Source: Pseudovirgaria hyperparasitica
Lineage: Eukaryota; Ascomycota; Dothideomycetes; Acrospermales; Acrospermaceae
Direction of reading: 5' to 3'
Length of the DNA stretch: 64,000 nt
NCBI RefSeq assembly: GCF_010093815.1
Contig: NW_022985556.1
Coordinates: 824,782-888,781, forward strand
Below are positions 1-64,000 of the stretch, one piece after another (the first letter of the stretch is position 1; each line of letters begins with the position of its first letter). The notes beneath the pieces are model-generated. The model did no database searches, was not told the origin of the DNA, and saw only the letters and a list, made by a program, of their open reading frames with translations. A program made the position numbers and the translations under genes.

Positions 1-472
1 GCTCGTACCTAAATTGCAAGTTATATTTATTACCTTAGGTTCAGTCAACTTTGCAGCTACCAAGGACGTCATTGTTGTAATCGGTTTACACGGTTAATAC
101 GCCGGTTGCGGTCATCGGCTCATGGCATCCTGTGAAACACTACAAGGAAGCGGGCTTGAAATGACTCATGACTATTATACGGACCTGAACCTCCCTACCT
201 AAAAGTCCCGGTAGCGTAGCAGTGATGCATATGAAGCTGATGTACAGTCTTCCACGCGCGCGCTCGATCGCTCAACAACATTTCGTTCGGCTTCGAAAGA
301 AACCATATATGCCCGGCACCGTCAATGCAAACCCAACCAGCCCACCTATACTCTCATTCATGTGCGTTGTGTTGCTTTTCGTCATCGGTCGTAAGATGCA
401 CGCTCTATCATATCATCCGTGCCACCCCTTTCACTTCTTGGTAGAATGCATCTCAACGTTCGATGCGGGTAT
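1..472. other. Intergenic, left edge
   Basis: No convincing gene. The short open frames here have no recognisable domain and overlap each other on both strands. The right end is the 3' flank of the EB1-family gene that ends at 473. Confidence 0.5.
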
Positions 473-1631
473 TTAGAAAGTCTCCTCCTCGACTTCGCCC
501 TCGGTCTCAGCGGGGATCTCAAAGCCCTCCTGGGCATAATGTCAGTTTCTGTGTCTAGGTACACACAAGCAAGGAAAGAAAAGAAATACCCTCGCTTACC
601 TCGGTCGAGTACAAGATAGTCTGGATCTGCTTGAGTAGGCCACCCTCATCTTTCTCGAGCTCGGGCTCCGCCTCCATTGCTTGCTGGATCAACAGCTCAA
701 TGTCGCGCAGCTTGCTGAAGTAGAAGTCACGCTCGCGCTCGAGGCCGGTCACTGTCTCCTTAAGGACGTCGTTCTCCTGTCTAAGCTGTGCGCTGGCAGC
801 GCCTCCGGCAGCAGCGCCTGCTTGTGGTGTTCGGGTACGTGGTGCGGCGCCGCCTGTAGGTGCACGGCGGGCTGCACCTCCGCCTGCACGTGGTGCGGCA
901 GCGGCTGGGGGAGCTCCAGATGCCTTCCGTCGTGAGATAGCATCGTAGTCACCGCCAGGGAAGAACTGGTCCCAGTGGCGCTTGATCCACTGGAGGAACT
1001 CGAGGTTGTCCTGCATCTTACATTTTATGAGGGACTCGACAGGGACTGGGCGATCGACTTGGTGCTTGGTAAAGGTGTCTGTCCATCAATGGTCAATTAT
1101 GACCGTGGAACAACCATGTTGCTAGCGTGACCTGGTGGGAAGAAGATAACGGAATTGAACGTACTCTGTAGTATCTTGAAGTTTTGTAGGTAGGCATATT
1201 CAGTGTTGACGTTGAACTTGACACGAGACATCGGTACATCAACTGAGTTTGCTGTCAGCGATTGCTTCAGCATCACCGAGTTGAACTATGATACGTACGG
1301 TAGATGCTGTCCATAATCTGACAGAAAGCAGCTCTATGTTTTTGTGTCAGCTATGCTACATGGGCGGTTTCCAGATATTTTTCCTAGGAAGCTGAAAACC
1401 GCGACCGCGACGTGCGATATGGCTCGTTGCAATGGCCGAGTTGAAGGGAAGATTGCTTCGCACCCTGTACCGCATTGCTCGACCTTGGTGACATTCAGTT
1501 GTAGAAGGCTATTTAACCATTGCAGGAGCTCTTGTCTACGGCACATATGTCAGCTCTCGATGAATTCCAGGGAGCGTAGAGGGACGGCTATAGGAGATTA
1601 GGCTGCAAGATCCGTACCTTGATTCTCCCAT
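473..1631 (-). CDS. BIM1: EB1/Bim1/Mal3-family microtubule plus-end binding protein
   Basis: Microtubule plus-end tracking protein that autonomously binds growing ends and recruits other tip proteins. Six exons on the minus strand: 1631-1618, 1535-1464, 1333-1299, 1251-1165, 1078-600 and 529-473, giving 247 aa. The start is set by the short first exon encoding MGES, the conserved EB1 start. Residues 5-120 form the calponin-homology domain (LLQWLNSLLQLN, VEQCGTGAAFCQIMDSIY, VKFNVNTEYAYLQNFKILQ, DNLEFLQW). A low-complexity Ala/Gly/Pro/Arg linker follows, then the EB1 coiled coil and four-helix motif (ERERDFYFSKLRDIELL). The protein ends EEETF, where EB1 proteins usually end in EEY/F, the motif bound by CAP-Gly domains. 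The family call is firm; splice points come from GT-AG borders and frame. Budding-yeast BIM1 and fission-yeast mal3 are the orthologue names. Confidence 0.95.
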
Positions 1632-2143
1632 CTTGAGTGAAGCGACAATTCGTGTCGTAAACAATAAGAGTCAACTAGCGATGAGAACGGACTTAACAAG
1701 ACTGAGTATATAGCGGTGGAAGGTCGGTATATGTAACAGCGAGCAGGTTCTGGTAAGAAGATTCAAAGTGTTTTGCCTGCAGAAAAGATGCGTTGTGTTG
1801 ATGAAGCTCATTCGTTGGCGGGGATATGATCGCCCACGCGCTAAAATTCCACACGCCCCTCGCACGTGATGACGCGCTGGCCGGTAAAGTTACGAAGTCT
1901 TTCGGGACGCGGCAAAATTATCTGTTCGTCGGAGCGAACGGGGATTGCAGACTAGAAATAACGTCACGCTTGGGAGTCACTGAAAACCTGGAGAATGCCC
2001 TTGATTCGATCTTATTCGTTTCAAACTGAGTCTGCAAGCAGGGTAGGTATATCCATCTAAACGCCTCCTACACTTCAATTGTAGAAATGCCTTCACACGT
2101 TGTGTATCAACTCATGCACTGTACAAACATCTTATCTGCATCC
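1632..2143. other. Intergenic
   Basis: Holds the upstream region of the EB1-family gene and the 3' flank of the cytochrome b561 gene. No open frame with a recognisable domain. Confidence 0.5.
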
Positions 2144-3520
2144 TTAGCCTGAGTGCCTTTCAGCGTCACTTGACTTGGCCTCTCCATCAAATCGAACAGG
2201 GGCCCTAGTCCTCTTGAATTCACCAAATAGTGATACAGCTACCCATGCGACAAAGACGACTCCAGCGATCACACCGTAGGCAATCTCACCACTCTTTGAG
2301 TTGTCAGCCAGCTTCAAACCCAGTCCACCGTTGATCATGCCGAGGGTGATGAGAGCACGACCAAGCCAGATATGAGCGTGAGAGACGATAGTGCGGCGTC
2401 CATGCTTCTTGTAGCCGAGATGGTGCAAGAATCCACCAATAGGTTGGACCCACATGAGAGCAAAGACAACGAGACCGATAATGGGATGATATTCGGAGAG
2501 CTAAGATGGGTCAGAAAGGTATGTTTGCGTGTAGATCGACCAACTTACGTAGTTGAGCTTTGTCGCAATGTAGATTCCCAGACCAACAGCAGCGGTGAGC
2601 AGGAAGAGTGCCAGCATCTGAATCCCAGCATGCACCCAGATCAATCCCGAGAAGCTAAACAGACGGATAGTTATAGAGCCCAGCGGGAAGAAAATGACCA
2701 TTGCAAGCGATGCTAAAACACCGTGAGCAATAAGCATGGTCATAGAAAATGGACCACTAGACGGCTCTATCTGGTTTCCTCCATTGCCATTGCCATTGCC
2801 ATTTCCATTGCCCTGACCGCCACCGGTCGATGGTGGAGGAGTGGTGTTACTATCGACGAATGGATTGACGCTGCTGCCACCTTTAGCTGAGGTCATGTCC
2901 CAGTTGAATGCGGCATGCGCTGTGTTGTGCTGTCTGATCGTTGCAGATGTATCGTCAGAATTGATACTAGAGCCTGTGTATGCCGCATGGATCCAGCTTG
3001 CTTGGTTATCCGTGAAATCCATAGTACCTCCACTCCAGGAGTTGCAGCTGGAGCCTGTCTATGATTAGCATTGAGGTGGATTTGGAATGAGACTTGGTAC
3101 ATTTGAAATTGGCAATCATCATGCCGTCACTAACGCCGGTCCCTTCGAGCATGGTGATTTGAGCATCAGCGTTGTGACGCGGCATGATATAGCCAGTTCC
3201 GATGCGCGGCGAAACGGTGACGTTGCTTCCGTCGCCCGAGGTATAGGCCACGAAGATTTGAGCACCGTCCATGCCACGGCCTTGACCTACTGCAACCCAT
3301 GAGTAGGACGTTGGCGCCTTGATTTGCAGAAAGATGTCGCCATTGCCGCTTTGGGCAGTAGACTGTGGAATGTTAAGTTGATAGCAAATGTCATCATAAC
3401 ATTGCTCTGACAGCTGAGCCAGAGCTGTAGCGCCTGTGGGGAAGTTAGTTTGATGCGCAGAAAGGAAGTAGAGGGAGCCATACTCAAGCCCAGCAACGAT
3501 GTAAGGATAGATGACTTCAT
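2144..3520 (-). CDS. Secreted CDH-type cytochrome domain fused to cytochrome b561
   Basis: Probable membrane-anchored haem redox protein. Four exons (3520-3484, 3433-3101, 3054-2549, 2500-2144) give 410 aa. The start gives a signal peptide (MKSSILTSLLGLSATALA, cleavage after ALA). Residues about 20-210 resemble the cellobiose-dehydrogenase cytochrome (DOMON-like) domain, with CYDDICYQLN at the start and SSCNSWSGGTMDF near the end. A Thr/Pro and (Asn-Gly)n linker follows. The C-terminal half is a cytochrome b561 core of five or so membrane helices, with haem-ligand histidines in AHGVLASLAM, WVHAGIQM, YHPIIGL and SHAHIWLGR. The tail is short and charged, so it should be cytosolic. Such fusions are known in ascomycetes as possible trans-membrane electron carriers; substrate unknown. 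A longer open frame upstream to 3842 lacks a signal peptide and is likely 5' leader read through the first intron. Confidence 0.88.
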
Positions 3521-6500
3521 GTTGCGATGGATGATTAGGTGTGAGGCGGCGGCAAGGAATGTTGAACAAGGCTGAATGAGAGAGCAGCTTCGGACAGGGT
3601 GAGTCCTTGAGAGAAGGCTCGACGGCGATAGTGTTGTTTATAGATGGCAGGAGCGATGCGGAGATGTATGCCAGAGAGCCTTTGAGCCGGCGAGATAGCA
3701 GACGTAAGAAAAGGAAGCCCAACTGCTGGGCTGACGCAGAACGAGAAGAATGATAAAGAGCCAAGAACGGCGAGGTAAGACCAGCAGGGCTGGGATAAGT
3801 AATAGAAGAGAGGCTGAAGGCTGATGTATCGTTAAAAGACAAAAAAGGCAGGGAGATTATGAGACGCCGGTTAGGGCGATACCCGAACGGTGACCAGTAG
3901 TAGTGCGAAGGGCAAAGGGTAAAGTGTGGAGTGAGTGAATCAAGATGGCTGTGCGGGCCGCGCGATTGAGCAGACTGTGACTAGGCTGTGCTATGTATAC
4001 CTACCTGCCCTTGTGATGCCTGCTGGTGCTTGTAAGTCTGAACACAGAGAATGGTAAATGCAATCATTACGCATGCTATATCTATCATACATGTGGGCAG
4101 AGTCCAGGAGCAGAGAAAAGAAAAAGCCACCAAGGCTCGTCCAGTCGCGCACCGGGAAAACACGCTGATGCGACGATGCAGCCAAGCGGCATGGCGGCAG
4201 GGCCCACCCAGCATCCTGACCAGCCATGAACGGATGAGATTGGACAGAAAAAGACAGACAATGAAGTGAATCCGCAAAATGAGGAGGTCCATGAGGTCCA
4301 GATGCGGAGCCAGTCTAGCCTTCAGCGGAGAGCCGGTGATTAAATTTAGTTGAATGACACCAGAAGCATTTCAATAAGATGGTTGAGTTCGACCAGAATG
4401 AGAAGAGCAGGCATCTATATCGAACCGTGTCGGGCGATACAGGATGAATACATGTCATCACTCGGGCTTTGCCTAATACCTGGCATTATTAGTTGTCTGA
4501 ACAGGCGCCGAGTAATCAGGAATCGTGCTTTGAAGTCTTGGGAGCGAGAGATGAGGTGTCGTCGAGGCGGAGCATGAACCAGGGGTTTGTGCGCGTCCAA
4601 TCAGACGAGGGCTATTTGCAAGGGGCTCTGTCAAAACAACTAAAGATGCATCCAACGCCCAGGCGCAAGACGCACGACGAACGAGTCTTGTCACTTTGAA
4701 ACCTCAATGTTTTACAAGCCCTTTGCCCTCATATAGTGGACTGCCTACATTACGCGTCTTGCCTTGGCGCATCATCCTCAGCTCTGATTCCTGACTGCTG
4801 CTTATCAACACTCACGGAAGAGTCCCGTCCGCGGATCGGACTACTTGAACGTCCAGCATCCTGCTTGAGGTCCATAGTTACCGACCGCTGTTGCTGTCCA
4901 CGGGGCATATCTCCACTCCACATGCCATCGTCCACACTCAACACCATCTAATCGCTCGACCATGATTTGCCTGCTGGGTGCTAGGCGCAATGGACTTGCC
5001 ATGGACTAGAGTAGTTGGGATCATGGAAGCTCGAGATGCCGTACAAGAAGGCTAGGCCAAAAGCAGATACCACTCCAGGAAGCCCTAGGTCCACTGATAC
5101 CTAGGTAGGTATCAAGTATCAAGTTCAACATCTCGCCACTGTTACTTCCCTGTTCTGGATTAGTTCACGTAGTTTCGCGACGGTTGGAATATAAGAACAA
5201 ATATATTGCGGGGTAGCGCGATCTTCTCACCTATACACACACCTACGTCGGACGTCGATCGCGCACCGCCTGGTTGCGTGTGCACGTCTGCCGAGGATAT
5301 GCTGTACGCGGGTTCCATGATGATACACCGGTCTAATTACCGTACCTTGCACCTATGCCATCTATCACGCACTTTGCTCATTGACTGCTCTTAGAACTGG
5401 TGCTTGGTGCATAGTCTTGCAATGATCCAACCTTATCAGGAAAATTTTGGCATCGCGTGACCATTGGAGATGCATTTGTTATGTAGAACATGCGTATTCG
5501 TGTGATGATCACATAATTTCGCACACTCACACAGCAGTCACACCAACGAATAGTCGATATCAATGTCCAAATCGCCGTCCTCGGCGATGCCTCATTGTTT
5601 TATCTGATCCCTCGATCGTAGCGCCTACCGATGGACAGGCTTCTATGCCCGCACGCTCCAAACGTTAGGTGCTCGTGTAACGCCTCTAACGTTTCCAAAA
5701 TAGGCCTTAGATCACAATGCAGTGGTCTGGTCATAGCATCGTGTTCTGTTATATGACATTTGACAAGGTTAATTATTGTAAGCAAGTGTAAGCCTACCAA
5801 TATTAGCAGGGATCACCTTCACCTTCCTGCACATTGCAAATATGAGCTAATCATGCAGAAATAGACTCCTCCGACTGTCAGATTGCCAACCGTAGCATAG
5901 TACTCGTCAATTCTTCCCTTTCGATCTACATGGCACTTCAGACATCCATCCTTCTGGAAGCCTTACTCTACAGTCATAATATATATCTTTTGAGTGTCGT
6001 ATTGAGCGTTGGTACTGCCCCGTTACTAGAGGTCCACTTCATCGCGACATTAATCTCTATGAGACGTCTACAGATTCCTGCTCATCTTCCCGAGGTTTTG
6101 CAGCTCGCTATTAACTACATCCCGCTATGTGCTTCAGTGATCCTGCGACAATGTTGAGAATCGCTAACAAACGAGCAAATGTTTCGGCAAGATCGCTGCG
6201 GAACAGTCCGTCCTCATGTCAGAGAATAAGTCATTGACGGTTGGGCACTTTGCAAACTGCTATTATCGCAGTCTGAGGCATTAAGGTCTTGATGACTGGA
6301 AAGTAGTATATGAATACAATTGCATTTCTCCTACTCTTACAATGCCCGAATCAAGATCGTGGCTTAAGCTGATAGCTAATAATAACGAATGAATAGTTGG
6401 ACCCGCTAAGTCCGGAGCGCCACCTGACGTCTTTAGCCCCGTACCAGTACCTGACGCCTGAACCCTGAGCTCCACTACCAAACCACGATTGCCTACAGGA

Positions 6501-6650
6501 ATTGTTTCCTTCTCACAAGAAACTCTAGATGAGCATCCCTGCTTAGGCATCCTCATAACACTGTTGATAACCAGCGAGCAAACCGTCGCTTACAGAACTG
6601 CCTGCATCGCAAGTAATTATAAAGCAGCAAAATACACCGAAGAAATCGTC
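3521..6650. other. Long intergenic region (3.1 kb)
   Basis: Lies between two divergent genes. No open frame over about 90 codons looks coding and no repeat family is obvious. One near-palindrome around 5096-5113 (GATACCTAGGTAGGTATC) belongs to the CTAGGTAGG motif that recurs in intergenic DNA of this window. It may hold a non-coding RNA or distal control elements, but nothing in the sequence shows this. Confidence 0.5.
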
Positions 6651-7775
6651 ATGTCTCCGCCTCGCGAGATCACAATACCAATAACCTCCACCACCTCCGA
6701 CGCAAAGCCATACACCCTCTATCACATCCGCGTTGCACAACCAAACTCCCTAAGACACAACATCCAGAAAAAGCGATACTCCGAATTCACCGATCTCAAC
6801 ACGGCTCTCCACAGCCAGACGGGCAGCTACCCACCCGCCTCACTACCGGCAAAGTCCTGGTTCGCACGCACAGTCAACAATGCCGAACTCACAGGAGAGC
6901 GCCGTCGAGGACTCGAGACATACCTGAAGGAAATCGAAAAAGCAATCGACTCAAAATGGAAGAACGCGCCTGCATACCGGGAATTCCTGGGTCTGAACGA
7001 CGAAAGTAGCGCGACGGACAGGCTGAGCAGTGCTGTTGGCTCCTCCAAGACACCCGAGATCAGGACCGCAAGCGCCTGGCTCGACACGTATGCCGAGCTC
7101 AAGACGAAGCTCCAGCAAGCGCGTCTCTTCCTAACCAGGCGCGAGCAAGCCACGAGCCCAGCAACGCAGAACGATGCCTCCGTAAACGCGAAGAAATGCC
7201 TCATGCAGGCCTCCAGTTTCATAATGGCCCTGGAGTCTGGCCTTGCACTGCTGAGCGGGAAGAAAGGCACCACGGACGACGGGGGCTGGGCGATTGAGCG
7301 GCTCGGCGACGGCGAGATACGGCGGCGCAGAGACATGATTAGCACGGCGAAGAAGGAACGGGAGGGCCTAGACGGCGTTCTGAGTGCGGCTATACCGAGT
7401 AGGAACGCACATACGCCGCGTCCTGGATCGTCTTCTTCGTCAGGTCCGGCTCTCCAGGACGCCAAGGCTAGCCTGTTCCAGGGCAGCAGTATTGGACAAT
7501 CGTCGCGGAGAGTGTTGGGTGCACCGAAGGAGACGGAGAGGACGCGGGAGTTGGATAACGAAGGGGTGCTGCAGCTGCAGAAACAGATCATGCAGGAGCA
7601 GGACGAGGATGTGTTTGATTTGACAAAGGCAGTGCGACGCATGAAGGAGATGGGAATACAGATCAACGAGGAGCTGCATGACCAGAACGAGTTACTGGAA
7701 ATGCTGGATGGAGACGTGGAGCGCGTGGATGGCAAGATACGGATTGCCAACAAGAGAATGAACAAGATCAAGTGA
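6651..7775 (+). CDS. VAM7: Vam7-like vacuolar Qc-SNARE with PX domain
   Basis: Soluble SNARE for homotypic vacuole fusion; its PX domain binds PI3P and it joins Vam3, Vti1 and Nyv1-type partners. A single exon encodes 374 aa from ATG 6651. An upstream in-frame ATG at 6489 exists, but the sequence between does not look coding. Residues 5-125 form the PX domain, with the PI3P-binding RYSEF motif and a second basic patch GERRRGLETYL. The middle is helical and low in conservation. Residues about 308-372 form the Qc SNARE helix (DVFDLTKAVRRMKEMGIQIN), with the zero-layer Gln in HDQNELL. There is no C-terminal membrane segment, as expected for Vam7. It converges with the Pam18 gene. Confidence 0.93.
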   Translation: MSPPREITIPITSTTSDAKPYTLYHIRVAQPNSLRHNIQKKRYSEFTDLNTALHSQTGSYPPASLPAKSWFARTVNNAELTGERRRGLETYLKEIEKAIDSKWKNAPAYREFLGLNDESSATDRLSSAVGSSKTPEIRTASAWLDTYAELKTKLQQARLFLTRREQATSPATQNDASVNAKKCLMQASSFIMALESGLALLSGKKGTTDDGGWAIERLGDGEIRRRRDMISTAKKEREGLDGVLSAAIPSRNAHTPRPGSSSSSGPALQDAKASLFQGSSIGQSSRRVLGAPKETERTRELDNEGVLQLQKQIMQEQDEDVFDLTKAVRRMKEMGIQINEELHDQNELLEMLDGDVERVDGKIRIANKRMNKIK

Positions 7776-8171
7776 GATCTCCTGAGTCGATGATGAGATT
7801 CTCTATGGAATGGATGGTCCAACACGACTGCATTGAACAGGCGTCTTTGTGCATTTCAGCGATCATCGTTATTAGCTTATGAGCCTTTTCAACTCTCAGG
7901 TCATCCACCAAGACCGCACATTGATAGTCTGGATGGTATAATATATGTAGATGTACAGATGGGAGTAATATATACAATGTAGGAATACGCTCAAGGCGAT
8001 CATCCTGTCACCCATATGGAGTGGTGAAGCACCCAGGTAGTATGCCCAAGCCGTAAGAAACGCCGCGCTGATGCTCCTCTCTGCTACTGACTTCGCACCA
8101 CATTTTACATCCTTTGCCATAGCCCCATATCATACAGTCTCCTTCCCTCTCCTTCTCCCTCCCTCAGCCCC
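7776..8171. other. Intergenic between convergent genes
   Basis: Shared 3' flank of the Vam7 and Pam18 genes. No gene seen. A CT-rich stretch at 8130-8175 abuts the Pam18 stop codon. Confidence 0.5.
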
Positions 8172-8772
8172 CTAAACATTCTTCTCCATAAAATCCTTCG
8201 CCTCGTTGATCTTCGTCGCCAAATACGGACTCCCACCGCGATCAGGATGGTTCAGCAGCATCATCTGCCGATGCTTCTTGCGCACCAGTTCCTTTGTCGT
8301 GCCTCGCTCCCTACATCTCGTCAGTCACATCATATTCCATCGCATGTCCTGTCCGCAGACGTCTTCGTGTGATATCGCTCCGTGGCTGTACGTACTGTAG
8401 CCCCAGTATCAGCGCGGCCTCCCGCCGGTTCATCTTGCTCTCGAAGCCGCCCTTGTAGAACGCCTTGCCGAAGCCTGCGGAGCCTTTTGCGCGCCCGACC
8501 ATCCATGCTCGGCCCTGTTGATGTGTTAGATGCGTGTGTATGTGTGTGCTAGCGAGCGAGCGTGAGAGCAAAGATGAAAGCGACAGAATAAAGAGCTGAT
8601 GCTAGAGGAGATGTGGAGGGGAACAAGGACATACGACAAACGCAGCAGCCGCAACACCAACACCGATTGCAATCGCGCCGACCATGGTGATGCCCTGCTT
8701 TTCTTCCTGGGCTGCTCCTTCGGGGGACGACTGGCTGCGCGGGGGCGGGATCGGGCGATGCGCGAGGGACAT
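8172..8772 (-). CDS. PAM18: Pam18/Tim14, J-domain subunit of the mitochondrial import motor
   Basis: Inner-membrane J-protein that stimulates the ATPase of mitochondrial Hsp70 at the TIM23 translocase. Three exons (8772-8635, 8514-8396, 8310-8172) give 131 aa. The N-terminus is a Pro-rich intermembrane-space segment. One membrane helix follows ([17 protein letters not shown]), then a Gly-rich linker, then the J domain ([20 protein letters not shown]) with the essential HPD in NHPDRGG near residue 112. The protein ends [10 protein letters not shown], typical of the family. The gene is divergent from Rlp24 with 302 bp between start codons. The call is firm; both introns have clean GT-AG borders and keep the frame. 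Confidence 0.95.
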
Positions 8773-9074
8773 GTGTATGTGGTGACGTTTACCAGGAGAG
8801 GTGACGCTTTCGAGAAAGTCGGAATCGCTACGATGTGCAGAGAATGAATGAGATGAGGTTTTTTTCCGGAGGACGTCCTAGATGGTTTCGACCATCGGGA
8901 CGAGTAATTACTGCTTGGGCGGAGCGGAGGAGATCGCCCGTGCCGGAGCTTAGCCGCGGCCGCCCAGTCAGGTCCCCAGCTCGCGAAGAAAAAGTTGCAT
9001 ATCGATAAACTAAAACTACATCTTCACCGCACCCACGCACACACACTCAACGGCACTGCGTTGAGTCGTTCAAG
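8773..9074. promoter_or_regulatory. Bidirectional promoter, Pam18/Rlp24
   Basis: 302 bp separate two divergent start codons, so both promoters must lie here or overlap. A GATGAG core at 8852-8857 matches the centre of the PAC element known from budding-yeast ribosome-biogenesis promoters, and Rlp24 is a ribosome-biogenesis factor. Function in this organism is inferred. Confidence 0.5.
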
Positions 9075-9942
9075 ATGAGGTAATTGCGCGCTTCTACTCA
9101 TAATGGCCGTGAGAATGCCCTGCTAACCCTAAACAGGATCGAGACTTGCTATTTCTGCTCGCAGCCGGTGTACCCCTCCAAAGGTATATACATCCACACA
9201 CACACACACACACACATCCAGCCAAAGACAGAGACCGAAGCCCACGAACACGAACATAATCTAACACAAACCTCCCAAACGCAGGAATAACATTCGTCCG
9301 CAACGACGCCCGACTCTTCCGCTTCTGCCGCTCAAAATGCCATAAAAACGTAACTCCCCCTTTGCCTCCCTTACTTTCCCTTTAATAAACCCCAAAACCC
9401 AACGAAACTAACTCACCTCCCCCCTCAAACAGTTCAAAATGAAGCGCAACCCCCGCAAACTAGCCTGGACCAAATCCTTCCGCCGCGCGCACAACAAAGA
9501 GCTCGCCGTCGACAGCACCCTCCTCTTCGCCGCCCGGCGCAACGTGCCCACGCGCTACAACCGCGACCTCGTCGCCAAAACCCTCAAGGCCATGGCCCGC
9601 GTCGCCGAGATCCGCAAGAAGCGCGAGCGCGTCTTCTACAGACGGCGCATGGCCGGGAATAAGGAGCGGCAGCGCGCCGCGGATCGGAAGCTGGTGCGGG
9701 AGAATCAGCATCTTTTGCCGGTGGGCATGAGGGATGAGGTTAGGAGGGTGTTGGAGGATGGTGATAAGGAAGAGGAGGTCGTGGGTATGGAGGTTGAGGG
9801 GCAGGAGGAGGTGCTGAGTGAGGTGGAAGTGGAGGAGGAGGAGGAGGAGGAGTTGAGGGTCAAGGCGCCGAAGAAGGCGGTTAAGAAGAAGCAGAAGCTT
9901 GTGCGCGGGAGCGGGCCTGAGGCTATGGAGGTGGATGGATGA
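9075..9942 (+). CDS. RLP24: Ribosome biogenesis factor Rlp24 (L24e-like)
   Basis: Placeholder on pre-60S particles that is exchanged for ribosomal protein L24 in the cytoplasm through the AAA ATPase Drg1. Four exons (9075-9079, 9137-9183, 9285-9349, 9433-9942) give 208 aa. The first exon is only 5 nt (ATG AG), common in this family's fungal genes. The zinc-ribbon signature is clear: [13 protein letters not shown] then [12 protein letters not shown], with the four cysteines. The conserved [15 protein letters not shown] block follows. The C-terminal third is Glu-rich then Lys-rich, the part known to activate Drg1. Intron 2 contains a (CA)11 microsatellite at 9195-9216. Divergent from Pam18, convergent with the Zn2Cys6 gene. 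Confidence 0.95.
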
Positions 9943-10598
9943 ACGTTGGAGCTGGAGCCGAGAAGAATATTTTTCCACGGTGTAGTGAGATCCCCCCCTT
10001 TTTCTCAGTAGTTGGCATTGCAAGGAGTTTTCGGCGCAGATTTGACGGGGCAACGGGGCAGAGCACCTCGGAAAGAAAAGACCGGGTTTTTCAATTGGCT
10101 TTGTTCTAGGTAGAGCCGCCCACATTCCCTAGCAGGACTACCTATATACACATGTGTGTACGTATGTGTATGGAAAGCCGTTGACTTTGACAAAAGCCGA
10201 GTACATCATATATATCGGACGTGCGTTGTAGTTCGATAATAGATCTACAGGCAGGCAGACACCCGTGTGCTATGTACAAGAGCAGCAAGATACGAGACGC
10301 GGTGGAACGGATCTCTCTTCTCTGCAGGAAACCTAGATAGTACAACAAAGGACGAGGAAAAAGCTGTAGATGTACAAGGCATCAACGTCGTGATTCCCGT
10401 GAGACACATCCTAGTAGCGAGCATGTACGCTCAAAACATGCCAGGCATGGATGGACAAGACCAAAATAAAAAAACAAGCACACTCCCCACCCACGCCAGT
10501 CGTAAACGTCCATCGTCAGTCCTTCATTTTCTTACATTGACCACCAGGGCTCTCATGGCTCTAATTTTACTTCTACGCATCAATCACTACCACTTCTA
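9943..10598. other. Intergenic between convergent genes
   Basis: 3' flanks of the Rlp24 gene and the Zn2Cys6 factor gene. No coding signal. Confidence 0.5.
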
Positions 10599-13500
10599 TT
10601 AGTGCGTCCCATTTTCGCCGTTACTATTACCATTAAGTACCCCGGTCATGCCTATGCCGTCAAAGCCGCCTTCGCCCTGCATGTCTGCCCAGTCCCACTC
10701 GAGCGTCATGGGCATCTGCCACAACTCCTGTGGTACAAATGGTTGCTGGAACGAATTGCCCATATCCATACCACCAGGACCGGTACCAGGCGTGTTGGGT
10801 GAGTAGTTTGCGCCATTAGTGCCGTTACCGTTGGTCATAAAAGATGATGGAGGCATATCAGAAGAAGATGGCATGTTGCCCATGTTGCTGTCGCCGTTGA
10901 TATCGGCGCCCCAGCCATGTAGAGAGTTGTGGGTAAAGTTGGGGGAGAAAGGGAATGGCTGTATGTTGTTAGTTATGTTTCCACGCCAGTAATCGCCATG
11001 ATAATATGGTGAAACTTACCGGGTCCGACGTGTCCGAGTACGCACCGGGCGTCATGCCCGGCCCACTCGGCCCAAATCCGTTCCCATTCACTGGCGTCAC
11101 AGGTGTGTTGAAGCCTTGCGACTGCCTTCTCTCGTTATTTTGCGGCGTAACGTGCGGGCGTGGCACGTCAAGATGCGGTGGTGCGGAGCCATTTTTAGAT
11201 GCGTCTTTGTCTACGTGATTCTTCCTCTTGCGTCGTGATGAGGTTTCTCGATCAGCTTTTTCGCAAACAACCTTGGCAATGCGTTCAAATTCGGCGCACA
11301 CGCTTAGCATGCGCTTCACGCTTGAGTCGGACTCGTACGAGAGCTTTGACAGGAAGCTGACGACGCTGTTCATGAGTTTGAGGTCTGAGCGTGTGCGGGT
11401 GTCTTGTGGATTTTGAAGGATGTTGGCGAACAGCGTGACGAGAGCGGACACGGGAAAGTAGATGATTAGCCAGACGCAGGAGAAGTCTCCTGCAGGTACG
11501 TATTTAATCAGATGTATCGATGCTCGAGCAGCTTGCACACAGAGTGTAGCTGATGAGAAGACTCTTGGGTTTAGTGGTCTAGCGTTCAGTCCTTGAATTG
11601 CGAAATTAGACAGTCTACTGGTCCAGTAGCCGTGGTGGACGGACATGCGGTGGATGGTGGTAAGGCAGTTGTAGTACGAGAAATGCAGTACGACAACATG
11701 TAGGACGAGCGGCGTGTGAGCAGCTTTGATCTCATGCTCTGGACGGAAATCCATAGGTATCCCGTCTTTCCAGTCTTCCAACTCTCTATCAAGTTCGCCA
11801 ATCGTGTTCAGTAGCTCTCCATCAGACTGCTTAGCGGCCTTGCAGGAATATAAGCCTCTGTACACTTTGCTCTCGATTACAGCAAACGTGCACATCAACC
11901 TGAAGAGGTTGACTTTGCCTTTGCCGTCGGCTAATGGAATGTTGCCAATGTTGTCTGGCGGGTCTTCACTTGGCAGTTCAACATTCATGTCATCGTCATC
12001 CTGGATTGGAGGTCGTCCAGATCGTAGACATATATCGCGGTCGAGCATGTACGCTATCCAAAACACCCGCTTCCGTTGCTCGATCTCGCCAGGGCTGAGG
12101 TTAAACCCGGAGCCTCGCTTATGCAGGCCAATGCTGTGCGACAGGCGAATCGCAGCGGCAACTAGGAAGAATGACGGCTGCGGATTGGGTGTTCCCATCA
12201 AGAACAGAGCCATACCAAGGAGTGCTTGGACGCTGAGCAAGTCAGTATTGCGGATCGTTAGTTCCGACTGAACTGCCATGGCGTTCTTGAGATAGCCCCA
12301 AGCTTTCTGGTCTTCTTCCTGGGGAACAAGATTGCTCATGACGCGGAGTCTGTGAGCGATAGCCAGAGCCACATTAAAACTTGCCCACCAACCAGAGCCT
12401 TCATAGGGGTCGCGTTCATAATGCTTGTCCACCAAGTGCATAAAGGTGGGCTCATGGAATAATGGGAACATGCAGTTGAAGTTTTCGAAGAAATCCTTCA
12501 GCAGCGACAAAGCTTCATGTTTCGGTGGTAATTGTTTGTAGACTTTTCGGTCGAAGATGTCGCGGAACACGTCTGGTTTCCAATGAATCCACTTATTATC
12601 CTCGATAGAAGCAGTTGAAATCATCTCCTGGAAGGACGCGTCCCCCGTCTTTTCATTCACCCATTGTATGCCCTTCGGAGAGAAGATGGAGAAACCTGAA
12701 GATGAACCGATGTATCTCGTCTCGCCACAATTATTCGTCACAAGCGAGCACATCATGTCTGAGAGAGCTTCCACCTCTTCTTCTTTCCGCTCTGTCTCCG
12801 GTTGTGGCGTTTGTTCCTGCACAGACTTCGCTCTACCTGGCTGAGGTGATGTGACGGTGCTTTTTGGGCTTGCCACTGAGGGCGGCTTAGAAGCTGTCTT
12901 GGAGGTTTCTTGCATGCCTTCACTTGAGCTGGGTCGCGCATCAGTTAGAGACTCGTCTTCTCCTCCTGGTGAAGTGACTTTTGGAGATTTCTCGCTCGAC
13001 TGTTTTGTAGTAGTACTGCTCTTTGCCTTCTCAACGAGACGCTTTTCCAATGTGCCCAGGTCTGTGCGTCCGTCGTCTTCTTCAGAGAGCAGACCGGAAA
13101 GGCGCAAAAGTGATTCCATACGACCTAGGCGGTTCTCGAGACCTTCGATATACTTGGCACTAGCATAAACGTTAGCGAGCATACAGTCATAGAACACAGA
13201 AACAGCATACCCCTTGGGTGGTTGCCTCTTCTTCTCCACTTGCGTAAAGACGCATTCTGTTTTGTAATTTTGGCAATGCGTACACGACGGCTGTTTGCCT
13301 GCGCACTGTCAGCGTGGCGAGGCAAGTGAGTGCGTGTGTTGACTGACCGTCGCACTTGATCTTCTTTCTCCTGCATTGGTCGCAGGCGCGAGCTATTCTC
13401 CTCCTCTTGGAATCACCTTGATCACCGCCCTCGTAGTTCAGATCATCTTCGTTGAACATGTTGCCAGAGAGGGAGGGGGGCATCTGGGTGGCATCCATGT

Positions 13501-13603
13501 CGTAGTTCCCAAAGATTCTCGGTGGCTGATTGACAAGAGGAGGTCCTTGCGGTAGACCGTGCATGAACGCGATGCCGTTCTGATCCATTGCTGAAGCGTC
13601 CAT
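10599..13603 (-). CDS. Zn(II)2Cys6 transcription factor with fungal-specific TF domain
   Basis: Nuclear DNA-binding regulator. Four exons (13603-13348, 13298-13211, 13159-11020, 10958-10599) give 947 aa. The Zn cluster at residues about 76-102 reads CX2CX6CX6CX2CX6C ([11 protein letters not shown] then [12 protein letters not shown]) and is split by intron 1. A short coiled-coil linker follows ([20 protein letters not shown]). After a Ser/Pro/Thr-rich acidic region comes the fungal-specific TF domain (about residues 290-700), with [15 protein letters not shown] as a landmark. The tail is Asn/Gly/Met/Pro-rich and likely an activation region; it begins in exon 4 (PFPFSPNF). The Zn cluster and linker are very like widely conserved fungal C6 factors, but I cannot name the target pathway. 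Start chosen at [10 protein letters not shown]; an in-frame ATG at 13702 would add 33 residues. Confidence 0.9.
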
Positions 13604-15067
13604 GTTCGCAATAGCTGGAGGCACGAAGGGGTCGATGAAGCTGGAGTGAAGCTGCAGACAGCAACAGCTGAACGTGTGAGAGAGGCGACGGTCGGATGGC
13701 AAGACGTATATTCGACAAGTACAACAAAGTCTGTATGTAGTGCTTACGGGCGGGACGTGAGGGGCGGTCGATGAATAATACAGGGCCGATGCCTGTCACC
13801 GAGTCGTAGTTCAGGGATAATGGGTATAACGCAATGGCGTTGCAGGACAAAGTGTGAAGCTATCAATCAACACGCGTAGTATCCGGATGCCGGCACCAGG
13901 ATCAGAGACGAGGTAGAAAAGAAGGCGATTGAGTGAATGAAGTGAAGAGTGGCCAAAGGGACCGACCGGACGAAAGCGACCGGATCTGAAGAGAAAGTAC
14001 TTCTTCACTCTAACCATTATTGACCAACCCAGCTAGGTAGGCGTAGGCCACAGCTAGCTATAATAGTACCTAGGTAGGGAGTAATAAGCAACTTTAGCTG
14101 GGTAGATGGGGTGATGATGCAGCTGCAGGTTCGTGGGTCTTCGGGGGGGTCTTTAGGGTGTTCTTTGGGGGGTTCTTGGAGGCTGGAGGGGCAGTGTTGG
14201 AGCTGCAGCTAATTCATACTACTAATTAGTAATTACAGCTGGAGTCTTGTCTACTGTATCTGGTATATAGATTGGATGGGCTATGATTCTCCTTCTTCAC
14301 TGTTTCTCCAACTGTAAAATATACTCCTTTGATTTTCATGATGATGGTAGAATCTGGAGGCACAAAATGATCATCATGGTCCGATTTGGGGCTGTGCAGT
14401 CCACGGGTGACGGGTGCACCTCTTGGTCCCTCGCATGTTCCTCGCGTGGCCGCCCCTCTCCTGTATACGGTGAGTAATACCCAGGGGTCTAGAGTCTACC
14501 TACCTTAGACTACTTAATCATATATAATACACACACGTACGTAACTAGCACTGTAGGCCGCTTACCAGATCGGTTCATAACATGGAAGTCATCGTGTTGT
14601 TCAGCCTTCGTGTTGCCAGCACACGCCCAAGAAACCATCTAGTCATATTACAGTACTTTGACGTGGCTCTCTAGAATCCTAGCGGGCTGCAGCCTGAGGG
14701 TAACCTTATACATAGAGAAAAATGCATCCATCATTTACATATTTATCTTCACCACCTCCACAACCACCGTTGCGCCACGGGATACCATCAGTAGCGCCAC
14801 AGAGAAGCTTGGACTTGGACTTCAAGCCTTGCCTTTGTCTCGTATCGCCTCGCCCTGCTCTCTACCCATGGATGCAAGGAGAAAGCTGAGGAGGTCCGCA
14901 GGTGGAGCTTGAGCTCGGCTTTAGCCCATGTCGGTCTCTCCAGCAATGCATGTGCCAATCACAAAGCTTCTTCTGACTCCCGCCACAACTGCATAGCCGT
15001 ACAACTAATTGACTCCCTCTCTGTACGCGTCAACTCGTCTTTTCACAATCTCACACACCGTTCGACT
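13604..15067. other. Intergenic between divergent genes
   Basis: 1.46 kb upstream of both the Zn2Cys6 factor and the hydrolase. Contains two CTAGGTAGG-type motifs (around 14033 and 14070), a G-rich run at 14135-14192 with four or more G-tracts, and AGCTGCAG words on either side of it (about 14119 and 14200). No gene recognised. Confidence 0.5.
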
Positions 15068-16505
15068 ATGGCAAATCCTACTCCTTTGACTGCTGCCGAG
15101 CTTCAAGCCCATCCAGAGTTCAAGCACGTTACCTGGGACCTCAAACCCGAGAAGAAGGAATCTGTCGCTGTGGCCAATGGTCGTGGAGGCCCTATCAATA
15201 TCGCATATGAAGTCCATGGCCATGGTGATATTCATCTCGTGGTAAGTATGCGTTATAGAAAAGTCCAATACCTATAAGAAGCGACGTTATAACCTTTGCG
15301 TAACGTTGCTTGTTCTGGCGAACATCTTTCCGAGTCTCGCGTTTCAACACCTCGTTTGCATGTCATACATATCTTTATATCGTGTCTCAAGTTCCTGCAC
15401 TGCCTCATGATTCCCGTTTGGACATTCCCATGCACGGAACGAGCTATCAAATTTCATTCCATGCCTATACTCTTACCACTCATTCATGCACTTACGAAGA
15501 CACATCCATCATGCATTGGTCAACACATGTAACTAAGCCAATCCCAGTGGGTAATGGGCCTAGGCGCCTTCAAAAGCGCCTGGCAACGTCAAACCAAAGA
15601 CTTCGCCCATACCCAGGCCTCCAAATACACATCCCTGATCTTCGACAATCGCGGCATGGGCGAATCCGACAAGCCACTGGCCCGCTACTCGACCTCTGAC
15701 ATGGCTCTCGACGCCATCGAACTTTTGGACCATCTCGGATGGACAGGCAGGCGACAATGCCACATCATCGGCATTAGCATGGGCGGCATGATTTCGCAGG
15801 AGATTGTGCGTATAGGTAGTCCATAGCACGACATGAAACGGTCTTGACGTGGCATGCAGGCAATCCGCATTCCCTCTCGCATCGCATCACTTTCGCTCGT
15901 CTCTACAGCGCCGCGGCTCGTCAACACGGTCGGCTTTGTTGAGAACATCCGCAATCGCATCAACCTGTTCATCCCGCGCCACATCGACGAGCAACTCACA
16001 CGCGTGAAGTACAACTTGTTCACTGCCGACTGGTGCAACGCGCCAGACGAGCACGAATACACGGTCAAGTCGTTCCCGACCAACGGCGATCGTATGATGG
16101 CGTCGGAAATCACGAAGCGCAATAACACGGCACAGTTCACACGGCGCGGCTTCCTCTTACAGATCATCGCGGCCGGATGGCACCACAAATCGGATGCTCA
16201 GTTGAAGCAGATTGGCGACGAAGTGGGGAGGGAGAGAATCATGGTTGTGCATGGGACAAATGACAACATGATCACTTTTCCGCATGGCCCGATGCTATTG
16301 AAAGGGCTAGGGGGTGAGGAAGGAGGCGTGACAAAGAAATTCATTGATGGGCAGGGACACATGGTAAGCTTCCATCATATACGATATGTTGATGTGGGCA
16401 ATTGCTAACCGGTCTCCATAGCTACCGGCGGAGATGAGGAAGGAATTCAATGGATGGATCGAGGATCTGGTGCGGAGAGGTGAAGAGTTGAATAGTAAGA
16501 GTTGA
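15068..16505 (+). CDS. α/β-hydrolase fold protein
   Basis: Probable esterase/lipase-like or epoxide-hydrolase-like enzyme; substrate unknown. Four exons (15068-15241, 15548-15805, 15860-16363, 16422-16505) give 339 aa. Fold landmarks: oxyanion region WVMGLGAFKSAW, strand 4 and turn SLIFDNRGMGESDKP, nucleophile elbow GISMGG (Ser at about residue 137), acid region VVHGTNDNMI and catalytic His in DGQGHML. No signal peptide or membrane helix is seen, so it is likely cytosolic. Intron 1 is 306 nt, several times longer than other introns here, and it holds an unrelated open frame. The N-terminal block (LTAAELQAHPEFKHVTWDL) before the hydrolase core is short. Convergence of all exons to one frame supports the model. 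Confidence 0.88.
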
Positions 16506-17440
16506 TGGTTCCAATCGACACTGGGCAAAGATAAAGGCTGATGTCCAGAATGATAGACGCTAAGTTGATATAGCACAACTAAGGTTTTCAACGCTAAGCT
16601 CGAAAATAATTGACACAAATCTATATCCACGTGACCGTCTCCTTCTCCCATGACACCACACGCATAGAATTACCACTGACTGAGATGACCCGACGAATTG
16701 GACTCGGAGACGACTGATGTCGAGGTCTATTTGATCCTCCATGGTCCCTACTGTTCATTCATCTGCATTACATGCACACAGTCCGTTCCACTTCCCACTC
16801 AGCCGTACCAATTTTTGAGACTTACTTCTGCTCGGGCAGTGGTCTTTTTCGCCTTTCGTACAGATACAGTGGACATTTCTGTGGATCGGAGATGAGGTAT
16901 TTTGACCGGGATAGTCCCGTTCTTTCCTCGCATGTCGACAAATGACGTTGCGCCAAGATTTCAGGCGGTCAGGCGCGTACATATTGTTTCCCGTTCTGGC
17001 TATTACCAGAAAACTTTGCTTCGTCGCCCCGCACCCGTTCCTTCCTAGATTGTGCTGTGGAAGAGGGGACTTATGTATAGTGATTATATAGCGGACAAAG
17101 GATCTCGTTCCTAGTTACACCTGATGTGAATAATGGCATCAAAGAGCTCTGTCGTAGATATATTGCAGCTGTGTATTGTAGAATTAGCCTTATGCTGCAA
17201 TACACTGGACTTGCCGGCATCATCCCTGCACTTAATAGCCGAGTGGAGCCAACGTGTGGAAGCTTGAGCTAGTGCACGCTCTGACCTTTTTCTTATATAT
17301 CCCCATAATACATCTTTGCATATTTTCTCCGCATTCCTGCCATTCCTTGGTCTTTCTGCCTTTTTGTGCGTCTGTTTGAGTCTTGTTTTCAACTACATAG
17401 ACCCATCATAATCACGAAAGATAGGCAAAAGTCTACAGGA
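16506..17440. other. Intergenic
   Basis: 3' flank of the hydrolase and upstream region of the Bor1-type transporter. No coding signal. The last 100 bases before ATG 17441 are pyrimidine-rich. Confidence 0.5.
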
Positions 17441-19345
17441 ATGGCGAGAAAAGAACCGTGGTGGAGGATTCATCTCTGCCAGGGCATGATCAATGATGTG
17501 AGACGTCGCGCTCCGTACTATGTGAGCGACTGGACAGATGCGTGGGACTATAGAGTCGTACCGGCGACTGTATACATGTACTTTGCAAAGTAAGACCTGT
17601 TCAACTATGCAAGGACGGACACTGACGTTCTCTCAGTATCTTACCAGCTCTCGCATTTTCTCTCGACATGTTTACCAAAACCGCAATGAGCTTTGGCGTC
17701 AATGAGGTTCTGCTTGCATCTGTTCTCGGTGCTGTCGTTTTTGCTGTCTTTGCTGCTCAGCCACTGGTCATTGTTGGCGTCACAGGTATGTCTCCTTTTC
17801 CGTAATGCTGCTCATCCATCTGACTCCTGAAGGACCCATCACGGTCTTCAACTACACAGTCTACGACATCATGACACCGAGGGGGACGAATTATTTTGCC
17901 TTCATGTGCTGGATTGGCATGTACGTCTGCCCCCCCCCCCCCCCCTATTCACAATTGACCCAGAAAGAGACTGACACAACTACAGTTGGTCCCTGATAAT
18001 GCACACCATTCTCGCCATCACAAACTCCTGCAACGCCCTCCGCTACGTAACCCGTTTCTCATGCGACATCTTCGGCTTCTACGTCGCCCTGATCTACCTC
18101 CAGAAAGGCATCCAGGTCCTCACCCGCCAATGGGCCTCCGGCGACGCCTCCGCCTACCTCTCCATCGTCGTCGCTCTCCTCGTCACCGCCGTCGCCTACC
18201 TCTGCTCCCTCATCGGCACCAGCTCCCTCTTCCACCGCGTCGTGCGCAAATTCATCGAAGACTACGGCACCCCGCTCACAATCATCTTCTTCACCGGCTT
18301 CGTGCACATCGGCCGCATGCGCACCGTCGAAACCGAAAAACTCCCCGTCTCACGCGCCTTCTACCCAACCCAGGACCGCAGCTGGCTCGTGCCCTTCTGG
18401 GCCGACATCAGCGTCCCAGACATCTTCATCGCCCTGCCCTTCGCCCTCCTCCTCACCATCCTCTTCTGGTTCGACCACAACGTCTCCTCGCTCATCGCCC
18501 AGGGCACCGAGTTCCCCCTCCGCAAACCCGCCGGCTTCCACTGGGACATCTTCCTCCTCGGCATCACCACCTTCGTCGCCGGCCTCCTCGGCATCCCCTT
18601 TCCCAACGGCCTCATCCCGCAAGCCCCCTTCCACACCGCCTCCCTCTGCGCCACCCGCACCATCGCCTCCTCCTCCTCCTCCCCATCACCCACCAAACCC
18701 GACCATCCCCACACCACTAAACGCATCACCTCCCACGTCGTCGAACAGCGCGCGTCAAACCTCGCCCAAGGCCTCCTCACCCTCGGCACCATGACCGGGC
18801 CCCTCCTCACCGTCCTCCACCTCATCCCCCAGTCCGTCCTCGCAGGCCTCTTCTTCACAATGGGCATCCAAGCCCTCCAATCCAACCCCATCACAACCCG
18901 CATCCTCTACCTCCTCACCTCCCGGCCCCTCCTCCCACATGGTTCCCCCCTAAACTCACTGTCCCGCCGCAGCATCGCATGCTTTACCGCAATCCAATTG
19001 CTTGGCTTCGCGGCTACGTTTGCGGTCACGCAGACGATTGCCGCGGTCGGGTTCCCGTTGGTGATTCTGGGGCTTATTCCGTTGCGGACGTGGGTTTTGC
19101 CGCTGTGGTTTGTGCGTGGGGAGTTGATGGTCTTGGATGAGGCGACGGCGAGTGCGTTTACGATGGTTAGTTGTGGGGGGATTCATGGGGCGAGTGGGAC
19201 CGAGGTGGGGGACGAGGAGGAGGTGGGAGAGGGCCGGGACGTGGAAAGCGGTGGTGGAGGAAGCGGGTCAGGGGAGAAAAGGGGGGAGGAAGGAGGGGTT
19301 GTGAATAGGGGTGGATTTAAGGGGGATGCAGGAGAGGCCAAATGA
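17441..19345 (+). CDS. BOR1: Bor1-like anion transporter (SLC4/HCO3 cotransporter family)
   Basis: Plasma- or vacuolar-membrane protein; fungal Bor1 exports borate. Four exons (17441-17589, 17637-17785, 17833-17920, 17986-19345) give 581 aa. The N-terminus (WWRIHLCQGMINDVRRRAPYY) is the conserved pre-membrane segment. About 11-14 membrane segments follow. Family signatures are FAAQPLVIVGVTGPITVFNY, PFPNGLIPQAPFHTASLC and a long cytoplasmic region containing VEQRASNLAQGLL. The last 60 or so residues are Gly/Glu/Ser-rich and disordered. Intron 3 (17921-17985) contains a run of 16 C (17930-17945), so this intron is prone to length errors. Codon use in exon 4 is strikingly C-rich in its first half, then G/T-rich toward the end. 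Confidence 0.93.
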
Positions 19346-19648
19346 GAGAGGTAAAAAGTTGCATCGAAGCGAGCAATATAGCCATATTGGATAATGTATT
19401 AATTCTTCGTCCACTGGATCAATGTTCTTATTACGGAACAGACAAAAAGGTGGGTATCTGGCGATGGAACGACCAGGAAAGAACACAATCACACGCCTGC
19501 TTTTAGAAAAAACGCGTCCAGTCCTTTACAGACCCAGCCATGAGACGAGTCAACGACTACAACCGCCGCAACACCATGAATGCATATTCCCACCTCTATA
19601 CCTGCCAGGATCGCCGCCTGTCAGTCCCCGTCTCCCGACAATGGTCCC
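19346..19648. other. Intergenic between convergent genes
   Basis: Shared 3' flank of the Bor1-like and Efr3 genes. No gene seen. Confidence 0.5.
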
Positions 19649-22600
19649 TCAATACGGCGGTACAGCCCTCTCTCCGACCGCCGCCTCGTCGCCATCATCC
19701 CCAACATCAATCGCCTCCAACAAGCCCGAGAAATCAGGCCGCGGCCCCGTCATCGTGCTCTCCCTAGTGCGCGTCTTCGCCACGCGCATACTACCCTTCA
19801 CGCTACCCTTCACACTGCCCTGTCTCAGGCTGCGAGCCTTCTCACCACCAGCATTTCCCCTCGACACAACGCCCTCGCCACTGCCATTGCTATTGCCAAT
19901 AGCCTCACTCCCAGGCGCCGTACCAGGTCTACTGCGCACCGGACTGGCCGCTGCGCGAAGATTGGCGGGCAGCGGAGGCACAGGCGGGACAGAATCACGC
20001 TCGCGTTCACGCATGTACTCTTGGATGTTTTGCTCGACTGTGATACCGCTAGTATTTCCGCCTGCGTTGGGCAATGGCGTGGCCTTTGGCGTGAGATCCA
20101 GCTCGCTCGGTTGGCCTGCCGTCACAAATGACACCTCACTGGCCGAGAAATCTGCGCTGACCATGCTCTCGCTCGTATCGTCGTCGGTCGGATCGAGCTG
20201 GCTGCGCGCGAGCCCATGTACAGGGAAGCTGACACGTGTCGAGCCTGACAGAGCGCGTTTGAGGTCTGTAACCGTGGTGGCGGCGTGTGTGTCGGTAGTA
20301 GTACTCGTCGCAGTAGAACGGTTTTCCTTATCCCCGCGATCCTGACGGTTCCGAATTGACGCTGTATTCGCACCTGCTGAGCGACGACGTGCGGAGCGCT
20401 TCGTGGACGAGTGGACTTCGATGTCAGAAATATTGCCGCCAGGTATGTTGACTGCAAGTAGGTTCTTGCCTGAAGAACGCGCGCCTTTGGAGCCGGATAC
20501 AGACGCGGAGGAGTCTGAATCCTTTGCAGTGGCTGCGATGGTTGCTTCTTTGGTCCATGGCGCGAGGAGTTGGTCTTTAATGTCTGTAGGAAGATCATCG
20601 GCGGAGGAGCGTGAAGTAGGTGCAGCGAGGATCGGTGTGGAGAAGGAACGACCCGGAGAGCCAGGTGGGCTAGTAGGCGGGGAGATGAGGGTGCCACTGT
20701 AGCCTTGAATGATGATGTCAACGAGGCCATCACGGTCGTCAAAAAGGCGTAAGTCGCCAGAGGAGGCATAGGCGCCCTGGCCATTGCTAGCACGGGAGTT
20801 TGAGCGGATGCTGTCGAGCGATGATGGGGGGACGCGTACGCCGTTACCCCAGAGTGAGGATTGATTGCGACGGGCGATTTCGCGCGATATGTTGTTGCCA
20901 ATCTGGGAGTTTTGAAAGTCGAAGTGGACGCTGAGCCCCCAAAGATAGCCGTGCACAAGACTGCCCAGGTGGACTTTTGATTTCATATCTTGTGTCGTCT
21001 TGATGTCGTCCTGGAGCCGCATGATCATTGGCAGACCGTAGCGGAGGGCGTTGAGTCCAAGGTTCTGAACGAGAGACGTTAACAGCAGATGGAGCATCAA
21101 GATGTCGGGTTCAGAAGTGACATGCTGGTGGGCATTCTCGTAGATCGCCAGATGAAGCAAAGGTAGAAACGTTGAGTTCTTTGCAGGGCGAGGAGAGCGC
21201 TCACGGTGCGATGCGTTGGAGACGGCTCTCCTGACGAGGCTTTGTGCGCGTTCGACACTACCGCCTTGCTGTGGTATTCCCCTCCCTCTTGTCACACGGA
21301 GACTGCTTTTATCTGTTTCCTTTTCCAACCACGTGAGCAGAGCCTCGATGTATGCTTGCCGGACTTGGAGGGAGGGATCTCTGAGAAGCCACTGTGTGCC
21401 GTTCCAGACATCTACACCCACTGATCCTCGACCTGCACCTCTGCCTCCAATCTTGGAATTGGCGACGATCAAGATTTCTCGGATTGCCGCAAGTGCAATC
21501 AGCCTGGCATTGTCGAAAGAGAAAAAGCTGGAGGTTCGGGGTTCGGAACTGGACGAGTCTGTGGTGGCTACACTGCTCTCCAAATTTGAGGGCTTGAGTC
21601 TTGATAATATCGTTGTGATCATGTCCGAGATCTGATCTGCATAGTATACGTGCGTTGCAAGCATCCCTATTGATGTCTGCAGTGTCGAGAGAAGTAGTTG
21701 TCTGGTGAAGGATGGCTCGACAGCAATCTCAATGACTGGATCTGAGTTTCCTTCAGACTTCTCTTTCATAGCGTCTTTCGATTCGCGAACAGGATTGATG
21801 GCGTCAGATTGTTGATGATGTGGTCGTAATGCTGTGCTCTGCCCTCCAAGCTGCAACAATAGAAGCACGTGCTGGATGAAGCCAATGAGCACATCCATGA
21901 TACTGAGCCCTATGAAGCTGATGTTGGAACTGAGCAAAGATTGGATCATGCTCGCAAATATCAACTGTTTTTGCAGATCTTCTTCCACGATCGGACTGCG
22001 TACTAATGACTCTACCGCACTAACCAGTACCACAAACCGATCTTGGACAGGAGTCCAGCCGCATATCATGGCAAACAGGGCATTTGGCCAGCTGCTGATC
22101 TGACTGGGTCGGTGTTCGTGATGTGTAAGTGTTTCATGTGTTCTAGAGCGATTTGCTACGAATGTGAGTACCGTACTCGTCGCCAATCGTAATTGGCCAC
22201 GGTTCACGACGGTGAAGACGTTCCGAAGGGCTTGGAGTGCAACAATCCCAACCTCAATCTCGGCAAGCTTATCGGCCTCTGCGGTAGTCCCAGACGCAGC
22301 GACTGGATCAGCCTCATCAGTTCCTGCTGTCTGAACGGTTGAAATGCTTTGTCTTCGCCGAAGGCCTTGCTCTTTTTCCTGTACCTCCTTCTCTTCCTCA
22401 CGCTCCTGCAGTTCTTCCAAGTCTTTCCCATTATGCGAATACATGTTCAGGAGGATGGCGGGAATGATCACGGTTAGCTGTCGACTGGTCTCAGATCCGA
22501 GAGCTTCTGAGGCTGCGACTGCTTTGATCGCCTCTAAGCCGGCCTTTCGAAATCTTATTGCGACAGGCCAGCTTATTGAAGATTTTCCAGCGCTAGTTGT

Positions 22601-23122
22601 TTCCTTTGATGCGAAGTCTGCATACATTTTGACGATCTCCTCATATTGCGCAATGTAATCCTGGTCTGCCGCAAGTGTGATTGGGTCCTGATGAGCACAT
22701 AATGCTTCCCAGGTTGGGACTGAATCCTCAACCATGTTGACATCATTGGATTGAAGTATCGTTCGAATCGAGTTCAGAATGGCACTCCGGTAAAGTGGAA
22801 GATCGCGTGGACATTTCTCGATCAGTGCCTGGAGAATTTCCAGGGTAACTTGTACATTTCTGAAGCTACGTCAGCGGGTGTAGCATATGGGATTCATGAT
22901 TTCCTACCCGATGCGACCCTTGTAGACATCGCTTACTGTCTTCCTATCCAGAAATTCAGTGACTTTGGTGAGTTTGCTGCGGCGTGTACTGGCGTAATAA
23001 AGGAGGTAGCTGAGTTCTGATGAATTGGGTTTCGCTTCGACGCTGTTCTTCTGCAGTCGAGGATAGCAATCAATGATCAGTGCCTGATGCTTTGGCCGGA
23101 GCCTTCGCCGTACGCCTTGCAT
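19649..23122 (-). CDS. EFR3: Efr3, plasma-membrane anchor of the PI 4-kinase Stt4 complex
   Basis: Armadillo/HEAT-like scaffold that holds the Stt4-Ypp1 phosphatidylinositol 4-kinase complex at the plasma membrane. Two exons (23122-22908 and 22859-19649) give 1141 aa. The N-terminus has the conserved basic membrane-binding start and Cys (RPKHQALIIDCYPRLQK), then the hallmark SELSYLLYYASTRRSKL and GRIGNVQVTLEIL. The helical-repeat part runs to about residue 650. The rest is Ser/Thr/Arg-rich and disordered, usual for fungal Efr3. The intron gives an AAAT acceptor that completes the Gly-Asn junction exactly as in the family. A Glu/Lys-rich insert at about 190-210 interrupts the helical region. 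No frame problem seen. Confidence 0.93.
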
Positions 23123-24051
23123 CGAGCACGCACTTCAGCGAATATCTGGTATTACGATTATATGTGGAGGAGGGTATAAGGGTGGTAATCGGAGAAGAAT
23201 CAACGGCGAATGGTGAGAAGCAGCAGTAGCAGCGGAGGGTTCGGAAGGCGAGAGATTAGCAGCGTCGACAGGTAAGGCATGTGTAAGACAGCCACCAGGA
23301 ATGCAGTTGGACAAGTGAGCAGTTTCTGGTGATGGTAACAATGAGGATACAGATGAGTGAGGCGATGTGTTGTTCAGTAGGCACCCGTAGGATTAGGACT
23401 GGGTAGGCTAAGCTTCGTAATGATATTATTTAATTATTCCTCCCAAGGGACGGTGATGCGATGGGAATGGATCCCCAGCACTTTCAGGCCTCAACTTCCC
23501 GCAGTCCAGGCGGATTGGCGGCCACTTACGCCCATTTTAAGCCTACGCAAGCCCACGCCCGGGTGCATACTCCGCTAACTAGTTCTTAATTAGGCTACCT
23601 AGCTAGGTACAGTCATAATTACCCCCCCAAGCCTGGAATGGATTGCCCACCCACCATCGAAAAAGACTGTGATGTTTCAAAACACCATGCCGGAACTATT
23701 TCCATCATCTCTCTCTTTATATTCTCCACCAAGTCGCTGTCGATCGCCCTCCAGATCAAGCTGATCCTTCTGCTCAAATACCATCACCACCTCCTCCTCT
23801 TTCTCCTCTCTTCTGGCTACTTCAGCCCTTGAGCTTGGCTATATGTGTTATCGTCGACGGCCTCGGCTTTACTCTGGCATCACATTGAACACATGCTCAC
23901 TCGATATGCCTCAACAGCTTCAGCCACATGGGAAGATGCTTTTCGGCTGCACTCTTTGTCCTCTGAATACCACTTCGACTATAGCTTATTGCCTACATAC
24001 GCTACAGCTGTAGTCTCTTTCAATTACCGATGAACTTATCCCGGCTTATGC
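23123..24051. other. Intergenic
   Basis: Upstream of Efr3 and downstream of the β-carbonic anhydrase. A CTAGCTAGGTAC word occurs at about 23598. No gene recognised. Confidence 0.5.
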
Positions 24052-24931
24052 TCAATTGACTGCCCTGACTTTACCAGTCTCAACCTCATACACCCATCCA
24101 CTGACGGCTACATCGTCTGGAATGGCAGCTGAGTTATTTAAGAAAGCCACGTCATCCCTGACGCCTTGCTCTAAGCTATGGACACATGTTAGGCACGGCT
24201 CGTGCTATCAACTCCTTGATCACATACTCTGGGAAGGGTTGGAAGTCTAGTCCTCCTAGCTCTTTGACTGCTGCATCACCGAGCTGTTTCTGGACCACAG
24301 TATGCGCATCCTCGTTTTTGAATGTCAGCATGCCACATCCTGTGATATCCTGTCAGCTCAGAGTCCAGGGTGCATGCTGGTCTCGCCAGATCTCTTACCA
24401 GTGTGCTTGATAAGAAGGATCTCCTTGGTTCCTTTTTCAAGCTGTGAGCTTCAACTTCGCATCGCATGGGTGGCGGATTGACCAACCAAGCAATTGCTCC
24501 GAAATGATCAAGCTACGAAGAGCATCTAGGTAGCTACCATTAGCTTCAGTGTTCAAGCTGGCCTGCCAAGCTTCGTCACCTTTCGCGTTTCCTCCAGCAT
24601 TTCTGATAACGTGCGCATCACCCCTGTGGAAGGTCAAAAGGTAAACACAACCGTAATGGATAGCGAATCGTACAAATCGATTCCATATGCAGCAGCAGGG
24701 TCGATTCGAGCATCCATGCAAGTTACTCCATCCGATTAGCGTCCGAGGAGGCACATTTAGGCCATCCAGGTACTCACCAACGGCATACTTCTTCGCTAGG
24801 TATATAAGTCAGTCCTAGTCAACTCCTCCGAGCCTCATTCTTTTACCTGGTGGCAATGCAAGGTCACCTTTGGTGAAGGTCGACGCATATTGTTTGTTCT
24901 TCTCCGTCAAGTTGTTCTGAATCACAGTCAT
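24052..24931 (-). CDS. β-carbonic anhydrase
   Basis: Zinc enzyme interconverting CO2 and bicarbonate. Seven exons on the minus strand (24931-24847, 24795-24778, 24725-24674, 24623-24487, 24431-24399, 24339-24228, 24175-24052) sum to 561 nt, 186 aa. The start MTVIQNNLTEKN and the end SGWVYEVETGKV are typical of the small fungal β-class enzymes. Zinc ligands are Cys in VTCMDARID and His and Cys in KHTGCGM; the Asp-Arg dyad is the D and R of CMDAR. The substrate-binding GDAHVIRNAGG and LRSLIISEQLLG blocks are intact. Compared with relatives there is an extra acidic stretch (GDEAWQASLNTEANGSY) between RNAGGNA and LRSLII. Exon 2 has only 18 nt, and the exon 4 donor is GTTGGT, so automated models may miss or truncate this gene. 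No targeting peptide is evident; cytosolic by inference. Confidence 0.9.
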
Positions 24932-25919
24932 GATGTCGGTCCTCACAACGTCCTCCGGTCGAGTTTATTACACCGCAGTCAGGATCGAGAAATTTAGGCA
25001 ACAAGGGGAAAGATGAGCATCTATGGGTGCTTCGACTCTATATGTACCGTCTCTGTATGCGCCCTCCTGCTATCACGACCCTTCCCGAAGGCACCTGAGG
25101 AGTGAGGGGTAGACCGAACGAACGGGACTAGCTGGTGTATTTCCTCAACCATTGATGGAATGACGCGATCATGGACCAGTCAACCGTGTGGAAACTCTTT
25201 ATGATATGCACGAACATCGTGTATGCATGAACATCTGTTCCGAGGAAGTCCAAATATGTATCTTCAGAAGTGTTCGGCTTCTTAGCATCCGCCTTGATGA
25301 AGCCGGCTCTTATCTGGGAGATTATGGTCCGACCGTCCTAGTACGAAGTGACAACAGAGTATAAGCTTCCACGGATAATACATCTTTGCCATGGGCACTA
25401 TCCATGTGCTGCACTGTATCCTACAGCAGGGCATGAACACAGTTCCTTCCATACTTTTGGACTCCCGTGCAAGGCTATCGAGTGGAACTGGAGTGATAAC
25501 CGTGGTACACTGATGCTACAGATTTCCCTAGACTTGCGGAGCGAACTCCGTGTCAAAAGAGAGAATGGTTCGGTGCGTAGCTTTGTGTCAGTACTGGAAA
25601 CAAGTCGTTCGACCAATCAAGGCAGAATTTCTTTAGCGCCTGGGTGTGGCTGAGTCACAACGTCGAACTGTACAGAACAAAGGCAACAAGGTACCTGAAC
25701 AATGATGTGGAAACCTTGGATACGGAAGCGGCGCCTAATGACACAGCGCCTACCCACACTTGGCACAGCCTCTGTCATCAGTATAAGAGTGACCCTGTGT
25801 GTCCCAGGCTGCGTGAAATCATTCAGAAGCGTCAACATTACTTCTTACCTCACTCAGCACCACAACTGTTTCATCATTTGCACCAACTTTCATATTTCCA
25901 ACGTGCCGTCCCTATCACG
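24932..25919. other. Intergenic between divergent genes
   Basis: Nearly 1 kb. An open frame continues upstream of the BTB gene start to 25644 but has no recognisable domain and is best read as leader. Nothing else seen. Confidence 0.45.
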
Positions 25920-26792
25920 ATGACAAACCCGATGCTTAGCGTTGTCATGGAAGACGTATCCGCAGGGGTCCTCGAGGTCATCGTGGGCACACCCGAGAGC
26001 CGACATGAAGTGTTCCATGTCGGTAAATATCTGCTCCAAATCCACTCTGGGTATTTCGAAGGTCTCTTGAAAGACTACAAGGGAGACACGCTCCTATGCA
26101 GAGTAGATCCGGCCTATTTCAGATTCTTCATACAGTATTGCTTGACCAAAAGCAACAAAACACTATCAGACCATGTAATGAACGAAGAAGCCCATTACCT
26201 GTCTTGTGTCAAGTCCTATATCACAGCTCTGTACCTGCAAGCAGATGGTTATCAAGCATATCTCAAGAATGCCCTCTTCTCCGGGCTCGATCAGGTGGAA
26301 TTATCGGCAAGAATGATCTGCGAGTTACTGTTTGTTGCTTACACACTTAGTATTGAGGACAAGGTTCGCCAGCGGATACACTGCTACGCTTTCAGACGTG
26401 TGGACCGCCTTCGGTCAGATCCAGCTTGGCAGCAACTGAAGAGGTATCGCCCGGGAGCCATCATTGGAATACTTTATTCACTTTCCCGCAAGAAGTTCAC
26501 TGTCAAAGACCCTATGTTACGCGGAGTCAAACAAAAAGAGGACAGACTCGAGCTGCCAGGAACAGTGGTATGCAATGCTCTACGAGTGGCTCGCGCACCA
26601 GATACGAAAGAGCATGTTCGACAGCGGACGCACTTCTACGCATATAAACACGTGAAGCGTCTTCGTATGGATCCAGCTTGGAAAGAATTGGCACGCGACT
26701 GCCCTGAAGTTATTATTGCGATTCTCTATTCGTTATCGCCATACGCAGCTAGGTTCAACGGAAACCCGGTTGGGAAGACAGTTTTGATATAA
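25920..26792 (+). CDS. BTB/POZ-like protein with duplicated C-terminal module
   Basis: Likely protein-protein interaction or Cullin-3 adaptor protein of the large fungal BTB group; partner unknown. Single exon, 290 aa from MTNPMLSVVMEDV. Residues about 18-95 fit a BTB fold: EVIVGTPESRHEVFHVGKYL, then SGYFEGLLKDY and VDPAYFRFFIQYCL. After a helical back part, the C-terminus carries the same module twice: KVRQRIHCYAFRRVDRLRSD to IIGILYSLS, and again HVRQRTHFYAYKHVKRLRMD to IIAILYSLS. This internal duplication of about 45 residues is not present in the two other BTB genes nearby. The frame is open upstream to 25644 (adding 92 residues), but that part does not look BTB-like. Confidence 0.72.
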   Translation: MTNPMLSVVMEDVSAGVLEVIVGTPESRHEVFHVGKYLLQIHSGYFEGLLKDYKGDTLLCRVDPAYFRFFIQYCLTKSNKTLSDHVMNEEAHYLSCVKSYITALYLQADGYQAYLKNALFSGLDQVELSARMICELLFVAYTLSIEDKVRQRIHCYAFRRVDRLRSDPAWQQLKRYRPGAIIGILYSLSRKKFTVKDPMLRGVKQKEDRLELPGTVVCNALRVARAPDTKEHVRQRTHFYAYKHVKRLRMDPAWKELARDCPEVIIAILYSLSPYAARFNGNPVGKTVLI

Positions 26793-27115
26793 GTCTCTGG
26801 GCAAAAACAAACACGACCGCATAGTTAGGATACATAGTACGCAAGTGACACATTCACCTGACGATCTAATCTCATTCACCCACAGATCCTTGTATAGACC
26901 GCTTCTGGTTGCTTTGTTCACCTGGTCGAGACCAACAACCAAGTTTTCAGGGCCTAAATATTGCGAAGCAACACCACCACACCCATCACACGACCCGCGT
27001 CACAACTCCATCACACCTGACTCAAGGGCAACACAACATCTCACTTACGACACTGTCGATCGTATCGTACCGAAAAGAGTTAAAGCGGACCATTCAAGAA
27101 TATAACGCCGTCGTT
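26793..27115. other. Intergenic
   Basis: Between two BTB-like genes on the same strand. No coding signal. Confidence 0.45.
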
Positions 27116-27862
27116 ATGGATCATTCGGAGTCTAGCAATTCTACGGTAGAAAGTTCAGAGCGGAACGAGAGCAGCGACGTGGAAAGCTCAGCGCACCACG
27201 ATAATATGGAGGTTGCCAAGTATCACCCCATGAAGATCTCTTAATTGACAGTGCTGAAACGTTCCAAGCCCATCACCCTCGGAACTCGTCACCATCCGCG
27301 TAACATCCAAGCTGCACGAACACGCCGTGCCCGCGCAATCAGACTTCGTCATGCACACCGCCCTCGCCAAACAATACTCGGACACCTTCAAACTCCTCCT
27401 CGAAAGCGACCCTGCCGAGCACGTCAGACGCCTCATCGAACTACCAAACGTCCACCCAGACATCTTCCTCTACTTCGTCGACTGCGTCTACAACAACGGC
27501 GCCCTCCCCACCCACCCCTCCTCCTCCTCTCCCAAGTCTACATCCTCTGCGAGACCCTCCAAGCCCGCGTCATCAAAGCCCTCGTCTTCGCCAAATTCGT
27601 CAACAACCTCCTCCTCATCGGCCCCCGCTCCAAGGCCGTCATCTGCACCATCCTCAAACTCGTCGTCACCGACCTCCCCGAGTTCCCGGAGGATCGCACC
27701 GGGCTCCGCTCGTTGATGCTGACGTATACGTATCTGCACCGCGACTGGCTGAAGGATTGCCCGCATTTTGTCGCCGTCTTGATGGAGGTGCCCGAGCTGG
27801 GCCGCTGGATCTTGTGTAGTCGTGATCCGTCGGAGGTGTATCGTAGGCCGGTCTGGGCTTAG
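27116..27862 (+). pseudogene. BTB-like gene with a reading-frame break
   Basis: Second BTB-like gene. The start region encodes MDHSESSNSTVESSER, acidic and Ser-rich. A plausible intron from about 27218 to 27268 joins it to a BTB core: ELVTIRVTSKLHEHAVPAQS, YSDTFKLLLES, LPNVHPDIFLYFVDCVYNNG. The homology then jumps frame inside a C/T-rich run at about 27495-27535 and continues as QVYILCETLQARVIKALVF to LMEVPELGRWILCSRDPSEV. No GT-AG intron bridges this change without destroying the match, so either one base is missing (or two extra) in the assembly, or the gene is broken. The second half resembles the back part of the BTB gene at 39925. Called a pseudogene provisionally. Confidence 0.55.
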
Positions 27863-28496
27863 ATTGCTTGGGATTCAAGTAGGCTAATGGATGCGTGCAA
27901 AGATTTTGGGGTGGTGCACTTGTGTGACTTTATGTGACTGCGTGCGTGAATGATGGATTCGGAAAGAGGGCTTTTTGGTGTTTTATGTGTGGTGTAGTTT
28001 TGAAACGCACAGTTTCCTGCTAGTCGGCTGAGGATTCGACCAGGCTGAGCATGCCATGTTTGCCATGTCCATTACAGCAGTATGTAGATTGGCCCATAGC
28101 GGGTCGTCGTCAGATACTATAGGCAGTAGAGCTTCTCGGTGATTTCATACGCTGTATAAACCTGAAAACGGATAGAGTGGTGAGGATAAGGCTGTTTTAA
28201 AGTGATCTGTCGATAGCATTCAGCTTGAGCAAGACGGCAAAAGGAGGTTTCTAGGCACCTCACAACATGATTTTCGGGTACATGTCTGGGGAGTGAAAGG
28301 ATATATCACGTACATAGCACAGTAGGATTTTGTTATAGATTCAACCAGGAAGGGGATATAGAGAAGCCATCTATCAAATGCTGAGATAATCGTATATGCA
28401 AGCTATTTCCAAATGTCCCCTCGCCGGGCGGGATTGTGGGAAAGATGCGGAACGGTAAATCTAGAATACAGTAATAACCCGGGTCCGTCTATTCGC
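27863..28496. other. Intergenic between convergent genes
   Basis: 3' flanks of the broken BTB gene and the DUF1295 gene. No gene seen. Confidence 0.5.
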
Positions 28497-29772
28497 TTAC
28501 TTCTTCTTGCCCTTCTTACTGGCCGCTGCTCCAGCTCCAGCTCCAGCAAGCTTCTTCTGTGCCTCCTTCTCCAGCAAGGCGAATTCTGCTTCGTCCTCGA
28601 ACGGAACTGTGGACAGAGCCCTGAGCTTGGGTAGGAACCTTCCGACCTTTGCTTGGTAGGTCTTGTACTCGGGGTACTTTCCAGCCGTGAGCAACTCGGT
28701 AAGCCATGTGCTGGCCTGGAATAGGAAGAGGTAAGACAGAGCACCAATGCCGGCCCAGTTGTAGTATTGATCGGTTGCGAAGCATGACCACTGGTAGAGC
28801 ACGACCCAGATGGACTGCTCTGCAAGGAAATTTGGGTGGCGTGAGAAAGACCATAGGCCAGTCGAGATGAAACCACGGTCCAGGTCGGACCGAAGATAGC
28901 CAGGAGGCACCTTTGCCGTTTCTCGGTATTGCTTCTTGGCACCCTGGTAATCTGGATCTTGTTAGTACGTGGACAGAACAATGTCCTGAAACACCTACTC
29001 CACTGTTGTTGGTCCGCGAAGAACTCAAGAAGTACTAGTCCCATCAGAACGCGTGCAAAAACGATGTCCGAGAAGCTCATGTCGGGCTGGCTATGTTTGG
29101 CGGCAATCATGAGAACATATGTAGGCATTGTGATCATCATCAACAGAATCTGTGAATGGCTGTCAGAAATGCAAAAAATAGGTCGCCCAGGGATTACTCT
29201 TACGCTCTGTGCCAATGAAATGAAGACCACGTTGAAAATAAACATCAACGCAGGCCCAACTTTGTTCTTGACGATTTCCCATCGATAGTCCTCGGAGCCA
29301 ATCTGATAACCTCCTCTTCGCCAGTAATTGAAAGTGAGTCGTAGCTGTACGAGAGGTCAATTCTGATCAATATCAACAGAGGAACGATGCGACCTACACT
29401 CCAGACAACAGAGAATGCGAGTAGGTTATCCAGTCTTTGAGTGGGGAGTCCATTGAGATGTGCCCATAGTGCATAATGCCCGTTGTAGACAGCTGGTAGG
29501 ATACTCCACACGCGATCGACTTGACTGTAATTCTTGTTGATTTCGCTCAGAAGAAGAAAGATAGGCGCCAGAGCAAGGGCAAAGGCAATCGCGGTGATGA
29601 GAGGGTTCGTGTTGGTGTAAATTTTGACCAGATCATCGGTATTGCTGATATGAGCCCATACTTGCTGAGGCAGCGTTTTGAGCTGGGGGACGAACGGCGC
29701 GACGGTCTTCGTGTAGCTTGTGCAATCGGCGAGTGTCTTGACAGCGGGAAGGGCGCTGGCAAAGAAAAGCAT
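28497..29772 (-). CDS. DUF1295 / steroid 5-α-reductase-like membrane protein
   Basis: Multi-pass membrane protein of the DUF1295 family, related to the steroid 5-α-reductase and isoprenylcysteine methyltransferase fold; its reaction is not established. Four exons (29772-29398, 29344-29204, 29149-28999, 28951-28497) give 373 aa. Six or so hydrophobic segments are visible. Family landmarks: SQVDRVWSILPAVY near residue 87, RLTFNYWRRGGYQIGSEDYR across the first junction, and FSRHPNFLAEQSIWVVLYQW followed by LLTAGKYPEYKTYQAKVGRF in the last exon. The Arg-His-Pro and Asn residues belong to the presumed cofactor site. The tail is Ala/Gly then Lys-rich (KKGKKK), a possible ER-retention signal. Divergent from topoisomerase III with 394 bp between start codons. 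Confidence 0.88.
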
Positions 29773-30166
29773 ACTGCTCTATGTGTGGCGTCTCTGCACA
29801 AGCTGCAAAGACGTGGAGGTGTGGATTCAAGTTAGAAGGGTGGGAGTGTGTGTGAATCCAACGTGGGAGAGAGATGGAAGCAGTCCTAAGAAGCTTGAAT
29901 AGAAAGTCGTATCATGAGGTCATTTGTAGGAGAACTTTAGCGGCTGCCCGGCTAGTCTTAGGCTGGAGCGTCGGTGGATCTGCAGGCATCAAGGCTCCTT
30001 CCAGAGCGAGATTGGGCGCGACCCGTTTGAAAACAACGCGAGATTTCATCAGCAGCCGAGAACATCAGAAAACACGTCGTCACATGCCCGATTGCAATAA
30101 ATCGGTCTCGTAGCCGTTGTATCGATTGGCGACTGATCCTATGTCTTAGGATATTATATCATAGTA
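29773..30166. promoter_or_regulatory. Bidirectional promoter, DUF1295 protein/Top3
   Basis: 394 bp between divergent start codons, so both promoters are here. No specific factor site can be named with confidence. Confidence 0.45.
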
Positions 30167-32515
30167 ATGCGCATCTTATGCGTGGCTGAAAAGCCGTCTA
30201 TTGCGAAAGCAGTAGCAAATCATCTAGCAGGGCGTGTAGTCACGGTTTGTGGCCATAGCCCCTTGAGATACTGACGACTAACAACATTCGTCAAGCATAA
30301 TGTCAATGGCACACCATACGTGAAGAACTATTGTTTCGATTACAACTTCCGGCAATGGGGACAGAGCAGCGTCACCTTTACCAGTGCTCAAGGGCATATC
30401 ACCAGCTCAGACTTTGGACCCAGGTATAAGAGCTGGCAGTCATGTCTACCCATCGCTCTATTCGAAGCTGACATTAATACGACTATTGATGATGTGAGCA
30501 GTCTAGAGATGGCTACTTTGTCTGAACCCTCCTAACACGGCACAGAAAATGAAGCCGGTTGCAGAGAACATCAGACAACAATCTCGATATGCGCAGATTG
30601 TTTTCATCTGGACCGACTGTGATCGTGAAGGCGAATACATCGGATCAGAGATCAGAGACCTTGCCGTTGCAGCAAAGCCTGGGATCCAGGTCAAAAGGGC
30701 ACGATTTAGCAACATCGAAAGAAAGTAAGTGAGTCTCGATGATGGTATACTTGCGGGACCTGATAGTATATAGCCATGTAATCCAAGCTGCTGGGAATCC
30801 TGTTGACCTGGACGAACGGCAAGTCCAGGCAGTCGCTGCGAGGATTGAGCTCGATTTCCGCTTGGGAACAGCCTTTACGCGAATGCAGACACTGGCATTA
30901 AAGCCACTGGTGGAGCAAGCAGATCCAGGCTACAAAGTCATAAGCTATGGTACGTGATGAATCGGCTGTTCATGCAACATACTGATGTATTTAAAGGATC
31001 TTGTCAATTTCCGACGCTTGGCTTTGTGGTTGATCGATATCTCCGTGTCAAGAATTTCAAACCGGAGCCTTTCTGGTACATCAAGGTTTCCCACAAGAAG
31101 GACGATATAAACGTCAATTTCACGTGGTCCCGTGGTCATCTGTTTGACCGCATGGCCGTCACCATCATGTTCGAGCGCTGTCTGGCGGCGAAACAAGCCA
31201 AAGTCGTCGAAATGTTGACCAAACCCACGAGCAAATGGCGGCCACTGCCCCTTACAACGCTAGAGTTGCAAAAATGTGGAAGTCGATTCCTGCGGATGAC
31301 TGGTCAGGAAGTCATGAAACACGCAGAAAAGCTGTACACGGCTGGCTGGATCAGCTACCCTCGTACCGAGACTGATCAATTCAGCAAAGACATGGACCTC
31401 AAGAAGCTCGTTGAGAAGCAACAGCAGTCACAGCAGTGGGGTCAATATGCCGAGATGTGAGTACAACGCGGTTCCTGGCGGTGTGCCTGCTGACTGGTAG
31501 TGCAGGCTTATGGGAGGTGGTTTCAATCAACCCCGCGTAGGCCGTAACAATGATGAAGCGCATCCTCCCATCCACCCGGTCAATTTCGTAGTGCCTACAC
31601 AGCTGAGTGAGCCCGAGAAACGAGTGTATGAGTTTGTCACGCGTCGATTTCTCGCGTGCTGCTCTGAAGATGCCAAGGGTGTGTCGGCGGAACTTGGAAT
31701 CGAATGGGGCGTGGAGAAGTTCAATGCGAAAGGATTGACAGTCCTGCAACGCAACTATCTCGATGTGTATCCGTACGATAAGTGGGAAAGTAGCCAACAA
31801 TTGCCACCATTCACGGTGGGAGAGACGTTCATACCGATGGAAGCAAAGATCACAGATGGAAAGACCACGGCGCCTAGCTACTTGACAGAGCCAGAATTGT
31901 TGTCACTCATGGACGCCAACGGTATAGGAACGGACGCGACGATGCATGAGCATGTCGAGAAAATCAAAGATCGCAATTATGTCATGACGCGCAGTATTGG
32001 CGGCAGTAGAGCTCCTGCAGCCGTAGCTGAGAGTGCCGAGACTACCCGCGGTGGACGCGGCGGCAGAGGGCGAGGGCGAGGCGGACGCGGAGGAGCCGCA
32101 GCTACGGCACGTGGAGGTAGTGGTATGCTGGAATTCATTCCAACCACGTTGGGCGTCGCCCTAATTGAGGGGTACGACCAAGTTGGGTTCGAGACAAGCC
32201 TGGGAAAGCCTCATCTACGGAAAGAAGTGCGTAAACGTATTCCCAGCCTGGCGACGAGGACGTACTGACTAGTACATACAGATGGAACTGCAAATGAAGG
32301 CAATTTGTGCGGGCACGAAGACAAAGTACGAGGTGGTGCAGCAGAATCTTGACCAATATCGGAATGTGTACAGCAGGTCGGTCCAGCAGATTGACGTCCT
32401 CAAGACCGTGAGTGGCTCAAGCGACGACTCCTATTGGACTGGATGTAGAAGCTGACTAGAACCCCGTTGACGACAGGCGATACGCAAATACGTGCTACAG
32501 CAGAACGTGGGCTGA
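30167..32515 (+). CDS. TOP3: DNA topoisomerase III (type IA)
   Basis: Single-strand-cutting topoisomerase; with a RecQ helicase and Rmi1 it dissolves double Holliday junctions. Eight exons (30167-30244, 30296-30493, 30546-30724, 30774-30949, 30997-31456, 31506-32226, 32282-32407, 32477-32515) give 658 aa. The N-terminal Toprim domain has the metal-binding acidic run WTDCDREGEYIG and the start VAEKPSIAKAVANHL. The catalytic Tyr lies in GWISYPRTETDQF. DEAHPPIHP, GIGTDATMHEHV and FIPTTLGVALIEGY are further type IA landmarks. An Arg-Gly-rich block (about residues 548-571) sits between DRNYVMTRS and FIPTTL, inside the core rather than at the C-terminus. There is no zinc-finger tail, as in yeast Top3. 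All junctions keep frame. Confidence 0.95.
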
Positions 32516-33688
32516 ACTATGGTCCACTATACTCGACAAAAGCTCCGAGAAGCTTCCATTCCGTTTCATCGACGCATATGAGTTACGTCAAGCGATGAAC
32601 AAGACGAGAGCGGGCGTTTGACGAGAGACGCATGATGGAAGCAGTAGCTCTTGGCGAGGTAGTACGGCAGAGGCGCGGCTCGCGACGGATGGCCTTGGTC
32701 CGCCCTCCCCCAGTACTGCGAACCACGTGTCTGGAGAAAGAGGGGACCAGCGTGGCGCAAGGGCAGCGATGATTATGATGATGATGATGATGGAAAGATC
32801 CAAGGTTCTAGTGAAGGGGTCCAACTCTGGTTAAAGGGTTCCTGAATTGCGCTCATGTCAGCAGATATGATTGATAAGAACCGCCAGGGTTAATGGCGCA
32901 TGTTTCACCAGCAGCACCACAACAAGCCGACGTCGGCGTATAAGCAACGCAAGGGAATGCGAACGGTAGATGATTAGAAGTCCCGAATGGTGTTGCGTCG
33001 AAACATGAGGGGGGGTCACTGCATTGGCATGGCTTTGCGGCATGTATATGGCTGCGAATAGGGCCGAGGTGTGTGTGTGCCGGTGTATCAGACAGAAAGC
33101 GGCGATGGAGAATATAATGCCGAATCGTGGAGTGGCGCCGAGGGCGTGTCGAAACGGGTTGGCTGGGATGGAGAGATATGATATTATCAAAGAGATAAGT
33201 GATGGGACGGTCGGTATATGGTGTTGACCCACGGGCAAACCCGGATCAAAGATATCAAGATTTTGGGGGGGGCTGCATTCATTGCGTAAGGCAGCAATAG
33301 CGCGCAAATACACAGAAGACCACTCTGTAGTCGGGGTCTCAGGTTTGTCACAGCCACTAATTAGTTGATAGTACAACTACCTAATAATACCTGCAGCTGA
33401 CATTCCGATGGCGAGCAAGATGGCAGATGACGAGAATAGTGATGACTGTCCGTGCGTGCTGGCTTGCTAAATTAGCCGGGGTTGTTGTATGAATGAATGA
33501 ATGCGGGTATAATTAGTGGAGTCTGGACATGACAAAGGGTACTCTTTGTTACTAACAAGTTCAGAACGACGACGACGACGCCGCAGAACGCCGGGTCCGA
33601 ATGGCAGGTTGAGGTCATCTGCGCGGCATGCTCACGAGTGATTACGCACCCTCTTGGTTAGTTTACTGCTTACCTTGGTTCTGAGGAT

Positions 33689-33783
<95 letters not shown>

Positions 33784-33793
33784 NNNNNNNNNN

Positions 33794-33889
<96 letters not shown>
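33689..33889. repeat. (TAG)n microsatellite with assembly gap
   Basis: About 31 TAG units (33689-33783), then ten N (33784-33793), then 32 more units (33794-33889). The N run shows that the assembler could not close the array, so the true length is unknown. Confidence 0.97.
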
Positions 33890-34101
33890 GATCAAGTATC
33901 AAATGTGATGATGTATTAAGAGAGACAGACAGACCACACTGTCTAATGGATGATAACCGTGAATTGACAGCCAACGAGCGCAGGGCGTGTTTGTTCTGGG
34001 CGTGCGACGGTCACGCTGCTGGGCCGAAAGTGCTGATTGGGCGCATGCGCGTAATTGGACGGCGCAGGTGTCAAAACTACAGCGGGTGGGGGCGTTGGGG
34101 G

Positions 34102-34232
34102 AGGCTGCTGCTTGCTATTTGCTCGCTGGCTTGTCGCTGGCTTGTCGCTGGCGTGCTGCCTATTTCGCGGCGGGTTTTCTGGCGGATTTGCTGGCTGACA
34201 GGCTGACTGGCTGGCTGGCTGGCTTGGCTGGC
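34102..34232 (+). repeat. Imperfect GCTGGC-type minisatellite
   Basis: Repeated GCTGGCTTGTC, then CTGGCTGACAGGCTGACTGG and GGCTGGCT words, interspersed with unique bases. Intergenic, upstream of Stb3. Confidence 0.6.
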
Positions 34233-34952
34233 TGCTCCCCTAATTAATTATTATTACCGCCCCAGAGCTGCCAACTGCCAGCTGCCAGCCAGTTCCCAGG
34301 CTACAAGGTGCTGCTGCTGATGATGCGGCGCCCAGGCAAACAAACCTTCAGCTCACCCACCCGGCTTCCATTGTGAGTTCAATCGGCGCAATCCAAATAT
34401 GCAAATACCAAATCCATACGCACTTGCGCTTTCGCCCGCCCTTCACCCCCCTCCCTCCCTCCCCCGTGCCCTGAATCTTCCCCCCGTGCACCTACATAGT
34501 CCTCCTGTCCCGCCCATCCGTCTTTCTCACCACCATAAACAACAACGCTGAAGATATCAAACTGCTACCCATCACTGCTACTCTTATTTGCTTCCTTTCT
34601 TCCGTCGCTCAGACTCCTGCCAGTCGTGCTGACTCTCCAAACAACACCTATCCTCACTTCCCTGCCTCGCTGCTTGCTTCGGTCCGACCTTGTCGATCAC
34701 CGAACCCTTCATCCACTTCACCAACCTTAGCTGTCCCGTCGTTCGTCTACAGCTCCACCATCTACACTCTCGCGTCGCGCAATCTGCTCGCCGCCAGACC
34801 ACTATCTCAGAGCTTCGTCACATCGTGATCGTGAGTTGGCCTACTTCCTGTCTCCCTTTCGATACCACCGCAGTCGCGTTACGACTACTTGTCCTTGACC
34901 TCTGACTCACACCTTCACAGGAGAGCTCTACCCCAGTCAACCTCGAATAACA

Positions 34953-36284
34953 ATGGCCGCCATCCCAACCAAGCCCTTTTCCAGCCTCAGTGCTGCTGTC
35001 GCCGCTGGCAAGCATGCCGACTTCAACTTTCGCCAGGAGTCTGCTAACGCTGCTGCCTCGGCCAGCAAGCCTGATTTCTCGGCTTATCCTCTCAACCTTC
35101 CCACTCCTCCAAACTCCTTGTCGCCAGAGCTGCATGCTCACAAGGGCCATCGCACCTCTTCCATCGCGCTCGAGTCTGAGATAGACCTTCAGGATGCGGT
35201 TGAACATGCTCAGGCGCAGGACCAGCCCACGGCTCTTTCCAGCGCTGCCTTGTCCGGCCTGGAGGCGTCTGCTGTCATCACTCCTTCTATGCTCGCGAAG
35301 CATCACCTTCCCGATATCCTCCTTCCGAATGGCCCCATGGCTATTCGATACATTCTCAACTGCTTGACGCAGTCGGTACCAGGCTTCTCTAGTATACCAC
35401 CACCCAAGGCCCGCAGGCTCGTGGTTAGCGCACTGGAGATCCGGGGTGGCGGAGGCCTGAATGGTGACGTCGAGTTCGAGAAGGTTGGCTGGGGTCGCTG
35501 GGATGCGAGAACCCGCGGTCAACCTCCTCGAGAAGGCCGCGGCAGTCTCCAACCAGGGTCCTTCCCTGTCTCGGAACGCGCGCGACTTGGAATGTCCCCA
35601 CCCTTGAGCGTCGCAGACTCGTACGCCATGTCGAGTGCTGGTCTTCAGATACCAGAAGCTACGCGTCGACAGCGACACGATAAATTTGGGGGATCTTGGG
35701 CCGCCGACTCCATGCTTGAAAATGACCTGGAAATGGACATAGGAATGAATGTCGCGGAACACGAGGCCGACAAGATGTCATTGGACGGATCCGAAGACTC
35801 GCTCGACTCGGACACTTCGTCTTCCGCTGATGAAGGTGTACCAGGGCGCGAAATCAACATGGAGGATGATGACGCGACTGACGAGGAGGACTGGGCCGCG
35901 ATTGGTCCGGAGGCCCTGAAACACGGGTCTTTGTTCTACGGTAGCCCAAAGAACACCAACAGACGTGCTTCAACAGCACGCATGAGGTCTTCTAACAGTG
36001 CCGGAGTGGGACAGGCGAAATCCGTCCCGCGCCCCAGAATTTCATCCTACGACAACCGCACGCATTCGTATAATCACTCGCATGTGCGTCCCCAGATGGA
36101 ACGGCGCTCCGTCTCTGCTGTGCACGCTTCGAAGATGTTTACCGCCAGATCTCACAATTCTCCGGCATTTCCGATTTCTTCTCTCCGTGGAGGAGCGGCA
36201 AGCCAACACGTGGACCTCGCCATCAGCAAGAACAGCCCTGAACGTGAAGCCATCGAAGCGCTTCTCAAGATGGGAAGCATGTGA
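34953..36284 (+). CDS. STB3: Stb3-like Sin3-binding protein
   Basis: Sin3-binding transcription regulator; budding-yeast Stb3 binds the RRPE element of ribosome-biogenesis genes and is released by TORC1/Sch9 signalling. Single coding exon, 443 aa. The diagnostic domain is at about residues 109-168: ITPSMLAKHHLPDILLPNG, then AIRYILNCLTQSVPGFSSIP and PPKARRLVVSALEIRGGG. The front 100 residues are Ala/Ser/Pro-rich with LNLPTPPNSLSPEL. The rest is disordered, acidic in the middle (about 285-325) and Ser/Arg-rich later; the short conserved-looking end SPEREAIEALLKMGSM may form a helix. Start ATG 34953 lies 32 bases after the likely leader intron. Identification rests on the domain; the target set in this fungus is unknown. 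Confidence 0.87.
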   Translation: MAAIPTKPFSSLSAAVAAGKHADFNFRQESANAAASASKPDFSAYPLNLPTPPNSLSPELHAHKGHRTSSIALESEIDLQDAVEHAQAQDQPTALSSAALSGLEASAVITPSMLAKHHLPDILLPNGPMAIRYILNCLTQSVPGFSSIPPPKARRLVVSALEIRGGGGLNGDVEFEKVGWGRWDARTRGQPPREGRGSLQPGSFPVSERARLGMSPPLSVADSYAMSSAGLQIPEATRRQRHDKFGGSWAADSMLENDLEMDIGMNVAEHEADKMSLDGSEDSLDSDTSSSADEGVPGREINMEDDDATDEEDWAAIGPEALKHGSLFYGSPKNTNRRASTARMRSSNSAGVGQAKSVPRPRISSYDNRTHSYNHSHVRPQMERRSVSAVHASKMFTARSHNSPAFPISSLRGGAASQHVDLAISKNSPEREAIEALLKMGSM

Positions 36285-36725
36285 GCTATCCGAATTATAC
36301 GACATGCGCAGGCGCATCGGCGGCGCATGCCGATACAACATGATTACACGTCATATATTCAGAACCACGACTTTTACTCTATACCTTTAATCACTCACGA
36401 TGGACGGATTGCATGCATTACGAGGTTCAGGCGTTCTGGACGTTGGGAACGTCAATGTCCGTGACAGGATACGATACCCGAGAAGTTACCGTGCATGCCA
36501 GGGTCTTCCGCATTGGACCTTGAAACAACAACCTGTTTTTGGAAACATCATTTTTCCGACATCCGGCGAGATCCGGGTGTTCATCGGCACACGCGCCTAC
36601 CCATCTCAACGATGGATGGCGAATCACTGCACAACACATACACACGGCTTGACCTGAGACGTTGTTTCCGGACATTGTCAAGCTCGAGCGTGACGAACAT
36701 GCTCGACATATTACTACGTTACACT

Positions 36726-36773
36726 TGGAGACGTTGACGACGTTGGAGACGTTGGGGACGTTGGAGACGACGA
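36726..36773 (+). repeat. GACGTTGGA-type minisatellite
   Basis: Short tandem run of GACGTTG, GACGTTGGA and GACGACGA words. Intergenic. Confidence 0.7.
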
Positions 36774-37684
36774 GTTTGTCTTTTTTCAACATATTAACTA
36801 ACAAATTTTGGGGCCTTCCACAGGCTCATAGCGGCATCCCACTTCGAGCTCCGATTGTTCAAGCGCTGACGGGGAGCTGGGGGATTGCATTGCGTTGGGA
36901 GGCTTTTCTTTCGGGAAATTTAATACTGTTTCTTGAGACTCGGCTGGAAATCAGCAGCCATTGCTTCGGTAACTTCGGTATCGTAGAGAACTCTTGACGC
37001 TCTCGAGAATAGGAGCACAACCGGGGGCTTTTGGGGGATAGTTATGCCATTCGGGTATCTGTCTACTGGCCTCGACGGTCTTTATGTACATAGCTTGCAC
37101 CGTACTGCAAAATACAATATATACCATACCATACTTATGACGCGCAGGCTTTGGGATGGTGTGTAGCACTGCATACGTATATATAGAATATCTGCAATTG
37201 AGGACTTGATTCTTCTCGTCTATATTTGAGTGTCTATCTATTGTGCGTAATTAAACAGCAGCTCGCGACGGCTACTTTCTGGCCGAAACGGGACTAGCTG
37301 CTAATTGGCTGGACTGTTTCCAAACGTCACTCCCTTGCTCCTGTAGAACTTTGTGTTTTTTTTTTCGAAAGCTTCTTGATAAAAGTAATTAATTAATCAA
37401 TCTATCAATTACATTTATGGATTATTTCCTTCTTCTTCTATAAACGCAAATTCGTTAGTAAAACTCGATGATAACGCCTACTGATTACCCCTCCTCTACC
37501 ACAACTCCCGGTCTAATTACCCCTTATATTCACAGGTCCCGCGCCCCGTCTTGAGAAACTCATAAAGCATGTGTATGTATACATGTGGGACCAAGTAGGA
37601 ACCGAGTGCTTTGGATCCGTGCCAAAGTAAACTACAAGCGCTTCGTTCCGTTACGGCCACAAACTCTCCCCGCCCCGACGCAGA

Positions 37685-37730
37685 GACAACGACAACGACA
37701 ACAACGACAACGACAATAACGACAACAATG
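37685..37730 (+). repeat. (GACAAC)n-type repeat
   Basis: Imperfect GACAAC/GACAACAAC units ending 5 bases short of the stop codon of the neighbouring minus-strand gene. Confidence 0.75.
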
Positions 37731-37734
37731 AGCT

Positions 37735-38546
37735 TCAGACTTGCTCCTCTGCCGAACCCCCCCTACCACCTCCGTTGCTGCCGCCGCTCTTACCCCCTTG
37801 CCCTCCAGAGCCGCCGCCGCTAGGATCGGACACCACGTCCTGGTACGCACCATACTCCTGCTGTTGCTGTCCCTCATCCTCCGCGTGCTCTACGCCCTCT
37901 GTTTCGTCTGTGCCATCCGGAACGATAAGGGGCTGGTATGCCGGATGAAGCGTGCTCAGAAACACGCGACCGGAACCGCGAAAGCGCGACAGCGGCGCAA
38001 AGTGGCACTGCGGGCAGCTTGGAGGGTAGTAGGGCGTGCCGGAGAGGGCGTCGAGACAGTGCTTTAGGACGAGGGAGGCGTGGCATGTTCTGTTTTTGTT
38101 TGGTTTAGCGGTCGTGTAATACAGGAGGGATAAAGGGGGAAGCACAAAACTCACAGATTCAGGAGCAGGAACCACGTACAATACGTCCCTAGCATCGGCC
38201 ACGCCCACCGCGGCATAAACACGAGGGTGAGTATCCACTCTAGCAGCAGGCCTGTTGCGGCGAGGACGTCGGCGATTAGGACGGCGGGGTGTCCGGCTAG
38301 ACTGCCGCCATTGCAGTTGCAGTTGCAGCTTCGGCGGGATTGTTGTTGTTGGGCGGAGTGTAGGATGGCGGCGCTGAGGAGGGCGGAGAAGGCGAGGGGG
38401 ATGAGGCCGAGGGCGGGGTTGACGCTTTCGCTGAGGATGCCGTGGAGGATGAGGAGGAGGAGGGCGGGCGGGAAGGTGGCGAGGCAGAGGGTGCGGGGGA
38501 GGAGGGCGGGGGTGAAGAGGAGGGGTGGGGGGAGGAGGAGGGCCAT
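37735..38546 (-). CDS. Small four-helix membrane protein, unknown function
   Basis: Not recognised. Two exons (38546-38155, 38089-37735) give 248 aa. Four hydrophobic segments are visible in exon 1, at about residues 15-35, 45-65, 85-110 and 112-130 (for example LCLATFPPALLLLILHG and GLIPLAFSALLSAAIL). A short Cys-Asn repeat (CNCNCN) lies in the loop between segments 2 and 3. The C-terminal soluble part begins TCHASLVLKHCL, has a CPQC-like pair (SCPQCHF), and ends in a Gly/Ser-rich tail. A TTG repeat overlaps the start codon region and a GACAAC repeat sits just past the stop. The splice keeps frame, which supports the model. It could be a tetraspan or MARVEL-like protein, but no signature proves it. 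Confidence 0.6.
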
Positions 38547-39777
38547 TTTTTGTTGTTGTCGTTGTTGTTGTTGTTGTGGTGAGAGTTTCTTTGGAACGAT
38601 GATTTATAGAATAGGTGGTGGTTTGAAGGCGTATGTGTGTATGTGTGTGTATATATATGTTGGAATGGTATCTTGTCTGGAAGAAAAGACGGTAGTAGGT
38701 AGGTATATGCTGGGCTTATATCACATCCTATCACTCCCTGGCCAAACACACGACCTTCTACTCTTCCTCATATAGCAAGAGAGAGAGAGAGAGAGTGAGA
38801 GACAGTGAGAGAGACGACAGCAGCCTTATACGCTAAGCACCCGTCGATCTCACGCAAAACTGCCTTTCGAACGTTGGCGATCCCGTGGCTGGACGATGAG
38901 TGCCAAACTGGGGGCGAGGCGGAGCAGCGCGATGGATCAACAGATGCTGCATGTCTAGTAACAGTCAACACAACATATGCGCGAGTTCGAACACACGCGA
39001 CACAGACCTAGCGACTGTACACTATTAGTGCACAGAGCGAGACCGAGAAGCTGGAGCTGGAGCCAAAGATGGATGGAGCCAAACAGAGCCAGCGCCAGCG
39101 AATCTTGCGCCATTCGCCATACTCTTATTACATCCATCCTCCAACAGAAAATACAACAACCCATCAAACGGGGAACGGGTAAGTCAGTATTCCAGACCCC
39201 GGAGGGTAGATCGCGCGCGTGGCTCAGCCCGCTACAGCTAGATCTACCCTCCAACACAGCCCTACGCCACCGCCGGCCCCCAAACCGACTTGAAGGCTTA
39301 CAGACGAGAGAGCACGAGAAAGAGTTTTAAATAAAGCGAGGCAGATTTCCTCTTCGTGTGGCTAGTGGGCTTGTTTGGAAGGGATTTGCTCTGTGCGAGG
39401 GGAATGTTGAGGGTTTCATTTTTGCCACTGCTTTGAGGGGTGGAGTTGCGGTGGGTTTGAATGGTTGTGATGTGACATGTCTGGGTTTTTATGTGTGTGT
39501 AGGAGGGAGAGAGGTGGGAGAGGGAGTGGGTGAAAGGGCTATTCACGACGGGTCAGTATGCATCGACTCTCTGGGCTTTTCTTTGCTAAAGACTGAAAAG
39601 TCATTCAAGCGCGAAATCGCGGCCTGTGTTGAAGAAAGCACTATAATTACTTTTTGGGAACTGAAGACAGGTAAAGCTGGTATTCATTAGCCTATTTGTG
39701 TACTAACTCAATTTCCTGGTGTTCTGGTCTCTCGCTCTGTCTCTCTCGCTCTGTCTCTCTCTCTCTGTCTCTCTCTA

Positions 39778-39853
<76 letters not shown>

Positions 39854-39924
39854 TCTTCAGTCAATTTCCAGTTCAACAACCCGCTCTCGCTCGTGCTGAC
39901 GACATTCGGTTTGGCTCGATTCGT
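38547..39924. other. Intergenic with purine/pyrimidine repeats
   Basis: 1.38 kb between the start of the membrane-protein gene and the stop of the third BTB gene. Holds a GA-rich run at 38775-38816 and the (CT)n tract at its right end. Several open frames of about 100 codons are low in coding signal and not called. Confidence 0.5.
39727..39850 (+). repeat. (CT)n polypyrimidine tract
   Basis: About 120 bases of near-pure CT. Polypurine on the minus strand, which is the sense strand of the BTB gene ending 75 bases away. Confidence 0.95.
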
Positions 39925-40696
39925 TCAGTGCAACTCATGGGATGCTGTCCAGTGAGCGCAGGACCCCGTGTTCTGTGAGAAACGCTGTTGTGTGTACTCT
40001 GGGATGAAGTATCTGGAATCCAGAGGTGTGGGGGACCTTTCAAGAGGCTTACGCGTTCTCGAGGACGATCTCCGGCGTTCATCCTTGATGGTTCCCACAG
40101 TTGTGAGAGGTGAAGGCGGTGGAGAAGAAGATTCGGCTCTGAACTCTGGCCGGAAGCGACATTGCTTCTTGCATGGCGGGCTCGGACACCTTGTTTCCTC
40201 GTATCTCGCTGCTTCGCCGGCTCTGAACTCTGGCCGGAAGCGACATTGCTTCTTGTATGGCGGGCTCGGACACCTTATTTCCTCGTATCTCGCTGCTTCG
40301 CCGGCGCTGGGCCTGATATTCGAGACGTCCAGTAAGGGGTGTGGATCGACAGACAGGATGCATCGGCCCAGGCTAGGCATTCTTTCCAGTACCGCGTCAA
40401 AGCCGTGGTAGCCTCTCAAGTCATCCAGGTGTTTAACTGTGTATGCGAGGATGTAGTGACGGAGTCCGATCTCCGGGTGTTGTTCGGGCAGCACGTCGCC
40501 AACAATGGCCAACAACTCGCAGAGCTCCCTCGCACCATGCTTCTCGGCGAGAAAGTGACTGGCGAATTTGTTGAAGAGCGCTTCCTGGAACCGCCCGGCG
40601 ACCAGGCGCTGCCCCAGAGCGTACAGCAGACCGATGGTGACAAAGTCACCTTCAGCCATGTGGTTCCTGTTGTTCTCGTTGTTGTCGTTGTTGTCG

Positions 40697-40748
<52 letters not shown>

Positions 40749-41075
40749 CTTTGGGATTGTCCAGCACCCAGCCGTTGCGGTACAGGTACTCGACAAAGTA
40801 GCCGAAACAGCCTGGGTCGACGTCGTCGAGGACGACTTTGCGACTGTACTGCTCCTGCAGCTTACCTTGGAGATGCTCCGCGAAGTATTCGGATTCTTGT
40901 CGCAAGAGCTCCGAGTGGATGTTGAAGGTTTTCTCTTGCTTGGTGCCGGTGTGGTTTTCTCTAGTGGTGATTGTCACGGTCACTACAGGCGACATAAGAC
41001 AGCTTGTGATATCAGTATAACGATCGCGAATGGGAGCGAGACCACTCACTCGGAGAATCTCATGCTTGGTTCCAT
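39925..41075 (-). CDS. BTB/POZ-domain protein with poly-Asn tract and internal duplication
   Basis: Likely BTB adaptor or regulator; partner unknown. Preferred model has two exons: 41075-41050 (MEPSMRFS) and 41002-39925, giving 367 aa; the intron starts GTGAGT. An unspliced alternative starts at 41229 or 40995. The BTB domain lies near the start: VTVTITTRENHTG, FNIHSELLRQESEYFAEHL, VDPGCFGYFVEYLYRNGW. A run of about 18 Asn, interrupted later by Asp/Glu, is encoded by the GTT tract (40672-40748) and splits the BTB region from the helical back part (FVTIGLLYALGQRLVAG and HYILAYTVKHLDDLRGYHGF). Near the C-terminus, 28 residues are duplicated in tandem (AGEAARYEE-RCPSPP-KKQCRF), the 84-bp repeat at 40137-40304. 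The tail is Ser/Pro/Arg-rich. Confidence 0.75.
40137..40304 (-). repeat. 84-bp tandem duplication inside the BTB gene
   Basis: Two copies (40137-40220, 40221-40304) of 84 bp, a multiple of three, differing at only a few bases. Adds 28 residues with Cys and Arg-rich content to the protein, so it looks recent. Confidence 0.93.
40672..40748 (-). repeat. (GTT)n repeat encoding poly-Asn
   Basis: Near-pure GTT/GTC units on the plus strand, encoding Asn (with Asp) on the minus strand. In frame within the BTB gene, so expansion changes the length of the Asn tract only. Confidence 0.95.
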
Positions 41076-42414
41076 GATTGCTTGGAGATCTGGACGGAAG
41101 CGCCTTTCGAGACAAATATGAGGTTTGTTGGTTGGAGGATAGTTGGTTGCCTAGAACCGATGAGAGAAAGGCGTTATCCAGCTTGCATTGTTCACTTAGT
41201 TCCACCAGACAGGCCTGTGCTCGCCACAAGCTATGGAAGAATGGAAAGATGCCTGTTCACTGTTCACTCGCAGCTCAGATCTAACCCCTCCCCCCCCCCC
41301 CCCCCCCCCCCCCCCCCCTGGCAGAGTTACAACTAAACAGCACTCAAGTGTCAGATCTCCTCTTCAGTGTTCAAGGGCACTACTATCTCTCAATAGCAGT
41401 CCCCACTCGACGCGAAGCCTCTCAGCCAATATATTCAACATCCGATCGTTCCCTCCTGTCTCTCACTCCAAGCTAGATACTTCCACCTCCACAAGTCCTG
41501 AAAGCTTCTCCAACTTCCTCAATGCTGCTTGTATCGCCCCTGAAATCTAGATATCCGTCAAGTACATAATTGCTTTGTTTGAGGTGTCAAATGTTGGCCT
41601 CGCCCAGCTATTCGCTGCTGCCGCAATATGCCTATGAGATAAGCGGCAATTTCTGGCCTGAGGCTATGGCACATAGCCAGGGGATGTGACATCTTCCCTT
41701 TGCCAAAGTCTTCACACATGCCGTTTCGCACACTATACCCATCGGCTGTCAAATTCATGGAGCTGTCCCGGCTCTGAAAGATTCCTCTTAGCAGCGTCGT
41801 CAAAGGGCCCAACTTCAGCTTCTCATAAGACTCTGTCTGCATTACGTGGGTGAGAAGTTTGAACATACTCCCCAGTCTTACTGTCAGTCATCTAAATGTA
41901 CTCTTCCACTCATGGGCACACATGACTCTCTATCCAGTACACATCCCAGCTCTGACCGACGAACAGAGTACCGAGCTCTTCCAGGACGACATCAAGACAG
42001 TCGGTACGTTGGACGCTACGTGCTCTCTTGACGGCTGCGACACGCATGTGGCTTGCATTGTTGATAGACTGCGATTTGCGAAAGGGAATTTTGGTCGCTG
42101 GACGTGATCGCCGCAACACTGAATCATCCTAGATGTCATCCAAGACGAGGAATGCGTTACGCAGAATATCGATAATGTCCTTGATAGCTATCCATAATGT
42201 CGCTGGTATGTCTAGCCAGACTTTGAGACATTCGATGAGCGTTGTTAGTACACCCTTATATGTCAAGCCGCGGATATACTGAGCTGAACAATCCAGTATA
42301 GAACCATATAAGTCTGTTTGATTCTCCACTCGGTCATCCTCTCGATCGAGTTGACGCAGCTGGCATTTTCTGAGCCTGAAGTATGCTCAGTAAACGATAC
42401 TGAATTCAAAGGCT
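41076..42414. other. Intergenic with poly-C tract
   Basis: Upstream of the third BTB gene. Contains an uninterrupted run of 29 C at 41290-41318. A 66-codon open frame on the minus strand (42129-42329) reads protein-like but connects to nothing in frame. No gene called. Confidence 0.5.
41290..41318 (+). repeat. Poly-C (C29) tract
   Basis: Homopolymer of 29 C about 215 bases upstream of the BTB start codon. Its exact length is likely unreliable in the assembly. Confidence 0.95.
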
Positions 42415-43068
42415 TTATATTGGACTCCTCACTGTTCGCTCCGTTTGTCGAAGGGGTACAACAACGGGACGTGCGATGCCATTCTCAATTTCTGCTGCTG
42501 GTATAGCTAGCCAGTCTACCCAATCGTCCATGTCAGCTTTACACATCCCGTACCGAGAAAGAACTGCACAGAAACAGTGATTGCCTCTAGCGCCAGCGGC
42601 GCAAGGGTCCAGAAATGCTTCTTGCGCCCTGCGATAGCTGCGTTTCAGGGCATACAACTTCTTCCGTGCCTGCAAGAACCTCCCCTCGTCGTTGATAGTC
42701 CTCACATGTATAGTTGCCTTGGCTTCATCAACGGTGGACGTTCTATCGCGGAGCGTGATATCGATCGAGTTGGTGAGTGGATCGCCGATCTGTTCTCTCG
42801 TTTGTACCTCGCCGTCGTAGGACCGATAATCGTTGGTGAATAGTCCGATTTGCCCGAGCGGGACGGTCAGGGGTTCTACGACTTCATGCTCTATGTCCGA
42901 GACTTGCGCGCCTGTGGCCAATTCGATCGTTGGATAGAACGCATCGACTCTATATTCCTCATACCGCTTCATGATGTAGTCGTCCAGGCCGTCATACTCG
43001 AGCAGTTTCGGATCGATATTCTGTGTCTCCCCCCAACTGGGTATACATGTCCATATGCCGCAACTCAA
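42415..43068 (-). CDS. Hypothetical protein, partial model
   Basis: Not recognised. An open frame of about 217 codons whose first codon at 43068 is TTG, so the true start lies in an upstream exon or at an internal ATG such as MKRYEEYRVD. The residue mix looks like real protein (balanced charge, few low-complexity runs): VDAFYPTIELATGAQVSDI, ATIHVRTINDEGRFLQARKK, LYALKRSYRRAQEAFLDPC. Its end may also be wrong: a GTGAGG donor (about 42426) and a CTTCAG acceptor 57 bases further on would replace the last residues with a short different tail. No signal peptide in the visible part. It neighbours the secreted-protein pair on the same strand, but no functional link is visible. Confidence 0.4.
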   Translation of the reverse strand: MSCGIWTCIPSWGETQNIDPKLLEYDGLDDYIMKRYEEYRVDAFYPTIELATGAQVSDIEHEVVEPLTVPLGQIGLFTNDYRSYDGEVQTREQIGDPLTNSIDITLRDRTSTVDEAKATIHVRTINDEGRFLQARKKLYALKRSYRRAQEAFLDPCAAGARGNHCFCAVLSRYGMCKADMDDWVDWLAIPAAEIENGIARPVVVPLRQTERTVRSPI

Positions 43069-43533
43069 ACCGCCTCTTCACGCGCGACGGATCCAAGAAA
43101 GACTATGCGGATAGGATGTTGTAGATAGAGGAGCACTTCGTCTCTTTGCTACTGCCTATGACGCTCGTAGTCATTACAGTCGCACAGTCTCGCGAACTCT
43201 CACCGGTCCAAGTCCTTTTTCACCTCTACAAATACTGCAAATATCGAGATAATGAACTTTCTCGTAGCTGGAGGCGAGGTGGAATTTCTTGTATTATGAA
43301 GAATACTGCTCATGTCGCGGGTTTCTCCTTGATGCGTGACCGAAGTATAACAACGAGTTCTCAACTCGAAGACCAGCTATCCTTGACGTCTGCTATGACT
43401 TTTGCCAGTCATGGAGGATATTACTATATTCTGTCGATAGCCCTAATGTTCATCCGACCTGTCGATTTTTAGGGGCCATTCCGGTCTCTCTGTTTGACTA
43501 ATTGTGAGGCGTGGTTTCAAACGGGAATAGCTT
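43069..43533. other. Intergenic
   Basis: Between the hypothetical gene and the first secreted-protein gene. The last 50 or so bases before 43534 match the 3' flank of the second secreted-protein gene, so they belong to the duplicated unit. Confidence 0.5.
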
Positions 43534-44169
43534 CTAGCAGAGCTTTCTATCTTTCTTGTGCTGTCGACCATATTTGACATCCCAACTGTCCATGGCGAAC
43601 CAACCGGGTCGATTTCCACAATATAAGTGAATTTGTAACCACATGTGTCCGAGGTCTTCCGGATGGCATGTCTGTCCTACATTTTCATAGACCCAAAACA
43701 TGATTTTGTACGAAGCGGTATAGTCACATTGAAATGCCACGACGTCGCCAGACGGGAAGGTTTTGAGACTGCCCCCATAATGTCTCCCCCATTTGTCCTT
43801 TCCGTTGCAGGGCCCGAACTGCAACTTTTGGACCTCTTCTATATCGCGATCCTCGAGAAAGTGTCCGTCTTCCCGGCATACGACGTTACCCTTCTCCAGC
43901 CCGGCTGGTAGATCTGTACTTGGGATGACATACTCTTCCAGAGTCTCGCCGTGTTTATGCTCATGTCTACAAACATCAACTTTGTCGAGAGATGCTGATC
44001 TTACGAAGTCGATGGCGGACCTGATATATGGAGAATTGGTGCGGTCATAGAATTCGCTTAAGCTCTGATTATTATAACGTTCAAACCAGCCTGGCGGTTT
44101 GCATTTATTCTTAGCGGCGCCTACAACGGTAGTGAAACCGATGATAACGAGGATGCTTCGAAGATGCAT
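43534..44169 (-). CDS. Secreted Cys-rich protein A (effector-like), tandem paralogue
   Basis: No known family recognised. Single exon, 211 aa. An N-terminal signal peptide (LRSILVIIGFTTVVGAA) predicts secretion, after which the mature part has eight cysteines. All eight align with those of the neighbouring gene at 44917, suggesting four disulfide bonds. Shared landmarks: CKPPGWFER near the mature N-terminus, VVCREDG, FPSGDVVAFQCDYT, VGQTCHPEDL, and a WDVKYGR motif before the final Cys. No membrane segment, GPI signal or enzyme motif is seen. Size, secretion and cysteine pattern match what is called a candidate effector in plant- or host-associated fungi, but that role is only inferred. Lies in AT-rich, gene-poor DNA. 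Confidence 0.78.
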   Translation of the reverse strand: MHLRSILVIIGFTTVVGAAKNKCKPPGWFERYNNQSLSEFYDRTNSPYIRSAIDFVRSASLDKVDVCRHEHKHGETLEEYVIPSTDLPAGLEKGNVVCREDGHFLEDRDIEEVQKLQFGPCNGKDKWGRHYGGSLKTFPSGDVVAFQCDYTASYKIMFWVYENVGQTCHPEDLGHMWLQIHLYCGNRPGWFAMDSWDVKYGRQHKKDRKLC

Positions 44170-44916
44170 TGCTGATATCGATGGCTGAGCGGTTTTGTGT
44201 ATCGTTTACGGCTGTAGTTTTGGAGGGGGGTTGGCTTTTTTGAAAATTAAGATGTAATTTGTGCTAAATAACGTTACTTATAGTCCATTGTAGTGTGACA
44301 TACTCTGAAACCCTCGTAGAACTGCAAAGTCGGACACCGTGCTTTTTGGAAAGGTCATCGGCCGACTACTATTAGCTAGAATAACTGCCTACGTATGTAT
44401 TGCTTAGTATATTGATAGTTAGATCGTCTACTTGTCCGGTCAGTCTAATTTGTTTCTCTCTTGTAATTAAGGTTGATATCGCTTTGTCACATATGATATG
44501 ACACATTCGGAGCCGTAACCTGCGTTCTCGACTAATGCGGCATTTGTAGGTACTCAATTAATTACTACACACGCTCGGACTGCGGCATATTACAATCGGC
44601 TACAATCCGAAGGCCGAGATTAGGATTATATGATTAGTCACCCTCAAAGTATGTAGTGAGAATTGCACCGTCTTGGCAATTATTTTGAGGCGTAGATTGA
44701 GCTTGTATGCTCTGTTAAAGTCTTGTCCCAGATTGAGATTGCGTGGATCTGGATTGTATGTACCCATCTCTGCCTCCAAGTACTTTCCACCAATACAAAT
44801 GCCATAAAATATCAAGAGAATGAACCGCCAACATGCGTTGCCGTATCTCAAGGCAAGGTAAAACTCTTATATCTGTTCGGCTAACTGCGAGGAATTGTTT
44901 CAAACGGAAATTCTCC
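44170..44916. other. Duplicated upstream region of secreted protein A
   Basis: Contains blocks matching the upstream region of secreted protein B: CACCGTGCTTTTTGGAAAGG at 44335, ATTAGCTAGAATA at 44371, ACACATTCGGAGCCGT at 44500 and ATATGATTAGTCAC at about 44626. Their order and spacing match those of copy B. The stretch 44643-44867 is outside the repeat and shows no gene. Confidence 0.75.
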
Positions 44917-45543
44917 CTACTCGCAGAGCCCTCTATATTCTTTACGCACCCGACCATATGCGACATCCCACTTCCGCATATAAAAGTACCCGCTTTGAGT
45001 TCCACAGTGTATGTGAACTTGTAATAACATCGCTACAAGCGATTCCGGGTGGCATGTCTGTCCTACCGGTTTCCCATGGTGCTTTTTGTCCTTTTTTGTA
45101 TAGTCACATTGAAATGCCTCAAGGTTTCCGGAGGGGAAGGATAAACGTTCGGGTCCGAAGTTTTTTCCCCAATGCGATCCGTTACAGGCTTTTAATTGTG
45201 CCCTTTGGGCAGTTTTCACATCCTCTCTATCGACCGGAGGTCCATTTTTCTGGCATACGACGACACCCCCACTCAACTCAGATGGTACATCTTTATCTGT
45301 GAGTTTGTACTTTGCCTGCTCCTCCTGGCCGATGCCCTCATAAGCATCACAAGAGTCATAATCATCGGAACGTATCGATTTGTAGTACTGAATGGCGGTC
45401 TGGAATTCAGAATCAGAATTGTTATAGAGCATATCTAAGTGTTGAGGAGTGGTCCGTTCGAACCATTCTGACGGTTTGCAATTAAGCACAGCGCCTACGC
45501 TAGTAATGATACCGATAATGACGAGGATGCTTGGAGGATGCAT
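44917..45543 (-). CDS. Secreted Cys-rich protein B (effector-like), tandem paralogue
   Basis: Paralogue of the protein encoded at 43534, same strand, 208 aa, single exon. Signal peptide PPSILVIIGIITSVGA, mature start LNCKPSEWFER. Eight cysteines at equivalent places, with landmarks VVVCQKNG, FPSGNLEAFQCDYT, VGQTCHPESL, IHCGTQSG and WDVAYGRVRKEY. By eye the pair is clearly homologous yet quite diverged, mostly between residues 25 and 90 where one copy is acidic and Tyr-rich (SIRSDDYDSCDAYEG). Conserved cysteines with diverged surface residues would fit relaxed or diversifying selection; this was not measured. The start codons are 1374 bp apart, while conserved upstream blocks are 1390-1399 bp apart, so gene and promoter were copied as one unit. 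Confidence 0.78.
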   Translation of the reverse strand: MHPPSILVIIGIITSVGAVLNCKPSEWFERTTPQHLDMLYNNSDSEFQTAIQYYKSIRSDDYDSCDAYEGIGQEEQAKYKLTDKDVPSELSGGVVVCQKNGPPVDREDVKTAQRAQLKACNGSHWGKNFGPERLSFPSGNLEAFQCDYTKKDKKHHGKPVGQTCHPESLVAMLLQVHIHCGTQSGYFYMRKWDVAYGRVRKEYRGLCE

Positions 45544-47978
45544 TTGTAGTATAGACGACTTGGCGGTACTTTGTTGTTCGCGGCTTTGTTCCAGAAAGAA
45601 GGTGGCTATTCAATGATTAAGACGTATGCTACATGGTATTACTTATAGTCCACTTTGGTGACCTTACTATGACATACTACGAAACCTTCATAGATATTTA
45701 TAATATAATTCGCGTGAACCTGGGCACCGTGCTTTTTGGAAAGGTCATCGGCCGAATGCTATTAGCTAGAATAGAAGCGTATGTATACATATAGCTTGAA
45801 ATCTACTCAATTAGAGCGCCTACCTAAAAGGGAGAAGCACCAATACGTTCAGTCTAAGATGTATCCCTCTTTTCAGGATGACATACAACGTGTAATATGA
45901 CACATTCGGAGCCGTGTCCCTCGACTGATGCGGCATCTTAGGTACTAACATATCTACACACGTTCAGACTTCGGCATATACAATTGGACACAATCCAAGG
46001 GTCTATACTAGGATTGTATGATTAGTCACTGTATAAATGAGCTTACGATCTATTCCGAGGGCGTGGGATTACTTTGTATTAGATTGAATAAAGTTGGGTG
46101 TATCCATACTAGGCCATATCGAGGCAGACCTTAGGCCTAAGGCAGAAAGTAAGCCTTAGGTTAATATTCATGCCTGATTCTAGCCTAAGAGAAGGCATTA
46201 AGCGATAGATAAACATATACCCTACTTTATTTAATCTAACACAAGTAATCTAGCCAATTAGATTAAGACTATACCACATTAGTCGTTAATCTAAACCATA
46301 TATTAAGCTCGTATTCTCTATTGCAATTTTAACTAGATTCAGCTTATATACTCGGATTAATTGATATATTTACCGAAGTCTATATATATAGCTTACTTAC
46401 GAATGGTACGTAGCGAGAGTTAGAAGTGATGAGTTAGTACCCTTACATTATGCATTCGAAAAGATCTTCTAGGGTGAAGCCTTTAGAGTAGTACTACGGA
46501 GTAACCAATCTCACTTATTAACAGGTACGTTGTTGGTTTAATTTAGCGTTTTCCTTAAAGAACTGAGGATATTACCTTAACATCACCTACCATTTGGCCC
46601 CTAGTGTAACGTTGCTTATTGGAATGTTATCGAGTATAGGTATGTAAGAAGTAAGAAGCATGTCTATTAATAACTATTAATACGTTCTATATATGTGCCT
46701 TATAAGTTATAGGGAGATTACATAAAGAAGGGGGCACGTGATAACAGATAATATTCCATGCATGTCCGTAATGAAAAGGTAAAATAAGGTGAGGTTGAAA
46801 ATAGATCGAATCATGACAATTAGCGGAAGTCCCATCAGTATTAAAAAGGACCATATCGAACTCCGTGCGCGTTACATCTTAATCTCGATTAACAAAATTA
46901 GTCGTGCTAAATCTAGCGAGTGAACGACTATTTACCGGCTAGTTTTTGGAGTAATCATCTTCTAGAACTGATATATTATCCAGTAAGGAGCAGCAGAGTT
47001 TTCAGTTCACCCGTTTATCTATGTTGAGACATTGTGATCTTAGTTGCCACATTGATATGAAAAGGCTCTTCTTAGGAACAGTCTGTTTGTCGCCGGCTGG
47101 GTCCTGTATGCCTCTTGATTTACCAACCTTGGAGTACCTCGGTATGAAGCACATGAGCCTCAGTATGGACTGGATAGGGGTAGATTTAGGTAGGCACACC
47201 TGTGGAGACTTGACGATTATCTGTATATCTCGCTTATGTGGTATATATTAGTCTCCCGCCTTGTGTGATAGTCAAAGACGGAAGATAATCAGCACTTGAC
47301 ATGGAAGATGATGACATCAGACTATGCTATGAGCAGTCTCGCTGTGATCAAATGATAGGTTCAGTAAGACTTGTCTCACGAATGATTTCAAGCATTGTTT
47401 CTGCATTAGTGGCTGTTATCCGTGTCTCATTCAGTCTAGCAGATATAGCTGTTATAACTACTTGTATGTTATCAACGCTGTGTATAGCTATGCTATGTAT
47501 TGCCTATCTTAGCATTTCAGAGCTATTCGGGAGTTTCATCCTAAGCCGTTTCATGGAGAGCTGTACTGTACACCTTATAGATCGGACACCCTCTGTTTGT
47601 TTTCTATCGGCGTACACGATTGTTTCAGTAGCGGATAGATCTCGAAGGTTCATCACCTGTCAGTAGTTCGCCAAAGGTTGGTCGCACTGTCTTACGAGTG
47701 AATTGGATGCCATGAGCTTACGACCCTCTGGAGCGCTGCGCATGCTCTGTTTCTTGTTTCATTGTTGTACAATTTCGGTATCTTGTTTTCATTGTTAAAT
47801 AAGAAGGACTTCCTTGCAGTTCGTCAGGCTCCATTTCGCCCCTCACATTCCTCCCATACCCCTGCTATTGCCACTGCTCTTGTACGTATAAAGGCGAGCG
47901 AGATTATGACTAGTTTAATGTAAAGTGAACCACAAACAACAACTTGTGTAAGTTCGCATATTGAAGCCCACACGCACC
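45544..47978. other. AT-rich gene-poor region
   Basis: 2.4 kb. 45640-46031 repeats the upstream DNA of secreted gene A. From 46040 to about 47000 the sequence is strongly AT-rich with TA-rich words and includes a perfect 14-bp palindrome (CCTTAGGCCTAAGG, 46129-46142). This look is common in old, mutated repeats of filamentous fungi, but no transposon protein or terminal repeat can be read. A 121-codon hydrophobic open frame at 47301-47666 is not called. The last 100 bases are the leader of the next gene. Confidence 0.6.
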
Positions 47979-48719
47979 ATGGCATCACGCAACAACGAAA
48001 CCGAACTCGAGAACCTAGGCCAAGGAAGATCTCGCAGCAGGGGAGATGGTGGACTCTTTAGACCACCTGACGCACACCTTCTAAGACAACGAAGCTCTAG
48101 TGCTTCTCCTCGCCGTGTCTCTGGTCCTAAAACTTCTCGATCCCCATCCAGGACGGTATCTAATCCTCTCGGGCTTCATGAGTCAAGCTCGACCGTGAGG
48201 AGATCTTCTCCGGCATTCTCACCTTCTGGGCGTCCTGGCAATGATGAAAGGAGACACCGCCCTGACCGTGAAGAGTTCGACGTAGGAACGGGCGCATCGA
48301 TATCGCTGTCATCGTCTGCACAACACGGACAGCGTGCTAACGACGGTAGAGAAAATCAATGGAGGATAAGCCAGTATAGCGGCTCCAGAGATCAGCGTGC
48401 ATCGGTATCGCCATCACCACAGCGCTCACAGAGCCGTGACTATTATGATAGAGAAGGCGGACGAAGGATGAGACAGCATAGTGGCTCTAGAGCGTACCAT
48501 GGATCCAGAGGACGTAGTCGGGTAGGGCGATCCCACCAGAGTCGACATCATTCAGCCAGCGACACGCATATAACGACTCCCCATCTGGATGGGTCTCGCA
48601 GGGAATACACTTCGGGATATGGCAGACAGAGATCAAGCATGCACGCGGTGCCACGAGATGCAAACTCCCGATGGAGTAGGTCACCTTCGGAAGATAGTTC
48701 CGATTGTTGCGGTTGTTGA
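47979..48719 (+). CDS. Arg/Ser-rich disordered protein, unknown function
   Basis: Not recognised. Single exon, 246 aa from ATG 47979 (preceded by CACC), ending SSDCCGC. Almost entirely low-complexity: Ser, Arg, Gly and Pro dominate, with many RS, SRS and SPS words (RSRSRGDGG, SASPRRVSG, TSRSPSRTVS). No domain, signal peptide or membrane segment. The Cys-rich end (CCGC) could be lipidated or metal-binding, but there is no CaaX box. RS-rich proteins often take part in RNA handling, but nothing here proves that. Another Arg/Ser-rich protein lies 1.8 kb away on the opposite strand. Confidence 0.5.
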   Translation: MASRNNETELENLGQGRSRSRGDGGLFRPPDAHLLRQRSSSASPRRVSGPKTSRSPSRTVSNPLGLHESSSTVRRSSPAFSPSGRPGNDERRHRPDREEFDVGTGASISLSSSAQHGQRANDGRENQWRISQYSGSRDQRASVSPSPQRSQSRDYYDREGGRRMRQHSGSRAYHGSRGRSRVGRSHQSRHHSASDTHITTPHLDGSRREYTSGYGRQRSSMHAVPRDANSRWSRSPSEDSSDCCGC

Positions 48720-49248
48720 GCCTGTTGGCTCAAGCAGATCTGCAGAGAGAAATGATGTAGACTGTAATGTTTCCCTCTTTTGTTGACTAGCAATACAATT
48801 TCAGTGTGATCCACTTATGGTTTTATTGAATACGTATTAAGTTCGGAGTAATATTATAAGGTATGACTCGAACTAGAACACTTATGACTGTTACACTATG
48901 CTTGTCTGTCTTGATGAAACTCTTCACTGACGTATAAAAACTGCTTGTCAACTTTGCATCATTCCTCTATCTAGGTCCACCGCTACCCTGATACTGGGAA
49001 GCCGGATTATCGCTCAGATCAACACTATGGTGCAAAGAAACTGGTTGTTGGTACTACAGTATATTTGTTTTTTCATCAATGCGGCGATTCATGTTTGCCT
49101 TGCGCTCTCATCCATGTCATTCTCAGGGAAGGTGGGGTAATATATACCTAGCACATGTGCATCGATTCTTGATTTCTTCTCATTCCAGAGCTATGTAATT
49201 GCCACTCGCAGTCATCGTCGAAGCATTACGGTCCTTTCATCCGCAAAT
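48720..49248. other. Intergenic
   Basis: Between the Arg/Ser-rich gene and the macro-domain gene. AT-moderate, no gene seen. Confidence 0.5.
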
Positions 49249-49974
49249 ATGGCGTCCGATAGCCATCGTAGAGCTTCACAAGAAGCCAAACATTTAGACC
49301 TCGAGGTGAATGAAGACGGGGATATGCTCGGCGCGTCCCCCTTCACTGTCCTAGTCCTTTCATGCAATTGCATTGGACGTTGGGGCTTTGGTACTGCTAC
49401 ACGATTTGCTGCTCGCTTCCCATCAGTCCACAAGAGATACTGGCAGCACTGCAATCCTGTATTGAGTGACGACAAATCAGCATGGATTGCCGGACCCGAC
49501 AGCCACAAGCTTCTCGGCACCGCTCTCCTTATACCGCCCAACGACGAGTGCGAATACTGGATCGCCTGCTTGTTTACCAGCATATACTACAAGCTAGAAC
49601 AAAGAGATCCCGACGAAATGATCCTGGTGAACACAGCGAAGGCCATGATGGATATGTTGCAGCAGATTTGCGCGATCGAGTTGCGTAATCTGAAAGGGGG
49701 CCCAACAGGGCTTGGAGGCGTTGCAGAAGAAGTGAAGTTGCCGACGATTGGGGAGCTGGTAACCAATAAGATCAGCTCAATTGGCTTTGAAGTAGCCTGG
49801 GACAAGACAGAAGCGGTGCTGAAGGGTTTGACACTGAAACAGGGTATGCGCAAGGTTTTGCATGTCTACACGAAGAAATTCGACGATGAAGAGGTCCCTA
49901 AGATAGATGGGCTTGATCCAGAAAGGCACTTCTACAACAAGAAAGTTGTCCAAACTCCGAAAGGTCTAAACTGA
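49249..49974 (+). CDS. Macro-domain protein, Poa1-like ADP-ribose 1''-phosphate phosphatase
   Basis: Probable macro-domain hydrolase acting on ADP-ribose 1''-phosphate, a by-product of tRNA splicing. Single exon, 241 aa. Residues about 33-120 match the Poa1 group: VLVLSCNCIGRWGFGTATRF carries the Asn-Cys and GxWGxG ligand-binding loop, ARFPSVHKRYWQHC follows, then LLGTALLIPP and YWIACLFTS, which form the second phosphate-binding strand. The C-terminal 65 residues (GLTLKQGMRKVLHVYTKK) go beyond the roughly 177 aa of yeast Poa1. The ligand loop has Arg-Trp-Gly-Phe-Gly, with bulky substitutions relative to the usual GVWGGG, so activity is uncertain. Start at ATG 49249; a 36-residue acidic lead precedes the fold. 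Confidence 0.75.
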   Translation: MASDSHRRASQEAKHLDLEVNEDGDMLGASPFTVLVLSCNCIGRWGFGTATRFAARFPSVHKRYWQHCNPVLSDDKSAWIAGPDSHKLLGTALLIPPNDECEYWIACLFTSIYYKLEQRDPDEMILVNTAKAMMDMLQQICAIELRNLKGGPTGLGGVAEEVKLPTIGELVTNKISSIGFEVAWDKTEAVLKGLTLKQGMRKVLHVYTKKFDDEEVPKIDGLDPERHFYNKKVVQTPKGLN

Positions 49975-50488
49975 CTTATATTCGAGACACACGATGCACG
50001 ATTTGCTAGGTCCAGGAACCAACATGATAGCCATGCTTTGAATGTTACGAATTCCATTTAGGGCTTGAGAATGTTTTCATATAGCAGGAACGACTGGAGC
50101 CTTGCCTGAGAGCTGAGACTATATTGAAAAGGGATATGAACATTTCGACGTGGCCTAGCACTTTTAGAACAGTTTTGATCATGTAGTCTGAAATAGAGCC
50201 ATTCCCTTGAAATTAATGCCGAACAAGATGATTGAAATGTTTACTTGGCTGAGTTTTACTTACCACTTCAGGAAATCTTTAGTATCAATGATTGATTTAT
50301 GACATATGTTGCCTTGTTAACTTCCAAAGTATCAGTCCTTTCTTAAATTTGATGTAATGTCGTGTTGTAGTCTATTATTGGTATGCATCTGTTCCATAAT
50401 CTTGCCTTTAACGACCAAGCAGTCTTGAGTCAGCATCACCACTAACTTGAAAACAAGTGCCTTCCGACCAGAATATGTGTAAAGCCTG
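49975..50488. other. Intergenic between convergent genes
   Basis: 3' flanks of the macro-domain gene and the next Arg/Ser-rich gene. AT-rich, no gene seen. Confidence 0.5.
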
Positions 50489-51565
50489 CTAGTTGCTGGA
50501 ATTTCCCTCAGTCGACCAATGGGATCCTCCAAGGCCGGTAGTGGTGACGCGCGACCCATGACTTTTCCGTCGTCTTCGACGTCCTACGCCATCCTCAGTC
50601 CGCCAGCTCTCCTCATCCTCGACTCTTGGACTGCGGCTTCGATGCTGCTGATGCATTCGTTCCGGTGTACGGCGCGATGTAGGCGATGGTGGGAGCCTAC
50701 GAGCACTTGGTGCACCATACTCCCATGTCTCGGTGGTCTTGGTGACAATCACATCTGGGGTTCGGCCAGGAGATCTCATAATTTCACCAGAACGTGGATG
50801 AGATCGTGTCCGTTGTCTCTGGGGTAGCGATCGGACAATGTCAGGTGAGTCCCGAGCCCCCGTTAGGGTCTGCGGATAAGCTGGACTCAGCGATTGTGCA
50901 CGTCTAGTGGATGGCTCGTATTGAACACGAGTTCGTGACCGAGGACGCTGCTCTTCAGAAGCATACTGGGCCCTGGTGTAGGAAACAGGTCTTTCCGGAC
51001 GTTGTGATGCTGGGTAACGGCGTGCGGATAGAGATCGAGCTCGAGGCAAAGAAGTTGCCTCTGGCCTGTCGTGTATGTACTCGTAGGACACCTGTCCAGG
51101 AGGCACGAGTGAGAGACTGCGAAATGTTGTAGTAATATCCTGCGTATGACGATGGTCGGGTATATTCTGGGAATATTCACGGCGGTTGTGATTTCGTGAA
51201 TCTTTCTCATAATCAGCTGAAGAGGATCTTCTTTCGTGCCATGATCTCGGCATCACACTACGTGATCGTGAGGGGCGCCTTCTGGGTTCAGCTTCAAAAG
51301 GTCTGCGATCGTGGTCTGGTCGCGGATCTAGCACTGAATTTTCTCTTCCAGAAGGTTTGTCGAAATCATAGTCTGGTGGGTATCTTTTCGTTTTGGGGTC
51401 CTGTGTATTGGAAAGGCGACCTCGTTCTCTAACTGAGAGAGGATACGGCGGTGCTTCAGGCCTATACGGGCCAATGAAAAGATTTTGCCGTGAATGATGC
51501 TCCCGATCTTCCTCGTCAGAACTGTCACCAGTTCCATAGTCTTTGGTATGTCTTGAGTAGCTCAT
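50489..51565 (-). CDS. Arg/Ser-rich disordered protein, unknown function
   Basis: Not recognised. Single exon, 358 aa starting MSYSRHTKDYGTGDSSDEED. Disordered throughout, rich in Arg, Ser, Pro, Glu and Tyr. Repeating words such as RPER, RTRS, RSRSVMPRSW and SRSPRVEDEE; the end is RRRRRKSHGSR. A possible short ordered segment is VIVTKTTETWEYGAP near residue 275. No signal peptide, membrane helix or RNA-recognition motif. The composition resembles the Arg/Ser-rich gene at 47979 but no alignable block is obvious by eye. The frame is long and intron-free and lacks stop codons over 1 kb, and its third-position pattern looks coding, so the gene is probably real. Confidence 0.6.
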   Translation of the reverse strand: MSYSRHTKDYGTGDSSDEEDREHHSRQNLFIGPYRPEAPPYPLSVRERGRLSNTQDPKTKRYPPDYDFDKPSGRENSVLDPRPDHDRRPFEAEPRRRPSRSRSVMPRSWHERRSSSADYEKDSRNHNRREYSQNIPDHRHTQDITTTFRSLSLVPPGQVSYEYIHDRPEATSLPRARSLSARRYPASQRPERPVSYTRAQYASEEQRPRSRTRVQYEPSTRRAQSLSPAYPQTLTGARDSPDIVRSLPQRQRTRSHPRSGEIMRSPGRTPDVIVTKTTETWEYGAPSARRLPPSPTSRRTPERMHQQHRSRSPRVEDEESWRTEDGVGRRRRRKSHGSRVTTTGLGGSHWSTEGNSSN

Positions 51566-51972
51566 AGTACCTAAACCACTAAATGTTGCAGGTCTATGTC
51601 TGAGTCAGAGAGCGTCTTGGAAAATGAGAATATGTGTGCTGATGCACGCCACTAGACTTTGTTCTTATATGCCGCGTTGCAGGGGTACACACAATGTAAA
51701 GTGGCAAAGTGTATGTAGGCAGAGATCGAACAGGCCAAAGAAACAAGTTTCTGCGTCGTGAACAGTGCACTCGAAATTGTAATTCCCGGCTTAGGATACC
51801 TGGCGGGAATCAGCCCTGCAGGCCCTAATCCCCTAATCTCGGGTAAAGTTCTTCTGTCTACTCGAGTACCGTGTTCCAAGGTCGTATATGGTATCATTAA
51901 ACCCTCCTAATGCACACAAAGATCTCCTCCTATGTTCATAACTCATGCTGTACATCCGCTGTCTTCCCCTAA
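51566..51972. other. Intergenic
   Basis: Upstream of the Arg/Ser-rich gene and downstream of the Sea4 stop codon. No gene seen. Confidence 0.5.
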
Positions 51973-54971
51973 TTACCTGGCACTTACTCCAATCCCACAC
52001 ATACACTGACAATCCGGTACTGGACACATCTGATGCCTCCGGAACCATTCCTGTGCATGATTCCCATGAAATCCATGCCCACACCCTAGACAGAGCGTCA
52101 TCTGTCTCGCAAGCATATCTTCCTCACTCAGAGCTGCCGCACCCCCCAACTTCGCCGGATCCGGGCTACCCAGCCACATCATACAAATCCCACATCTCGG
52201 CATCGGGGCTCCACATCGAGGACACACTGTTCCAGCAGCAGACGCTGGAGTTTTGGGCGGTGCTTTCTGCTCCACTGCAGATTTAGATCCTGGTGCTGCA
52301 GGTGGACCAATTTTGGACATGGCTAGTGGCTTTGCCACATGCCTTGCCAGGTTTAGTTGGCAGTTGTTGCACCGAATCGTAACTTGTGGCCCGGGTATCT
52401 TGACTTCACTTTTTCCGCGCCTACTGACGGCGCGAACACTATGCTGTGCAACAAACTTCGCGCGTTGTACGAAGGCGTGCCAGACATGCATCTGTGCCAA
52501 GTATGCATCGTACCAGGCCTGCCATCGTACATCGTTGGGAACGCTATACAACGGTTGACTGCGACCAAGGGCCAGAACGGCGGTCTGAAGGTCGCCGAAG
52601 CGTGCGATGTATTTCTCAAAAAGATCAATGGCAGGATAGTCAAGGCCTGTGAGCACGAGGCCTTCGATAGATCCTGCAGATATGACAGAGAAGGTGTGGC
52701 GCTCAATAAAGGTGCCCACGGCATAGTCATCGAGATAAGTGAGAGCAATGCCGACGCGATCTGCAAGGGCAAGCTGCGGCATTTCGACGACACGGGCCCA
52801 AGAGTGATTGATGAAGTATGTTAGTAGGGCGGTCAGGTAAGGGTCAGACGATTCTTCGAGCATCCAGCTGAAGGTTGACTCGCGGTCATCAGAAATCACA
52901 GCACCAGCGATGATGGCTGCCAAACCGATGTTCTGGATGTGGCCGGCACGGGTGGCGGTACGTAGAAGGTCAATTGCAAGGTCGGTATGGCCTTTGAAAT
53001 AGGCGAGAACAATGGCTTTGTAGGCATAACCATGTTCTATGAGAGCAAGAGAATGCGTGTGTAGAGTAGATCTAGGAAGGGCCCATCCGCAGATTGCTAA
53101 GCAAAGCTGGCGCTGCTCGGTGAATTTGGTCGGCACGGCGTTCAGGAGGGGAGGAAGCTCTTTGTTTTTGACTATGCGACTCACGGTCCTGCTTACGGCT
53201 GCGTCGGTAGCTGCATCACCACTTATCAGGCGATTATCGACGCGGCGCATTTTGAGAGTGTTTCGCCAGACCGTGTGCACACCAGCATAGCTCATGTCTA
53301 GGTCGTGCGCGACCATGCCGTCGTCGGCTTTGAGATCGTCGAGGCGTGCTATTAGATCCCACATGTCCCCAAGCCACGGGTCATCCTTAACAATGAGCTT
53401 GTTCTTCTTGCAGTCGAACAGATAACCCTCCATACAACGTCTTCTTTGCACGTCAAGCGTAGTGAACAAATCTTCTGGTTCTAACGCGCTGTTCGCAATA
53501 GTGAGTAAGTCTTCGTGCAATGACTGGCTTGAGCTCGACGTCCCTGCGTCTAATTTCATCATCTCTATCGCGGGATTCAGCGTCTCTGTCGATACCAAGC
53601 TACCGGTCAGCACCATAGAGTCCGTCATTGCCTCTTTCCCAGTCAGCGCAATCCGTCGTATCTCGTCCATGTCGTCGGCAATCTTTCTCCTGTGTGCTCT
53701 AGGATGATACAGAAGCGTTTGATCCCGATATAGCTCGTTCGTAGCTGTAAAATTGATATGCGGTGGTGCATCTGGAATCCTAAGCATGGTGACCTCACGC
53801 TGCTGCTGCCCTTGGGGCCGCGTCATCGCAATTAGACAACTACCTTCCGCTGGACACCCCGGGTTCATGAAGTCATATGCGTATACTCTCTCGTTTTCGG
53901 CTGGTCGCTCGTATTGTCTAGCCCAAGACACATCCGATCTCGAGTACTGTAGAACGTGGCTCCGTCTGACGTACTGGTTCGCGGCCCAAGGCGTACCTCC
54001 ATAGTCATTGGAAGGTCCGGAATGCAGAATATTGCTGGACTTTATACCATGCTGCGCAGTTTCCACGATCTTGATCTCGCCTGTGTTTGCAAGGATGCCA
54101 AAACAGCCACGCTTCGTTCCAGAATGCCGAAGTGACCAGATTGAAGTCGATTGACCCGGAGTCGACGTGTCAATTGCCGGTCTCAATTCGAGAAGAGATC
54201 CGGCGGGGACTTCGGATGAGGGCGTGCCGGAAGTAGAGCGCGATACGTAACGGCGGTCCCATATACTCACCGTCGCGTCTCCGGCTGGACCAGCGGAGAT
54301 GAAGAAATTCTCGTCCAGGGGGTCAATAGATATGTTATTGACTTGACGAGTAGGAAACTGGGCAGTACTACTGCCTGGTGAGTCTACTACTGTAAGCTTA
54401 GATCCGCACCATTTGAACTCATATGTGTTATACCTCGCAGATCATATAGTCGTATACACTGGCCCCTAACTCCTGCTAACAGCGTATCCGGCTGTCCAGG
54501 GAAGAACTTGATACTTGAGATCGCCTCGCTCGTCCCTAACTTTCGGTACGGTTCTGTGTTTACCGGCATACTTGCGTTGAGGTCATAAATGTTCATGCAC
54601 ACATCATTCCTTACGTTATCCAGTCCGGTTGCCAGGAAGTTCTTGGCGCTAAAGGCGATCGAGTTACATTTGCGCTGCCGCTTGATGGGGAATGATTGCA
54701 TGAATGCATTATCACCTTTTTGTAGATCCAGAAGTACGGCTTCGCCAGTCGCAGCCCCGATGCCAACAAAGTGCTCCTGTGTTTTTGACCAGTCGAAGGC
54801 GGTGAAATTTGGGAGTTTGCGACGCGTGTTGATTTCGGAGTACAAGATCTTCTTATCATGGCTGATATTGTCGAGCTTGCAGTATTGGAGGCGATTGTTT
54901 GAGACGCTGATTATAACGAAGCGTGGATCCGACGCCGTAGAATGTGGTGACCAGCGGATTGCTTCTTCCAT
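51973..54971 (-). CDS. SEA4: Sea4/Mios subunit of the SEA (GATOR2) complex
   Basis: WD40-RING scaffold of the SEACAT/GATOR2 complex on the vacuole, which controls amino-acid signalling to TORC1. Two exons (54971-54434, 54383-51973) give 982 aa. The N-terminal β-propeller begins EEAIRWSPHSTASDPRFV and includes TAFDWSKTQEHFVGIG, SIAFSAKNFLATGLDNVRND, VRGQCIRLYDLRD and VSIWDRRYVSR. The α-solenoid in the middle includes LPPLLNAVPTKFTEQRQLCL. The C-terminal zinc-binding RING-like part has CPRCGAPMPRCGICMMW, then CLGCGHGFHGNHAQEWF and CPVPDCQCMC, diagnostic for this family. The intron falls just after the LYDLR repeat. Divergent from Efg1 with 340 bp between starts. Confidence 0.93.
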
Positions 54972-55311
54972 CGTGCCAGGCGTACGCGGTAGGAGGTATT
55001 AGTGAGCATCACATTATCAAGCTCTAGATAACATCATCAAGACCTTGGGCGTAATGGGTTTCAAGGGCTTTGTATCCAATTAAGATGTAAGATGAGCACG
55101 TGCATATAGATGCTTGTTCCTGCAGCATCTCCACGTCTAAGGCCGTCTGATAGACCGACGTTGATGATTGCGCTCGGACCACAACGCCATGGATGACCCA
55201 CTCTAACTTTCATCCATATAGGCAGAAAAGCTCGAAAGATAATATCCAAGCCTGTAGATAACCACTCACGCTTCAACGCCCACAATACCATTTTTCACAG
55301 TCGCACACACA
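54972..55311. promoter_or_regulatory. Bidirectional promoter, Sea4/Efg1
   Basis: 340 bp between divergent starts. Contains a GATGAG core (55091-55096) directly joined to an E-box CACGTG (55097-55102). GATGAG is the centre of the yeast PAC element found near ribosome-biogenesis genes, which suits Efg1. Binding in this fungus is inferred. Confidence 0.5.
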
Positions 55312-56220
55312 ATGGCACCACAACCTCCAACACATCCCTCACGTAGCAAACTTCTTGGACTTCCCTCACAACCGAAAACAAAGCGGAAGAAGAAGGAAAA
55401 GCCAGCCCACATTCGCGGTCCAGCATACTCCAAGGCACACACCGTGAACCCTATCAAACGTCGCATCCGTGACCTTGAGCGCTTGCTCTCTGGCCCGCGT
55501 AATATCCCTGCCGATGTACGAATAGCACAGGAGCGAGAGCTGGGGAGCCTGAAGAGAGACCTAGAGCAAGAGGAGGCGGATATGCGACGGAGCGAGATGA
55601 TTAGAAAGTACCACATGGTGCGGTTCTTTGGTAAGTCTATACAAATACTCACGAAGACTCCCAAGGCGATAGTGTTATATGCGCGAAGCTGATCGCACAT
55701 CTCAGAAAGCAAGAAAGCTGAGCGCAACCTCAAAAAAGCCCGCCGAGCTCTGAATAATGCAACGACGCCAGACGAGACTGCGACAGCACAAGCGCACGTA
55801 CATACATGTGAGGTCGATTACAACTACACAAGATTTTATCCATTTTTGAAAGCATATCATGCGTTATACCCACGGCAACAGGGCCAGGTCGTAGGCGAGG
55901 GAAGCAAGCCAGAAGAGGGTGAAAAAATGGACATTGACACTGAAGCAAAGCCTGAGAGTACTATAACTGAGGGCAAAGGTGATCGCGAAATGTGGGCAGC
56001 GATTGAAAAGGCGATGGTGGACGGGACATTAGAGGCGTTACGCGACAGTAAGGTGCATGCTCCCGGGGAAATGAAGAACACGAAGAAGTCGGCGAGGGTT
56101 GAGAAGGAAGGACGTCCCACAAAAGCGAAGTCAAGGATAGAGAAAGCGAGTGGTGGTCGAGACAAAGCGAACAATGCGCGCGAGGAAGACGAGGATAGCG
56201 ACGGTGGGTTCTTCGAATGA
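55312..56220 (+). CDS. EFG1: rRNA-processing protein Efg1
   Basis: Nucleolar factor of the 90S/SSU processome needed for early 18S rRNA cleavages. Two exons (55312-55630, 55706-56220) give 277 aa. After a basic N-terminus (KTKRKKKEKPAH) comes the Efg1 helical domain: VNPIKRRIRDLERLLSGPR, IPADVRIAQERELGSLKRDL, MIRKYHMVRFFESKKAER, and the DYNYTRFYPFLKAYHALYP motif. The last 100 residues are acidic then Lys-rich and disordered, ending DEDSDGGFFE. Domain order and spacing match the family; the splice between MVRFF and ESKKAERN is the expected junction. Confidence 0.93.
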
Positions 56221-57244
56221 AGTCATGGCATCCCAAAAGTATTCGCATTTTCTTGGCGTCAACATCTGCGGGAACCTCTACATGCGCGCAGGGCAAGGTG
56301 TCAAGGTTGCTGCACATTACATTTAAACATACCTAGCGTGTGAACACAACAAGCTGCTTTTGGCGTTTTATCAGACGGCCAAGGAGCAAAACTTGAGCAG
56401 GAGTTGTTATGATCATTTGCATGCTACGAATCCTCCTGGAGTTCTCCCACAGAACAATCTGTCGTCCTATCTCGCATTCACAAACGCGCAAGACTTATAT
56501 TTCCGTGCGCCTAGTTCTTGAAAATTACGCCATGGGACTAAATCACAGGCGTGAATATGGACCAAGTGACTGACAAGCTTTCACCTTGGCAAGTCTCTAC
56601 TCACATGAGACGAACGTCAAAAGTAATGGAACAGGGTAAAATCAGATTCCAGGGGCAGACATATAGTCAGCGTCAGAGGGCGCGCTAGAGAAGGAGAAGA
56701 CTACGATAAAATATTGTATACTACTAGCTTTGCTACGGTACATAAAGATCCGGCGCTTCAGTATACATATTCCAACGCATTATAGTTTGTAATGATTAGA
56801 AGTGCAACTTGAAATGGCATTTAGGGCGGTAGTATTGTATGTTATCTTACAGCGTCACAACGTTAACCGAAGACAGTTTGCGAAGACTTTGATATCTGAT
56901 TAAATATCGTATATGGTCACCTCGCCCAGTTACCGATCATAAACTATAGTAGAAGAATACCCAACGCCATTCCATGCGTCCGTAGATGGCCTAAATGTAC
57001 CTACGTGTCCTTCTGTCGGACGGAGAAGGGCTAAGATGCGTATGATTGCGTGGGCGGTCGAAATGTGAAGTAACATGCTGCGTGCACATAATGTGGCTTC
57101 AGTGTACTCCCAAACCCCAATTTTTCTCTTTAGCGATATTCTAGAGCATGAGATTCTCTATGGCTATTCGCTCTTGCTTTTTATTAGCGGTTCGCTATCG
57201 CTCTCAACAGCAGCGACTTTAGATTGCAAAGCTGTGCTGGAAAT
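56221..57244. other. Intergenic between convergent genes
   Basis: 1.0 kb, AT-moderate, between the Efg1 and MAPKK genes. No coding frame and no repeat recognised. Confidence 0.5.
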
Positions 57245-58898
57245 TTAGTCTTCCCAAGCCCATACTTGCTTGAGATATGCGGCAACGTTGACTTTTTTCG
57301 ACTTCATTTCGACCATCCACGGGTGCTCGAGCATACGCCAGGGTGACGCGCGACGACCAGGCTCTTTCTCAAGACTGAGTCTAGGTTAGCCATACCATAA
57401 TCAGGAAGATCTGTCTTGTGCCGACTTACCAACAATCAATGAAATACTTGAAGTTTTCACTCCATTTGATCCCATTGTCTGGCTCATCCTTCAACTTCGG
57501 GATTTCTTGTCGTACAATGTATGTCAAGAGATCAATCAAACCAGCTCTGGGGTTCATCTCACTTCCGTCAGCAGGAAATGGGAATCTGTGCTGTGCGACT
57601 TCGAGCAAGGTGACTCCAAGACTCCATACATCCGATGTAATGGTGTAACTCTGGCCAGTAATACGTTCTGGTGCCATGTAGTAACTCGTTCCGATAAAGG
57701 TATTTGCATCGCCTTTCGTACCGAACTCTCCTGATACACCAAAATCGCAAAGTTTGACCTGGCCATTCCGGCAGAGAAGGATGTTGGAAGGTTTAATGTC
57801 GCGGTGAATGATTCGATGAGAATGGAGATAAGTTAGTCCGTTGAGCACACCTTCTGCTACCTTGCCCAGGACCTTTTCACCTGTCCTTCCTCCCCTGCCT
57901 TTCACTTCGCGATAAACCGAGTCTAGAGATCCTCCCTCGCAGAATTCCATAGCGATACTGATTGTTCCAGAGTTGTCGTCGAAGGCACCGTAGTACTGAC
58001 AGATATGGTCCGAGGCGCAATTCTTGTTGAAAGAAAGTTCTCGAACGATCTGTTTCTTGACATCGGGATCCGGATTTGTTGTGATAATCTAACCAGTTTG
58101 TCAGTCCCCAGCGTCTTTACTCGAGAGCCGAGCTCTACATACCTTCAGTGCGAAGACGGTCTTGCCGCCTTTCAAAACGCAGCGAGTGACAGCACCACCA
58201 GCGCCCTCACCCAAACTCCCTATTTCTTGTATCATGTCTTTACTGCTAGCCGCCCTCCAGCCTGCATCATCCAAATCTTCTACATCTAACGGCCTGCCCT
58301 TATCTTCAGCCATTTTCTCAAGGTCTGGATAGTTTGCAGGATCACGTTCGTTCCTTCCGCCTTCGCTTCCACCTTGAGATATCGCCGAAAGAGGGTCAGA
58401 ATTTTGTGGTCTTAGCGGCCCTGAGATGCTTAATTGTGGGTGTGAATACGATGAGGATGCCGCTGATCCCGATCCATTCTGTTGTGAATCACCAAAGCTC
58501 CCCGATCTAGAATGTGTACTTGTATCGCTTGAACCGCCAGCCGAATTGCCAGTCTGGAGGGGTTGTAGTCTCGGTTGTGGTCGGGTCTGCTCCTGAGGAG
58601 TTGTGTTACTTCCCATTGGTGTTGCGAGTCGCAGTTGAGGGGCAGCTGGCCGAGATAGGGTGGGAACGTCATTGTTGTTTGCGGCGCCATTTGTGACTGG
58701 CCTGGCATTTGGTGATGGCGGAATTGAGAGGCCTAGGCGCGGCATTCTACTGCCGCCTCGATGCGCACCAGGAATCGGAGGGCGGAGGAGAGGCGCCGGT
58801 GACGACATATTTGGACGTGTGAGAGTCGGCGGAGAAGTTGAGGAGTTGTCCGTATGAGGATATCCGTTCGCTGTATCCCCGGTACCAGGACCCTGCAT
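57245..58898 (-). CDS. MAP kinase kinase of the cell-wall integrity pathway (Mkk1/2 type)
   Basis: Dual-specificity kinase between a Bck1-type MEKK and a Slt2/Mpk1-type MAPK. Three exons (58898-58143, 58088-57430, 57374-57245) give 514 aa. The first 220 residues are disordered, Pro/Ser-rich. Kinase domain: Gly loop [11 protein letters not shown], Lys in VFALK at the end of exon 1, [11 protein letters not shown], catalytic [16 protein letters not shown] in [11 protein letters not shown], and the activation loop up to [10 protein letters not shown] with Ser and Thr phospho-acceptors. The insert [19 protein letters not shown] is typical of fungal Mkk1/2 and separates it from Ste7 and Pbs2. The end is [19 protein letters not shown]. 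Start at 58898 ([12 protein letters not shown]). Confidence 0.93.
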
Positions 58899-60876
58899 CT
58901 ATGTCGACCCTGTTGAATCGAGACGTAGTGTGATGGTGTGTCCAACCCTTCCTTTCACAGCCGTTATTCAACGTAGGGTCTGATCGTGTGGCTCTCACGT
59001 GGCTATTGATAGTGGTTCCACGGTCGAGCTGCGCTACGATTTTGACGTCCCAGACTTGTAAAGAGACAAGAACTTGCTGCTCCGTTAGTGGTGCTATATT
59101 ATACGAGTAATGCCTCGAAGGACCACAATGTGAGCGAAAGTCGACGAGGCAAGCTTCGGCTGTTCTCAAGGTGTCTCCAAATAGCGGACAAGGGATAGGT
59201 ATCTGTGGTGAGTAGAATTGAACGGTGGGGCCCGGAAGTGCTGGAGCGGGTGCCTGATGTTCGGACACGCCGATATGTGCAAGCGTCGGGGCGGGTGTTC
59301 AAGGTGATGGGGCTTATGTGACTGTTAAATATGGCAGAGAATGCCTGGGACGGAAGATGAACGCAACTGTGAGTGAAAAGTAGAGTGCTGGCGACGTTTG
59401 AGAGTGAAGGAGGCAGATGCGGCACGCGGGAGGTGGTCTCAACGAACGACAAGGCAAGCCTGGAAAGGTGGAGGGGCGTATGTTGGAACGGGTTGGTGCC
59501 TGGGTATGTGGAGGCGGGCGCCAAGCTACGTATGCCAACAACGAATTGGGCTGCGACCCTCGATAATATGATAGGATCAAGTTTTGATGAAAACGGCACA
59601 GCTGTGAGATGAAATAATTATGGATGTTATAAGATAGATACCTACTCAGCTGGATGAGAGAGGCCGGGAACAAGGCCCAGGGACCGCAGAAATGCCGGTG
59701 AGCAAACCACCAGGCAGGCGGCTGCAAAAGACTCGATCGCATCCAAAACTATCCCCCATGTTCACTCCCCATGTCTCTCTCATTTGCTGCCACGCGTGAT
59801 ATTGCATGATGCCTTCTCCTACGGCACTCCTACGGCATTCTGACATACCTGTTAAATCAAATGAAAGAATCTACCGCTCAATACAAGCTCCACGTAAGCT
59901 GTCCAACACATCTCGCCGCGTTTCGGCCCTATTAGGGCTCCCCTATTGCAGGTTCGCCAGCTGGCAACGAAGCCTTCCAAAGTGCGCCAATGCTCAACAA
60001 CGGTTCTGAGAACGAGCTTCATACGGCCATTCTGGAAAATCAGCCTCGGACATTATTCTACCAAGAATTGTGGAATGTCTTCTTTCTGTCATCCACTGCG
60101 TCTGCGGCTGACGTTGGGGTCAGCAGAAACCTCCAATCGATTACGATCCATTGGTTGCGTTCTTTTTTGGTCCCCGTTTTGCCGCCAGAAGGATGCTGAT
60201 AGTTGGGGAAAGCCTGCCCACAAGCTGGGTGTCCACGTTGCAATCCGGGCATTGTTTCACAATTCCCATCATTGACGCTTCCAACTTACAGTAATATAAC
60301 ATGGGGACGTCATTTGTCCGAGTGCTCACATGCCCTGACGCCGCTCACCGTTCACGACGAGGCATCACTATCCCACAAAAGAAATAAAAAGTGATCAAGA
60401 CTAGCAAATCCGATCTTCAATGTTTCATGTGCACGGCTGCTAAGCCCAATGTGTACAGTATTGGCGCTGCTAAGCCTTGTTGGGTACAGAAATAGAAGAG
60501 AACATGCATTTCACCCGAGGCCGGTAGGCATTACCTAGTAGAGTGAAGATATATACATAGTAGGCTGTACTTGGCTTCGATGATAAAAGATGACACGAAC
60601 AGCTCCTCCCGACCTACATAGCGTGTGGCGTATCGCCAGGCATATCACAAGTTTTGATAATCTTCCCACGTGTCCTACCAGACGCATGTAAACGTTGTCT
60701 AATAAAAGTGAAACTAAGCGGAGCAGCGAAAACTGCGCCTCGAGTATACTTGCTTAATGCCATATTCAGTCTAGACGTATGAACAGGGTTTGATCGGGTG
60801 CATCAGGTTCATGACAGTCCGCATCGTCTGTTTCTGGAACAGCGAATATAATCTAAAAGAGCAGTGCTACTTACAT
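58899..60876. other. Long intergenic region
   Basis: Upstream region of the MAPKK gene and flank of the tRNA gene. A 166-codon open frame on the minus strand (59099-59599) is overlapped by another in a different frame and has no domain; likely leader. Nothing else seen. Confidence 0.5.
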
Positions 60877-60950
60877 GGTTCGATGGTGTAGTTGGTTATC
60901 ACGTCAGTCTAACACACTGAAGGTCTCCGGTTCAAGTCCGGGTCGAATCA
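60877..60950 (+). tRNA. tRNA-Val (anticodon AAC)
   Basis: Complete cloverleaf: acceptor stem GGTTCGA paired with TCGAATC, D arm GTG...CAC, anticodon stem TCAGT/ACTGA with loop CTAACAC (anticodon AAC, at 60911-60913), T stem TCCGG/CCGGG around TTCAAGT. Discriminator A at 60950. No intron. A TTTT run at 60951-60954 can serve as Pol III terminator. Confidence 0.96.
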
Positions 60951-61551
60951 TTTTGTTAATTTTTGCTAGTTGCGCCATCCACTCACCAATATTGCGCACA
61001 AAGTACAGAGCCTAGCTGCTCTATAAGCACCAATTTTGGTTTAAGACATCAGGGTCTGGCCCTTCGATACTCTCTTAGAGTCGTGGTTACATGAAAAGCG
61101 ATTAAGATTAAATATGAGCAAGTATTTACTTATTATACGGCGTTGAGAACGAACAAAAGAGGGAGAATCATGAGAGGGCTTATCTTTTGCTTATATTGCT
61201 TGCTCTGTTTCGTTATAGGAGCTCTAGATAATGTCAGCCAATCTTAGTAGCTAGACGAACCGTGTCATAGTTTGCAAAACAAATGGTTGACTACGATAGC
61301 AGGACTGGGGTGTTGGCATAGAATTGGCGACGGTTATATAACATGATTCAGACACGAGAAGAGAGGAGTGCCCTGTCTAAGTGGATCTTGCTCGCAATTT
61401 CCACGACGTTGCAGATTTTACATGATGCAAACCAAAGCTACATTCGTGATTTGGTGTGCGTAGACAATAACATATGTACATGTACTCTTCGATGCATCAG
61501 CACAGTAGTGCATACCTCCTGGTCTTGAGTTTATTCTGCTAATGCAGCGAC
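60951..61551. other. Intergenic
   Basis: Between the tRNA and the glutaredoxin stop. AT-moderate; no coding frame beyond 61 codons. Confidence 0.5.
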
Positions 61552-62300
61552 TTAGACAGCGCCGGCCTTCTTCAATTTCTCTGGTAGATCCTTCTTGATT
61601 CCCTGCAGATCTGAGTTTCCTCCCACGAACTCTCCACCGATGTAGATCATTGGTACAGTGTTGGAACCGTTCTCTTGCGAAAGTGCGGCCTTGATCGCGT
61701 CGCCGTCATCTAGGTGTGACAGTTAGCACTAACACTCACACTGCCTATGGAACGTATGCTGGTACCGATTTGGTCAAGCTCCTCAACGTGGAACTTCGCG
61801 CCTTGTGCGGTCAGGGTCGCCTTCGCGGTGCGACAATATGGGCACCATGACTTGGAAAAGACTACAACGGGGTTCTCCTCGATGAGTTTGAGAGCCTTGG
61901 TCTTTGCGGCAGACATGTCGGCGGGTGAAGCAGTACCGAAGTTGAAGAATCTGCGAAGGAACGACGTGGTGGGCAACTGAGCGCGTAAATGCGGCTGTTG
62001 TAGGGATGCTTGTGATTGTGGTCGAGCTATTGAGAGTGTTGACAGAGGATACACAAGTGCGGGCGTGGTGGGGCAGACTGGCTTCTTAAGTATCGAGGGC
62101 CTTGGAGGTGATTTGAAATGGAGGATATGGCGTGCGGGCATTGATTGGGTTAGAAATGGAGGTGAGGAGCAATCAGAGTCGACTGGAGTGATGCAATTTG
62201 GTACACGACTGCTCGGTAATGCACGCCGAGTTCTGGCGTCATCCACCCCGGACGGACCTGCTGTTCCAGAACCTTTGCTACCCGTGTATGCCTGAGGCAT
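61552..62300 (-). CDS. Dithiol glutaredoxin with possible mitochondrial presequence
   Basis: Glutathione-dependent oxidoreductase. Two exons (62300-61766, 61709-61552). The core begins at MSAAKTKALKLIEENP (ATG 61916) and is 102 aa, the normal length. Active site SWCPYCRTAK gives the CPYC dithiol motif. TVPMIYIGGEFVGGNSDL supplies the cis-Pro and glutathione-binding GG. The upstream in-frame extension starts at ATG 62141 (177 aa total) or 62300 (230 aa). The part from 62141 is Arg- and Ser-rich with almost no acidic residues (MPARHILHFKSPPRPSILKK and LRRFFNFGTAS), which looks like a mitochondrial targeting sequence. Yeast Grx2 gives cytosolic and mitochondrial forms from alternative starts in the same way, so dual targeting is a reasonable inference. 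Confidence 0.9.
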
Positions 62301-62539
62301 TCAGGCAACACGGCTTCGCAGTCAATCGCAATCCAGGACCAAAGGACCATTGTCTTCGTTATATCCTGGTGCCTGCCGCGTTGTCGACTCTCTCTTTGCC
62401 TCAACAACAAATCACGATGGGTGCGTGAACCTCTTCACGACCTAGCGAAATGGCATATGCTATCGTCAACCCCTTATCTCGCTGTCCTTGATCAACCTGC
62501 AATCCAGCGCAGGCCCGCGAGCTTCCATCCTCAGTCACC

Positions 62540-64000
62540 ATGGGAAGCACTTCCGTCCTTTCCGTCATCTTCTTCGCCGTCGCCCTACTCATTATCTTCG
62601 GCGCTGTGCTTCTTCTCATACGATACTACGTCCCACTACGATCTACGCCTTCATACATTACTGTGCCGGCCTTTCTCGCGATCGCGTTACCGGCGTCGAT
62701 TATCCTCCTTGTACCAATAGACCTTGCCAGTTGGGCACAAGAAGATGATGGGGACTTGAAGGGCATATGGCTGCCGGAAAGAGTTATCCTGGTGTCTTGG
62801 AGGATACTGTATTGGCTGACTTTCGTGTTGACATGGTATGCGCTCGTCGGACTGGTTGCTGCTAAGATGTCACTAATTGTTTGATAGGGCGATACTCCCA
62901 CTCACAGGCGAGTACGCCGATTCCGGATATCGCGAACCTCGAAAGAAGCTTCTATACTCTCTCCAGAGCAATGGCAGATACTGGCTCATTATGATTGGTG
63001 CCAGTACGCTTGCTGCAGTGTACTACTTCCTCCAGAACGGCCTCGAATACCTCAGTCTCAAAGGAACAGTGATGGCATTAGCATACGCATGGGGTCTAAT
63101 CTTGGCGATATACTTGATGGGCCATGGGCTGGTTGCTATGCCACGCTGGCTGTTTCGCACGGCAAGTGTCAGTAACAGGCTTCGGATCACGCAGTCGCAT
63201 GCGCCCAAGGTACTCGATCGCCTTATGGACTCGCTGGATGAGGTGGACAAATACGAGCTCCAGGTTCAGCAACTACAATCGAAGAGAGGAGCTGTGTCCA
63301 AAACGTTCCAAGAATGGATCGACGAGCTTTCGGATGGCGTTTCGCTGCTCGAATCGAGGCCCACGATTGCTCGTGCCACCACGAATGTACCCGTCACAGT
63401 CACCGAACGTTACCTCGCCGACCTAACACGCAAGCTGAAGCGTGCACGCCACAGAAAGATGCGCTTCGTTGATGAATGGGATCGACTTGTTCGCTCTGCC
63501 CAGAACACTCAAGCCATTCTGGATAGCACATCGACGCAACGCCTCGACTTCCCTGCCAAGGATCCCCACGACCCCTTTTTCCGCCTCAGATTCATGACCC
63601 CCTATACCCGCTACATCCTCCATGTACACATAATGCCGATCACATACTATGCGCTCTCAGCACTGCTTTCCATCGCCGCCGTCCTCGTGATATGGTCTTC
63701 CATTGTTAAATCCCTCTCTGCAGAGCTCTCCGTCGTCGGGCTGAGCGTCGTACACAAGGGCAACTCATCCAGAATGCAGATCAGTCTAGCTGGCCAACTT
63801 ACTGCGGCATTCTGGATGCTATATATGCTTGCCTCGGCCCTCTACGCCGTCACGGAAGTCAAGATCTGGGGCAACCGCGCGCTTGTACGCCGCGGCACGT
63901 ATCCCGAGTCCGCAACCTGGTACGCGTGCCAGCTCGCCAAGCTCTCCGTCCCCCTAGCATACAACTTCATCACCTTTCTGCCGCGCGTCGTCTATCGCGC
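62540..64000 (+). CDS. LMBR1-domain membrane protein, partial (3' cut by window edge)
   Basis: Multi-pass membrane protein of the LMBR1 family (human LMBR1 and LMBRD relatives); molecular role in fungi not defined. Exon 1 is 62540-62835; exon 2 starts at 62888 and runs off the right edge, at least 469 aa. Hydrophobic segments occur at about 7-28, 40-60, 85-105, then around 130-150 and 160-185 (LIMIGASTLAAVYYFLQNGL and ALAYAWGLILAIYLMGHGLV). A long soluble, partly coiled-coil stretch follows (DEVDKYELQVQQLQSKRG to LTRKLKRARHRKMRF). Further helices near the edge include ILHVHIMPITYYALSALLS and ISLAGQLTAAFWMLYMLAS. Arrangement of membrane, cytosolic and membrane blocks agrees with LMBR1. The stop codon is not in the window. 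Confidence 0.88.

Follow-up and report, generated by a model that had tools for sequence, protein, structure and literature searches.

A tandem gene pair of Pseudovirgaria hyperparasitica is part of a family of 13 or more cysteine-rich, probably secreted proteins with a predicted KP4/DUF26/Y3-like fold

Among described proteins, those closest in predicted fold to the proteins reported here are the KP4 killer protein family (PF09044), which includes Zt-KP4 of Zymoseptoria tritici, the DUF26/ginkbilobin-2 domain (PF01657), a plant antifungal mannose-binding domain, and the mushroom glycan-binding proteins Y3 of Coprinus comatus and LDL of Lyophyllum decastes. In PMC6368629, DUF26 is treated as land-plant-specific and one of its three bridges as common to Y3 and LDL. 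The yeast killer toxins SMKT, Klus and KHR are described in PMC13211469 as alpha/beta heterodimers with an alpha/beta-sandwich fold. According to PMC9506348, KP4-like genes of Fusarium respond with strong induction when a second fungus is touched, and they may offer a useful parallel for the genes studied here.

We examined a 64,000-nucleotide stretch of DNA (the window) from P. hyperparasitica, a member of the Acrospermales in the Dothideomycetes, in which a first-pass annotation had described two same-strand genes for secreted eight-cysteine proteins, duplicated together with their upstream DNA. Both open reading frames (genes A and B) were found where that annotation placed them, on the minus strand (Table 1). 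Their proteins are identical at 91 of 212 alignment columns (43%), with a local alignment score of 417, whereas 1,000 shuffled sequences scored 31.9 on average and 59 at most, and all eight cysteines align as claimed. Mean Kyte-Doolittle hydropathy over residues 5-19 is 2.22 for A and 2.51 for B, so the hydrophobic N-terminus of the proposed signal peptides is borne out, with secretion itself a prediction. Judged from their sequences, the A/B family is cysteine-rich and probably secreted.

Table 1. Features of the A/B locus (window positions) and contigs carrying the family members
Feature	Position	Strand	Description or basis
Gene A	43534..44169	-	211-aa eight-cysteine protein, hydrophobic N-terminus, single open frame; ORF list, no Pfam match, family search
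Gene B	44917..45543	-	208-aa eight-cysteine paralogue of A; ORF list, 43% identity, model, fold matches
Upstream module of gene A	44335..44383	-	31-bp run identical in B + ATTAGCTAGAATA
Upstream module of gene B	45725..45773	-	
Distal block upstream of gene A	44496..44516	-	21 bp, identical
Distal block upstream of gene B	45895..45915	-	21 bp, identical
MITE-like element, upstream end of unit A	~44585..44773	.	Short copy
MITE-like element, upstream end of unit B	~45965..46330	.	Longer, diverged copy
Members A, B, J	contig C8		
Members C, E	contig C4		
Members D, H	contig C12		
Member F	contig C31		
Member G	contig C1		
Member I	contig C21		
Member K	contig C18		
Member L	contig C5		
Member M	contig C3		

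The duplicated unit was confirmed as a whole. Blocks upstream of the two genes, at 44335/45725, 44371/45761 and 44501/45900, lie 1390, 1390 and 1399 bp apart, as the first-pass annotation had it, and the first of them is part of a 31-bp identical run. This run is the longest shared by A and B and falls about 165-212 bp before the ATG; none of 5,000 column permutations reached 31 bp (maximum, 29 bp). Similarity continues past the stop codons for ~45 bp rather than ~35 bp, and the unit measures ~1.15 kb, against ~1.16 kb claimed, with its upstream limit at ~44641/46029.

Farthest from each gene, the repeated upstream DNA consists of a dispersed MITE-like element. When the genome was searched with the 2.7-kb locus, at least 55 matches were listed, 49 of them within this element, although some of these are separate halves of a single copy. 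Two full copies elsewhere in the genome (L007 and L008) share 99% identity across 462 bp; their internal halves are inverted and their ends resemble terminal inverted repeats; by this sequence layout, the element is MITE-like with a palindromic middle. The AT-rich setting noted earlier is also present, with a GC content of 0.433 and 0.397 in the 2-kb steps of 44001-48000 versus a window mean of 0.505. Beside the pair, the gene-poor DNA at 46031-47900 (GC 0.398) has a TpA/ApT ratio of 1.10, versus 0.72 in positions 1-40000, and its dinucleotide ratios are RIP-type by the customary RIP cut-offs. Two minus-strand neighbors were also seen. The first, at 42415-43068, adjoins the pair, matches the terpene synthase C-terminal metal-binding domain (PF19086, E 3.5e-6) and may be a fragment or an exon; the second, at 39925-41229, encodes a BTB/POZ protein with a long asparagine run. 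A structured RNA at the locus was rejected, Rfam giving no match in 42000-48000 at gathering thresholds.

The pair is real, but A and B are not the sole copies: the genome holds at least 13 members. Six-frame searches of the 35.0-Mb assembly (59 contigs) with A, B and three further members identified 13 loci on nine contigs; an additional weak place (C1:2188955, E 0.4) was not counted among them. Eleven members, all but G and L, are open frames with a start codon. Member G (L015/L045) is a 150-aa open stretch in which one search showed one stop, and in member L, whose database entry is partial, the frame is broken at the 5' end, in the signal-peptide region (L050, ~2763-2806); both members may be decaying. 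Member F (L044, 2482-3165) carries a low-complexity N-terminal half, Gly-rich and Lys/Glu-rich, ahead of the conserved core. Direct repeats of 165 bp, 96% identical, flank member C (L041, 2405-2569 and 4494-4658); related copies lie near member L (L050) and may bear on dispersal.

Alignment of the 13 sequences revealed nine invariant residues (A numbering): C98, C148, Q166, C184, G189, W196, Y200, G201 and C211. Besides these four cysteines, members carry varying numbers of others, for totals of 4-8. C121 and C168 are both present in seven members and both absent from six. Members A-E have both C23 and C67, and seven members have neither; G has C67, but its N-terminus is missing. An extra cysteine four residues after the C148 equivalent occurs with a second C-terminal cysteine in H, I, K and L, and both are absent from the other nine. 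Because cysteines come and go in pairs, disulfides may differ between clades, although related sequences are not independent; the layout probably does vary. The pairings predicted for A are C23-C67 and C121-C168, plus two bridges among C98, C148, C184 and C211, of which C98-C184 would be one. These patterns also bear on whether the genes are non-functional debris spread by transposable elements. Both A and B border on MITE-like elements and on RIP-like DNA rich in AT, and members L and G look decayed or incomplete. However, the remaining members are open, four cysteines are invariant and upstream modules are conserved, and we consider debris highly improbable.

Searches for relatives of the family were made with A alone and with ten-member and 13-member core alignments against ~5.8 billion proteins, and none gave a match outside P. 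hyperparasitica. The candidates that passed, 3 of 59 with A alone, 5 of 5,700 with the ten-member alignment and 5 of 1,371 with the 13-member alignment (E up to 10), all belong to this species. As the search relied on shared five-residue words, remote relatives could be missed, and the species restriction proposed earlier holds within that reach. A and B had no Pfam match at E up to 1, in line with the earlier statement that no domain was recognized, and the 13 members gave only three unrelated weak matches at E up to 0.5, in one member each (best E 0.054). No enzyme or housekeeping family matched. A PDB sequence search returned nothing meaningful, viral relatives were found neither by sequence (one scan, A) nor by fold, and none of the papers listed in our literature searches dealt with the A/B family.

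The first-pass annotation had inferred a young or species-restricted family, and the young age is the part of that interpretation that fell; what stood is a cysteine-rich, probably secreted family with no known domain, seen in only one species within the reach of our searches. Nei-Gojobori dS is 0.70 between A and B, 0.64-0.78 between either and C or D, 0.32 between C and D, and 0.92-1.09 in comparisons with E. In the protein tree, A, B and the C/D pair form a three-way split without resolution, so that A and B are not resolved as sisters. A young tandem duplication is ruled out by this tree and a dS of ~0.7. Only C+D and K+L+M are starred groups; the separation of A-G from H-M (support 90/93) is not starred, and F, G and J have long branches. 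From -480 to -241, A and B stand out from the five other pairs compared, with a similarity of 78% versus 41-55%, which argues that they are true tandem copies. On this sequence evidence, the tandem origin of A and B stands, and C/D appears to have arisen at about the same depth.

The first-pass annotation had also named dN/dS between copies as a check. In the mature part, dN/dS is 0.49-0.91 across ten pairs, which indicates that the proteins diverge fast, these figures having no genome baseline. The value 1 lies within the bootstrap interval in six pairs and above it in four (A-C, A-E, C-E and D-E); positive selection was thus not demonstrated.

Upstream DNA changes less than coding DNA in most of the pairs compared (five of six). 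From -240 to -150, A-B, A-C, B-C, A-E and C-E are 69-83% alike, compared with 44-66%, by part, in mature coding DNA. The exception is C-D, at 70% upstream and 75-76% in mature coding DNA. The 31-mer, allowing up to 3 mismatches, occurs genome-wide only at A and B. A degenerate 26-mer derived from the A, B, C and E sequences, again with up to 3 mismatches, found four sites in the genome, all before family members, and its reversed control found none. Since the pattern was built from these four genes, their recovery is by construction and the finding is the lack of a fifth site. A genome-wide regulon marked by the module is therefore not supported. In member D, which is closest to C, most of the module is missing, and K, L and M share ~220 bp of upstream sequence that differs from it. 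Conservation among dispersed copies suggests that paralogues tend to keep their proximal promoter on dispersal, and the near-fixed module of the close copies suggests that these are probably switched on together. Common upstream modules would also fit a shared developmental program. The products could then be self/non-self or developmental proteins secreted onto the fungus's own walls, in hyphal contact, sporulation or surface binding, and lectin-like folds might bind own-wall glycans. Conserved developmental proteins usually have some relatives in other fungi, but none was found here, and we regard such a role as improbable.

A first AF2 model, of gene A, was too weak and no fold was found with it. 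A second model covered gene B residues 20-208. For its core, at residues about 89-203, the predicted fold is the alpha/beta sandwich known from KP4, ginkbilobin and Y3. Both in Foldseek and in VIA re-alignment of the Foldseek candidates, one superfamily (KP4/DUF26/Y3) ranked first and was clearly separated by a gap from unrelated folds. A KP6/ferredoxin-like fold had been our first guess from the topology; KP6 was missing from the list of the fold search, which does not exclude it. The match might instead be an artefact of a shallow alignment, the proteins being orphan, cystine-rich and secreted but of another fold, possibly still effectors. The gene B model has an overall pLDDT of 59.9 and a best Foldseek E of 0.012, and the gene A model lacked such a fold. 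Against this stand the gap to unrelated folds and the position of C98-C184, which by a rough linear estimate from aligned-range ends lies close to Cys36-Cys113, a bridge of DUF26; according to PMC6368629, one DUF26 bridge is common to Y3 and LDL. We judge the artefact unlikely, and the model suggests that this is probably an orphan sequence family on a known superfold.

P. hyperparasitica grows on rust sori. The title of a 2011 paper by Braun et al. reportedly terms the genus fungicolous. The earlier idea that the proteins interact with a host or competitor fits this way of life. Our leading reading, tentative and with confidence a shade below even, is that A and B are secreted sandwich-fold proteins acting on the fungal host surface. 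Both would belong to a lineage-restricted family that has expanded and whose small proteins are secreted. After removal of the signal peptide, each would form a disulfide-braced alpha/beta sandwich of two helices against an antiparallel sheet, with two core disulfides and optional further ones bracing the protein. Outside the cell, at the host surface, they may bind cell-wall glycans, disturb membranes or ion channels, or both. Close copies would be switched on together through the upstream module while the mature sequences diversify. We place this reading first because it joins the fold, the fungicolous genus and the fast sequence change. A more far-reaching version is possible but rather doubtful: a mycoparasite's own arsenal of at least 13 proteins with a killer-toxin/antifungal-lectin fold, in a sequence family unknown elsewhere, whose close members share one hyperconserved switch and whose mature sequences and disulfides diversify in the manner of an arms race against a fungal host.

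Alternatively, the proteins could be secreted effectors lacking toxin or lectin activity, fast-evolving decoys or inhibitors aimed at host immunity, whether that of the plant on which the rust lives or that of the fungus itself, for which the sandwich is only a stable scaffold. The mature dN/dS range would suit such proteins, and effector families alike in fold and unlike in sequence are reported for plant-pathogenic fungi. According to PMC12542627, a pectin-degrading enzyme of P. hyperparasitica was recorded as a transcript only in rust-diseased crabapple leaves, so contact with plant tissue is possible as well. Most of the nearest folds, however, belong to toxic or sugar-binding proteins, although function does not follow from a common fold. 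We consider this alternative unlikely. Little is known, in our judgment, about effectors of fungi on fungi, and least where the target is a rust that is hard to culture. Concrete, testable candidates are provided by a family that is restricted to one lineage, diversifies in sequence, and has a predicted killer-toxin/lectin fold and a putative common switch. With this family, the KP4/DUF26/Y3 superfold would come to include an orphan group missed by sequence searches, and biocontrol leads could follow.

In comparison with the known systems, identity with KP4 proteins is 5-7%, and the present family differs from them in an extra N-terminal region of ~60 residues and in its 4-8 cysteines. PF09044 matched none of the 13 members at E <= 0.5 and nothing in the whole genome; the 14 control genomes gave one match, below cut-off. 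PF01657 likewise had no match among the members, and none of the 13 has the C-X8-C-X2-C motif of DUF26. Identity with Y3 and LDL is 5-10%, and these two come from basidiomycetes, whereas P. hyperparasitica is an ascomycete. PF21414 had no match among the members, and genome searches with PF21414 and PF24145 returned nothing, in the controls as well. We do not file the family under KP4 or DUF26, because it matches neither Pfam profile and lacks the DUF26 cysteine motif. Its members have the attributes used to name candidate effectors, being small, cysteine-rich, lineage-restricted and fast-diverging (the divergence having no genome baseline), with an AT-rich, repeat-bounded setting for A and B only. 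The family may work like KP4 or DUF26.
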